Made by a program: the position numbers and the translations under genes. Positions 1 through 64,000 of a stretch of 64,000 nucleotides of DNA are shown piece by piece. How positions within the stretch are numbered: position 1 is the stretch's first letter; each line of letters begins with the position of its first letter. Source of the stretch: Daphnia pulex (Eukaryota > Arthropoda > Branchiopoda > Diplostraca > Daphniidae); NCBI RefSeq assembly GCF_021134715.1, contig NC_060022.1, forward strand, positions 1,431,001 to 1,495,000, in the 5' to 3' direction. The notes beneath the pieces were generated by a model that saw only the letters and a list, made by a program, of their open reading frames with translations, was not told where the DNA came from and made no database searches.

Positions 1-480
1 CAGTTATCAATGTTTATGCATAAAGATAGAGGCTTGTGTGGATCAGTAAAGCAATCGAAAAATATAATCCAATGAAACCTTTATGATTGTTGATTGTAAA
101 CGTCCAAAATCCAAATGAAAATAAAACATTAATCAATTATGTTTCGTTTGAATGTTAAAGGAAAAAAAAAAACGAACAGATTTCGCTTGGAGTATACTGC
201 TGCGGCTGCACTTTATTTGAATTGTTACATCATCCGTGCTGATGATTTTGGCTGATAACGCCTTATTAACAATTGCTGGATGGAATCCAAAGTAGTTTGA
301 CTTGCTCCCGATATAGAAAACGCGCCAATGGCACACTAACCACCAAAAGTTTTCGTTGTTTATCCCTGAATTTCCGGGTGTAATACAAGGGCATGTAACG
401 AAAATAATGCGCAGATCGCTGAGGATATATCGACGAAAGAAATGGCATTGGTTAGCCAGCGCTTCTTATCGGAGGGTTGA

Positions 481-490
481 GTATAAAAGG
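481..490 (+). promoter_or_regulatory. TATA box of the first secreted-protein gene
   Basis: The motif gtataaaagg lies 101-110 bases before the ATG at 591. This fits a TATA-driven arthropod gene with transcription starting near 510-520 and a short leader. Confidence 0.7.
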
Positions 491-590
491 ACCGGAGCAA
501 GAACCGGGGAGCTGATCATAACCACCCATATCATCGTCGAACTCTTAGCAGTTCTCTCCATTTTCTCAACTTCTCTCCAGCAACGACATT

Positions 591-1020
591 ATGAAGTTTA
601 AGGTAAGCTTTACCCGTTTTTCACTATTAAGAGACTTTTCAATTTGTATTTGATGGCGCGATATTTAAATTTAAATTTGGGTGGAAATATTAGATCGCTT
701 GCGTTTTGCTGCTCGCTGTGGCCGCTCAAGTCCAGGTTATCGAAAGTTATACTGGCTACCCGCTGCTACCCGCTGCTACCGACGCCGCTCCCTTCCGCGC
801 AAAGCGTCAATTAGGTGGCGTGTTGGACAAGATTTTTAAAAGTCCACCAAGATGGGGGCGAAGCGTGAGTGAAATTATTGAACCAACCGGCACAGACTAT
901 AAGAGCCTTGACGCTGCTCCAGCATCCAGCACAAAGTATCAAAGTCAATTGCAATATGGTGGAAATCGCCCCGGCCGAAGTTTGAAGGAACCAGCAGCTA
1001 GCAAGCAGCGTCAAATTTAG
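591..1020 (+). CDS. small secreted protein, unknown function (2 exons, 112 aa)
   Basis: Exon 1 is 591-602 (ATG AAG TTT AAG, then GTAAGC) and exon 2 is 694-1020, giving 112 residues. The N-terminus MKFKIACVLLLAVAAQ is a typical signal peptide. The mature part has a dibasic RAKRQ site near residue 40, which could be a processing site, and it is basic and rich in Pro, Ser and Gly with no cysteine-rich domain. A first exon ending after only four codons of signal peptide is a common layout of arthropod cuticle and other secreted-protein genes; that is family knowledge and not proof of a cuticle role. A short tandem repeat (ctacccgctg) lies in codons just after the signal peptide. I recognise no named family. 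Confidence 0.75.
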
Positions 1021-2300
1021 AGATGCAGGGGCAGTGTCGACAAGCCTGGTCTACGGCCTAAACTGCTGCCACTTTGGTTTTTTTTTTCCATTTCGGCCAA
1101 GCTACGCCCATGCTTGATAATTACCCATGGGATGGGCAGTCGAACAAAAGTTAAAGTTATCTCATTTTAACCAGAATATATTATTGACAAATTGTATTCG
1201 ACTCGGAGCATACGGTAGCCATTGTTTTGTTATTTGGCTGAAATACATTCTTATTCAGGACTAATGAAATGAATTAATTTTCTCTATATACTCTTTCACT
1301 GATATGTAATTGGTGGCATAATAATATGACTGCGTAGTATTAAAGCTGAAATTTCCAGCGATTGTCATTTCCCTTTATACGGGATTATTAGAGAAAAATC
1401 TTTTGATGTCCATCACGGCCGGCATTCATCGCGTCCTCGGTTACTGTCACTCGAAACTCGACACCTTTCTCGCTATGGTTATCCTTATTAGTCGGACATT
1501 AAATGTAAATCATCACCGTGGATGACATCAATCATGCCCGTAGCCGTGACCATCAAGGATGACTGTCAGTTGACGTCAAATAATTGTGCAAGTGCAGGAG
1601 CCAAAGTGTAACACTGTCGGTCATTCGTCCGAACATGATTTAAAAAAGAATTCTTTAGGCTTTTATTAATAACAGTGTTTAAAATAACAGTGTCGAATTT
1701 GAATGTTCTTGTTTCACTATAGAGCGCAGAGATTAATGGGCAGGTGCTGGAACATAGCATAGTAGTTTTACGTCAATGGAGCTGGATTGATCAATGCTGC
1801 AACCTTGAACTAGAAACGGTTTATTCTAGATTTGATTTTTGTTTTCAGATAGGCAACCGTCTTTTTTTTTTATTTTTTGCCTTTCGGGAAAAAATGACCA
1901 AAGAAATTTTGGCTGCGTATTATATCGTTCTGTTTACCTGAGACTAACCTTGGATCCACAAATACCGGTTTGCTTGTGAATTTTGAAGTGTAGCTCGACA
2001 AACACTCACTAGTCAGTAGTCACTAATGACGGCCGATCCTATCCGTGTAATAAACTAAGAGCCTTACAGTTTAATCGAAAAACCTGTTCCACAAAGTCAC
2101 ACGTTCGTTCAACTCTGTGACTGCTGTGATTATCATACTTTATTGCTGATTCAAGAAACTTTATTTATTTGGAGTTAAATCGCAGGAGGATCCGTTATCG
2201 ATGAAAAATCAAATCAAACCGAAATTTGACCAAATGCATTTTATTTAATTACAAAATAACAAAAGAAAACATTTGCATAAACTCGTTTCTTTTGACCATA
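1021..2300. other. intergenic, no gene recognised
   Basis: AT-rich sequence without an ORF that has coding character or paired splice signals. It must contain the 3' end of the secreted-protein gene, but I see no clear AATAAA signal close to the stop. Confidence 0.5.
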
Positions 2301-2310
2301 ACGTATATTG

Positions 2311-2320
2311 TATAAATACA
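2311..2320 (+). promoter_or_regulatory. TATA-like motif without a recognisable downstream gene
   Basis: The sequence tataaataca is followed at about +80 by a donor-like cctcg|gtaaatc but no ATG lies between. It looks like the promoter and first exon of a gene built like the 591 and 5278 genes whose start has been lost. No coding exon could be joined to it. Confidence 0.25.
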
Positions 2321-4200
2321 GGGGATGAACGTTCGCTGGTGACCCAGAACTGAACTATTCTTCACGGTCTTCACGCTTTTGCTTCCTCGGTAAATCGAAA
2401 TATTCTGCGGAATGCGGATATCTTATTAGCTTAAGGAAATAAGGATTGCTAATTACATGAAGTGTCGTCTGCTCTTACAAGTTTTCGAAAAGGCATGGCC
2501 ACGGAAAAGTGAAAAGGAGATTAAGATTTTAAAGATAAACGGAACCATGGTATATGTTATATTCCATGACTGAAAGATCACTTTTGTGGACGTGGATGCA
2601 CGAAAATAAATTACTTAAATGTGGTCTTCGTCATGTCAACTTTGGTGTCGCAGCTTTCCAGCAAGTTTCCATGCTACTCCATGCTGTTTGGCAGGTAAAT
2701 ACTCAGAATAAAAATGGGATGACTATGGAAGCTTAACTAGAAAAGTTAACTTGTTCCAAGTTTGTGAATTGTTACTTCCTGATTTATCCCCTTGTCGATT
2801 CATGGCAGTTTGTTTGTTTGCACTCAACAATGCATGTAACTTTTTCCTCTGTTGCAGATTTCAGGCCTGAGCCAGCCATCGTAACAGCAAAGTTTCCCTT
2901 GTGCTGAACCTCTAGTCATCATATTATTTGACTGATGACCTTGTCATCAGAAACAATCACATTAACATCACTTAGGTAATAATTTTTGCTACTTTTATTA
3001 ACCTGCATGTAACCTGCCAGATTTTTTAATGATGCATGACTTGCATAAATGAAGTGTATTTCATGGAAACCTTCGATTCTCCTGTTTATTAAAAATTAGG
3101 GTATACCCCTGGTTTACAACTTCTTATTTGCAACTTCTCCTTGCTTGTTATTGTTTCTGTAAATAATTTTTCGTAACTCATTGTTGAAATTTTTGTATTT
3201 AGATAAACAGCATCCCGTTGGATTGGAGAAACTACCGATGTCGGTCGAATTACGGATCTCTTCTTCCCCCTTTCTTTGAATGTCCTCGTGTACGCCCATG
3301 AGAGTGTGGGTGTATTCACGAGGACTCCCTTTTTCCTATCCTGCCTGGTACTGGATTCAACTTATCTACGGATGGATGAGCCCTTGTGGATGCCTGGCTG
3401 TATTTCCCAGGCTTAAAGGTAGGACAAATCTACCTCTATTCTTCCTTTTTGACATACTGGTGGCGTTGATTTTGAATCGATGCGGAGTATACGGAGTACG
3501 ATTATTCTTGGGCCATTCAGTTGGTTGAAACTGTTTCATCTTGCTGTTTGTGTTTTTCTCAGTCAGAGTTCATTAAATAGCTCACGTTTAGAACGACTGT
3601 AGATCAGGCCTGTTTTTGTCTCTCGCAATTTTGTCTGTGGGCAAAAAATCAAATCCAGAAATATTTGAACTTGAAACACTTGAAGCAAAGTGTAACTTAA
3701 AAATTTTTTCACCAAGAGGGTCATGCCGCCACACTGGCACTTCCTGGTTCGTAAGCCAATCACCATTCTAACTTATTGCCTTCTACAATTAAATTATTCC
3801 GTGACGGACTTCCCTCTTATTCCTAAGCCTCTTCTTTTCTCTTTTGACCATCACCGTAATGGCAGCTCCAACGTATGTCCTGAAATTCCAACACTTTTAG
3901 CCGATTCCAAACCAGTCGCCAATGAGGTTCGTAAAGCAAATTTTAATACCGCAACCGATTTGCACATTATCGGAGGCAAACTTGTGTTTTCCGCAGGACA
4001 AGTTCTCTTCTGTTTGATCAATTTTCCCACATGCATCAATCCACCTGTACATAGTCGGCCTCGCCTTTTTTACGATTCGCCACACGTTTCTTTTTCACAC
4101 CCCGATTGAATAACGCATTTCCTAAATCTGTGCCAGTCTTCACCTTTTTTTTGTTTAATTGTTTGGGTTGCAATGAAATGACGCTGAATTAGTTATTGAA
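2321..4200. other. intergenic, short ORFs only
   Basis: The longest open frame is 3723-4109 (+, 128 codons). It has no signal peptide, motif or upstream promoter and competes with open frames on the other strand. I see no supportable gene here. Confidence 0.4.
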
Positions 4201-4201
4201 C

Positions 4202-5190
4202 AATAACGATCTTAGTCTGCCGTTCTCAGACCCACACGACAAATTGAGCACGATCAATATTAAGCTTCAAGTTGGAAAATATGCGTTATATGCGTTCACC
4301 CTGAGCTTCACCTGGTGAATCCGGCGTGCTTAATAGCTGCCTTAAGCAAAGTCGTAAATAAATTCCAGATTTGAATACTCGTTCGGTCCCCTTGGTCGAG
4401 GTGAATCAACTCGAGTTCTTGTATAGTCGTGATCAAGAAATCAAGGAAAAGGCTCTTTAGTTGGAAAAATGGAAAGCAAATCAGCATATCTATAACATTT
4501 TAAAACTTACCGAACGAGATGTTTTCGACTAGAGAATCCAATGTTTAGTACATGTATTCATATTTGAATGTTGGGAAATGATTCAACTGGAATGGGGCCC
4601 ACAGCTTGTTTATTCTCCGACCAACGTCCTCTTCCAGGCTCCAATTTATTTGTTTGGTCGAACAGTATCGATCCTAGTCTGTTGCCGTTGTCTCAACCGC
4701 TCGATCAATATTGTTCTATCAAAATAATACACCGCGAGTCGGATAATATGCATAATGCGTTCACCTTGAGCTTAACCTAAATTACCATAAGTACAGTGAA
4801 AGTAAACTGCTAATGGAAAAACAGGGAGATAAGTAACATTTTCATCGTGCGTCAGGACCCGGTGAATCCCGCGTGTGTGTTAGCTGCCTTGCAAGCAAAG
4901 TCGTAAAAATTTGATTTGAATACTTGTTTGTTATTCTTCTTGGTCGAGGTGAATCAACTCGAGTGGTACCGCGGTAGTCGTGATCAAGAAATCATGAAAA
5001 AGGCTCTTGAGTTGGAAAAGTGGAAAGCAAATCAGCATTTCTATGAAATTTTAAAACTTACCGAACGAGATGTTTTCGACTAGACAATCCAGCGCTAGTA
5101 CATGTATTTATATTAGAATTGCGGGAAATGAATCAACTGGAATGGGGCCCACAACTTGTTTATTCTCCTACCAACGTCCTCTTCCTGGCT
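4202..5190 (+). repeat. imperfect tandem duplication of a ~0.45-0.54 kb segment
   Basis: Unit 1 is about 4202-4648 and unit 2 about 4655-5190. Shared blocks include a stretch ending in cgagatgttttcgactag (units end near 4533 and 5083) and a block around ggaatggggcccaca (near 4590 and 5139). Unit 2 carries an extra insertion near 4790-4850. The units have diverged by scattered substitutions and small indels, so the duplication is not recent. The second unit runs directly into the promoter of the 5278 gene. Confidence 0.8.
4940..5083 (+). pseudogene. gene-derived C-terminal fragment, duplicated
   Basis: In unit 2 of the tandem duplication 47 codons are open to a TAG at 5081-5083. The translation is rich in Glu, Lys and Leu, includes DQEIMKKALELEKWKANQ and ends LTERDVFD. 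The matching stretch in unit 1 (about 4390-4533) keeps the same terminal residues and stop but has a premature TAG where unit 2 has a Glu codon. It looks like the last exon of a helical protein, duplicated and decaying. I could not name the parent gene. Confidence 0.4.
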
Positions 5191-5192
5191 CG

Positions 5193-5200
5193 TATAAATC
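5193..5200 (+). promoter_or_regulatory. TATA box of the second secreted-protein gene
   Basis: TATAAATC lies 78-85 bases before the ATG at 5278, mirroring the promoter spacing of the gene at 591. Confidence 0.65.
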
Positions 5201-5277
5201 TAGCAAGCGTACTTTTCCTGAGGTTCAGACGTGAACGAGCAAGTGTCCTAGTTCATACAGAGAATTTAAAAATCAAA

Positions 5278-6046
5278 ATGAATTTTTTTGTAAGTATCAA
5301 TAGAATTTAGATTCGAAATCATTTTGCGTTCATGTACTATGTGTGTATATTATATAATAGCGTATAATATAGATATCATTTTTCAAAAGCTTCTTTTGGC
5401 GCTGTTTGTTCCTGCCGCTTTAGCAGCTCCTGTCTATAAGACTGAAATGTCTTTCACGTCCTTCCAGAAAAATATGGCTCACGAAGTGGAAGATCGTAAC
5501 AACCCGGCTCTCGTCAATCAAATCGCAACTTATGCTTTTATGGCCAATCTAATCTTTTTGGTCTACAAATGGCGAATTATTTTTTGTGTGATTGATCCTA
5601 CGACATGCGGATCTACTAATATTAATACTACTAATGTTCACATGTACGAAACACTCGAAACCCCGCACATACTCGCCGCTACTGATATGATCATGTCCAA
5701 TCTAAGCCCTCAAACAGTCGTTCCTTTTAGTTCGATGGACTTGACCAGCGCTAAAAGTGATACGCCTGTTATTAATGCACCAGCTGTACAGCAGAATCCC
5801 TTTAGGTACTCTGAATTGAAAGTTACATCTCCTGTAACACAGACTCAGATGACTACCCAGCACAACATTGAATTCCAAGGAGATACGATCAGAGGTCAGA
5901 ACCCCTATCAACCATTTCCCGTCCATACCTTTGCTCCATATTCAAAATTCAGATGGCCTACGTATCCTAACTCTGCTACTAGGATTCTTCACCCCTATTT
6001 GGATTTCTTTTTATTTGACACGATAAGTCCCCATATTCTGAAGTGA
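5278..6046 (+). CDS. secreted protein, unknown function (2 exons, 222 aa)
   Basis: Exon 1 is 5278-5289 (ATG AAT TTT TTT, then GTAAGT) and exon 2 is 5390-6046. The joined N-terminus MNFFLLLALFVPAALAAP is a clear signal peptide with likely cleavage after ALA or AAP. A second hydrophobic stretch near residues 50-70 (FMANLIFLVYKWRIIFCVI) could be a membrane segment or a buried helix. The rest is rich in Thr, Pro, Asn and Gln with only two Cys (near residues 66 and 72). The four-codon first exon and TATA box match the gene at 591, so both probably belong to the same broad class of secreted products. No named domain is recognisable. Confidence 0.7.
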
Positions 6047-6308
6047 TCGCGATACAATTTTGTTCACCCTTTTTTCTCAACGTGTTACTAGAACATTATT
6101 GCTAGTGGGACTTTATCCTCAGCAGCAAGCAGTACATTTGGTTGTCTTTGTGGTTTTTATCGGTCGTTATCGGTTTCTATTTAACAAGATGCTGGCCCAT
6201 CAGTGTATATTTATATATGGTGTATTGAATAATGCAATAGGCAATAGAACTACACAATATATATGTTTCACTACAAAGACAAAATGATGCATGTAAAATT
6301 TAACAAAG

Positions 6309-7955
6309 TTATTTCGCAAGAACTTCAAATTTACTGAAACTATCCCCCTCCCCCATAAACTTACCGTGTCTAGGGGCTAAATTTATCACTTGTTGTTGTT
6401 TTACAGTTACAAACGAGGTTACAGACGAAGGATTGTTTATCGGAAATTTTGGAATATCCGAGCTAATGACTTTAAAACAATCGATTAACTGCGGGATTGA
6501 CGCCAACTCATCAGGGCTGAGATTTTTGCTCAGGTTAGGTATTGTGTGGTATTGTTGTTGATTTGGTGGTTGGCGTTTCCGCCGAATTTCTGGCTGATGC
6601 CTTCGTGGACGAAAGAGGCGTTTTCTGTTTATTTTTTCCTTATTCCGTTTCAGCTTCGGTTTGCGCTGATGCCTCTCATCAGATGCCGATACATCAAGCC
6701 AGTTTTCTTGCGTGGCTTTAAGAAATTCGATGAAACGCGTGCTTTTGCGATAGGCTGCGTAGTGAAGCGGAGTTAAACATAGTCCGTCAATGGAATGAAT
6801 ATCTGCTCCTTTTGAAATGAAGAGTACCCCGACTTCAAGCGCATCGTATGCAGCTGCCACATGCAACGGCGAACGGATATTTTTAACTTGGTTTCGCGAG
6901 ATGCCTTCAGCGTCGGCTTCTAATAAACGTTCAGCCACATTAACAGCATTTAATGCAGCAGCGTACTCGAGAGGCGTTAGGCCATTTCTTTCTTTAATAT
7001 CTACTTTGGCTTCTTTGGCAAGGAGCATCGTTGTTATGTTTTCATACTTGTGCCAAGCAGCCAAGTGTAAAGGTGTAAGTCCCGTTTCAAATTCCTGTTG
7101 ATTGACAACTTCGATGGCGCAATCCATTTCCAATAATAGTTTCGCAACATCTTCGGCCATGTTGAATAGTGCGCTGTAAAGCACTGTACGGCCACGGTTA
7201 TCAATGACATTGGGGTTGGCTCCTTTTTTGATCAACAGATCCACTATGAGTAGACGGTTGGGACTGAGAGTGTGTGTTGCTGCCGCCAAATGGAGCGCAG
7301 TTTCACCGTTACAGTTTGTTTGATTGGTATCTGCACCAGCATTCAAAATTACTTCCACCAATTCCGGCAAATTTTTTGCCACTGCAAGATGCAAGGCACG
7401 ACCAATGATAATATTATCAGCATTTTCTGGGAAAGCAACATTTGGATTCCCGTGATAACTGAGTAGCAGTTTCACCATTTCAACTGAGTTCATGTCCACT
7501 GCAATGTGAAGTGGACTCTTGCCGGAAACGTCTTTTACATTAATATCGGCTCCACTTTGCAAAAGAAAATGGGCTCTTGTTAGCCAATTATTCTTTACTG
7601 CGAAGTGAAGCGCCTTGTTTTTTCTATACAATGAGATGATTTGAGGAGACTTGTTGTTTGCAGCGAAGCGCGCAGCGGAGGAAATTGGTGTTAAATGATA
7701 GTTGTCGGCAATGGCAAGTGTAGCATTTTTCTTCCAGAGCTGCGCGAACTTCAAAATAACTGCTTCAATTTCCATTTTAAATGCATTGAAAGTTGATTCG
7801 TAAGAGTCATCAGATTGATGAGCAACGACCGAGACGGGCAAGGGACGAGATGTTCTTGTAGATAAATTGTCGATGTGCTTCATAATATAATTACTGGTCT
7901 CTTGATCCATTTTGGTTATTAATATCCTTTTTGTGCACTTTTTAAGGGAATGCAT
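6309..7955 (-). CDS. intronless ankyrin-repeat protein (548 aa)
   Basis: A single open frame of 548 codons. Residues about 100-430 hold around nine ankyrin repeats, visible as GKSPLHIAVDMNSVEMVKLL, GETALHLAA, GLTPLHLAA, GLTPLEYAA, SPLHVAA and LTPLHYAA. Ankyrin repeats are protein- or ligand-binding scaffolds. After the repeats, residues about 440-480 are extremely basic (KPKLKRNKEKINRKR and RRHQPEIRRKR), a probable bipartite nuclear signal or RNA-binding patch. The tail has no known domain. The first ATG may be an extension, since MDQETS at codon 16 is an alternative start. It starts only 205 bases downstream of the inferred end of a pseudokinase-KEN gene on the same strand, and a TATA-like tattatatag sits near 8117-8125. 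No catalytic domain is present, so its role is unknown. Confidence 0.85.
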   Translation of the reverse strand: MHSLKKCTKRILITKMDQETSNYIMKHIDNLSTRTSRPLPVSVVAHQSDDSYESTFNAFKMEIEAVILKFAQLWKKNATLAIADNYHLTPISSAARFAANNKSPQIISLYRKNKALHFAVKNNWLTRAHFLLQSGADINVKDVSGKSPLHIAVDMNSVEMVKLLLSYHGNPNVAFPENADNIIIGRALHLAVAKNLPELVEVILNAGADTNQTNCNGETALHLAAATHTLSPNRLLIVDLLIKKGANPNVIDNRGRTVLYSALFNMAEDVAKLLLEMDCAIEVVNQQEFETGLTPLHLAAWHKYENITTMLLAKEAKVDIKERNGLTPLEYAAALNAVNVAERLLEADAEGISRNQVKNIRSPLHVAAAYDALEVGVLFISKGADIHSIDGLCLTPLHYAAYRKSTRFIEFLKATQENWLDVSASDERHQRKPKLKRNKEKINRKRLFRPRRHQPEIRRKRQPPNQQQYHTIPNLSKNLSPDELASIPQLIDCFKVISSDIPKFPINNPSSVTSFVTVKQQQVINLAPRHGKFMGEGDSFSKFEVLAK

Positions 7956-8159
7956 TTCTGATTTTCCGAATTCCGAATCTGAATAAAAAAAGATTCGGCT
8001 ATTGCTTAATATTGCTAAGACTTTGACGTGTTAAAAAAAAATGGCACTTTTAAAAAATAAGTCGAGAGCACAAGGCATTGTCTGTTCTTAACTTACTCTC
8101 CTCTACCCCTACTCTCTATATAATAGGCAGCCCTTATCTCTTCATTGAAGAGTAAAGTA

Positions 8160-10474
8160 TCATTTGAAATAGTTGAAGACTTCAACTATTTACTACAAAT
8201 CAAGGAAAAAACTAAAAAGGTACTTACTTTGTGGTGGACTCCTATCATCGTTTTTGATGTCAATAATTGTTTCATCATCTATGGGCTAAAAAAAAAGATA
8301 CAATATCAGGACAACTATGTCTTTTCTTTTTTCAATTATTCAACCTTTCATTCTTTTAATTAATGAGGTATAAACTATAATAATGGATTGCAGCACTTAC
8401 CTCATCATATGCAGGGAAATCATAATTCGGGTGATAAAAGGAACTGAGATCCAAATCTTCGTCAGAAGAAACCTCTTTGAATTTTTGTAATCTGAGCCAA
8501 GTCTGCAGAACTAATTTAGGAAATCGCTTCTTCGTCCATTCCGCAACAAATGAATTGTGCTCTTCCGCAGTCAAATTGCGCTATAAAGGTAGCAATATCC
8601 GAAAGTAGGTTTTGTTATCGCGCACAAGATAAATAATATAGCTTAAATAAAATTGGTAAAATAAATTTACCATTTGCAATGAAAAAGTTTGCAGAGCTAC
8701 TCTATTTGTTATCAAATTTTGTTGATCAGGATTCAGTGTTGATATTTTGTCGAAATTTGGATGATGCACGTAGTAATCACGAGCCGCAAGAAGAAAAGCT
8801 GTGGTCATTTCCAGCGACCAAAGGAACGGGTGTTTCAGGATTGATGCTGCTGATGGAAGAACTGATTCTTTCATGGCTCGGATGAGGTGGATTCGGGATT
8901 GTGATATTTCTTGCGGGGATTCACTCAACAAATGAGAAAATATTTGACCAAGCTCCCGAATGTCATTTTTCATGTTAGCTGTGGTCAGGTCTGGAGAAGA
9001 TTTTTCTATTTATTTTAAAATGAACAAAAGACAAAAGTCAGAGCTACTTTCAAAAACTGTTTTACCCATATAAAATAAACCCTACCGGGACTTAACGCAA
9101 GTGTCGCAACTTTTGCAACGATGGTCGATTCCTTTTCAAAAATTACGATTTGGCTTAAAGATAGGTTCCCGTGTGTGAGCTTGTTGGTATGATAATGCAT
9201 AAGTCCTTTCGTGATTTGACGGAGAATGTCAGTTATAGTTTCACAGTCCAATTGTTTTCTATCTCTTCTTTCAAGCCATGTCTCCAGTGTTTCATTGAAT
9301 GGCTCGAAAGCCATGCAACTGTAGACATAAAACAATAAAACACATAAAATTACTTCGCTGTTGAGTGGAAACATAAAATAATATAAAAAATGTGCAGATT
9401 TACATTTCTGAAGTGTTCTCAACAAGATAGAAGCATTGCAGGCAGTTCGGATGACTTAAATAACGCAAACGTTCCCATTTAGTCGTTATTGTGTCATCAC
9501 AATCTTTTTGAAATTGAATCACATGGACGTGTTGCAATCCGAGACGACCATGACGTCTCTTGATTTTCGTAACCGATTCGACTTTTCCAAATCTCCCATT
9601 CGCTATCAAAAGGTCGTTGAAAATTTCTGGCTGCGACTCATTCTCGATTTCTTGCTCTATTTCGTTGCTTTCAGTATTTTCAGAAATGTATACAGAGGGA
9701 AATAGATTCGGAAACATTTGACACAAATCTGTTGGGTTCGCTTTTTTTTCCTACGTTAAAAATAAAACAATTAATTTTTCAGTTGATAAAATCATTTTAA
9801 TCAAAATTTGCTGTAGCTCAGGCAGCACTCACCTTGATTTCTTTCAAAACCGCAGCAACATTTGTAACCTTTACTGACGTTTTCTTCTGACCTCTGTTGA
9901 CTCCAATTGATTTGTCTGACAAGAGAATGGTACCTTTCCATTTATTATATTGATCACTCTTCTCGTCGATATTTTCGGCCACATTCCTCAGGTACTCTTC
10001 TATTTTTTTACCATGCCAAAGGAATGGGTGCTTAAGCAATTCGGATGAAGTGGGCCTTTTTGTGCAATCGTGACTGATCATTTTGGCTATGAGCGTTTGA
10101 AGTTGTTGGTCTCGACATCCAGCCAAATGATACAAATTGTTTTCGATAAACAAGGCGCGTTGGCCAGATTTCCCGAACGGATGTTGTCCACCGGTGATGA
10201 CGTAATAAAAGTAGCATCCCAAGGAAAATACATCTCCTTCTTTGGTTGGTTTTAAATCGGTCTTCGTCTCTTCAGCAGGCCGCCATTCGCTCAACGATTC
10301 GTTTGAAATATCCAATTTTCGCGCTGAATCAAGGATTTCGGCGAGGGACGAAATGTGTTTCCCATGAATCTCTCCTCGGGAGTGGATTTCTGCCAATTGT
10401 TCTGTAATCTGTCGCAGAATTTCATTGTGTTCGACGCTTTTCCCGGGACAACTTTTCCGGAAAGTGCAATCCAT
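8160..10474 (-). CDS. tandem double-pseudokinase protein with C-terminal KEN-like domain (IRE1/RNase L-like)
   Basis: Seven exons join in phase: 10474-9833, 9750-9404, 9318-9086, 9005-8671, 8580-8401, 8285-8228, 8185-8160 (606 aa from the first ATG). Unit 1 (residues 1-214) is a kinase C-lobe of IRE1 type (DVFSLGCYFYYVITGG, HPFG, KHPFLW) with the catalytic HRD changed to HGK and no N-lobe. Unit 2 has a glycine-loop-like NGRFGKV, an HRD changed to HGN, no DFG, a second KHPFLW, then a short KEN-like segment beginning RNL and containing RFPKLVLQTW, the RNase fold signature seen in IRE1 and RNase L. Both kinases should be catalytically dead. Reading upstream from 10474 meets an in-frame stop, and a foldback element lies just beyond, so the gene is probably 5' truncated. 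The last two small exons are less certain. Confidence 0.7.
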
Positions 10475-10594
10475 GAGAAATTGGAGATATGCTACGCAAT
10501 AGGTTTCGATTTACCTAGCTATTCGCCTAGGCTATAATCGCCCATCAAAGAGAGAAATATATTATATACAGTAAGATATTAGACCGATATTAGA

Positions 10595-10865
10595 GTCCAG
10601 CAACCGCTAGCTGTGGGCGCCAAATGGGACCATGCACATGCATAGGTTTCTAGCCATCATTTATCCAGTTACATCAGAGTCATCAAATCGGCGGTAAGCG
10701 AGCAACTGAATGTTCCCGGATAATTCATTGCGAGCCGTTATATGAATATAACGGCTTTGCTTGTACGCCACCAGTTTGGACTCCGATGTTACTGGATAAA
10801 TGATGGCTGGAAACCTATGCATGTGCAGGGCCTCATTTGGCGCCCACAGCTAGCGGTTGCTGGAC
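10595..10865. repeat. foldback (inverted-repeat) element, ~87-bp arms
   Basis: Left arm 10595-10681 and right arm 10779-10865 are near-perfect reverse complements, beginning gtccagcaaccgctagctgt and ending agctagcggttgctggac. The inner loop also contains the small palindrome ccgttatatgaatataacgg. There is no ORF. This is the form of a non-autonomous foldback transposon or MITE, though I found no clean target-site duplication. It sits immediately 5' of the truncated double-kinase gene. Confidence 0.85.
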
Positions 10866-11230
10866 CCAATAATTTCATATTTGTAGCTTATCGGTTATCA
10901 CGAATATTTACGCATTGTCACGTATAACTTCACCGCTTTAGATAAGAAACCGCCCTTGTCACGTGCTGTAGCCTTGTTTAGGCTTAGGCTACATACGTTG
11001 GCAATTTCTGATTGGACGGTGGGGAATAGTCGGGAATGTAATGCAACGTTTTTCAACCACATTTCATTACGTACTATAGACTTTAAAGAACACACATATG
11101 TTTGAATTTGATTATCATTTGAATTTGAAAAAAAAACTTACTTTAACGGCAATGTAGAGCGATGTAACAAACAGTAAAATCGAATGCACAGCTGCTGTTT
11201 CAGCTCAGTGTTTACATAACTTTTAATTTA

Positions 11231-11324
11231 TGTGTAGTTCAACAGTTCCTGAAATTCTCAAGTTGAGTGAAATTGGTTCCACTTCACATATGTGTAGTAC
11301 TTTCAGAAACTGTTGAACTACACA
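11231..11324. repeat. short inverted repeat, 24-bp arms
   Basis: Arms tgtgtagttcaacagttcct... (11231-11254) and ...actgttgaactacaca (11301-11324) are reverse complements apart from one mismatch, with about 46 bases between. It is probably a small MITE remnant or a hairpin. Confidence 0.65.
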
Positions 11325-11900
11325 CAATGATGGGACCTCTAAGAAAAAATTCAAACTGCTTTTTTAGTGCCCGAACGAATTCGTTTTCATACAAAAATTG
11401 CACGATAGCGTGAGTGACCATGATAGTGGTTGCAACGGACTTGGTGTAAGCCCGGGCAAAGTAGGCTGTCCAAAGCGCCGATAATAAAAAAAACTTGATA
11501 AATGACAAAAAACCCACATACTGTGTAGCCATAAACAAAGTTTCAACACAATTAGTTATTTTTTTTTTGGGGTGGAGACGGGTGATGTGTACTATAGATA
11601 ACCATGTATTGCAGACATATTGCACTCCTATATATTATGAAACTCAACTTTTCATGGGTTCCAAACAAGGAAATTGGAAAGAACAAACCTTTCCATTAAA
11701 AACAAATTAACCATATTGCACGCGCAGTACTTAATTGCAGTAGTACAGGAATTATTATATTTTATGGTGCCACTGTTATACAATGTTCGGACATAACTGT
11801 AAAAGAGAGCTAACATACATTTTAGTAAGACAAATTTCGTGTGAATAATTTCAAACAGAACTCAAGAGTCGATGCTGAAATACGCTGAACACACTATTGA
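11325..11900. other. intergenic between the two pseudokinase-KEN genes
   Basis: A 113-codon open frame on the minus strand (11284-11625) overlaps the inverted repeat and has no family resemblance or splice support. I treat it as chance. The 3' end of the 11901-13649 gene must lie here. Confidence 0.4.
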
Positions 11901-13649
11901 TTAATGATTTACAAGGTCTTTCAAATTGTTCCAAGTTTCCAAGAGAAGTGTGGGGAAGTTACACATCCAGAACAAGCAGTATTTATCAGGGAAGATATTC
12001 ATTTCGTTGTCCGGTGGTGCTACAAACTTGATTGCCTTTAGTTCTGCAATGGCATCTTGTTTGAAAGTAGATCTGTGCTCATTCCAGTGTGAGCTCTGCA
12101 AAGGAAAAGAACGTGCATGTCAATAGAAATGGATGGGAAAAAATTGAATCAAAATCAGTAGTATCTATTGTTATCACATGTATAGTTGTTATTCTGTTAT
12201 AAAAAAAAGGAAAAATATATTCGAACCTTATTGCGTATCTGATACAGAAGAGTTCTGAAATCCTGAATATGCAAAGCTTTTTTTTTGTTGAATTTCGGAT
12301 CAGCCTCATGCAAATACTCTACGATGTTAGGATAAAATATTTTTAGATCTATAAGAGTAGTTTCCAGAGAATCCAATAGGGCATCTGATGGTACTCCCGA
12401 CTCTTTTAAATAGTTGGAGGATCTTTCTATAAAATTTAGAATTTCTCGAACTTTCCAGAAAAACGGATGCTTTTTCAATGTGAAAGAAGAAGTTGTATAA
12501 TAAACAGTCTCTCCTTTGACAAGTTCACCTAAGATGCAGTTGATCCAGTCTTTGGCTAAAGAATTGATCCAAGAGCGTTGTTTACATGTCATTTCATTTT
12601 CACAAGCAGCGTCAGGATTTTCTAATAAGCCTGCGCAAAAACAAGGCTGTTCCAATCCTCTGACGTCATTTCTCCTACTTTCAATATTTCCTATCAAAGT
12701 AATGTAAGTGTCTTCATTTTTATTTTCGGGCCAGTCAGGATGTTCTTCTTCATCTTGTCTTTTCTCGAAAACTTGAAATAAGTGATAACCAGCTGATTGG
12801 ATGAAATATATCAAGAAGACAAGAGAGGACATATCTCTCTTAATTCGGTATTGCTGTGTGTCGACCTCTTGGTCTTGGTGGTTGGGCGTAAACCGTGTTA
12901 TGCTCCAAAAACTTGAATAGAATTTATCCAAGTTATTGAATGCATTGATTTTGCGAGGTACTACTAGCTTTATTGTTGCTGTTCGGCCATCAAGGAGAGT
13001 TTTCTTGACGAAAATATTTCGAGGGTGAAGTCTTCCATCGTAATATATGTTATTTTGATGCAACCAAGTTATGGAATCGACTAGCTGGATACACAAATCT
13101 TGTAGGAGAGTCCACTGAAAGTCGTTCTGAATCGCTTCCGAACGAATAAATTTATCCAAGTTTTCGTCGTACATTTCAAGACATAATTCCCTATAATACA
13201 TACCAATATGCGAGTCTGTGATTTTTTGTCCGGGTTAAATTAAACCAATAAATTTAAATGCTCCGCCCACGGACCTACCTGTAACACATACTTGGCATCT
13301 GTTCGAAAAAGTATCCGTGGCAGTTGGTTTCGTTCAACAGCATCTCTTCTATAATTTGCTGTTTTTCGTCCTCGCTAAAATTATTCGCGCTCTCCAATTG
13401 ATCAATTTCAGACTGAACCGTTTCCGGCATCGAATAAGCGATCGTCATACGTTGGAATCTGTCATCATGACGGAGATAGGTGTTTAATCCGGTAAAACGG
13501 ATATCCTGCAAGACAATTTTAAAACATTTGTGCGCTTATACAATTTCATGACACCAGAGCAATATCAATAATTTAAAATGGGATAGTTGTGTTCTTACTC
13601 CAGAGACAATTCTCGGTCGCTCTTCGTTCTCGTTATTAAATCTCGACAT
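11901..13649 (-). CDS. pseudokinase with KEN ribonuclease-like domain (IRE1/RNase L-like), 478 aa
   Basis: Four exons join in phase: 13649-13599, 13505-13279, 13190-12227, 12095-11901. The N-terminus MSRFNNENEERPRIVSG has no signal peptide, membrane segment or luminal domain, unlike IRE1. The kinase-like domain keeps the fold landmarks (LCLEMYDENLDKF, ITWLHQNNIYYD, KKHPFFW), but the HRD aspartate is replaced and the DFG position reads LVVP. It should not phosphorylate. The KEN domain reads IRNK-SSHW across the last intron and then NFPTLLLETW. The Arg, Asn and His used for RNA cleavage in IRE1 and RNase L appear kept at their usual spacing. The third donor (aag|gttcga) is weak. A dead kinase with a possibly live RNase is the arrangement of vertebrate RNase L. 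Confidence 0.75.
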
Positions 13650-14467
13650 TCTTCTTCCGAAATGTCGAAATAAATTTTAGTACAAATCAATTCGTTCGTA
13701 CTTTATCGTTAAGCAGTTTGTGGAAAACGGACTGGTGTTAGTCGCAAGCGATCCAATATTAACGTTTGCGGGCTGATTTTTATCACTTGTACGTGCATTT
13801 CAGCTTGCAAGATTAGCGGTTGTTGATAGCGATTGAGGAAGAATGCCATTGGTGTTTGTTACTGTACAGAAACGTTCTTTAACCATAAGATTGTCCCCTT
13901 CATAATGCACAGTGACTTGTGTCAAAAACATATCTCCTTATATGCTCGCCTATTCCGTCCAAGCCATATCTTCTGCCTCTGTCTATGTCAAACTTCCTAA
14001 AAAGCAGATAACACTCCTGCTTGTTGCCTTTGTTAAAAAAAAAATTCTTGATTTCCCGTGAGCACCGTGTTGCCGCTTTTGAATCTATAGACATCACTCC
14101 TATCAATAAATAACGAAAAAAAAAAAATTCAATTCACGCATGGATAAGTGTCATAGCGAAAATTCTTTACGGAGCCATTTATTAGCGGTGTGTTTTACAA
14201 CGGAAAAACTTCACAGTTCGATTTTCGAGGTTCTTTATGACCTTCCGCTTTCTGTGTTTAAGATATTAATTGAACTCATTTATGTTATGTAACCTCGGCA
14301 GCGATGATTGCCAGTCATTAACAGACAATTGAAACAGTCGTTGTTCATTTTCTCGGTGTTTTTTTTTAAAGAACGATCTGGAGATTTAACTAATTCAATA
14401 CCAAAGTTTTTTATTGGTTGTTGGGAGAAATTATTAAATGTAGTTTTTGAATTATTCGTTGTCAGTT
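13650..14467. other. intergenic: promoter of the KEN gene and 3' flank of the GST
   Basis: A minus-strand open frame (13900-14106) of 68 codons has no recognisable motif. No other gene is seen. Confidence 0.4.
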
Positions 14468-15409
14468 TCAAAGAGTGGTCTTGGGGCGAGTCTCGACATA
14501 TTTCTTGATCTGTGGAATATTGGCAACGTGCTCAACCAATTTCTTTAGATGGGGAGAATTGTCGATGACGGAATCGCCGAAACGCTCAGTCATCGGAGAG
14601 AAGAACGAGTAGTAAGCCAGGTCCGCCCACGTGATCTGTAGAAACAGATAGCGATGAATCACACACCATCCGTCATTATGTATATGAATACACCACAGGC
14701 TACTGGTGAATATCAAAGTTAAGTTTAAAATACTAACCGATTTGCCGACCAAGAAACCGGTGCCGTTCTTTATCAGTTGTTGTTCCAGTTTTTCCAAGTG
14801 TGGGTTCACCGTCTCTTTGAGAAACTAATTGATTTAGAAAGAGAATTTATTATGTTAGAATAGGAAATACACTCTTATAGAATGTCATGTTATCAAACCT
14901 TTTGCAATATTTCCTTTTGTTTCTCTTTGTCCGTTTCATAGATGATTGGTCGGGTTCCTGTCAAAATTGTATGCTGTTAGTTAGCACGCTACCGACATTG
15001 AGAAGATTTAACTGTAATTCCAATTAACTCTGCTTACCTGAAATCAAATCATAGATGCAATCGACGTACATATCAGCCTGGCTTTGTTCCCACTCATTTT
15101 GGCCTGCAAGTCCGTGTTGCCGTGCAAGGTATCTGGCAATAGCGTTCGACTGAGCCAACGGCTTGCCGTCCACTTCCAAAACAGGAACTTGACCGAAGGG
15201 TGTGCCTGGTGTATGACGAACACTCGGATGAACAGCAAATTCATGTTTATGTGATTTGTTAACATTTTTTTCTTACCGGCTTTGTATTTGGGCCATTCTT
15301 CGCGCTCAAAACGGAAATCTTCGAAAGCGACTTCCTGGTGATGGAGGACCAATCGAGCAAGCTCACCACGCCCACGCAGATTGAAGTAAATTAACTTGTA
15401 GTGAACCAT
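14468..15409 (-). CDS. sigma-class glutathione S-transferase (204 aa)
   Basis: Five exons join in phase: 15409-15277, 15205-15038, 14957-14899, 14824-14738, 14635-14468. The 204-residue length is normal for the class. The thioredoxin-like N-domain starts MVHYKLIYFNLRGRGE with the catalytic Tyr8, then has the glutathione-binding FGQVPVLEVDGKPLAQSNAI (cis-Pro and the Gln-Ser pair) and YLARQ. The all-helical C-domain ends with ITWADLAYYSFF and PQIKKYVETRP, both standard sigma-GST signatures. Sigma GSTs conjugate glutathione to lipid peroxidation products, and some isomerise prostaglandin H2. The protein is cytosolic. No lesion is visible, so it should be functional. Confidence 0.95.
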
Positions 15410-15732
15410 TTTCTTATGAATAAATTGTTAAGGTCTAACCGAAGTAGAACAACTGTACTGTTCAGAAACGAGAGTTGACTGGACCCCCACTAGGTTTATA
15501 TGTAACGTATTTTTACCGACTTTTTTTGTTGGTGTACAATGACTTGCATCTTACCCTATTTTTATCTATGTAAAGATGACTTATCACTCAAACGGTATAT
15601 GTGACTTTAGACTTTACCTTGCGTGTCTGTAGATGAAATCGGATTTATTTTCTTTTAAAGTACACACTCATTCGAAAGATCTGGAAAGCGACAAAAATAA
15701 AAAATAATAATTTGTCAGATTGGTATGCATTT

Positions 15733-16149
15733 TTATTTGCCAGATACGTACAATGCCATAACAGCAATTAACCATATACCTGCAAGAAAGAAGAACAACG
15801 ACAAGAAAGTCACGATCGCCCAGTGGTCTCCATAAAATTCATTTGCAATTTCTTCAGGTCTTTCGTCATCGGTTGTATTAGTCCCATTGCGTTCTTCCGG
15901 CGGAGCAAGAAGCCCAACCCAGAAATCAGGCGGAAGTGGAGGAGGATTCCTTGTTGGAGGCGTGTCTATCCAATCAGTAAGTATACCCCATTTTTTCTTG
16001 TACCAAGGTTTGCAGGACTCTGCTCGGTTCACTTCTTCTTGTACTTTGATCAACAAGTTCTGAATTTGGTCTTGTACCACAGTCTGCTGGACATTGACTG
16101 GCGGGGCCACCTCTTTCTTGAATTCTTTTTGTGACGTTTCGTTGTCCAT
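15733..16149 (-). CDS. single-pass membrane protein, unknown family (138 aa)
   Basis: One uninterrupted frame. The start chosen is the internal ATG at 16149 (MDNETSQKEFKKE); an upstream in-frame ATG at 16272 would give 179 aa. Residues about 108-134 form one strong hydrophobic segment (WAIVTFLSLFFFLAGIWLI) followed by a very short tail (VSGK). The region before it is hydrophilic, with a proline run (PPTRNPPPLPPDFW) and possible N-glycosylation sites (NGT, NTT). It is therefore probably a tail-anchored or type II protein. I do not recognise the family. Confidence 0.6.
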   Translation of the reverse strand: MDNETSQKEFKKEVAPPVNVQQTVVQDQIQNLLIKVQEEVNRAESCKPWYKKKWGILTDWIDTPPTRNPPPLPPDFWVGLLAPPEERNGTNTTDDERPEEIANEFYGDHWAIVTFLSLFFFLAGIWLIAVMALYVSGK

Positions 16150-16641
16150 GGTGAATAATTCAATCCTGTCAGGGGGTTTAACGAGGGAAGATGTGGTCTG
16201 AAAAGGGCCAAATAGGTTTGAGTTCTTATAACTTTGTGTCTCCTCAAATAACTCTGCAAAGACCCTATACACCCTTTATCTTCCATTTTCAATTTCATTT
16301 CCAAGTGTAATGCTGTAAACTTGAGGAAAATAGTAACCTTTGAATAATTTCAAATATTGTTCAACATGTTATAAAAGTAATTTTAAAAAATTATAATTAT
16401 AAAGTAATAAATGACGTCTCCTAATGTCATGGCAACGGACATCACGATAACTGGAAACCTACAACCCTCAACAAATAAATCTGAAGCCGAAATTGTTTGT
16501 TGCCTACTGGGTTTCTTCTCGCTGAGGCAAAATCGAGTGTATTAAAAAAATAAACATGTCGGTTAAAAAAATAATCAGTGACAAACTGTCACTTATTAAA
16601 ACAATAATTAAAAAAACAAAAAGTTAAAACATGGAAAAAAT

Positions 16642-17213
16642 TCAACTTGGTTTCTGTGCAGGTGTAGGTTTTTCCAGTTGATCCAATTTTCTGTGCCGCC
16701 TCATGGAGGAGAGGATGCCATCAAGACTTGTGGTTTTCTTTTTGGCACTGCCTCTTGGCTGTTTGTTGACACCCATTCCAGGACCAACTCGGGCTGGACC
16801 AGGCATGGTTGTAGCACTGGGTTCATCCCAAAAGTCAAAATCAGACTTTTCTTCAGTTCTGCAGAATCAAGTTTATTATTTCCATTCAAAAAGAATAAAT
16901 GCTATCAAAACTATGATTTGTACTTTAGCTCTTCGTTTTCTGCATCCCCTTCAATTTCGCCAGATGAGACCTCCTTTCTTCCAGGACATACCCAGTCAAG
17001 ATTCATAAGGCTACAGTCTTTTTCACTGCTGTAACTTTCGAAAAGTTGAACAACGACAGACGGGGATGGAATCCATTGCTGACACTAAGAGAATGCAGAT
17101 TCATGAAGTGGTAACATCAGGTTGCTGAAAAATTTCCTATCACTTACCGTTGACGAATAAGTAAGCCCGTAATTTTCATCATCGGAACAATCTACTTTCC
17201 AGTCTGAATCCAT
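16642..17213 (-). CDS. PAGR1: PAXIP1-associated glutamate-rich protein 1 (PA1) homologue, 147 aa
   Basis: Three exons join in phase: 17213-17148, 17084-16924, 16858-16642. The short conserved blocks of PAGR1 occur in order: DWKVDCSDDE near the N-terminus (human DWCVPCSDEE), QQWIPSP with a following helix (VVVQLFESY), an acidic stretch, SDFDFWDEP (human EFDFDDEP), and a C-terminal SLDGILSSMRRHRKLDQL (human LDKVLSDMKRHKKLEEQ). PAGR1 is a nuclear subunit of the KMT2C/KMT2D H3K4 methyltransferase complexes and binds PTIP. The protein is shorter than the human one because the long acidic N-terminal extension is missing. It is divergently arranged with paxillin, about 690 bp between start codons, so the two may share a promoter region. 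Confidence 0.88.
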
Positions 17214-17902
17214 TTCTCGTGGCCAAAACAAAACAGAAATTACAAAAACAAAATTCGAGGCGGTTAAAAAAATTGTTGTCAACAAATCCCTCTCTAGCGG
17301 CCGATTTGTAAACCATGTCTTCTTCCATCTGTTGAGCTTATTCGTAATCTCTCTGGCTTGTTTTGTTTGTTTAGAAATAATTTAAGCAATTTTTACGCCT
17401 ACAATTGTTTCTTAAAATTAAAAATTTTGACTAATTAATTTTCTGAAAAATTTTAAATCAATATTGAATCAAAATAAAAAAATTGAAGTGAAATCCTTTC
17501 ATTGAAAAAAGAGTGGGAAAATTGTTGGGTGTTGTCACAGCAGACGTCGTCGAACGTCAAAAGATTCTGACGATTATAAATGATAAATGCCATTTTATCA
17601 GGTGTTTGTTCTAGTTTAATCGCAGTGAATCAAGCGTATTAAACGTTTTATCTTTGTGATTTGTAAAAGGAGGGGCAAGAAACGTGGTGGCGTTACGAGT
17701 GTGTCGATCACGACTGCTGTGTGTGTCTTTGGGTCTCTCGGCCAACGCAGTCAACCCGGTGTTTATAAATAGAAGTGAACCCTTTTCTTTTTGTGTTTTC
17801 CCCCCTTCTTTTAAATCTGTTTATACTTCGAGGAAACGTCAACGCTCAAGAAAGAAGAAGAAGTGGAAAAATAATCAAAGCAAGGGACCTGGATCTATTC
17901 CA
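17214..17902. promoter_or_regulatory. shared divergent promoter region of PAGR1 and paxillin
   Basis: A 689-bp interval lies between the minus-strand PAGR1 start and the paxillin start codon. It lacks a convincing TATA box on either side, as expected for broadly expressed genes. Part is the 5' leader of paxillin; an open frame reads into the paxillin start from 17684 but has leader-like composition. Confidence 0.45.
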
Positions 17903-20900
17903 ATGGAAGTCCCGGCTATGGATGACTTGGGTAAGGCAGACGATATAGATTGAGGTTTATTTTTTTGTCTTTTTTCAAAAACAGAAGCAAGAGGCTTTAA
18001 ACAAATTCTTTTACGCAGGCACTGCTTTTGTTATTGTTTGTCCCGAGCAGCCTGAGGGGAGTTCAGGAGTGGGAGACTAGAGAGAGAGAGTTGCACACAG
18101 TTGGGAGTTTTTTTTTCCTGCTGGAGGGAGTTGTTGAGTGGGAGGGAAAAAGAAGCAAGAGAGAATGAACTGGAGAGAGAGAGATGAAACTTCTTGTAGG
18201 ATGGCAGTGAGAGCTGAAACAGCTCAGCTGACAGATGGGCTTGAACGCTCACTCTTGATTCTTGAAGGTGCCACAAAGGAAGAAGGCAGAAAGTGGTTTT
18301 GTTGCTTTGCTGTGTTTTGTTTCACACTGGTGATTGGATTGGCGGTTTACCTGGACCACACCTTTCCCCACGCGAGCATCCGTCTGCGATCCGATGGATC
18401 GAAGCGTCTACGGCGAGGGCGATACGTCGCCTTACGGTGTCAACTACAACCCCTTCCGCTTGACCAAGAAGGACACTCCAGCTCCTGGATGTAAGTTCCT
18501 TCTTCCTTGTCTATAGAAAATTCCACGGTCAAGTTTGGGAGGAGGACAGGACAGCTGGGCTGGCTGGCTGGGGGGATTCTTTTGGCTCTTTTGCCAATTT
18601 TTCTTGGGCCCACCTGGGTCGGCACGTGTCTGTTTCCTTCACTTTACTTCATGACGCATCCAGCAGCCATGAAGACCCCCTGCCCAATCCATCTTTTACA
18701 GCACACTCATAGACAAACACGTGATTGAGTGACGTCACAGTTAACGGCATACAGTTGTTGTTGTTGCGCCTATATTACTCCGCGTGCGGAATCGTCGAGG
18801 GTGCGGTCCTTTGCCGTTCATTCACCAACCGAATTAATGAAGACACAACAACCCAAAAACCCCTCCCAAATATGAAACCAAAGAATTTGTTTTTTTTTCT
18901 CTTCTTCCTCCACCAAAAAATGTTGCGTGAAGAAGAAGAAGAAAAAAAGTTGGTCTGGTGACGTCAGTGAGTTGGTTGACCGTATTGGGTGTCGGATCGG
19001 GCCGAGCCTTTTAAGGTAAGGTTCGCTGTTCCCACTGGCGGGATTTGAGGAGGCAACCCAAAAACTCACGCTGGGGAAAGTGGGTGGCCTGTGTGTATGC
19101 TCCACACACTCTATAGGGGTGTGTGCATGCCTGTTGTATAGAGAGAGGAGAAGCTGTGTGTGTGGGAAGCCAGAAAGATGCAAGGACGTCGAGACGGTGT
19201 GGTAACCCTTCGTTTGACTATAGTCTCAGTCCTTTCCTTTTATTTTGATTTTTTAAAAATGTAGAAAGTTGTCTCGGCTTTTGGTTGCAACCCTCTCAGT
19301 TTTCATTCGGATGTCGAATGTGTTGAACGGTTGGTGCAGCTGCACTAAAGGGACGACGAAAGGTCGCTCATCTGTCGGCATGGAAACGCTCATCCAATTG
19401 CACGCAAACACAACAGGTTTCATTTTGGCTCGTCGTTTTTTAATTATTTTTTACCCTCCCATCTGAATTACTCGTGTGGGATCCTCTTTCTCGCTGGGTG
19501 GTGGTGGATTGCCTTCCATCGCCGGAACGACTTAAGACGACGTCTAAAAATTGACACACGAGTTGTGCGCCCTCATTTGGGTGGTGATTACGTCGTACTA
19601 CACACGCAAGGCGAATCTTGACGAATGGCCCCGGATGTCGTTTTTTTCTTTTTGGGGGTGAAATTCTTCTCGTTGGCGAAACCTTTATTTTTATTTTGGA
19701 AATGAGTCAACAGTCATGGCCACACACACACATCCTGATCCGGTGACGTGAGAGACAACTGATCGCCTGTGCAGCCGCACGTCTATCTTCTTTTCCTTTT
19801 TCTTATTCAGCTCGTTGTATGTGTAGACTGGTGTCGTGTGTGTGTGTGTTTGTTGGGCAACGTATATAACAACAACAAGTTCACAATTTATAAAAATGAA
19901 AAAAGAGGGTTGAAAAGAAGAGAGTAAAAAACCCAAAAAGAATATTTGGATGAACGCCCATTTTTGGGTGGAGCGCACCACTACACAACACTATACACTT
20001 TGGTCTCTGTTTTATTTTCTGTTTTTTTGTCTTTTCCATGTGGGCCCAGTTATTTCTAACCTGGACTCCACCAATAACAACCGACACAAGAAGCCCATCT
20101 CTCTCACACAGAGACGGGGCACCCTTTTTGGCTCGGCTTAGAGCTCTGCGATTCGATCGCACTTTAGGCTTTTGTATAAGAGTCTGCGTTCGGGTTCGTC
20201 TGGCGCTCAGTGCGCCACGTCTCTTTACCGTCTCGAGAAAACTCTTCACTTTTCTCTCGGCATTTTATTGTGTGACCGTCTGTCTGTGTGTCCTTTTGGA
20301 TTCTTGTTAAACCCCTCGGTTGTGTGAGGTGTTATGAGAAAGAAGTCCGTTCAAAAGGCCCCTACGTGTTGTTGTGTGTGATTAACGATGACCCTGATGG
20401 CCCGTCGAGCTAGCGATCTACGACCGGCAACGGCCCAAAACCCACCGTTGAAAGACTCGTCGGCCCAGTGCTACACACTCGACTGGGAGCGATCTCTGTG
20501 TAAATCAAAGCTTGAAACATCCATTCGCCTTCCTGCTATTTGCCCGTTTTATTTTTTCCTTTCGGTGTTGGTTTTTTAATGGATCATAGTGGAACGGAAC
20601 GGAATTGAGGAGCCGATGGATATGGCCAGGGACCATTCGAAATCGGTTGGCATCTGTTGCCCTTTTTTTTTAAAGAAACTGTTAGCCCAAAGGGAAACAT
20701 TTTCCAACGCTCCTCGTTTCCTTCTTTGATGGCTCTTTTTTTAAGAAACAAATTTAAATCAGGCGGATGAAAGCGGAACGTGGAATCCGTGAAGATGGAT
20801 ATGGGGAACGTGATATTCTCTTGTTTTATTTGGCGGAGGGAAGAAGAATTCTTTGGTTGTTATTGTTGTTGGGTAGTGCCGGCCGTGATACTCTCACAGA

Positions 20901-23900
20901 AATAAAAAAGAAGAACGGATGGCGTCATTGGAATAAAAAAAAACCTGATGCAGCCGAAAAACATTTCCTAATTTTGAATGATGGCAGAAAGTTGGGGCGT
21001 ATCCCCGGCCAGGATCGTATTTTTCCCATTTGTGTTTTTTGTTTCTATCCCTGGCTGACTTTTATTTCGTTCTCTGAGGGGATCACGGACACGCCCTTGT
21101 TTGATCCATCATCATCACCTTATTAGATTTGTAATGATACACTCTGATATTTGAACCTGCTACCCCTCCAGAGCTGTTGTTGTTGTATTAGGGCGTGTGA
21201 TAATATTTTCGTTTGACCGAATTTCTAACTCGCACTTTTTGAATGTTGTGTGCAGATGCCTTGTTGGCCGACTTGCAGACGACGCTGCACGCCAACGGCG
21301 CCAATTTGAACGACGGCGAGGAAACTTGGGCCAACGAGAGCCAAGCCCAGCACGTGACGTCGCAGAGTTACCAGTACCAGCACGGCGACATTGATCACCA
21401 GGTAAAGACTTTCGTCTTGTTGTTGTGGTTGTTGGTGGGGGTTAAAAAACATGTTTGTGACCAAATAACCCTGGAAGTCTTGGGGAATAGAGTAGAAGAC
21501 AAACCCAAAGATGGAGGAGGCGACAAGATGAAGTTATTGAGGGACTGGCTTCGAGTTTTGTGACCATATTTGGTCGGCCTCCACTTCTTTGGGGTTTTTT
21601 TTTCGTGTATCTCTGCTCTGGCGTCCATTGACGCGAGCGTGTGAATGTCTACGGCATCTTCTTCTCGATGATTATAAATGGGTAGAATCCGTGTTGCGTA
21701 GCCTCGACCCGATTCCTCATCCATCATCTCACTCTCTCTCGTTCGTTCCTACATCCCCTACACACATTTCCAGCTACCCCCCCCCCCCACTCTCCTCTGT
21801 GTGTGTCTAATGGCTAGAAAATCCGATCGTCTTTTAAAAGCCAAGATCTCTTAGACGTTTATGTGGCGAAGAAGGACAATCTCGAAAGGAAATTTGTTTG
21901 AGGATTTCAACCGAGAGAGAGAGAGTCTGTGTCGTGGACAGGGGGTTGAAAGACACGTTACTAGAATATAAAACTTCAAAAGTCAATAAGCTAATAATAG
22001 GATTGATGATGGCGGGCGGAAGTTTTTTGGCGTCGCTCGCCAAGTTTTTTTTTTTTTCCTTTTTTAATTCCTTCATTCTTTTCTGATTTATTTGTAAATT
22101 TCCTACCAGCTCTGAGTCTGAGTAGATATATCAAGCCAAAAGAAAAGGGAAATTATGTAAATAGCTTCAGGTTGTTTATCCATCCGTCACCGATATGATG
22201 GATCATTTTGAACTTCCACTTTTTGTTTTTTTTTCAAATCTTTCTGTTTGGATGCGGGGGTATTTAATTCGTTAAAAACGCGGACTATCGAGTTGAAAAA
22301 TGGCTGGGGCTCGGCTGTTGCAAAGGCGAATCGACCCGCCTATTCTGGGAGATGACTCAACGAGCGTGATCGTGTATGTGTCTGTTTGCCCTGACTGTTG
22401 CTATATACCGCCCGTTATGTACAAATCAAATTATTCCCCGCAGTTAGTGGTTCGTCTTATTCTCCTCCTACCCTGTTTCGTGTCCATAAAAACGACCTTG
22501 CCTGCTTTACAGGTGTTTTGGGCTAGGGGAGATGGACAGAAAAAGAGAGAGGGACATTCCGGCGACATTTCGGTTGAGTATAAGCCTATAGCCAGTTTAG
22601 TGCGGTAGCCTATTATTATGCGCCAAAAAGTTAGAGGAGACCCAAAGTCCTCCACTTTCAACGTGCTTTATAAGGCTCGTTTGGCAGCTTGGCAGCTGTC
22701 GGTTTGTTGATCCTGGTCGAAACTCGAAAACCTCGTTAGCTTTTTTCTCGCTGTCATCTCCGTCGTCCAATAAGTTGAGCCCAGCTCTGAGTGCGGGATT
22801 TAAAACGGGCCGCTTCGTTCTCTCCACGTCCGAGAGAATTGAATTGGTGTCGTCAAGACTAAAAAACTAAAAACGGGTTTTAATTTTTTCTTCTCTCTTT
22901 CCCTTTCACGACACATATTATTATTTCTCGCCATCAGACAGTTTGTGAAAAATAATGTGCAGTTAAAAAATAACAACAAAAACTTGTATCGATTTAGAGC
23001 GCGTCCGGCTCTTGGCTGTTTTATAGCCAATTCTAGGAAAGAGTTCATTGGATCTTGTTGTACATTGCGAGATTTTTTGTTTTTCAAAAAATGTTTGAAA
23101 CAAAAATTTAAAAGACGACAGACGCTGAAGTTTCTCGTTTGATTTATTTCGTTTGTTTTGTTTTTTAGTTGTGTTAATAATCCGTTTTCCGATGCTTGGC
23201 ATGATCCGAAACCCGTTGACCTCAATAAGACGTGAATTCCTGAGCTGTCGTCTGATAGAGTTTCATTCCAGGCAGACTCGCTGCTGATAACCTCTTTTTG
23301 AAAAGACTCACCAAAAAGAGACGGAGATAAAAATGCAAGGGGATTGTAAATAGTTTGAAAGATCCTGCATATGCGTGTGTGTGTGTAAACATAGTTTGAG
23401 AAATCCAGTCACGGGACTACATCACTCTCTTATTTGTCTTCCTTTGAGACTACTCTTTTTCACGGCCTAAATAAATGTGAATCTCGGTCGAATGTTCTTG
23501 ACGTTGGAGTCGCCTTACACGGGCACACGGCCATGGGATCTATGCAAATGGCGGTACCATTTTGGACGTCCGTCGCAAGAGAAACAATTTCTTTTCTTTT
23601 TTAGATGAAATCGATCGACATTTTTCAAATGAAATCGTGTTGATAGCCTTGACCTAATTGGATCATTTTTCCATCATCAGGTGACGTATGCCAATCACGC
23701 CGAGGTGTTGGCCAGCAACAATCAAAACGCGGCGGCGGCGCCGCAGCGCAACATGCGCGAGTTGGACTCGTTGCTGGACGATTTGAACCGTTCGCGCCTG
23801 TCGGCCGGCCCTTCCACCGGCTCGGTGGGACACAACAGCAGCGGCGGCAACAGCAACGAGGGTCGCCCGTCTGTCGATGCCCTACTCAACGAGCTCTCCA

Positions 23901-26900
23901 ACGCCGTTCACAAGTACCTCGTTATATAATAAGAGTCTTAGTAGTAATTTTACCGCTATCTCTCTCTCTTACATCTTTATTCCTCTTCTTCTTGTTGTCG
24001 TTTAGTCTTTTATTTTTATCCATTACCTTTAGCTGTATATCCTTTACTGTGTTATTCAATTGGTTTGCCTTGGCTTATTCGTGTCTGTCCTTTGTTGGCC
24101 GTTATCGTCGTGCATTTTTTTTTAAGGTAACGCTCATAGAAGGGCTTGTGTTTATGTTCCATTGTTGACTTATTTATCGGCCTTTTTTAAGCTCTTTGTG
24201 CTTGTTTTTTTATGTTGTTGTTTTTTCTTCTTTATAGTAACGGCGTGCTTTTTTTTCTCTCTCGTTTATTTTTTTTTATTCACTTCAAAAATCGCGCCGC
24301 TTTTTTTTTTGTTTTTTTTTGTTTTTCAGTTCGGCCAATTATATCAGAAGGTAAAGTTTCTGTTTCATAGCTTATTTTTTCGCGTTATTTTTATTTTATT
24401 GTGTATCGCTTATTTATTTTTTATCGCTATTAGAGTTTAACCTTATACGTAACGTAATTTTAGAAATCAATTTTCTTCGTCAATTTCTAATAAGATTGTT
24501 TTGAATTTTTTTCCAGTGATGGATCGAACAAAGGAAGCACTGGAGCCGCTTCTTCTGCTACCGAGGAACTCGATGTTCTCATGGCATCCCTCTCCACTTT
24601 CAAGGTAGGATTCTCTTTCCATGCAAATTCAAATTTGGCGCTCTCCAGTCGCTGCCGTCGATGTTTATCGTAGCGGACGCCATCTAGCGCTCAAACTCTA
24701 CACTTGATAGCGCGACAGAAATTCAGAGCGGCAACTCGACAACAACAAATTGCGCGTTGTTTATTTTTCGAAAGGAAATTGAAAAGGAAACAAAAAATGA
24801 AGTTTTGTTGGGATTAGAGCGCACGCGAGATGTGCACGCCAATGTGCGTTACTGTTTTTGGGGCGCTTGTTTATTTTCAAGTGTGTTAGTAGTAGCGGTA
24901 ATAAGGTTCCTTTCGAGTCGGACTGCTTCACGTCCGTCGATTTCCCGTCTTGTGATGGATTTAGTGTCTCGCAACAGCCGGCCCAAAGCGGAGCCCGACC
25001 GTAGCTGCCGGCCGTGTTGTTGCGCGTCTGGGTTTTCTGGACTTTCCAGCTCTTCCTCTCGCCGTTCTATATACTCTGCTGGATTCTTAAAGTGTACTAA
25101 ACGTACTCGACTTGCCAGACCAAACCAAACCAAAAGAACCTTTGCCCAGCGCCTTGATGATAAACCGAGACGGGCAGAAAACTCTAAAGAAAGAAAAAGT
25201 GACGATGAAAGAAATACAAAATGCTTTTTAGTGCTGGATGCTGGATGCTGTTTGCAACAAGGCACAAACACGATGTGTTCAACTGCGCATATGTATACGT
25301 GAGAGAGACGGCTCTAGCGCATTCTTACGACCTTCGCCTTATACACACGCGTATATATTCCGTCTTGGGGCTACCATTTAAAAATAGAATTTTTTAGAAC
25401 CCCTTTTTTCTCGATTTTTTTCTCCCGTTTCCACTTTCCCAGTGGACGTGAATTTTTGACGGTTGTTGATCCGAGTCCCGAAAAATCGAAGGTCACGGGA
25501 CTCGTATCGTCTACTGGGACGGACCACCAGTGGGTTACCAAGTAAGAGTCGAGTAGGTGTCGAGTCAAATTTATCGGTTTCGTATCAACAGTCGGTGTTT
25601 ATATTTGCGCGAACGAAAAAAACACTTTTGCCAATGTCGAATTGGACGCACACAGACGGACGGATAGACCAGATCCTCTCACCGGGCCATGGACTCGAAA
25701 TGGACTCGTCGTCTATCGACTCTGGGTGAATCATCGTCGACTCGTCGCTGTCCCTCACGGGAGCAAAGGTGCGGGACTGGCGATGTGATGATGGGCAAGA
25801 CGTGTATGATTCCGCCCAGTTTCCCCGATGGCGTTAAGCTGGCTAACGTGCGGGGCAGGGCAAAATGTTTTGTTTATTGACGATAAGGATTTTTCTTGTT
25901 TCTTTTTTCACTTTTTTTTTTTTTTTTGGAATAATAAATCGGGAGCCAAAACATTTGGGGGAACGTTTTTCTTTCCCCCCTTTGAAGGCTGGAAAGAAAG
26001 AAAGAAAATAAAAATGTTGATGATTTACACATTTTGCGCGCGTGTATAGAAGGGCGGAGCGGCCGGTTCTCCGGAGCCAATCGAGACGGCGTCGTTTTCA
26101 AAGATCGGCGACGCCACCTACGCCAAACCTAACAAAGTCCATCGAGCCAACCCCAAGGATCAGTTGGATTCGATGCTCGGCAACCTACAGGTGACTCTCT
26201 TTCCAGCTCTCCCATTTCTCTCTACTACTGACTTTCTGATTTTACATTTTCTTCATTCGTTCCTTATCGGTTCTTGTAATTAAAATTCCGTTTTTGCATT
26301 TCACGATTGATTCAAACAGGCTGACATGAACAAACAAGGTATCTCCGCCACCACCAAAGGATGTTGCACCGCCTGCGAGAAGCCCATCGTCGGGCAGGTC
26401 CGACTTTTTTTCATTTCCCCCTCAATTCAATTGACCCGACCATTGAATTAATTGAATTTGTATTGTTTTGTTTTGTTGTGGGGTTTTCAGGTGGTGACGG
26501 CTCTTGGTAGGACGTGGCATCCGGAGCACTTTGTCTGCTCCCACTGCCGCCAGGAGTTGGGAACGCAAAACTTTTTCGAACGCGACGGCCAGCCTTACTG
26601 TGAACCCGATTATCACCACCTCTTCTCGCCCCGTTGCGCTTATTGCAACGGACCCATTCTAGATGTACGTTGTTGCCTTTTTCCTGGTTGTTTCAACACC
26701 CACCGCGGGCCCAATTGATTTGGCAAATTCCGACCCTATTTCACACACGCGTTGGGTCCAGTTGGTCCTGGACGGGAGAGCTCTTCTCTCTCTCTCTCTC
26801 ACTATCCAGAATGTATAAATAGAACTTTTAAGTGGCCCCGAACGAACTGAGCGAAGCCATCACAAGAGTCACGCACGTTGGCTGACTGATGAAACGGATG

Positions 26901-29823
26901 AATGGATGGACGACGGTGTCAGACAGCTGGTCTGGTTCACCTCATCACCCGAAAACTTGTTCTTGTTGGCAGCCTCTTTTTGTTGTTGTTTCTTTTTCCT
27001 AACATGTTCCTACTAACTTTCTTTTTTTCGGACGTTGTGTTTCTTTTATCGCCCCCGCGTCGCCAATTGGTTCCATTACAGAAATGCGTGACGGCGTTGG
27101 ATCAGACGTGGCACCCGGATCACTTTTTCTGCACCCAATGCGGCTGCCAGTTTGGCGAGGATGGATTCCAGGAGAAGGATGGCAAGCCATACTGCAAGGA
27201 GGACTACCTGGCCATGTTCGCCCTCAAGTGCAAAGGCTGTTCCACGGCCATCACCGAGGGCTACATCTCGGCTCTCAACGGCCAGTGGCATCCCAATTGT
27301 TTCGTCTGCAGGGTAAGTTTTTCCTTATTGACGTCAGATATGTTGTCCCCTGGAAGGTAGGTTATTCTTCTAGACAATCCTATTAGTAACGTGTGTCCGT
27401 TTCGCTGTTGTTGTTGTTGTTGTTGACATTCTTATATATCTCTTGACCGAGAAGGATTGTCGCGTTTCGCTCAACGGCGGATCTTTTTACACGGTCGACT
27501 CGCGCCCAGTTTGCGGCAAGTGTATGGGCGTCGGTTCCGATGCCGAAGACGACGACGACAGCCAATGAAGTGACCCCCGTGACCCCAAAACAAAAAAACA
27601 AAACAAAAACAAACCAAAATGTGTTTGAAAATTTTCAAGGAAGAAGAAAAACACAAACCCAAAAAAACACACGGCGCTTCTTATCTCACTTCTCCTTTCG
27701 CACACTTTTCTCTCTCTCTCTCTCGCTCCTCTTGAAGTAGTTTTGGCCACTCCCACCAGAAAAAACAGTCCCGAGTTTTTATTTTACAAAATAAGAAACC
27801 TGACAAACCAAAAAAATGATGATGATGTTCTAGTCCTGAAAAATAACAACACACCCACCGCGCGACATGCCCAAGTGCCTCCTCTTATTTAAAACAAATT
27901 TATTATTGGCTCATTTTTTGGCTGTTTCTTCTGACTTTTTTTCTTCTTTCTATCCCCCTTTCGCTCTCTATTCTCTCTCTCCATTTTGTGTGTTGTGTCT
28001 TGTTATGTATGTTGGCGATGATGAATCTTTTTCGCACAAAATGACAATGAAAGAAAACAAGTTAAACCAAAAACCAAAAATACCTGAAAAAAGAGTTCCA
28101 CTCGAACGAGCAAATCATACTACTACTCTACTGCTGCTACTTTTTCCAGTTTGGTACATATAGTCAGAGAATAAAACAAAAAAGAAACAAAAGATTAACG
28201 ACTCTTCGGTGGCGGGGAGGCTCATGCACTATTGGATGGATGGTATAGTTGGACTGGTTTGGCGGGGTAGTAGTAGCAGTACAGTTCGTTTAGTTCAGTC
28301 ACATTTCTTTTCTATATACAACACACACACCCGTTGGGTGGGTTTATTTTAACGATGCGGATGAGTTCACATCGTTACGCAAAATGAGCGCTGCAAAGTA
28401 AAAGGCAAGTTCGTCATTCTCGTGAACTCCCCATGGTTCGGTTCACGCAATGGGTTTCTTCTTCTTTTTGTGTGTGTAGAGCCGGGTTGAATAAATCAGT
28501 CAAGTCGTGGGAGGGCGGAGACAAGCTCCGAGCCGGGATGAAGTTGCTTACCTTTGAGCTTCTTCTTCTTTCAAAATTAGAATTCGTTATTTTTGTATTT
28601 TGGCTTCTTTTTTGCGCGCTAGTCTTGTCCATTTGATTGTTGTCATCGCTTTTTAAAGCTTTTGGACCCGGGGGTTTGAATAAAGCGCTTTGCACAGCTG
28701 TGCCCTCCTCCCTCGGTCGATCTTTACCAGCAGAAAAAAAATTTTTTGAAGCCAGCTTTCGAGGAACTGTAAACGACCGGATGACGCATGGCGTGTCATA
28801 AGAGATTTCTCCGGTGCCGCTCTAGCGAAGTAGAAGAAGAGGGATACTATCTATAGGCTGGCGAAAGCGTATAAATAAAGACATCCTTTCTCTCGACTCT
28901 CCTTTTTTCTATTCTCAGAACATAAAAGACACGTACGAAAAAAAAAAGTTATATTTTTTTTTCGGGTTTTTGAAAATTCGCCGCAGAATGGCGCGGACTT
29001 TTCTTCTTTTTATTTTCGCCTATTTTTGGGCTCTTTGGAGAGGCTTTACTAACTACGACCAGTAGTTGGCTGTCAAACAATCACTTAGTCTCGGGCTCTT
29101 GACCCTCTTTTCTGCTAGCTCCTCCTTCGCCATTTCCCTTGTAGTCGTTATTAACATTTTATTTTTAAAAGCGACTCAATGAAAGGCATTTCTTTTCCAA
29201 CAACAAACGGCGTACGGGTGACGTTAAGGGTGTCTAATTAAAAACAACAATTACCCCCCCCCCCTCACTTAGTAATTAAGCAAATATGGATCTTTTGCTA
29301 ATGCGATTATTAAATTGTTATTTTTTTTTTTTTTTCCCCACCATTCCAACTTGCAGGATTGCAACATGCTGTTCCAGGGCGGATCGTTCTTCGTTCACGA
29401 GGGTATGCCCTACTGTGAGATCCATTACCACGCCAAGAGAGGTTCGCTCTGCGCCGGATGCCATAAGCCGATTACCGGTAACGATTTTCTTCTTCTTCTT
29501 TATTTTCTCTTTAATAGACATCCCCCTCCCCCCCCCATAACACTTGCGTGAAAAAACAACAACCGTTTAACCTCATTTTCTCTATTCACCCATTATACTG
29601 TAACTGCTGTATACGATGTGAATGAATTTGTTTGTTATTGTTCTTTTGTTATCACGCGAAAAACAAAACAAAATCAGGTCGGTGCATCACGGCCATGTTC
29701 AAGAAGTTTCACCCGGAACACTTTGTCTGCTCCTATTGCCTGAAACAGTTGAAGAAGGGCACGTTCAAAGAGCAAGGAGACAAGCCGTACTGCCACGGAT
29801 GTTTCGAGCGCCTATTCGGATGA
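17903..29823 (+). CDS. Pax: paxillin, full-length isoform (461 aa, LD1-LD5 and four LIM domains)
   Basis: Ten exons join in phase: 17903-17930, 21256-21401, 23681-23913, 24517-24604, 26050-26190, 26320-26397, 26491-26664, 27082-27312, 29357-29477, 29678-29823. LD motifs appear in order: [12 protein letters not shown] (LD1), [12 protein letters not shown] (LD2), [13 protein letters not shown] (LD3-like), [12 protein letters not shown] (LD4) and [13 protein letters not shown] (LD5). Four tandem LIM zinc-binding domains follow (first [11 protein letters not shown]...WHPEHFVC) and the protein ends in the family-typical RLFG. Paxillin is the cytoplasmic scaffold of integrin adhesions, where LD motifs bind FAK, vinculin and GIT proteins and the LIM domains target adhesions. 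The ATG at 17903 (MEVPAMDDL) is the first in frame; M6 is an alternative. Confidence 0.95.
18394..18490 (+). CDS. Pax: alternative first coding exon of paxillin
   Basis: An open exon begins ATG ([20 protein letters not shown]) and ends PAPG + T at a strong donor (GTAAGTTC), 32 codons and one base. Its phase (1) equals that of the canonical first exon, so it can splice to 21256. The isoform would read ...PAPGY-ALLADLQ, replacing the Leu-Asp that starts LD1. This implies a second promoter in intron 1. Codon quality and the donor match support a real exon; no transcript evidence is available to me. Confidence 0.65.
18730..18737. promoter_or_regulatory. CRE-like palindrome TGACGTCA (first of two)
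   Basis: A perfect 8-bp cAMP-response-element palindrome lies about 240 bp after the alternative paxillin exon. A second identical copy is at 18959-18966. Two perfect copies within 230 bp are uncommon by chance and could be bound by CREB/ATF-type bZIP factors, but function is inferred only from the motif. Confidence 0.3.
27455..27568 (+). CDS. Pax: alternative last exon of paxillin (LIM3 end, acidic tail, no LIM4)
   Basis: After exon 27082-27312 (ends ...HPNCFVCR) either this exon or 29357 can follow in the same phase. This exon reads [20 protein letters not shown], then GKC, and stops after an acidic tail ([10 protein letters not shown]). It supplies the remaining zinc ligands of LIM3 but removes LIM4, giving a 410-aa isoform. 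The exon at 29357 begins with the same sort of sequence ([12 protein letters not shown]), so the two look like a duplicated, mutually exclusive exon pair. A polyadenylation signal follows at 28170. Confidence 0.8.
   Translation, partial: DCRVSLNGGSFYTVDSRPVCGKCMGVGSDAEDDDDSQ
28170..28175 (+). terminator. polyadenylation signal AATAAA, short paxillin isoform
   Basis: AATAAA about 600 bases after the stop of the alternative last exon and 1.2 kb before the next paxillin exon. It suits termination of the isoform lacking LIM4. Confidence 0.5.
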
Positions 29824-30423
29824 AAAACCAAAACAATTCCGGAAGGGAATGAAACAACAACAACAAACAATAATGATTTTGAAAAATGATTCATTTCTTC
29901 TTTTTTTTAATGATTGGGTGGGGAAGTACAACTGACGACGGACTCCACGTTTACAATGTAATAACACATGTGAAAAGATAACCCCCCCCCCCCACTCAAT
30001 CCACATCGAATTCTATTTTTCAATGTAATCCCCGCCCGCCCACGCCCCCCATGAAGGAAACCAGCGCATAAAAAAAGGAAAAGAAAATGACACGCAGACA
30101 CATTTTCTATATACTTACACTACTACATTACAGTATAAATCTTTATTCGATTTCTACCATAAATATTCTTAGGGCGACATCCCATGAAACCAATTTTTTT
30201 CCTGGTTAATCGGTTAACCATTTTTTGGGGGGGTTTTCCAGCCAACGTCTTTTGCCTCTATCGGCTCATCTTTCAAAGTGGTTTCTCTAGTTTGTTTAGT
30301 TGTCATTGGATAAACCAAGTGGTGAGGAAAACAAAAAAGGAAATGAAGTTTTAAACCTCCCTCCCGCTCCTAACGCTTGATTCACCGCCGAGACGCACAA
30401 AAAACTACGCAAAACTAATGATG
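29283..30423 (+). repeat. paxillin 3' end, source copy of a 1.14-kb dispersed duplication
   Basis: Covers intron sequence, the last two paxillin exons and part of the 3' UTR. It matches 40726-41865 almost base for base, in the same orientation. Differences are a handful of substitutions, homopolymer length changes and one coding indel. Source status is inferred from the intact frame here. Confidence 0.9.
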
Positions 30424-30451
30424 TTTTTTTTTTAAATAGTAAAACTTATAC

Positions 30452-30457
30452 AATAAA
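30452..30457 (+). terminator. polyadenylation signal AATAAA, full-length paxillin
   Basis: AATAAA about 630 bases after the paxillin stop at 29823. It lies just outside the segment that was duplicated to 40726-41865, so the second copy lacks this signal. Confidence 0.5.
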
Positions 30458-30907
30458 AAAAGTCAAATAGAAAATCGAAGTGGAAAACGAAAATGGTATG
30501 GCATCAGCTATTGCTGATGATGGCGCACACACGCATCAATAAATTTGATAGGATCGAATATTGGTTCAACTTTTTTCTATTTCCCTCCTCCGTCTCTTTC
30601 AATTTAATTATTTGTATTAATTAAGAATCTTTTGGGTTCGCTATCGTGTTCGTCCGTCGTCATTAAAACAACAACCAATTTTCTGTGTACTTGTTTGTTT
30701 GTGTGTGTATAAAAAAATTTTAATTCAATTTCAATTTCCGTTCATGTGATTTCCGATTATGAAAAATATTAATGAAAACATCCATAGAAATATCACTACG
30801 AATTTTGGAATTTCATAAATCCACCGAAAGACGGATCCCAACTCCCAAGTTCCAAACGCTACGGCTTCAATTATTTCGCAGTTGTAGTAGCTGCAGTAGA
30901 GGTGTAG

Positions 30908-31200
30908 AAACATTAACCGCAAGGTTTTGTTTACTTTTACTTTGACATTAACGGATAGCCAGCGGTTGAGCGGATCGGTGTAGCCATATCGGCGATATCG
31001 TGTAGTGTTGCCAGTTTGTGCAATTAAAATATTCGAAACGCGCATTATTTTTTCGGCATTGGCAACACCACACAATATGGCTACCGTCTACCGATCCGCA
31101 GTACGGCAGTCGGCAGTAGGCTACCGCTCAACCGCTGGTTTATCCGTTTATGTCGTAAAGTAAACGTAAACTCGTAAACAAAACCTTGCGGTTAATGTTT
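30908..31200. repeat. foldback element (~293 bp)
   Basis: The left end starting aaacattaaccgcaaggttt is the reverse complement of the right end aaaccttgcggttaatgttt. Complementarity continues inward through agcggttgagcgg / ccgctcaaccgct and gtagccatat...gtgttgcca / ggcaacacc...atatggctac. The arms hold several mismatches and indels. No internal gene is present. Confidence 0.8.
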
Positions 31201-33616
31201 TGGCAATGGGAGCTTGGGATGAAGAAGTTGTGCTGTGTTTCTTTCAGTAAAGCAAGATTTGCATAGAAAGGTGATGAAATAGTTCATGAATAATTTTACG
31301 ACAAGAAGCTGCCATACTACGACACACTTTGACATGAGTATCTGAAATTCCAGTGAACCAGTCAGTTCACCAGCAAAAAAACAGCTTCTTTTCCTGGCAA
31401 AAAGTCAGAAAACAATGAAAGAAGAAACATCAACAATTTATTGTTTCAGGAGACTACAACAGGTATGGTTTAAGTCAATACAACCACAGACTACAACTAA
31501 CCACAAATGTTATTGAAATAGATCTGTCCTGTGCATCACACAAGGTAATCAAGAGTTTGCAGTCAGCAGCATACTCAGTAGCCTACTCTTTTTTCTAAAG
31601 ACGAAATGAAATCCTTGAAGATGTCTTGGAGCTGTTGTCACTTTGTCCAACAGCGTCCTGGAAGAACTGCTACTTTGCATCACCACAATTTAAAACATTC
31701 CAGCCACAGAGTTCCAGCACAGCATATCCTTTACAGATATGAGCTAACTACAACATTTGATATAAATTCACAGGTACAGGTTGTAGATAATGTAGAAGAA
31801 CTGGAAAAGGAATAGAAATTGGTTGCTCTAGTACTGCTACTCATTCACCTTAGGGGCCATATTAGGGATTAATTATTCGGCAATTTTTCCGCAATTAGCC
31901 AATTAGGTAATCATTTGCCAAAGGAATATGTTGGATATCACTAAGTGGCTAAAATTATGTCTGCTAGATGGCGCGAGTGTCTTCGTTACTCAAGAGTCCA
32001 GACGAAATTCCGCCATTTCCTAAGACACTGATTGGAAACCGCATGTTGAAATGTTGAAAACGTATCGTTGGATTGGATACTTCTTAATACGGCGTACTTT
32101 TCTTTCTTGACATTTTTATTCGTAATAATGGTAATTGCTCTTTGGATTCTTGGATGTGACTGTGTTAATTATTTGTGTGAATTTAGGTATTTATCTGGTA
32201 ACAGCCTATAATTTCTACATGGCAATTACATCTGATCATGTGGCCTGAGCTGGGCCTGAGCAGCTGAACATTTTGCCAAAATGTCTCTTTTTCCTGTACC
32301 AGCTTCACGTTTGTCAGAAACACTTCGGGTAAATATAATGTTCAACTTTCTAACTGTGAGACTACAGATTTAGTTAGTGCCTATCTTTTCAACCTATTTC
32401 AGTTGTGGAAATTGAACCTTGGAAAAGCTTGCAACTGTACATTCCTTTGCAACATTTATTTGAAGGATTTTGTAGTTTAAGTTAACTTCGATCATTTTTG
32501 TTTTGTTGTTTGAGAAATTGTTGCTTCATGAGTTTTTTTTTTTAAATAGGAATAACATGCTGGTGGAGTTGAGCTTTCTGTTGCTGCCCAACGTAAATAT
32601 GGATTTGAAGCAGCCATCTGATAAGGGTGTTCCTCTTGCTACCTGTACTGTTGTGCGTTTCATCACATGAAGAAACACTTAGCTACAATTAAAGTAATTA
32701 TTTCAATCAACTTTCTAATTGTATGGCTCATTGGAAAAGTGTGCCAACCGTAGATTCCTTTGGAACATTTATAATGATAATTCTTAAGAGATTGCATAGT
32801 TTAGCTATACCTCTATCATTTTTGTTATAAAGCTAGTTGAAGTCTTAGCTTCACCTTCTTCTTGGTTCCAGTCTAAATCACACATGGATTTTTTCAGCCA
32901 GTCTGTTGCATTTGACATGTACAATTTTCTTAATGGTAAACTTATGATTTGGGTTAACTCTTGTAAATAACAAAGTGACATTTATTCGTCTTTTCATTGA
33001 CAGCATTTCCACTGATGCTGAAGATTAATTCATTTAATTTTGGTTATAGGTTTAGCGTTTATGTTCGCGTAGTTGCTGTCCGATGTGGCACGTTGTTGCA
33101 GCCTATGCTGGTGAAAGATCTTTCTACATCAAGTTCAGTTGGCCGTTCCTTGGTGCTGGTGTCGTGTTACCGAAGTTGCATCATTATTTTGTTAAATTGT
33201 CATCGTGACTATTGCAGTTTACGTTTATAAGTTCAGAAGCAACAAAAACAAACATGGGATGTTTATGTCAACAAATAATAAACATGTTTCGGGGATTGGG
33301 AAAGGAAAGTGGAGGATGTTGGAGGGGGGAGGGAGGATATTTCAAGTTTGGATTAAAATTCAGTTAAACTATAACCTTACAAATGTATCCCTACCAATCA
33401 ACCTCCAAACCCCACGAACATAAACCTTCCAATCCTTCAAACCCCAAAAACATACACCTACCAACCCTTACATTTATACCCATATAAACCAATGTTAAAC
33501 CTAATGTAATTTCAGTAATCAATAAAAATAAATATATTGCATAAACCAATTTTTATTATCTTTTTAAAATGTTAAAAAAATTCAATAAACAAAGCGTCCG
33601 GTTCAAGACGTTTTTC
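31201..33616. other. low-information interval with possible remnant exons
   Basis: Intron-like sequence around 32330-32480 recurs at about 32700-32830 (for example cattcctttgcaacatttat versus gattcctttggaacatttat), indicating a local tandem duplication. An ATG exon 32281-32328 with a good donor exists but no confident partner exon could be joined. See the separate entry for 32885-33228. Confidence 0.4.
32885..33228 (+). CDS. uncertain two-exon gene fragment, unknown product
   Basis: An acceptor near 32870 is followed by an open exon containing MDFFSQSVAFDMYNFLN that ends at a donor near 32935 (aatg|gtaaac). A second acceptor (ttgacag) at about 33002 opens a frame in the matching phase that continues to a TAA at 33228-33230. 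A different frame of the second exon is also open (ending HHYFVKLSS), so the reading is ambiguous. No domain is recognised. Confidence 0.2.
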
Positions 33617-34064
33617 TTCTGTACGAGTTAAACGCAACCCGCCACCACCGCTGCGGCAATGAGACAAAAAGCGATGGTTTAGTTTTGCGGAAATCTGCGT
33701 CAGTCAAGTTACAAATTTTTCAAACTCATCAACTTCTGTCGATTTTTGCATCTAGTCTACTGGTGAAAATAGCGATCCTATGTGTTTGGTAGTTATGAAG
33801 ATGGTTGTTTAAAAACAAACAATGGTGAGTTTTTTTTGCTACTCAGAACACCCGAATCCCGATTGTTTTGTTTTTTAAACAACCATTTTCTAAACTACCA
33901 AACACATGGAATCGCGATTTGCACTAATAGACTAGTGCAAAATTCTACGCGAGTTGTTGAATTAGAAAAAATTGTAACTTGACTGACGGAGATTTGCGCA
34001 AATAATAAACCATGGCTTTTTGTTTCATTGGGTAGTGGGTTGCTTTGTTTAACTCGCACATGCT
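33617..34064. repeat. large near-complete palindrome (~448-bp foldback element)
   Basis: The outer arm gtacgagttaaacgcaaccc pairs with gggttgctttgtttaactcgcac. Then caatgagacaaaaagcgatgg pairs with ccatggctttttgtttcattg, agtcaagttacaa with ttgtaacttgact, and the inner tgtgtttggtagtt with aactaccaaacaca. Complementarity therefore runs nearly the whole length to a short centre around 33830-33860. No credible ORF. It could fold into one long hairpin RNA if transcribed. Confidence 0.85.
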
Positions 34065-35461
34065 GTTATAGGACATGTCTACGGCCCCCAGAGATATTTA
34101 TCTGGACCGAGAAGAAGAGAGAAGTACGAGGCAAGTTTTACTGGGGAGATGTAGTCATACTAGGCTTCCGGGTTAGACTCATGACCCTCCAAAAGTTTTC
34201 ATCGGATCATGCACCTTCCAAGTCCCCGTTCGACCAGAGCCCTCCCCTCCTCCTGGTTTCACAGCGGGTGAGTGACCACCGGCGGGCGTTGGTTAGTGGT
34301 TAGTTAGGGAAACGGGGCCACAGAAAAGAAGGGAGCCCAGATATGCACTTGTAATTGAATCTAACTACACAATTTATCAGTCTTCAATTGCAGCATTGTC
34401 TCGTCGGTTTTTCACCTGTGGATGAAGGCCATGACAAGTAGCGAAGGATTACCCTGTAGCAGAATGAACATTTATTTGGATGGCAATAATATTCAAACAA
34501 GATTGTAGCGACAGAATAAGCAATACCTCAAATAAAGATAGCCAGCTTAAGAAAGTAAAAAGGGAGACTCAAGGGTAGCAGCCAACAGGTTAGTAAACAA
34601 GGGACCTTGTTGACTTTCTTGAAAGAACATGACTTCTCATAAAGTCTGCAATGCAAATTTAGAAACCTGGAGTTTAGAACCTGTAAATAAAAAAAGAAAA
34701 ATAAGTCAGCTTGTTTATAATTTGTGTCATCAATGTGCTTGACATCTATGAGCTAAAAGAATAAACAATTATCAGTATCACTCAAAAGTGTCTCTTAAAC
34801 ATTAGATAGACGTGAGTGGAGATCAATACTTTAAACTGCAAAGTTTAGACTGCAATGGAAAAAGTTCAGTGATATGATAAGTAAACTTACAAATGAAACC
34901 ACCCATCAGTTATCAAATCTTCTTTCGAGAAGATGAAATCAGAGATTTTTCTGTGCTGGGCTTGGGGATCTAGCAAGTCCAATACAATTATGACTCCTAA
35001 TAGAAGACAAATAGAGTATATGTTGCAGCAATACATGAGATGGATAAAGCTAGTGGTTATTACCTTATCATTTCGATGGAACATTTAGTAGAATACAATG
35101 ATTCTGAACAAAATAGTTGACGGTAGGCTGCACGACGGCCACGACTCTTTCACGTTTCCTCTTATAAGTTGATGAGAAACATTAAGGTTAACCAACATAT
35201 ACACGGAATAGAACAGATCGCCGACAAGTTAGAGACGAAATCACTCGAATTTACCTATCAATTCATTGGTAATTTTCGAAGAAAGGATAGCTTAACTTTT
35301 GACAGCAAATCGCCATTCCATAACTGACACAATCAACACGCCATCTATTTGACACATGTCAAAACTCAGTATTTGCAGGTGGTCTTAAGCTACTCACAAA
35401 ACTTGAAAAATCCATATTTGTTTGCTAAAACCTAGCATTCAATCCTTAGAACTGTACAGAG
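34065..35461. other. intergenic, no convincing gene
   Basis: A minus-strand stretch near 34905-35008 is open and bounded by plausible splice signals (translation includes DLLDPQAQHRKISDFIFSKE), but the neighbouring candidate start exon is out of phase. It may be a decayed or partly recognised exon. Confidence 0.3.
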
Positions 35462-35849
35462 AACAAAGCTCACTTGCTGGTTTAATGCAAATTTTCCGGA
35501 AGTATACCGGAAGTAAGTGATAGCGCCTTAACCATTGAGCTGCCGCCCAAATAAACCAAATATTCGTGATCTCCGTGAAATTTGGGGTCGATTTGGTATA
35601 ATTTAAACGAAATCCAGAATTTGATCAAAATCGAGAATTTTCCTGAACTATAGTTCAGGAAAATTCTTGAAACCGGAAGTACGCGTACGTAAAAAAAACA
35701 ACATGAACTTTACCACAAATTTGACGGGGATCACGAATATGTGGTTGTTTTGTGTTTCAGATGAATATTTACTAAACTACTGACAGAAATAAGAAAACCG
35801 GAAGTAGAAAAAAAACACATTATTAAAAACCTAACAAGTGAGCTTTGTT
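35462..35849. repeat. foldback element (~388 bp) with ccggaagt motifs
   Basis: Outer arms aacaaagctcacttg / caagtgagctttgtt. Inner arms near 35559-35583 and 35717-35740 (atattcgtgatctccgtgaa versus its near-perfect complement). The central perfect palindrome is tcctgaactatagttcagga. The octamer ccggaagt occurs four times. No coding sequence. Confidence 0.8.
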
Positions 35850-36206
35850 GTTGAAACATAAACTGGCAGTTATCACTAAAAATTTCGTTATAGTGAAAGC
35901 AATAAACTTCTTCAGAGATGTGCAAAGTAAACGTAAAGAACGTAACTAAACTAAGTAGAAAATGGCCAAAGGCTAAGCCGTCTAGTGTCGGAAAAATAAT
36001 GTCCGCTCTAGCTCGTTGACAACTTGACACTCAATTGAAAGAACAAACAAAGGCAAATAACTTTGATACCCACGTAATATTCTCCCTTCCAAAATTGTAC
36101 ACCAACAAGCAAACAGGTAAAAGCTACCACCGCAGCACAACATCACACACACCACACACATCACAACAGACGAAATCCTCATAATGTCAGTCCATCTTCT
36201 ACTAAC

Positions 36207-36405
36207 TGTTGAGTATAAAAGATAAACAAACTGGACAGTGCGGCAACGCAGGATAGCCAGGAAAGAAGAGAGGGGGAGAAGGACCTACCCAGACAAAGGA
36301 ATAAGAGAGGGGGACTCAGTGCTGTTGACGATTGTGGCTAGGCGAGTAGCAATACAAAGCGTTCTTTGCAGCAAACAGGTTCACGTGTTAATTTCTATAT
36401 CAACA
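36207..36405 (+). repeat. 5' LTR of the Copia element
   Basis: 199 bp from tgttgagtataaaag to ctatatcaaca. It contains its own TATA box (gtataaaag) near the start. Confidence 0.95.
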
Positions 36406-36520
36406 GGTTATGGGCCCAGCTGTACGCACAGCTAACAGCTACTCTGTCTGAACAATTATTTTTTTTGTGTGTGTCCCCGGCTAACTGTTCCCAAGAAATT
36501 AGAAATTCTTTTCTGGAGTG

Positions 36521-37996
36521 ATGGAGAAAGATGGCCGCCGCCATGTTGTATGGTGTCTGAATGGGAAAAACTACGCGTCTTGGAAATTTGGAATGAAGCT
36601 GGCGTTACAAAGTGTTGAGCTTTGGGAAGTCGTGAACGGGACTCAACGGCAACCTGCTGAAGTAAGTTTATTGATGATTTATTGTTTTCTTTATGTGTGT
36701 GATCCGTGCCTGACAACAACGCGATATGAGATGCCTATCTGTGGCGTGGTACCAACTATTAAATTGACAAACTTAGATCCCGGCGTGAGTGCTTAATCTC
36801 TGCCACTTGATTTTGTTTTTTGTGTGTTTGTGTTTGCTGGACATTTCTCTTTTTTGTGTTTCTTTCTCAATCTGTTTGGTCACTCTGGCTAAATTCCATC
36901 ATATGATGGTGGACAAGTGTGTGCTAGAGTTGCAAGCATCTAGGAGACAGCTGAGTGTTTTTCCACATCGAGATGATGTGAGGGAGATTCCACATTGAGA
37001 TAATGTGAGAGGTATTCCACATCGAGATGATGTGAGGGAGATTCCACATTGAGATAATGTGAGAGGTATTCCACATCGAGATGATGTGAGGGAGATTCCA
37101 CATTGAGATAATGTGAGGCTGCCATGGATATCACAAACCTAACCATCTTCTCGTTTTGTTACCACAATCAGAGACGCAATGCTGACCAGGTGATTGAAAA
37201 TGCAGCTGATATAACCAACTGGAACAAGAGAAATACCACGGCAATGCAGAACATATTTGGCGCCATCAAAGAAGACCAATCAAGGATCCTGATGTCTTGT
37301 AGCACAGCCCAAGAGATGTGGATGAAATTGGAGACTGAGTATGAAGAAGATGCCGCAGACAATGCACCTCTATTGTGGACAAAGTTCTATGGATGCACAT
37401 TTCGACCAAGCCAAAGTGTATCAAGCTTCCTGACTGAGTTGGAACAGATAGCATTCCGTCTGAAGAGCCTCAACATAGCTATTGATGATAATCAAATAAT
37501 GGCAAAGATACTCATGTCGCTTCCTCCAGAGTTCCGTGTTTTTGCCTTTGCATGGGACAGCACGCCTGTTGCAGAGAAAACTCTCAAGAAACTGACTACT
37601 CGCCTTATAGCATTGGACAAGAGCCTGCGCAACGACGAAGAAGCAAAATCGACATCTGATACTGCCTATCTCAGTAAGCCGAACAGAGATGAATCACAGC
37701 ACAAAGAGCAAGCACTTCCTGCCCAGTACGGTCAGAACAAAGGAAAAAGCCACCCTTCCAGTCAACATGCTGGTATACCGAGAACATGCTGGGAGTGCAA
37801 CTCCACTACGCATGTTAGAGCTCAATGCCGTCAATACAAACGCCGGCGTGAGAGAGAAGGAGAAGAAGCGGACAGAAAAAGGAAGCGTTACGATCGACAT
37901 GACAGAAGAGATGATAAACTATGTAAGCTCCCAGGAGCAACTGGCCGATGCACTCACGAAACCCCTGGCTGCTCCACGCTTCAAGTATCTCCGTGA
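36521..37996 (+). pseudogene. gag: Copia Gag (interrupted), fused out of frame to an RNase H remnant
   Basis: The Gag start is at 36521-36661 (47 codons, containing NGKNYASWKFGMKLAL) and ends at a good donor, GTAAGT. The frame resumes in phase at 37172 after a cag acceptor and continues with the UBN2-type Gag core (AQEMWMKLETEYEE, ILMSLPPEF) and a CCHC knuckle (CWECNSTTHVRAQC). A basic stretch then meets the deletion junction near 37905. Beyond it the Gag frame continues as nonsense, while the RNase H end (ADALTKPL) lies in another frame that stops at 38028-38030. The 510-bp interval 36662-37171 behaves like an intron or an insertion. Confidence 0.8.
36961..37117 (+). repeat. 27-bp minisatellite of six units, each a potential hairpin
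   Basis: Two 27-bp variants alternate three times, one containing ccacatcgagatgatgtgag and the other ccacattgagataatgtgag. Each unit can pair as CACATC-GAGAT-GATGTG or CACATT-GAGAT-AATGTG. The C-to-T and G-to-A differences preserve pairing. It lies inside the intron-like interval of the Copia gag. Confidence 0.85.
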
Positions 37997-38167
37997 CAAG
38001 ATTGGCGTTCGGGGTGTAGGGGAGGTGTAACTGAAGAGTTAAAGGAGGCTGATATTTCTTTTCTTATTATTTGTCTTGTGACACTGAACCTAGTATTTAT
38101 GTCTGATTCAAATATGCTGTGTATTCTGTGCTCATGTTTATTTTTGGGGGTCCAGTTTGAGGGGAGG

Positions 38168-38366
38168 TGTTGAGTATAAAAGATAAACAAACTGGACAGT
38201 GCGGCAACGCAGGATAGCCAGGAAAGAAGAGAGGGGGAGAAGGACCTACCCAGACAAAGGAATAAGAGAGGGGGACTCAGTGCTGTTGACGATTGTGGCT
38301 AGGCGAGTAGCAATACAAAGCGTTCTTTGCAGCAAACAGGTTCACGTGTTAATTTCTATATCAACA
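38168..38366 (+). repeat. 3' LTR of the Copia element
   Basis: 199 bp that read as identical to the 5' LTR, implying a very recent insertion. It is preceded directly by the polypurine tract. Confidence 0.95.
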
Positions 38367-38371
38367 CTAAC

Positions 38372-39700
38372 TACAATGATGGGCAGCTTGACATTCATTT
38401 ATGTGCCTTGTCCAAGAGACAGAGATGCCTTGCAAGGCAGTGCCTCCCTCTGTCCTGATACTGTTGCAAGTTTAACTAATTTTGGATGCAAGGTTGAAGG
38501 TTTTCCAATACAGCAGTCAGAATTGTTCTAACAGTTCTAACAGACTTGTAAATAAGTATATGTCATAGACAATACACTACATTTATTAAATTATTTTTAA
38601 AAACAAATGAATTTTACAATATTTAACATATAAAAATTGGATTTAATCATTTAATTGAATGGATACTTGCCATTTTCAGAATTATTTATTTTCAAAGTTA
38701 ATAAGTTTTATGTTTTTGTTCAACACAGTATATAACATAAGACCAAGGGGGATAAACATAAGAAGGGCAATAGGTATAAACAAATATGTTATTTTGTTCC
38801 TCCAAAACAATGCATGAATGCAACTATATGGAGTTATTATCATAGCATAGAAAACTTTTATATTTGGTAACTATTAATGACAGAAATGTGAAATGGAAGA
38901 ACATAACGAAGAAATAGTGTCTTGGTTAAACAGCTTTTAATACAGGTAAGCACAAGTAGGCTGGTGGTTAGAACTTCAACTGCAATGACATCTCAAACAA
39001 CAGCCAACAATGGAACAACCTATGAAATAAATTGAAATGTAACTTAAGAAAAATAAAATCCCAAAAGCATTCCAAGGCTAAAGTAAAGGACAAAGAGAAA
39101 TCTTTAATATGAGAAAAGTCTTCAATTGTGTTCAACAGAATCTTTTTATCTGCAACGTACTTATCTACCTTAACCAATTATGAGTCTTATTACTTAGTAA
39201 AAAATTTGAAACTCAAAACTAAATACCTTCAATAGGGGTTCTTCCTTAAAAAAAAAGTAAACAAGGAATATTTCCGTGTGGCTGTAAAGCATCGACCACG
39301 ACCAGGCACCAGGTGCTTACTTGCTAAGGCAAGAATGAAACGCCGTTGTAGCTGCAATTGAATTGTAATGTTAAAATAAAACCATTATGATTTAATCCTA
39401 CAAAGAAATGGTTACCTTTCTTAATATGCAAGAAAAAAATGCTGACTTATGCTCATACACCAACCAACTAAAGAAGGAAATTGAATATAATTTTCAAATT
39501 TACATTAACACCCTACTAGGGCATCAATTGGCACTACCTAAAAAATTGAAAAAATAGACTAGCTATAACTATCAGCAAAGCAATTGCTCCAGTTTCAAAA
39601 CTAAAGAGATCAAAACTTGTGAGTAATGGTGGACTAGAACAATTTTTAATTCGGAAGAACCATTGAAAAAATCAATGATCAAATATTGAATAAAATTCAA
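38372..39700. other. intergenic after the Copia element, no gene recognised
   Basis: Very AT-rich. The only longer frames are short and lack motifs or consistent splice sites. Confidence 0.45.
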
Positions 39701-39769
39701 ATTCAACACAATCACCTTTACTGTGGAGGCTTCCGGCATAGATAAGGTTTACTTCAATGTCCATCAGCC

Positions 39770-40125
39770 ACGTACTGAGGACAGAATTGAAGAATGAGAC
39801 ACTGCAATTAAGTCACTTACAATTCCCACATAACAATGTTTTAAAAATTGAATTCCAGTTACCTGTTTAAGAACCCAGGGAAATGTCGAATGATAATGAA
39901 CACGAAACTGAACGACCATGTTAATTTCCCCTTCACTCGAACTGTCTATAAACGCTGTACGTCTTAAACATTTTTGACGAAAATCTAATAGATTTAAGGA
40001 AGCATCGACAATTTTCAACATAATTAATAACACGACTTTTTTCCAATAAGTAAGCGACCACAGCACGACATACTAAATGTCAATCGAATTACCTTCTTCA
40101 TGGAGCATGTCATGGAGTCTTCCTA
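39770..40125 (-). CDS. possible small three-exon gene, unknown product
   Basis: The central exon is about 40065-39863 and encodes KIVDASLNLLDFRQKCLRRT and MVVQFRVHYHSTFPWVLKQ. It is bounded by a ttgacatttag acceptor and a GTAACT donor. An upstream mini-exon (MTCSMKK) ending at a GTAATT donor and a downstream exon ending YVADGH-stop join in phase 0. The total would be about 90 aa. Competing open frames exist across the same first junction, so this is tentative and no family is recognised. Confidence 0.3.
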
Positions 40126-40725
40126 AACATGTGGTGTACGAGACGTATTTCGGCAACGATCGCAACAGCATCGACCACGTTCTGGAATTAATTGTACGTC
40201 CATCTCACTGTAATTCAACAGCAAATGTTGAAATAAACATCGTCCAGATGAAACTTATTTAATGAATAAAATTCTAGTTACCTTTTGTTACAAAATTACA
40301 CAAATCAATTGCTCATTTTAATTCAATTTTTCTTTGAAGTTTGATGAGACGAAAATAACTTCTCATCATCTCACTCGCCATTTTACAATCGAATGATTTT
40401 CAAAGGCAGTACGCCAGTACCAGTACATGAATGGTTCCGCCATCTGGTGGCCACAAACCATTTGCGCCACCTTGTGAAAATAATTATTTTATGAAATGGA
40501 GTTATAATCCAAAATTATTACTTTAAGGTGCAACAGTAGCAAAAAAAAAATCCAAATATTACATATTACAATGAAGAGTCCTCATTACCAACCCTTTTGT
40601 CTTTTGATGATTGTTATGAACAGCAGTAAGCCAGTTGCAGTAAACCAGTAACACGCTGAATAGTAAATAAATAAAAGTCCAACTACGTTTTTTTTTTAAT
40701 TATTTCTATCTTGGATGCGCGTAAG

Positions 40726-41865
40726 AATATGGATCTTTTGCTAATACGATTATTAAATTGTTATTTTCTGTTTGCCCCACCATTCCAACTTGCAGGATTG
40801 CAACATGTTGTTCCAGGGCGGATCGTTCTTCGTTCACGAGGGTATGCCCTACTGTGAGATCCATTACCACGCCAAGAGAGGTTCGCTCTGCGCCGGATGC
40901 CACAAGCCGATTACCGGTAACGATTTTCTTCTTCTTCTTCTTTATTTTCTCTTTAATAGACATCCCCCTCCCCCCCCCATAACACTTGCGTGAAAAAACA
41001 ACAACCGTTTAACCTCATTTTCTCTATTCACCCATTATACTGTAACTGCTGTATACGATGTGAATGAATTTGTTTGTTATTGTTCTTTTGTTATCACGCG
41101 AAAAACAAAACAAAATCAGGTCGGTGCATCACGGCCATGTTCAAGAAGTTTCACCCGGAACACTTTGTCTGCTCCTATTGCCTGAAACATTCAAGAAGGG
41201 CACGTTCAAAGAGCAAGGAGACAAGCCGTACTGCCACGGATGTTTCGAGCGCCTATTCGGATGAAAAACCAAAACAATTCCGGAAAGGAATGAAACAACA
41301 ACAACAAACAATAATGATTTTGAAAAATGATTCATTTCTTCTTTTTTTTAATGATTGGGTGGGGAAGTACAACTGACGACGGACTCCACGTTTACAATGT
41401 AATAACACATGTGAAAAGATAACCCCCCCCCCCACTCAATCCACATCGAATTCTATTTTTCAATGTAATCCCCGCCCGCCCACGCCCCCCATGAAGGAAA
41501 CCAGCGCATAAAAAAAGGAAAAGAAAATGACACGCAGACACATTTTCTATATACTTACACTACTACATTACAGTATAAATCTTTATTCGATTTCTACCAT
41601 AAATATTCTTAGGGCGACATCCCATGAAACCAATTTTTTTCCTGGTTAATCGGTTAACCATTTTTTGGGGGGGGGGTTTCCAGCCAACGTCTTTTGCCTC
41701 TATCGGCTCATCTTTCAAAGTGGTTTCTCTAGTTTGTTTAGTTGTCATTGGATAAACCAAGTGGTGAGGGAAACAAAAAAGGAAATGAAGTTTTAAACCT
41801 CCCTCCCGCTCCTAACGCTTGATTCACCGCCGAGACGCACAAAAAACTACGCAAAACTAATGATG
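40726..41865 (+). repeat. second copy of the paxillin 3' end (1.14 kb)
   Basis: Near-identical to 29283-30423 with sharp ends on both sides, same orientation, 11.4 kb downstream. Both introns and exons are present, so it was copied as DNA and not as a processed transcript. Confidence 0.93.
40796..41264 (+). pseudogene. Pax: duplicated paxillin exons 9-10 with a frameshift in LIM4
   Basis: Exon copy 40796-40916 (second half of LIM3, start of LIM4) is intact with a good donor. Exon copy 41120-41264 is one base short: the parental CAGTTGAAG reads CATTCAAG near 41187-41195. The reading changes after YCLKH, loses the last LIM4 ligands, and runs to a stop at 41374-41376. No promoter or first exons are present, so alone it cannot make paxillin. 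It could only be used as alternative downstream exons of the real gene. Confidence 0.88.
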
Positions 41866-41990
41866 AAACTCTGAAAAAAGAAAGAAATACTTTTAGTCCC
41901 ATAACAAAAAGACAAAAAATAGAAAAACCAAAATGAGAATCAACTGCTGTTGCTGATGGTTTAAGAATTGAATTTGGTAGGCAGGTGTAT

Positions 41991-41996
41991 TTATTT
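41991..41996 (-). terminator. polyadenylation signal of Traf4
   Basis: Minus-strand AATAAA about 190 bases after the Traf4 stop at 42182, within AT-rich 3' UTR-like sequence. Confidence 0.5.
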
Positions 41997-42181
41997 AATT
42001 ATGTATAAAAATGTACAAAACATTTAGCAATGATGACGAAGGAACAATCTTTCCAGATTTAAAAAAAAGGGGGGAAGTTGGGATGTCGGAGGATAAAATA
42101 GGAGGAAATGAATCTTTTTGTTTTCGTCAGTGTAAAAATTCGATTTGGTTTGAAGGGAAAAATGTCGAAATTGGAATTCAA

Positions 42182-45100
42182 CTAGACGGCCATGTTTTTG
42201 GCCGGATCGACGCGGACTTTGAGAAAGAGAACGTCGTCCTTGACAAAGTGACGCTTCTTGAGCATTTCGTGCGAGACGAAGCGCGGGAATCCGAATCCGA
42301 GAGCGTCGGGCTCGCGCGACGGCCGCTGAAAGTTCTCCCACGTCGGATCGGGAATGAAACTCTCGACGATGTTACACGCCTATAAAAATAATACGAAAAA
42401 AAAAGAAAAACAATTTTTTTTATTTCTCTCGTGTTTAATGATTTCTCCAGCTCACTGTGTAGTAGTAATCTATCACAAATGGAATGAAAACGAGCACATT
42501 TTTATGGTTGAAAAAAAGAAAAAGAAGTTTCTAACGGATGTGAAAGGCGAAAAAGAATGTTTTACCTTGTCGGGATTGGCGGCCTGGTCGTAGAGCGTGA
42601 ACGAAACTGTGTGAGAGAAAGGCCACTTGAGAAGGGCGTCGTACTCTCCCGGCAAGATTTTGATGTAAATGGAGACGTAAGCTCCTTCTCCCGACCCGTT
42701 ACCATTCAAGAACAATGACGCCTGAACACCAAACAGAAAACCAAGAAAAATACAGTTATTAATCACGAAAAGAATTTGACTGTATAGGAAAAGAATGCGG
42801 AAAAGTTCAGTGAACTTTTAGTCGGTTCCCGTGCGACAACGGAAAAAAGGAGCTGAGCAGAGAGAGATAAGACATACCTGCAATTTGTAGCCGTACTGGC
42901 TGGTGTAGAAAGGAGCCGAGATGAGCTCGAAACCCTCCTTGATTCGAGCTTCAGCGATTTTGGTCTGGACGTCGTTGATGCGCCACAGGAAAGTGCCCGA
43001 ATAGTTGAGCGACACACGCGAGACGCTCGAGCGCAACGTCGAAAGCTGCTGCTGCTGCCGGCTGGCCAGCCCGCACATCAGGAGCAGGTGCTGCTTCATC
43101 CCTTCTTCTTGGTGTTTGTCCAACGAGAATCGAGGACCCTATACAAACAATATCAAAATGTTTCTTGATTAAACGTCATTCAATTTTTAGAAATGACGCC
43201 GACGACTCTCTCGGCTTTCACCGGTTGCGTCCGGCCCAGTAATTTCTTTGATATCGGCAGCAGTTTACCGCTTTCACTCTACTTGTTTTGTTTTGTTTTG
43301 AGGTTAATCATTTTACCTTAAATCGACATCCGGCCTCTTTGAAAGGACACGAGACCATGAGAGCCGGGCAGTTGTCTTTGAGATGTGACTCGAGTTCTTC
43401 GCGGACGACTTTTGGCGAGTCGCACTGGTTGGGGCAGGCGATGGGGAAGCGTCCGCACTTGGCGTGATGGGCCGGCAGCGTGTCGAAGCCGAAATCTTTG
43501 GCGCAGTAGCGGCAGGCCACCAGGCGCTTGGCGCACTCGATGGCCTTGTGCTGCATCATCTGCTTGCGGCTGACTTTCTGGCCGCACTTGTTGTCGCAGT
43601 AGACCGGCTCCATCGTGCAGGTGCCGACGTGACTCTGATCAATGTCAAACCAAAAAATAAAAATCAGGAAATGAATCATTGAACTTTTGTTTTTTTTTCC
43701 AAGAAAAAGAAGAAGATAATGTAATTATAAATATATGATCTATCTACGATTCGCGCTGTGTTATAATGACGCAAGAGAGTACAGTACAACATTTCCGGTG
43801 GCGCCGGATCCGCACGATAAAATCTTCCGAGTTCCCCCCTCTCTTCTCTTTATTACTAAACAACTTTTTCCCATCCGGCAGAAAATATTACAATGACCCC
43901 CCCTCTCTGCATCCCCGCCGCTTGTGCTACGCAACAACATCACAACAACACAGCCAGCAGCCCCACCCGCTTCACATCCGCTTGGTTAATAAGGTTCAAC
44001 TTTGTATTTTTTCTTCCATACAGACTGCTGGGAGAGACCTGTCATGATTAACATAAAGTTTCAACCCAATGCATAATTTTGTGACCAACCGTTTCCAACA
44101 GGTTTCCCTGTGTTCAGTTCTTTTTTGCGCTACACAAAAAAACCGCTCGAGGGCGGGTGCGGTTATTTTTTTTTTCTTTAACCGATCACGTCTTAATTAT
44201 TCACACACAAACTATTTGATTATGCATTAGAACAAAAATTTTTCCGCTTTTTTGTTGGTGTTGTTTACCAGGTCTGAGTGAGATTTGCTACGATTGGCGC
44301 ATACGGTTTGACCCTGCGGGAGGAATTTGGAATTGACGTGAGCGCCGATCGAGAGCGGAGGCGGATGCTGGCGATTACCGCCGACCATCAGGCGATGACT
44401 CGAAGTGGGTGGGTACAAAGCTCTGGGTGGTTTGGTGGGTCCCGGATTGCCACCGCTGTTGTTGTTGTTGCCGTTGATGGTCGACGCCAAAAGACTGGCG
44501 AACGGATCGGCCGATTCGAACGAACTGACACTGCCGTAACTTTTCAAACTGCTGCTGATGGACGGCGGAGTGACACTGACGCTGTTCTGACGCAACCGAA
44601 ACGGCTGGTACACGGACAGAGACGACTGCTGCTGCTGCTGCACCGATTGTTGTTGTTGTTGTTGCTGTTGCTGTTGTTTCAATTTGTTGGACCTTTGCTG
44701 CTGGCCGTTTTCGTAATCCAGCGACGACCACGAAGTGACAATCGGAGCCATTTTGTTTTTTTTTTGTTTCTGGGAACCAGAGGGGTTGGTGAGGGGGGAA
44801 AACAAGGTAACACGATATCTATCGAAAGGGAGGGCGGTGGGTGGGAAATATTGGATTTGTCTAAATCAACCCAACACACAACAAATCTATACTATCTATA
44901 AGAAGAACGCACACAACCGCTCCGGTGAGCGGTTCGCTGAGGACTAAAGGGGCTTAGTCACTTTCCGCTTGGTCTAGCACACTGGCAACTCTCTCACGCA
45001 CTCACTTATTCCGCCGGTAGAATAGAGGAGGAGAAGGAGGAGGAACCGAGTTTTCTCTTATTGGGTTTTTCTCTCTCTCTCTTTTCTTGTTTTGTGTTTG

Positions 45101-47359
45101 TGTCGGGAGGGGGGTGCTCTCATCCGGCCGCTATGTGTGTAAGATGGGGGGGGAAACCACTCCCTCGGTGAAGAAGGAAAAAAAAACCTTTTGACCTTAG
45201 CTGAATGGCGTTGTCTGCTGCATTTGAATGTGTGTGAACGCGTGACTTCTTTTTTTCCTACAGGAGGATCTACATAGGGCGCCGCGCGGTATCATCATCA
45301 TCATCAACACTTTTCTTTCCCTTTTTCCTTCTTTTTTTTTACTTTTATGGAAAGGAGAAACAGAAAAAAGAGTCTCACGCTCTTGAACGAACGTCACTCG
45401 GGAGGAAAGAAGAAGAAAAAAGGTCAATCCGGTTCAACTTTTCCCGATTCAAACTTCGCGGGGAAAATGTTACGTATAACATTACGTAATAATATTAAAT
45501 GAAATTTTCTTTTCCATTTTTCTATTATAGCCGATGGATTCGGAGCACGCGATAGAATTTACACAAATAAATCGTATCGGGAATAACTTGTGAAAAATTC
45601 AAAATTAGTGGAGGCTATCCAATACTAAAAGGGAAAAAGAAAACAAAATTGATGGCGTCGGTTGGCGGTTGCCGGTGAGGAGAAGGTGGTGCATCTCCTC
45701 TCTCACCTCAATCACCCCCACACGTGAGATAGTCCTTGACTCTGCCCGAATATGCGGCCAAAGGAAAAAAAGATAAAAAAAAAGAGAACGAAAATATAAA
45801 AACGAACGCGCGTCCAGTTCCCACGACTTTTCCAACCGACTCCCAACACCTTATACTACACAACATCTCCCAGGTTTAGTCGTTCCCCTTATCTTTTATC
45901 CTGTGTGTGTGTTTGCCCTTTATAGTTGTACGAAAGAAAAGGACTTTCGTTCTTCCGGTGATTAGCTCCGCTAGGTATATCTACCACGAAGAGACGGGAG
46001 CCCCCTATAGCAGGACAGGACCTCGCCGGAGAGACACATATCTACCACCACTGTACCTAATTGCACAGTCCATAATTCAACCCCCGCCGGGTTGCCCGCT
46101 CTACGACCCTGTGTCGCTCAAAAAAACTTCTAATTCAAACCACCGCGCGCGTTCCACTTCGGGAAAAAATCTTCAATCATTCTTTCTGGTTGTCTATCTT
46201 CACGGTATCTCATTTGGGTTAGAGTGTCACCCTCGTCCTTGCAGTCCCATTTAGCCAATCAAAAATGTATATATAAAAATAATAAGGTAGATAGACAATA
46301 CAAAAAATAAAAAAAACCAGAACATGTTACTATCAAAAAGCCCTTTGGGTGTTTACGCAACGAACCCACTCACATTTTTGTTGTTTCGTTACACATTTCG
46401 TGGAAAATTGGGGGGGGGGGGAATTTGGAATTCGAAGGATTTTTTGTGTGTTGTGTTTTTTCCCTTTGTCCTTTTTTCGTCAAGTTTCCGTTGGACTTGC
46501 TTTTGATAAAATATTCGATACGGTAATAATACGAGAAATGTGAAGAAATAATCGTTAAAAAAGGGGAAAAAAAGCGGCAGGGATTTGTTGTTTCGATTGC
46601 CCCCGGGCGGCGACTCTATAATTTCATACGCTAACCAAATAACAAGAAACAAGAAGGAAGGAAACAAATGGAAAAACTTACATCGTATTGGAGACCGTTG
46701 AATTCGACTTGGCAGTAATCGCAAATCTGGCGCCGGTTTGGGCAGAAATTTCGGCCGTGATCGTCGTGGGCCAGACGGGAAACTTGCTGGCCGCACTGCA
46801 TCCGACACGGAATGGCGTCCAGTGTACACGACAGCAAATGAGCCTAAATGGGTGGAACGGCGGAAGGACCATAAAAGAAGAAAAAAGAGGAACACTCATC
46901 AGTATGAAAGAATCGCCAACTTTCCCAGCGTTTGACACACAAAATAAAAACAGACCCAAAATAAATACAAACTTTCTCTGCCTCCCCTTAAACTATCGGA
47001 TGGCATCACATTCCCATCCGTTCCGCTTTTTTGAACGGTAACGAACCGAGGCCAACACAACAAAAGAGGGGAGAGATTAACTATCGATTGATTGCAAGTG
47101 TATCGATTTCTCTTGGCGGTTTCAAAAACGAACGAACGAACGAAAATGACAGTTGGAAAAGTAGACGAACAACCCAGAAACCCAGTGGGGTCGTCACTCA
47201 ACGGTTTCCAACGTGTAACCGACACGTTACACGAGCTGCGACACGTCATCCATCTCTTTTCCTCCACGCCAACCAATAACCCCCCCCCCCCGCAAGTTAA
47301 TTGACTTGGACCAACTTTTAGTACTTTAATTCGTGAGCTATAATTCCGCGTAGATATTC

Positions 47360-47397
<38 letters not shown>

Positions 47398-50300
47398 ATT
47401 TTACACAGAAAGCACACGTGATGCGCTACACAAGTACCCGCATGATTCCAATCAGACCGTATACGGGTTCCGTTGTTTTTTGTAGTTGTTGTAAAGAAAT
47501 AATTAGAATCAAATGTACTACCCCCCACCTCCCGTATAGATCGGATTATCTGATAACAAATTTCCCGGTGTTTGTGAGTGCCATCCCACCCACCCGAATG
47601 AGTTTCCGACCAAAATTCCGATACATCGCCACTTTTTCTTTTTGGTTTGTCGAAAAGGAAATACTGGATACTATTACATTTAGAGAAAAACCATCGTATA
47701 GGACGGAACTGTAGACATTTGAAAAGGGAAAGGAAAAAAAATGTCACGTCTGGCCGTATTGAATATCTACGGATATACAATTTCCCTTGTCTAAAATGTT
47801 TACATTTGTTTGGGTTGGGATCTGTTGGCAAGTTGCTGCGATGGGCCTGGCAGCAGTGCGGAAAGTATCCGATTTTTTGGGAGAGAGAGAGACTTTCTAT
47901 TTATCTATGAATAACGCACACGTAATAGTCCGAAATGGGAGGTGGGGTAGGCGGACAGACAATAACCGGGAGCTTACTCAAACATGGGCAGAGAATGTGT
48001 GTGTGTTTTTCTTAATTTCCATAAATACCTTGAGCTTGCGCAATTCTCCATTCCAATCGCATCCTTCTTTGCGGTGGATGCAATAGACGACCGAGCTGAA
48101 GATGGTTTTCTGCGAAGACGATTCCGGGTACACCTGTGCCATGACGGAAATGAGTCAGGAAGAAAAAACAAGATAAAAATTAGAATTGCAAATGAAGATG
48201 TAAACGACGCCATTTCATCACAGTCAACTTCCTTCCAAGGTGAAATCTAAAAAAAAACATTTCCGACTTGGCAAGTTTAATTAGCCGACATTTTGTTACG
48301 CAATGATGATCTAATGGTCGGTCTAAATAAACGACGTCTACATATTTATATTATAGAGCGCGCACTATGCAATTATTATTTATGTACAGAAGTGAGTTGG
48401 GTGGCGTCGTAGAACGTCCACCGGGAGGATTTCCGTTGATAGGATGACGACGAAGAAGAAGAAACGGCCATCGTGTGTCGAGCGGGCGGAGTGGGCGGAA
48501 GAACCGAAGGCGGCGGTGAAGATAACTCTGACCGCCAACCGCACTTTCTCACCATTTTCTTATTTATTTCTTTTTTTCCCTTTCGTTAATTTCACGTTTA
48601 ACCAAGAAAATGGGAAACGACGCTCGGCGTTTCCAAGCGCAGCAACAAACACTGACAAAACAAATGCGGCAACCTCTTGGAAACGGAACAGACGTGGATG
48701 AACTTGTGTGTGACAAACTCGGACGAGATCCAGCCGCCGACTGAGATGCTGTACTACCGTACACAACCCTATGTGAAACTGCTGCTGCTGATCTGTTTGT
48801 TGGTTGCCTATTCTATTTCCATCATCTGCTCGGCTGATGACGGGCACACACCCCCCTCTTCACATGTGCAACTGGTCCGTCGCTTCTTCTTTCCCCCCCG
48901 CAAAGACCTTTTTTTCTTTCTACCAGTTCCTTCCTTTCTCCCTCGACGACTAACAAAGTTATACACATCATCCACACATATGGGGATATCACACATAGAC
49001 ACACCTCCAAATAGAGAGGGGGGTGAATATGGGTGGGGGGATGATGTTTTGATGTTTCCCCTCTTGCTGGCCCGGCTGTCGCTCTCCTGCAGATGTGTGG
49101 ACCGACCCCTTATAATACTCGGCACTGGATGGATTGAGAGAGACTCTATAGTAGTGTGGCTCTACTACCAGCATATGTACACATGGTTCCCTGCTGCTGC
49201 AATGAACTTCTCTTTAACTCTTAAGCATGTCCGAGTCTCTCTTCTTTTTTTCCGGCTTTTGTTGGGCCGTTTCTATTGACTAGTAGCTCAAGTCTATTGT
49301 GATCCGACCCAATGGCCGGCCTCGATATCACAAGAGAGAAAATTGTTGATAAGGACAATATATGTGGAAAGAGTTCAGTTCAGCTTGTTAAAAAATATAG
49401 GAGAGATAAAAGACACCAGAAAGGGTTGTCCTTGTTATTGTCGATATCTTTTTTCACTTGGCCTGTGGCTGGGATAAATAAAGATGTAGCTGTGTGTAGA
49501 TAACAAGAGAGCGATATAGAATTTCAGTTCTATAATCTAATCAAAATGTGCTGGTGCGACTGTAGTACAGAGCGCGGGTCTATTGAACCGTCACTAACAG
49601 AAAAAGGTGTCGGTGGGGTTCGCTCTATCTGCAAGTGGTTCTTCTTTAAAGGTCTTTTGTTCTTCAGAGGGGGCTGGATGAAGAGGGGGGGCTGTAAGGT
49701 GGGTAGCTGCTGGTTTAAATAGCGTCCACCATATGGTTTGTTTTTTCACTGACCCCCGGAATAAAATATGCAAGGGCGGTGTTAAAAAAAAATGGGGAAC
49801 ACAAAAAGAGAAAAAATGAAAAAGAAACGGCTTCCCTTACAAGGGTCACGCGAGGCTGCACCCTCTCCCCGCTGCTAATGGTTCTACCACATGTGTTATA
49901 TAGGGATGGATGGATAGAGAGAGAGAAAGCCGGCGTATAGATACTACGCCGGAAACTGCTTCCGTCAAAAAAATAAAAAGGGAAACAGCTGTCTTTCCCT
50001 ATCTCGGACATTTAAACTTTCGATTAAAAACTATGGAGGTTTTTTTTAAACCAAAAAAAAAAACAGGGAAATCATGTTTCTCACATTTCACATCTGCGTT
50101 TGTTTAAATCATTCCGGCGGCGGATGACATCACAAGTCAAAAGTATTTTTTTGTGTGTGGGTAGTGTATCTTACCTTACTGAACTCCATGGAATTGCTGG
50201 TCTCGTCGTCATCCGAACACGTCAGGATACTGTCACTGATTAAACAAAAAAAGAAATTTGTAAATAACATAATTTTCTTCTTTCACATTTTCTGAGATGA

Positions 50301-52615
50301 GAAATAAATTTCACTATTTTGGCATAAATAATTCGATGATCTAACCTAGAGAGATTGTAAACCAGGGCCGTGGGTGTGATGGAATCGACGGATTTCCAAC
50401 GGGCCAAACAGAATTGCGACAAAACACTCATCTTTATCACTTGCGCACAAATTTAACAAAATGAAATCTAAAACAAAACTTGTTCGAATCGGCGCTGGGA
50501 CTGAAGGAAACAGACGTCAGCCTTGCGCTGCGGGCCGAAGAGGAATACAATCTGGTCGGTCCGCTCTCTGCTCTTTCGGGAAATGCAATGGGAAAAAAGA
50601 AGAAGAAGAACCGGCAACCCAAAAGTGAACTGAATACTACCGAAACAATTCTAAATGGGAGGGGAGAACGGCGACGGAGGGTTGAAGCAGCAGAACATAA
50701 TACTGGAGAAAAAATAAAAAGGGAAAACTACGACCACATCCACCCAGAGCTCCGACGACGAGATATATAGGAAACGAACGCGACGACTATTACAATGCAT
50801 ACACGCGACCACCCGTAGCTCACGCCCATTGGCTAAAGGGAAAAAGGAAAAAAAAAGAATCCCCTGCGGAGGGAATCCGAGTTATTGTATATTTATTTAT
50901 ACGCTATATGGGGTCGGGAAAATAAATATAATACGAACAAAATCCATAAGAGAACGAAGGGCCCCATATTGAAAGAAACATTCAAAGGATATTAAAAATA
51001 AAATAGAAGAAGTAGCTACCATATTCTTTTTTGGTTAATTCTTCTAGTGTATTATATTGTATGTATAAAAAAGCCACAGCTGAGAATTTGAATGTAGGTC
51101 ATTTCTAGCCGATCGGCCATTGGCCAGTCGCAGAAGAAGAAGCTCGTTTGCATAAATTACATTTATGGTCAAGCTGTAAATTGATGTGGTGTGTGTGTGT
51201 GTGCAGACACACTAAACGGCCGTCCCCTCCTAATTGGACTTGTCTACTCCGTGTGAGAAAAGATGAAACACAAACCGAACGAAAGTCAAATAAAAAACGA
51301 ATTTCTACAGGAATAATAAAACACAAAAAGCTGAACGAGAGAATTTTGCGCTCAATGTCCTTGTCCCTTTTCTTGTATGACTGTCCAATGTCCCACATAA
51401 TATACCATTGCCAAGATGTCGGCAACCAAATGTTTCTCTTATTCGGCTATATACATTGACATGTTACACCTATCGACAATGGACGGCGTTGTGCGTGTCT
51501 TTTTTTGTTAACTGACTGTACAGTTCCTTCTTTTCTCGTGAGTTACTATGGCACAATAGAGGGCGGAGTGTGGCGGATGCGCATCCCACTTCCACCCCAC
51601 TTCCGCTCTCTTAAAGGAAACAAAAACACAAAATAGACTGCGCGTCAATTCCCCTCCGAAGAAACTAAATAAAAGTGTTTTCACAAGACGAGGCCAAGGC
51701 GATAGGACATTTTCAAGCCGAGGAGAGAAGTAAAAAAGAGACTCGGTCGTTTTGGGTTGGTGTTACATTGAAAAAGTAGATGTAAGCCAACAGTTTCAAG
51801 GTTTCGCTATGGTTTGGCTTACACACCCAAACACTGAGGGACTCTGTCGATGCCCAGTCAACAGTAGCTAAATAGAATGACTACGTAATAATAATAGAGA
51901 GACCTCTGGAAAGCGGATATCACGCCCACTAATAGAACTAAAAGTCATATTGGGGGGAAATGTGTATGGCTTGCACTCGGATTTCCAATCAGGACCAATG
52001 ATTATTATTATTAGGGAGCCTCTAAATACATTCACGTTCGTCTTTTTTCAAAAGAAAATTAACTGAATCAAACAAAAGAAAGTCGACCTCGGATTGCGTG
52101 CGTAATTCGACACTGGCGACGCGCAATCCTTTTGTTTTTTTGTCGGGGGGAAAGTGAAATGACAAGTCGGGAAAAGATTAAAAGAATGGAGAAGGAAGAA
52201 GCCGTTGGTTGTTGTTTTGTTTTTTCTGGTTACAATCTAACTTTGACTAGACGACAACGTTTGAATCCTCAACGACGAGTCTAAATAACCAACATGCGCG
52301 CGGGAGGGGGAGATATTTCTCGTGTTACCATAGCAGCGTGAGCGATACACACACGACATGACTCGTTGGGTTTTCCGCTTTCCGTGACACTCAAGTTCCG
52401 TGGCAGTTGCGCTCCCTCCCTCAATAAATTGGGAGGGAATTTTTTCAAAAAATAAAAAAACTAAAACTAAAACCCAAAAAAGGGAAGAAGAAACAGACCG
52501 ACGAAACAAATCAGCGCAACCGTTGGAAAAATAAGAAGAAAACAACTTACTCTTTCACGTTGGCGTAAAGAGGGATGGAACAGTCGTGATGATGAAGATC
52601 CCGGAGCAACGACAT
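42182..52615 (-). CDS. Traf4: TRAF4-type adaptor lacking a RING finger (isoform A, 441 aa)
   Basis: Eight exons join in phase: 52615-52551, 50235-50175, 48133-48029, 46843-46682, 43634-43317, 43138-42878, 42721-42566, 42379-42182. After a short unique N-terminus come several TRAF-type zinc fingers (CIHRKEGCDWNGELRKLK, CTLDAIPCRMQCGQQV, CRYCAKDF, CPNQC, CPFKEAGC), a short linking helix, and the TRAF-C/MATH domain (GTFLWRINDV, FYTSQYGYKLQ, LFLNGNGSGEGAYVSIYIKI, WENFQRPSREPDALGFGFP). The block order and TRAF-C sequence match TRAF4. Human TRAF4 has an N-terminal RING; as in Drosophila Traf4 none is visible here. TRAF4 proteins couple receptors to JNK and NF-kB signalling and act in cell polarity and junctions. 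Confidence 0.93.
44269..44751 (-). CDS. Traf4: alternative first exon C of Traf4: 161-codon Gln/Ser-rich N-terminus inside an intron
   Basis: The open frame begins MAPIVTSWSSLDYENG, has a poly-Gln run (about ten, then five more), then a Ser/Pro/Asn-rich segment and SKSHSDL, ending at a GTAAAC donor in phase 0. The next exon, 43634, accepts phase 0, so it would make a 471-aa isoform that lacks the first zinc fingers and keeps the last ones plus TRAF-C. The tail after the donor stops soon in intron sequence. An independent nested gene is the alternative reading, but the matching phase and donor favour an alternative promoter. Confidence 0.7.
47365..47396. repeat. 32-base poly(A) tract in a Traf4 intron
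   Basis: An uninterrupted run of 32 A on the plus strand between 46843 and 48029. It could be the tail of an old retroposed sequence or a simple repeat. No retrogene body is visible upstream. Confidence 0.6.
50346..50431 (-). CDS. Traf4: alternative first exon B of Traf4
   Basis: 28 codons plus two bases (MSVLSQFCLARWKSVDSITP...), ending at GTTAGA in phase 2, the same phase as the 52551 donor. Splicing to 50235 gives a 448-aa isoform that differs only at the N-terminus. Confidence 0.7.
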
Positions 52616-55600
52616 GATTTGGTTTTGTTCTTTTTCCTTTTCGGTTGCGGTCGGTCGGTCGGGTTTTTCTTTTCTTTTCTTGGAAAAATGGTGACACTGA
52701 AATGTTTGAAGAGTCTTGCAAGCGTAACGGCGCTGTTTAAGATTTCAAATGTATACCGGGTATGGGTTTTTTTTTAACAAACTTGATACGATAGGGAGAG
52801 AGTGAGAGACACCTGAACGGTGTAACACCAAGAGAAGAACTGAGTGAATCGACGACTGAACGACCTGACTTTAACGTCTCTCCTCCCCATCTCTTTTTGG
52901 ACTCTCTGCTGCTGGACTCTTATCCATCCAGCCCAGCTAACTTGGAACCCCCCCTTCTCTCGAACCAGCCCCCCATCAATTGTCGGCATCCTCTTATTAT
53001 TATTTTAAAAGTTTCGGAAGGAGGCATATACGCGCGCCTTAGCTCTCTATCTCTAACCGGGCGACAGTCAGACGTTATCCAGCTGCCTCTATTTCTTCTT
53101 ACTCTTGACCGCTTCCTCTTGTTATTCTTCAGTTGGCTGCTGCTGCCCATTTAACCTATGATAACCCCTGAGGCGATGCCACGCGACACACCTGGCGTTC
53201 CTCCTCCTGTTATCCAGCAGCACCTTCTTCTTCTTCTTCAGGGATAATAATAATAAGCCCACAGTGTTGACCTGCTGCAGACACACTTTAAAAAAAAAAA
53301 GCCAAGGGTCTGTCTATAAAGAACTGCGCTACACAGTAAAACGTTTTGGTATCTTCTTCTTTTTATGAAGGTCCTGCTGTTGATCACGTGACTTGTTGCG
53401 CCGCTATTTTTGAAAAAATAAAAAATATATTTAGTGGAACTTTAAAAAGAAAGTACACGCTGGACAGCTGATTCATCCTGTTATTGCCTTTTCTTTCTCC
53501 CCCCTATTATGACTGCTTCTTCAACCCCTCATTTTTTCATACACACACACACACATACTGGAAATGTGTGTAGATTCCCCCCTATCCGACAATTTAATAG
53601 TCATATAAGAAATCATCTCTGGTCGGTGAATGGGCGACCCGATTCAGAAGCACCTGGTCCCGTGCTGGCCCCTTCAACCAGAAGACGATTTATATCGTCA
53701 TGTGTGTGCTGCTGTCTACCTGCGTGTTTATAGGGAAACAAACGGGGGAAGAGCATTCACATTCAAGTGGAAGAAAAGAGCAAGACCCTCATTTCACCTC
53801 CGATAAAGTCAAGAGCGTGTCAACGATGCCACTTTCTTTGATTTATTTCACGACACGCTGAAATGTCTGGACCGGTTTTTTTTTTCTATGCCCGGAGAAA
53901 GTTACGGCCATTGCTTGTTGGTGTACATTATCGTTGTAAATGTAGTTGAAAAAACATAATAAAACTGAATTTAACCATTTGGTTTTTTTTAAAACGTAAT
54001 ACAATTAAATCAAAAATTTGTTTTTTTTAACTAGATAATATTTGGATTATTATTCAGTTTTACCTTGTTTTTAAACTAAATAAAAAACTCAATACAAATA
54101 AATTCATAGTCCTTAATGTATCGAAAAAAGTGTTCACCAACGATAACCACCAAGTGACTTGTCCACATGGATGGAATGTTGGACAAGAAAACTCTGATAC
54201 CAGATACCAGAAATGATGCCTTTATCTTTTCCTTCTAATTCGGCCGTGGTGACCTGGGCCTGGCCTCTGACAAGAATGAAAGCTGTCTATGTCTGTGCTC
54301 TGCCTCTGCCAGCTCTTAACACTACAAAATAATTCATACACACGTTTACGAAAACAAGACAAACATACCTGCCGAAATAGTAGAATGTCCATTATGAAGT
54401 GTACAAACTATTTCATTGCGGGTTTTATCGATTATTTCTAGTATTTTCTCACATTTTCAAAAATTAAAAAAAGAAGATTCGATGATTCACCAGGTGTGTC
54501 GTGTCTCGTGGTGTGTCGTTTGCTAAATTGTAGTCTGCAATCTGAGATGGTCCGGTTTTGCATTTTGCCAGATTGCGAAAATTAGTCGAAAGCTTTTTTA
54601 TCAATCGACTTTTTAATTGAATTTGTCTTTAAAAACGAAATATTTAATAAAATTATTGGGTAAAAAAAATGATCTGGTGTACAAATAAGTTATTTGAACA
54701 GAAAAGAATAATGCCCCATAAAAAAATGAAAATCATATCCTTTATTTGTATCATTTTCTCCAGGAATTTCCTGTGCTCATCCTCGCGATATTTTTTAAGA
54801 GTACATACAAATTTGGGAGAAAAGAACCCAGGAGAAATTTCAGTTTTTTTTTTTTCCCACGAATATTCCGTCCACCGGTACATATATAATGTTATATATA
54901 TGGACCAGGCGCAGAACCGCATCTGCGTGCTAACTGTTATATACATATATACATCTCGACGCATTCTGATGCGAAGCGGGAATGATCTTTTTTCCCCTCC
55001 CAGCTGCCTTTTCTTATGTTGCTCTTTCTATTATGCAACGCAGTTATTATGTTACCGGTGCAACAGGGCCCCACACATCCCCCTTAACATTGTGTGTTAT
55101 TTAGAGCGACGCCTTTCCTATATACACATCGACCCGTAATAATGTAGACGTTCATTTTATAGTTGTTTTTTTGATACGATACGAAGGGGACGAGACGTGA
55201 GGAATGTGAGACTGGGGCGACGTCGCGCGTTCAATTCATTTGACACTTTTTTTCTTCGTTGGATTATTATTATTATTGTGTTGATGTATACGGTCGTGAC
55301 TGGATCAACTTTTTTTTTCTCTCCGACAGACACGGTGACATTTCCTTCTCCCATCACCTGGCGCCCGATCCATCACATGTAAATTTATCCTTCGAAAAAA
55401 TAAGGGAAAATGGTTCCATTGTGATTACACATGGTTTAGGTCATCGATCCGGATTTTTCCCTTTCATTTCGATTTGATTTTGTTGTTTTGTTTGTAGCTA
55501 CACACAAGGTGGTGGCGGCTGGTTGGAAAACATTTATAGATTTATTTTGTTGCACGCATAGTTAAAGGGCAGGTGTAGGTTGCTGTACAGACCCAGCAGC

Positions 55601-57443
55601 CAGCCACCCGCTCATCGGACTCTCTCCCCCCCTTCTTCATCATCTTTTTATTTTTTCGCTTCTTCTTTTTTTTGTGTTACTGAAAACCTTTTTCCTTTTA
55701 GCTCACAATGAGCTCTGTGTATTTTCTCCCCATCTCGAAAGAAAAAATGAAGATAAAGACTTACCAAAGCCATCTGCCACACGCGCGTATGTATACAGAA
55801 ATACCGGCGGGTCCCTCGTTTTTTTGGGACGATAGACGTGGTGTTTGTATTTTTCTCCTTCTGGAATAGAGGGAGGATCTTTTTATTCCCCTACCAAACA
55901 AGTAAATATCGCACCTGCCCTTTTTTTGTTACTTACCTTTCCATTTTTTCTTGTAAACTATTATCTCTTCGGGGCTTTTGAGCTTCGTCGTGTGATTGAA
56001 GAAGGAAACGGACGACATCGCCGGCTCTGATGAGAGACACACACTGTTCGGCTTTTCCCCTTTTTCCGAGAAGAAAATAAACGTAATAGCCTGGGACCCA
56101 TTGCACGACAGACCGCCGGAGCACACGCTGAGCTATTTATTCGAGGTTTTTTCGCTGGAAAAAAAATAACAAAATGTAATAGAAAAACAAAGGGGGGAAG
56201 TGAGTTGCTGAACTGCGGACCAATTAATTGTATATAGCAGAACTATTACGTGATTCTCGGTAGAATCAAAAACCTCACCAAAAAATACGATAAAGGAATT
56301 ATATGTTGCCAGTAGTGCATATGCAGTGTGCTCAGCAAACTGTGAAGTGTGAAGTTACGACGAATTGATTGCAGATGCGTGCTCAAGCTTGAATCCCGCG
56401 CCTCGGCTTTTCTTGTTAATTTGTGAAATTTAATATGACATCCGGATGGGATATCGGGTGGTGTACAGTCACATCTGTTGAGTCATTTACCGAAATAATA
56501 AATCAAGGAATCGATTAAAGTCGGTGAAGCGTGCGGAAACCAAAAACAATAGGAATAAATTCTTACCGATATTAGATTAAATTAGGAGTCAATTAACCTG
56601 AAGTATCATCCTGGGTGCTCGAGTATTTACTGAAGAGTTACAGTATTCTAATCTTTTCAATACTCAGGTACAAGAGGGATAAGAGTAGACAGGTATATAC
56701 GTTCAGCAGTACACTTTTCAAGTAGGTACTCTCAGCCACCGCAAATGGCCGCCATATACTATACAAAGCTATAAACCACACGGAGGGGAGCGAGTAACAA
56801 TGGGCAATACTAACAAGGACATTTTCATTGTTTTCCATTTTCTATTGTCCAGTTATTGTGTTGACGCCGTCCGTCGGCATCTGGAGTGAATCATCATCCG
56901 TGTAGGTTGGACGCCGATGCGCCTTGAAAGAAGAAAGCGCTGTACAACAATTGAATCGACGTCTATACAACTTGGGTCGATAAATGGATCATTTACTCCA
57001 GTCAGCACCCACCAGGTAAAATAAAACAAAAATGTCGCATAACTTTACCGAGTGACCAACTCCGACATTCGTGACTTCGTGACTTGACCAAAAGACAAAG
57101 TCCGATAACCTGGAAATATTTCAGCTTCCGATTTCGTGACAACGCCAAAATAAATACAGGTTATGAGCGATGAAATACCGACTGTAGAAATCGACTTCAT
57201 CATTCGGCAAGAATGTCCGCCATTGATCGACAATATCTGTCATTAATAAATGAAGTATTTAGTATACCGATGATGCCCTCAATAATTCAAATGTCAAAAT
57301 AGTAATTCAATTCATCTCAGACATTGTAAATGAAAACCACAACAGTAGCACATCCTACAAGATTAATAAGAAAAACATTAAACACTGGAAAACGACGATA
57401 AACACACAAACGCGGACAGCGTGAATTTGTTAACGGTCGTCAG
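52616..57443. other. long intergenic region upstream of Traf4, no gene recognised
   Basis: Poly-pyrimidine stretches, simple repeats and many stops. Short minus-strand ATG segments with good donors occur (for example MER then GTAAGT near 55933-55945, phase 2, and MAL then GTAAGT near 55767). They could be further distal Traf4 first exons, but support is too weak to call. Confidence 0.4.
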
Positions 57444-59452
57444 TCACCAGTTCACCACAGTTGCAGACATTCGAAGTCGTCTAGAGTGGTCGATTTTCTT
57501 CAGGAGAAAAACCAACGTCGCCAGGCCGGCACCGATGCCCAAAATCAAAAAGGTTCCCATCAAGTCACTTAACTTGATAGGCACTTGCAGTCGAGCCGTT
57601 TGAGTCTTGCGGAGAGATTTCGTTCTGGCCAGACAATCGTGGTGAGGAAAGCCTCTGCTGGCCCAGAACTGAAGCTGCCCACTTTCCCACAGCGCCATCA
57701 AACTAGTTTTACCAATGATGAAGAAAAGTCAGCAATGATCGAGCGCAAATTAATATAATGGACATATTACGCGCTGTCAACACTCGAATGTTCTTATGCA
57801 AAACAATCGACCAGAATCCGTTTTGAAATGGCAACGGATCGGTGACGTGAAAACGGCAAGTGCCTTCCTTCTGCAATTGATTGATGACGAAGAATTTGCA
57901 GAATGTCTGAACCTGACAAAAAGTTGATTTTAAATCGTTGGCGTAATGAAATTGGAAATGGCAAAAGTTGGATTATTTACGGTGGGAAAAGCGAAACGCC
58001 CAGTGAGCAAACGGGCGTTGATTTTCGACTGATCGGTAAACAACCGTTCCGGATAGTTGCGCGCCTGGTCGCCCAGGGTCTTGAGAGTTCCCGATTTCGC
58101 TTCCTGACAAATAAAGAGCGTGTTTTGTGGAGAATAACGGAGCGAGGAGAAAGAAGAATTGTACCAAAATCTGCTTGCCGATAACGAAATCTTGGCGCAG
58201 AATGATTTCAACATCTTCGCAAGCGATCAAATCTTCAAAATGTTTCGATGGGAGGCTTCATTTTAGGCACAGTCAGGTAGGAAATGACGATTCCCGAATA
58301 ACTGTTGACCAAAACGGTGGTGAGCAGCAGCCACACCCCGACTAGAATTTGAAATGAACATCGAGGAAGGAGAACGACTCCTCCTATAATTGACGTTGTA
58401 GGGAAAGTTTTAAGTAGTTATTGCGCATAACTGGTAATTTACCTTGATTTGTAATGATGTTCCAGACGTACATCGAATAAGTGCTTGCGTAATCCAACAA
58501 CGTCGTCGGTCGCTCTCGGGATGAGGCCGGACGATTCAGAGCATCGCCGTTGGTCGACTTGTAGATCTTGGAAAAGAAACTCAGTGCAAACACCATACCG
58601 ATCATGGTTATAAAAATGAGTAGCCAAACCTATCAAAGAAAGTTATGTAACATTAAGCGCAATATTGCGTATTTAAAACATATCTTTCTCACTATCGGTT
58701 GAAATGGCCTAATTAATGCAAAAAGTCGGGGCTCTTCTCCAGGTCGAGGTACCTCCAAACATAATAAGAAAAGTCTACCATTTGTTTTCTTTCGGAAGTG
58801 GCGATGATTCCGTTCACCAGGGCGTCGGCATGCTGTTATTTTAAAAAACAAAAAAACAGGAGGAATGTTAAAACGGTTATAATAATTTTGAAGGTGCAAC
58901 TGAAGGAAACAAATTACTTTGTTCGCTACTAAACTGAGTCCAAGTTCGACGTTGGATCCTCCGCTTTTGTCCACAGTTGTTTGATTAAGTGCTACATAGG
59001 AAAAGCTGTCAAATTTAAAATAGAATAACTTCAGATTAGTTGCTCATCGTATTATAGATGGTGCCGCGGAAAAAAACTGTTAGAAATAATGATGAAACAT
59101 AATACGTGAAGTTAAGCTTCCTAGCCAGCCATCCTAGGATTGCCATTTGGGTCCGGTGCCGGTGTGGGTGTAGTTGCCGAGCGGCCCAAAAGTCAGCACG
59201 TCATAAGGAGGGTTCTTACGTAACAAAAGAAAAGCCGTCGACACACAAATACGATAGCATATAATAAAGATTAGACCAATCATTTCCGCTGGTTACTTCC
59301 AAGGCTGTCGACAAAAAATAAAATAAAAATAGAAGTGAAATCGATCGACTTACGTGGTAGACGACAAAAGTTAAGTGCGCTCCGTTTAGTTGGTTAGTTC
59401 GGCGCGAGTCCGTTACCGCCATCATTGCAATGACCAGATAAATTAACCACAT
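57444..59452 (-). pseudogene. ionotropic receptor pseudogene (IR/iGluR family)
   Basis: Nine exons parallel the intact neighbour: 59452-59354, 59214-59106, 59006-58918, 58832-58693, 58629-58443, 58383-58165, 58103-57981, 57912-57773, 57702-57444. Homology is clear ([52 protein letters not shown]). Lesions: one base missing in exon 2 (near 59148, then an in-frame TAG), one extra base in exon 3 (near 58977), a 19-bp shortfall in exon 4 (near 58757), and one extra base in exon 6 (near 58237, followed by TGA). The exon 8 donor is GC instead of GT. Several exons remain perfectly open, so inactivation is fairly recent. Confidence 0.88.
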
Positions 59453-61083
59453 TTTGCTCGGCGATTTAATTCAAAATTTAAAATTCAAAGGTTTACGTGC
59501 TGTATTCTAATTTCGTCCCAGCAATACGAGATTGCGTCTTTGTGTTGAGGTAGAATCAGTTTGAATAAATACATTTGGTCGTCAGTCTGAGGTATTTCTA
59601 CGTGCGCAATGAGGGTATTTTTTGGCGCTGTGTTAGTTGATACTGCATCATGAATGTGTACTGTACCCTACCTGAAATTATCTATTCCATTACAACCACC
59701 TGATCGATGTTGAATAACTAAAATGTGAATCAATCCACCTCCGCATTCAGGGAGGAGAGGGAGAACTTCGGTTATAAGAGACTAAACCCCCAGAAGATGC
59801 CAGGCTCAATTTGTTAGCTATTGCGTGACCAGCATCCGGGATTTCTGGTCGCTTTGTTAATAGACAAAGGCTAATCTAATTTCAATTTAATTTATTGATA
59901 AACATTATTCTAAACAACCAGTAACTAGACATATTGTTTCAGTCCCTTACTCAGATTGGGTTTCGATTGACGAATCATAGTAAAAAAAAAAAAAAACCTT
60001 AGCCATATAAAGTTTAAAGTAATTATTAAAAACACTAACGACCAAAGTATACTAAATCAAAATTTGGAACGATAAAGTGAATAGCCACAGGGAGTTCAAA
60101 AACCCGACGGTCTAAATAATCTCAACACGAATACACATTCTTGTTTATCAACCGCTTTCTGACATGTAACATTGTGCTGGTGAATCTTTCAAACATTTTT
60201 TAGAATTCGCTCTCTCGGTCACGAAGAATTCAAATTGAGAAGAAATGGAGGAATGCATTTTTCGGCTAGAGTATTGAGTCATACTGGATGCCGTCACTTA
60301 CCTTGAAAACCATCTGAGTCGGAAGAAAAGACGAACCGTCAAGACCCAAAGTCCAAAACGTCAATCAGCGTGGCAACTGGACCGTGCTTAAACACTCGTT
60401 AATGAGCTTGCTGGCCTTGGAAGACATTTGAAAGCTGTAAACAAGAGACCTTGGTAGAGCGGAGAGTTTAAAAAAATAATAAAACAAGAAGAAGAAGAGC
60501 CGGTTTGAACCAAAATGGTTTGCTAAAGATGTGAAATAGAGTAGTACCGTCATTTGTCTCAACCGTGGGAATAATGAATCAAACATTCTAAAAGCTGCGG
60601 ATTTTCTGTAAATAGTAACGTTACGACGGTATTCCGGCGGACTGTCACGACGACACAAAAATGCTATTCATCTGAAATTCTGAAAACGAAACACGTATCA
60701 TTTAAGGCTGCTAATACCCCCACGAATAAGACGGAGAGAAGAGGAATGACGACAAAAGTTTGAAGAAAAAGAAACAAAACGTCGATAGTGACACATGAAT
60801 GGGCGTGGTTGACAGTTATGGATACCTGGTGGAGGAGAAGTAACCTTTTTTTGTTTGATGTAATCTTGTTACTGTGGAGTTGCAACGAACCCCGCCTTGG
60901 CTGAGACAAATGGAAAAGTGGGCGTACGTACGTTTTATTTGCGATCACATCAAATCAAATTATATTTAAACAGTAATTCCACCAAATCAAACTTCAGAGA
61001 GAAGTATTGAACAAATAATCATTCTCTATATAGACGGCCATACATTAATTGATAGAACGGCGGGTGATAAAAGACCAGCAACA
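59453..61083. other. spacer between the two ionotropic-receptor loci
   Basis: Two minus-strand frames of about 95 codons (60365-60658 and 60664-60948) have no motif and no consistent splicing. The region near 60300-60345 ends in a good donor (ttcaag|gtaagt) and could be an untranslated first exon. No supported gene. Confidence 0.4.
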
Positions 61084-63144
61084 CTACAAAGTTGCGTTTC
61101 GATAAACGTAAACAACAGTCGTCGACGTCACCCGTCGGTCGTTGAAACCGAACATTTTCTCCAGGAGAAAAGCCAAAGTTGCCAGGCCAAATCCGATGCC
61201 CAAAATCAAGAAAGCGCCGGATAGATCATCCAATCGAATGGCACCTTGTCTGGCTGAATTCTCTCCCGATTTCCTTTTAGCGAAACATTTCGGGGCTCTT
61301 GGCATGCCATTTTTAACCCAGAACGGTGGGAGCCCGGTTTCCCAGAGTTCCATCAGACTTTTTATAAATGGAAATTTAGCAATGATGAAAAAATGAATTG
61401 AATTCGTCCCAGCTAGAATAATGGTTTTGCAACTTACGCAGAATGAAAGAACGGCGTGTACTTGCTGTTCTTTGGAAAAGGCAGAGACCAGAATCCAGCC
61501 AGAAAGGGTAGAGGTTCAGTGGCTTTGAACAGGCACTTCTTTTCCTTGATGTAAACGCTGGCGACAAAGCTGTTGCAAAATGTTTTTAACTAGAAATTCC
61601 AATGAAAACAGCACAAATGAATTGTTTGATTTCTAAAACGAAAGAATTAAAGCTGTGACTTACAAATGGGAAAGCATAACGGCTAGTTGTCAAACTTTCA
61701 CTGATTTTCTGGATGTTCCTTAAAATGTTGTCTGGATTGCGCCGCATCTTGTCGGCCAAAATTTTCAATGTACCTGAATGGGCACCCTATTTACAATAAA
61801 ATATTGAAAACGATTTAACCATTAATTTTGTTAGAAAACAAGTGCTACGTAATAAATTGGCCTGACCATAATTTGCATTGTGATGACGTTATCTGCCAGT
61901 AAAATCAGTTCAACGTCCTCACTAATGGCCAGGTCTTCGAAAGTGTTGATGGGCGGCTTCATTTTGGGGACGGTCAGGTAGGAAATGACGGTGCCAGAAT
62001 AGCTATTGACTAAAACCGTAGCGATCAAAAGCCACACCCCGACAAGGATCCGGAACGAGAAGCGTCCGCCGGGCACCATATTTCCTTCAAGAAAAAGGAT
62101 GTCATTTGGACGTAAAATGAGAAACAAATTACAATAGACACAATACCTTGATTTGTGAGAATGTTGATGACGTAGATTGAGTAAGAGCTGACACGCCCCA
62201 ACATCGTCATATCATCTGCGCTAGGATTATCGCTGTCGCTCCTTGTGAAGTATTTCAAATAAGCACCGGAGAACAGACTCAACAAGACCACCAGGACGAT
62301 CATGGCAATTAAAATGAGGAGCCATACCTTCGATAATGAAATGAACAAAAATACGGTCAGTTGAATAAATTAACACGAAATTCACAGTTAATAACCGAAT
62401 TTTGAAATGGTTTAATGAAGGCAAAGAGACGCGGTTCTTCTCCCGGCACAGGTACCACCATAGTAAAAGGCTCCGTCCACATAAAGTATGCGAAATCCGC
62501 CACTTTTTTCCTCTCCGGTGTTCTGATCACTCCCATAGTTGACCCGTCAACTACCTATTTCAGTTTCAATTTTGGCAAAAATAGATTTTGTTAATGTGTC
62601 CGCACCTAGTTCGACAAATTTCTCACGTGATCAGTAAAGAGATCGAGAACAATTGCCAAATCACTCTTGGTACCATATTTAGCTTTAGTCATTTCGTCGG
62701 GAATATAATAAAAAGAAATCCTGGTAAAAAAAAAATTACAATGTTATTTAGCAAATTAATTTTGCATTATAATTGTAACAATTATAACGTACGTGAAATT
62801 GAGCTTTTCGGTTAACCAGTTGAAAAGAATTGGACTGATGCCGCTATTGGTGTAATTTCCGTCAGGTTTTAAGGTAAGAATGTCAAATGGCGGCAACTAC
62901 ATGCGGATAAAGTAGAACGAGATTATAATACCAATAACTTGAAGAGTTGATAAAATGCTAAGTAATAATCGCAGGGCTGGAGATACGTAGACAATGAACT
63001 CACATGACTAACTGCGAATTTCAAATGAGCGCGGTTCAATTGGCCAACGTTCTTGTCGCCATAAATTGACGAAGACTCGACAGTCATCCGAAAAGAATTG
63101 ATTGCCATCAGCCAGATCACCATAATAACAAAAAGTGACATCAT
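61084..63144 (-). CDS. ionotropic receptor (IR family), intact, 481 aa
   Basis: Nine exons join in phase: 63144-63004, 62896-62793, 62720-62627, 62554-62396, 62327-62147, 62084-61867, 61786-61664, 61589-61438, 61357-61084. Order: a hydrophobic N-terminus (MMSLFVIMVIWLMA), ligand-binding half S1 with PPFDILTLKPDGNYT and VIRTPERKKVADF, membrane segment M1 (VWLLILIAMIVLVVLL), a pore region ending INILTNQG, M3 ([20 protein letters not shown], then [10 protein letters not shown]), half S2, and M4 (LSGAFLILGIGFGLATLAFLL). There is no amino-terminal domain, as usual for IRs that evolved from glutamate receptors. IRs are ligand-gated cation channels of chemosensory neurons; this one is of the divergent tuning type, so its ligand is unknown. 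Confidence 0.92.
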
Positions 63145-64000
63145 CCTTGTTTCCTAAATGAGTTTTGGCGTCTAATCACGTAAACAACCGATAAATGATA
63201 TCCAACTCCACGTAAAACACCGATTACGAGTAACACAGCTATGAGATTGCCCGTCTTCTTGAGACTATAGGTTTTATATAAGGAACTTTGTTGATGTGAC
63301 TGTTGCCTACCTGCTCATGTCAACCACCTTTTCGGGTGTTTCTCGGAATTTCTCTTCCAACTAAATCGTAATATAGAAACCTGAAATTGCTAAGATCTCA
63401 ATTATTGAAAATTATATAACAAAACTACATTTTGAGAGGAAAATCTTGTCATTTTCCACACGCGATTCGATTGAAAGGTCATCTTTCTGATTATTTTATT
63501 AGCTACAATACATGTATACATCGTTCACCGAAGTAGATATTTTGACCAGCAATCGGCAGTCCGTTGAACAGAAACTACTGTTTCAAAAATAAAGGGATCG
63601 ACAGCAAAATTTTAGTTTCTATTCCTAGTGTATTCCAGCAAGGAAGGCACTAGGAATTTGGTATCTAATAGAGAGTGACCTACATGACTCCTTCATCTGT
63701 CTCAGGTTATATCTAATCGAATTTAACATCCCTCATTGATAATTTACTAAATAATAAACCACCCCGTAAACCACACAAGAACTTCTGCTGGCTCTCTATC
63801 GCTCTGCTCTCTATCTCTCGTTTGGGAGCCTTGGAAATTTATGGGCTGTACGAAGTATCTGTTCCGATTGTTGCCGTTAAACTACGTGCAATTGTTTGTA
63901 GTCAGGATTGCATTTAAAATTACTGTCGTGTAAGATCGAGCTGAACTTCTCGTCGGGTATTGAAGCATGAATAACTGAAATGCAGCAAGGTAGCGTTACT
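63145..64000. other. window end, no gene recognised
   Basis: Upstream flank of the intact receptor. No further receptor exon or other ORF with coding character is visible before the window ends. Confidence 0.5.

Follow-up and report, generated by a model that had tools for sequence, protein, structure and literature searches.

Three genes, all on the minus strand, lie between positions 6309 and 13649 of the 64,000-nucleotide stretch of Daphnia pulex DNA analysed here (the window): gene A, a decayed pseudokinase with a KEN domain; gene B, a tandem pair of pseudokinase units that keep KEN remnants; and an ankyrin open reading frame (ORF). Judged from sequence, the cluster forms a local family derived from IRE1, amid the many IRE1-like kinases of this genome. 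We favour, with even confidence, a fast-evolving and membrane-free branch of IRE1 in which gene A would be an RNase and gene B, fused to ankyrins, would be non-catalytic, a reading that draws on one genome and on gene models made from DNA. The features are:

6309..7910, minus strand: ankyrin ORF, 533 residues from its own ATG, at least 8 repeats and a basic tail
7979..8227, minus strand: proposed 249-nt intron, phase 1, in frame (donor A/GTAAGTA, acceptor TCTTTTTTTATTCAG)
8212..10474, minus strand: gene B when modelled on its own, 603 residues (exon model, Pfam kinase); exons 10474-9833, 9750-9404, 9318-9086, 9005-8671, 8580-8401 and 8285-8212
9833..10474, minus strand: gene B unit 1, IRE1-type pseudokinase C-lobe and the beginning of a KEN remnant
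8401..9750, minus strand: gene B unit 2, with a pseudokinase that has HGN in place of HRD and has lost DFG, and a shortened KEN remnant
11901..13649, minus strand: gene A, 478 residues, decayed pseudokinase and KEN (GT-AG exon model, Pfam KEN); exons 13649-13599, 13505-13279, 13190-12227 and 12095-11901 (stop included)
11913..12439, minus strand: gene A KEN, residues 344-475 (Pfam residues converted via the exon model)

Each of the three genes has a longest open stretch (573, 345 and 230 codons) that is longer than any found when the bases of the region were shuffled 1000 times (maximum 219 codons), and the open exons reach 321 codons in gene A, 214 in gene B and 533 in the ankyrin ORF. Exon borders in the gene A and gene B models are GT-AG, under the consensus rules for splice sites and start codons in general use, and codon-usage scores are about zero for most exons. 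HRD and DFG, the motifs of active kinases, are lost from the gene A kinase part and from both gene B units, none of which retains the active kinase residues of IRE1. A sequence-only reading of this DNA had described a same-strand cluster of three genes, kinase-like domains without catalytic residues, KEN-type RNase motifs in both kinase genes and an ankyrin ORF; all of this is borne out except the KEN motifs of gene B, as the PF06479 search of the spliced proteins that it had proposed places gene A above the cut-off and finds no match in gene B. The two KEN genes of the cluster differ in kind.

The gene A KEN domain matches PF06479 at E 1.4e-7 and 32.1 bits in the whole protein (cut-off 23.3), and at 35.5 bits as a piece on its own. 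It is interrupted directly after RNK by an intron (12226-12096), and the last exon alone, in an exon-by-exon search of the genome, scores 18.4 bits, below the cut-off. The domain carries R-N-K-S-S-H and FPTLLLETW, and the R, N and H of its loop stand at IRE1 spacing, RNKSSH aligning to human RNKKHH. Counting against the favoured reading, the kinase part reaches only 12.9 bits (Pfam cut-off 31.7), the intron after RNK has a weak donor (GTTCGA), and Leu replaces the Tyr of the IRE1 'RTY', an important residue; gene A also has an insertion of 17 residues. With the roles of the catalytic residues taken from the accessible text of PMC3710099, the combination of R, a polar residue following it and H is found in gene A, and neither in gene B nor in a related gene on C4 described below. 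The gene A protein may be regarded as a candidate for RNA cleavage.

Neither a luminal sensor nor a membrane segment was seen by eye in the modelled exons, and Pfam finds no ankyrin repeats in the gene A protein. A distance of 819 bases separates the gene A ATG from the closest ORF upstream (14468), which we take to be GST-like, and this leaves little space for a luminal domain. The GST, Notch and paxillin labels are our own presumptions, given by eye. A fold model of gene A exon 3 reached a mean pLDDT of 68.4, and the search made with it returned 980 matches at E 10 and 0 at 0.001. The best 50 of the 980 are mostly ordinary kinases with a TM to the query of 0.21-0.38, and include two IRE1 chains, whose alignments of 278 and 280 columns are longer than any others (TM 0.38 and 0.35); the search is weak because the alignment under the model consisted of kinases.

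Kinship with IRE1 is seen at the level of the kinase-KEN pair, the kinase part of gene A being weak when taken alone. Against PDB sequences, 13 of the 17 rows for gene A at E 10 or better are IRE1, at weak E values (0.026 to 0.09), and none of the 17 is RNase L. For gene B unit 2 the best match is IRE1 (1.5e-10), with RNase L at 3.8e-4 and other kinases between the two, among the best 60 of 298 matches. A phase 0 intron after RNK (RDK in the C4 gene) is shared by gene A, the C4 gene and, by eye, the genome's own IRE1 on C1; by our own reading gene A thereby appears to keep the IRE1 intron inside the catalytic loop. The cluster thus resembles IRE1 in kinase-KEN order, in this intron, in R-N-H (gene A) and in best sequence match, but differs from it in the loss of kinase residues, in models lacking luminal sensor and membrane segment, in the dead KEN of gene B and in the ankyrin exon behind gene B. 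A kinase tree was unable to place gene A or gene B unit 2, since long branches meet there (4.83 and 3.46 changes per column, both very long); the open frames are long nonetheless.

The same genome holds a second soluble pseudokinase-KEN gene, at 1983 kb of C4, with no luminal domain in its model, a pseudokinase (HGN), the same intron and a KEN domain by Pfam (66.1 bits), but without the catalytic N and H (RDK/AVQY). Its gene model is uncertain (HPFG versus DPNAV), its kinase part groups with caspase-linked kinases in the tree (91/86, on a long branch), and nothing in the 20 kb around it matches the ankyrin protein of the window. An ankyrin hit near IRE1-like kinases on C12 (5076 kb) was dropped as a lead, as it is presumably Notch-like. 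The earlier proposal of soluble KEN proteins lacking a luminal sensor accordingly fits gene A, with the C4 gene as a second case.

Gene B has a Pfam kinase match (1.4e-19), and an N-lobe for unit 1 was not found. PF06479 fails to match the whole protein (searched at E 1) and likewise each of the tails (searched at E 10). A local profile built from four KEN domains, gene A included, scores 18.7 bits in unit 2 and 12.4 bits in unit 1 (maxima of 500 shuffles 6.1 and 8.9, respectively), mostly from the first and last KEN helices. The gene B intron 'LQM/RNL' sits at the place of 'RNK/KNH' in IRE1, with no catalytic loop there; if the introns correspond, the 'RN...H' of gene B therefore lies behind the catalytic place, which suggests that it is not the catalytic motif. 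Directly upstream is a palindrome (10595-10865), rejected as a mobile element when a genome search with very common words skipped matched only its own place.

The ankyrin ORF, open upstream as far as 8030, runs without an intron across its 533 residues, with eight PF00023 stretches above cut-off and a basic tail (19 K/R versus 6 D/E in 61 residues), much as first described. Its best PDB matches are generic ankyrins, RNase L being absent from the 59 sequences at E 1e-20 or better; a model of this part that had no alignment behind it was of no use (mean pLDDT 36.2).

A strong donor lies in the last exon of gene B, 16 nt ahead of where the stop codon ends, and GTAAGT precedes the stop in 19 of 1178 comparable frames of the window. 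The proposed intron would splice exon 6 (8285-8228) onto the ankyrin exon (7978-6309). Among the 27 AG sites listed, pyrimidine content is highest for 7978 and 8192 (14/18 each), and only 7978 gives the ankyrin frame. The 66 nt added by the fusion score -0.07 in the needed frame versus 0.06 and 0.07 in the other sense frames, yet both of those others contain stops and the needed one has none. Because of the strong donor and the in-frame, pyrimidine-rich acceptor, the ankyrin ORF is probably the end of gene B, and the earlier view of a separate ankyrin sensor protein becomes doubtful. It could instead be an independent gene, beside gene B by chance, with gene A a soluble IRE1-derived RNase lacking an ankyrin partner, which we judge a serious possibility though somewhat short of even. 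The start context of the ORF is good, and upstream of it are a TATA-like stretch and a further GTAAGT (about 8096), which makes a separate gene possible; ankyrin genes are moreover common here, at about 72 separate places or more (a minimum, counted by hand among candidates of which 81 of 295 and 150 of 974 had been scored), these ankyrins are generic, and the C4 gene has none nearby. Against independence stand the splice sites and the stretch from the gene B stop to the ankyrin start, whose sense strand has neither AATAAA nor ATTAAA, although both are equally missing from the 109 bases scanned past the ankyrin stop (AATACA and AATATA only).

That none of the three soluble KEN proteins has catalytic activity, and that they act as IRE1 decoys, dominant partners or RNA binders, seems unlikely but deserves weight: the C4 KEN has lost N and H, the loop is gone in gene B, and gene A has the replaced Tyr and the insertion, but the exact R, N, H spacing in gene A persists despite very large divergence elsewhere. 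Extreme branch lengths, the missing N-lobe and the nearby palindrome would suit functionless decaying duplicates, which the long open exons and GT-AG borders make improbable. RNase L is the well-known animal cytosolic KEN enzyme with ankyrins, and the three domain kinds do occur together here within 7.3 kb. Following the layout in the accessible text of PMC4061530, the likeness extends to a pseudokinase and KEN without a membrane part and to ankyrin repeats nearby or in the same protein, but the RNase L order (N-terminal ankyrins, pseudokinase, KEN) is not found: gene A is ankyrin-free, the ankyrins of a fused gene B would be C-terminal, and the putatively active KEN and the ankyrins sit in separate genes. 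By sequence, gene A and gene B unit 2 both stand nearer to IRE1, and the exon-by-exon search gave a single OAS1_C (PF10421) match (E 0.448, 16.1 bits, cut-off 19.9). With IRE1 closer, the order reversed and no OAS match over cut-off in that search, we reject a split, rearranged or orthologous RNase L as very improbable; with generic ankyrins added, the cluster is therefore better taken as a local IRE1-derived family. Of the earlier interpretation, the soluble gene A and the remark that gene order speaks against a simply split RNase L survive; a pair of RNase genes does not, and an RNase L-like system in separated parts is a weak proposal.

On the favoured reading of a membrane-free IRE1 branch, the loss of membrane segment and luminal sensor would have left gene A as a cytosolic pseudokinase-KEN protein, hardly able to phosphorylate, whose kinase part would serve as a dimer platform and whose KEN would most likely cleave RNA upon pairing, as IRE1 and RNase L do. 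Gene B, with its tandem pseudokinase units and dead KEN remnants most likely spliced in frame to the ankyrin exon, would yield a non-catalytic protein with C-terminal repeats, a likely scaffold or binding partner. A partnership with gene A, or any link between A and B, is conceivable, as is a role in stress or antiviral decay. That the two form an IRE1-derived cytosolic RNA-decay switch, in which the reverse-order B-ankyrin protein senses a ligand, hetero-pairs with the active KEN of A and toggles it, appears quite improbable.

For comparison, Arabidopsis IRE1C and sensor-less IRE1B offer a likeness, IRE1 acting without an unfolded-protein sensor domain (PMC6788458, in its accessible text), but in a plant and without ankyrins. 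The accessible text of PMC3710099 describes lineage-specific extra KEN genes in Oikopleura and monocots, proposed as defence RNases, but these are without an IRE1-type kinase; its mention of Daphnia concerns an expansion of Swt1-type HEPN rather than KEN, and it was the only source on Daphnia KEN or RNase L genes among the literature matches listed.

Gene A may thus be a fast-evolving non-membrane relative of IRE1 that can still cut RNA, and gene B with the ankyrin region would, if spliced, put parts like those of RNase L into a new order. If true, a crustacean would have a KEN enzyme freed from the ER membrane and a dead copy perhaps joined to ankyrins in the opposite order, which would suggest repeated origins of the RNase L-like design and would provide an invertebrate RNA-decay candidate for viral and ER stress.

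The cluster formed by gene A, gene B and the ankyrin ORF is real and is a variant of the IRE1/KEN kind. Its exon models were drawn by hand from genomic sequence alone, and the modelled introns of genes A and B are GT-AG:

13649-13599, 13505-13279, 13190-12227, 12095-11901, minus strand: gene A, 4 exons, 478 aa, hand model
10474-9833, 9750-9404, 9318-9086, 9005-8671, 8580-8401, 8285-8212, minus strand: gene B, 6 exons, 603 aa, hand model
7910-6309, minus strand: ankyrin ORF, 533 aa, frame open upstream to 8030

Open stretches here reach 573, 345 and 230 codons at the longest, against a maximum of 219 in 1000 base shuffles.

Upstream of gene B, at the expected place of the missing N-lobe of its first pseudokinase unit, lies a long inverted repeat (10595-10865, 87-nt arms, 93% complementary, 97-nt spacer), for which a genome search found no copy besides its own place; a further inverted repeat with 27-nt arms (11228-11327) separates genes A and B. 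Exons upstream of gene A (14468-15427, minus) are, by eye, presumably of glutathione S-transferase type. Elsewhere the window holds a LIM-domain exon (26902-27360, plus, PF00412 6.6e-23), which we take by eye to be paxillin-like, and a Copia-type gag frame (37112-37996, plus, PF14223 1.3e-25).

The loss of catalytic kinase residues proposed in the sequence-only reading is borne out, as HRD and DFG are absent from gene A (YDGRLHPRN) and from both tandem units of gene B (HGK; HGN). Gene B is a kinase by Pfam (1.4e-19), and the kinase part of gene A is sub-threshold there (0.071). The AlphaFold model of gene A exon 3 (321 aa, 22 rows, mean pLDDT 68.4, pTM 0.67) matches kinases in general (best E 3.5e-3), which weakly supports a predicted kinase-type fold. 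In sequence searches of the PDB, IRE1 accounts for 13 of the 17 rows for gene A (E 0.026-0.09, over the KEN part) and, among the best 60 of 298 matches, is nearest to B unit 2 (1.5e-10); several other kinases rank before RNase L, which scores 3.8e-4.

KEN-type RNase motifs had been read in both genes, and hold for gene A. Its whole protein scores 32.1 bits against PF06479 and the KEN piece alone 35.5 (cut-off 23.3); R, N and H are spaced as in human (RNKKHH), Leu replaces Tyr of RTY, and there is a 17-residue insertion. Across the genome (133.19 Mb, 13 contigs; window on C6:1431001-1495000), an exon-by-exon Pfam KEN search gave five rows at E 10 or better in three places: two in the D. pulex IRE1, two on contig C4 and one in the last exon of gene A, which alone reaches 18.4 bits, under the cut-off. 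The C4 gene (locus L007 7985-9652, minus; C4:1982-1985 kb) is a second soluble kinase-KEN gene, whose KEN scores 66.1 bits in Pfam and has lost the catalytic H and N.

For gene B the motif claim is not confirmed, the Pfam search giving no match to PF06479. A local KEN profile built from four domains (human IRE1, D. pulex IRE1, C4 gene, gene A) scores its two tails at 18.7 and 12.4 bits (maxima of 500 shuffles each, 6.1 and 8.9), mostly from the first and last helices. The catalytic loop is interrupted by an intron, phase 0 in our reading, between RNK and KNHY in D. pulex IRE1 (C1:1957 kb, by eye), RNK and SSHW in gene A, and RDK and AVQY in the C4 gene; gene B has a phase 0 intron between LQM and RNL. 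If these introns are homologous, SLQM occupies the catalytic site of gene B and the apparent RN...H follows it; the motif thus looks like a chance resemblance. To judge from its sequence, the KEN of gene B is most likely dead.

We lean towards gene B and the ankyrin ORF being one putative fused gene, joined from a donor at 8228 to an acceptor at 7978. The donor, A|GTAAGTA, lies within the last exon of gene B, whose stop codon ends 16 nt after the splice point; in this window GTAAGT stands ahead of the stop in 19 of 1178 frames (55-95 nt, each after an AG). Among 27 downstream AG sites, only 8192 and 7978 are listed with 14/18 pyrimidines, and only 7978, ending in CAG, is in the ankyrin frame; the joined frame has no stop until that of the ankyrin ORF. 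This strong-looking donor and pyrimidine-rich, in-frame acceptor argue against a separate ankyrin gene, a possible reading favoured by the good start context of the ankyrin ATG, by two features ahead of that ATG, a further GTAAGT near 8096 and a TATA-like stretch, and by codon scores of the 66 nt added by fusion, where the needed frame is no better than the others. Ankyrins occupy at least about 72 separate places in 133 Mb (hand count of rows listed), so that an arbitrary position should have one no more than 5 kb away in at least about half a percent of cases, a figure that is no significance test since the pair was picked post hoc.

The proposed likeness to RNase L is one of layout, not descent. 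The layout depends on the predicted gene B-ankyrin splice; against common descent, IRE1 is nearer in the PDB searches and the ankyrins are generic, with generic and designed ankyrins as the best PDB matches and RNase L absent among the 59 PDB sequences matching at E 1e-20 or better. The very basic ankyrin tail is confirmed (19 K/R and 6 D/E in 61 residues).

The gene B protein has 23 genomic matches from 57 candidates, six being gene B itself. The 17 elsewhere include D. pulex IRE1 and one that we take by eye to be PAK-like; in seven (L015, L017, L020, L021, L022, L024, L025) a caspase-like frame, by eye, follows the kinase. These loci, a putative kinase-caspase fusion on sequence grounds, lie at:

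C12:5063-5066 kb; C5:2740 and 2784 kb; C1:1678-1683 kb; C12:6921 kb: caspase-linked kinases

Their kinases are IRE1-type pseudokinases with HRN in place of HRD, and most caspase-like frames carry SHG and QACQG (L021 has SHR instead of SHG; stops interrupt L024). L015, the sole one put to Pfam, matches Peptidase_C14 at 1.4e-28, and a literature search on the arrangement found nothing. Four further loci (L026, L029, L030, L031) resemble, by eye, double kinases or contain WD40-like segments. Given these apparent double-kinase and caspase- or WD40-linked relatives, the doubled pseudokinase of gene B is in keeping with a wide local expansion. In a tree of 19 C-lobes, the five caspase-linked kinases used cluster together (97/96), with the C4 kinase beside them (91/86, long branch) and apart from IRE1; this tree gives no placement for gene A or B unit 2.

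In the literature searched, with subscription papers mostly outside it, no description of a Daphnia KEN or ankyrin-KEN gene was found. One survey lists combinations of KEN with kinase, with ankyrin and with CCCH; it reports that KEN has expanded in Oikopleura and in monocots, and that in Daphnia a different HEPN family has done so (PMC3710099). IRE1 and RNase L function as oligomers (PMC4061530). The gene A protein would most likely work as an oligomer without phosphorylation, and the gene B-ankyrin product would serve as a catalytically dead partner or scaffold.
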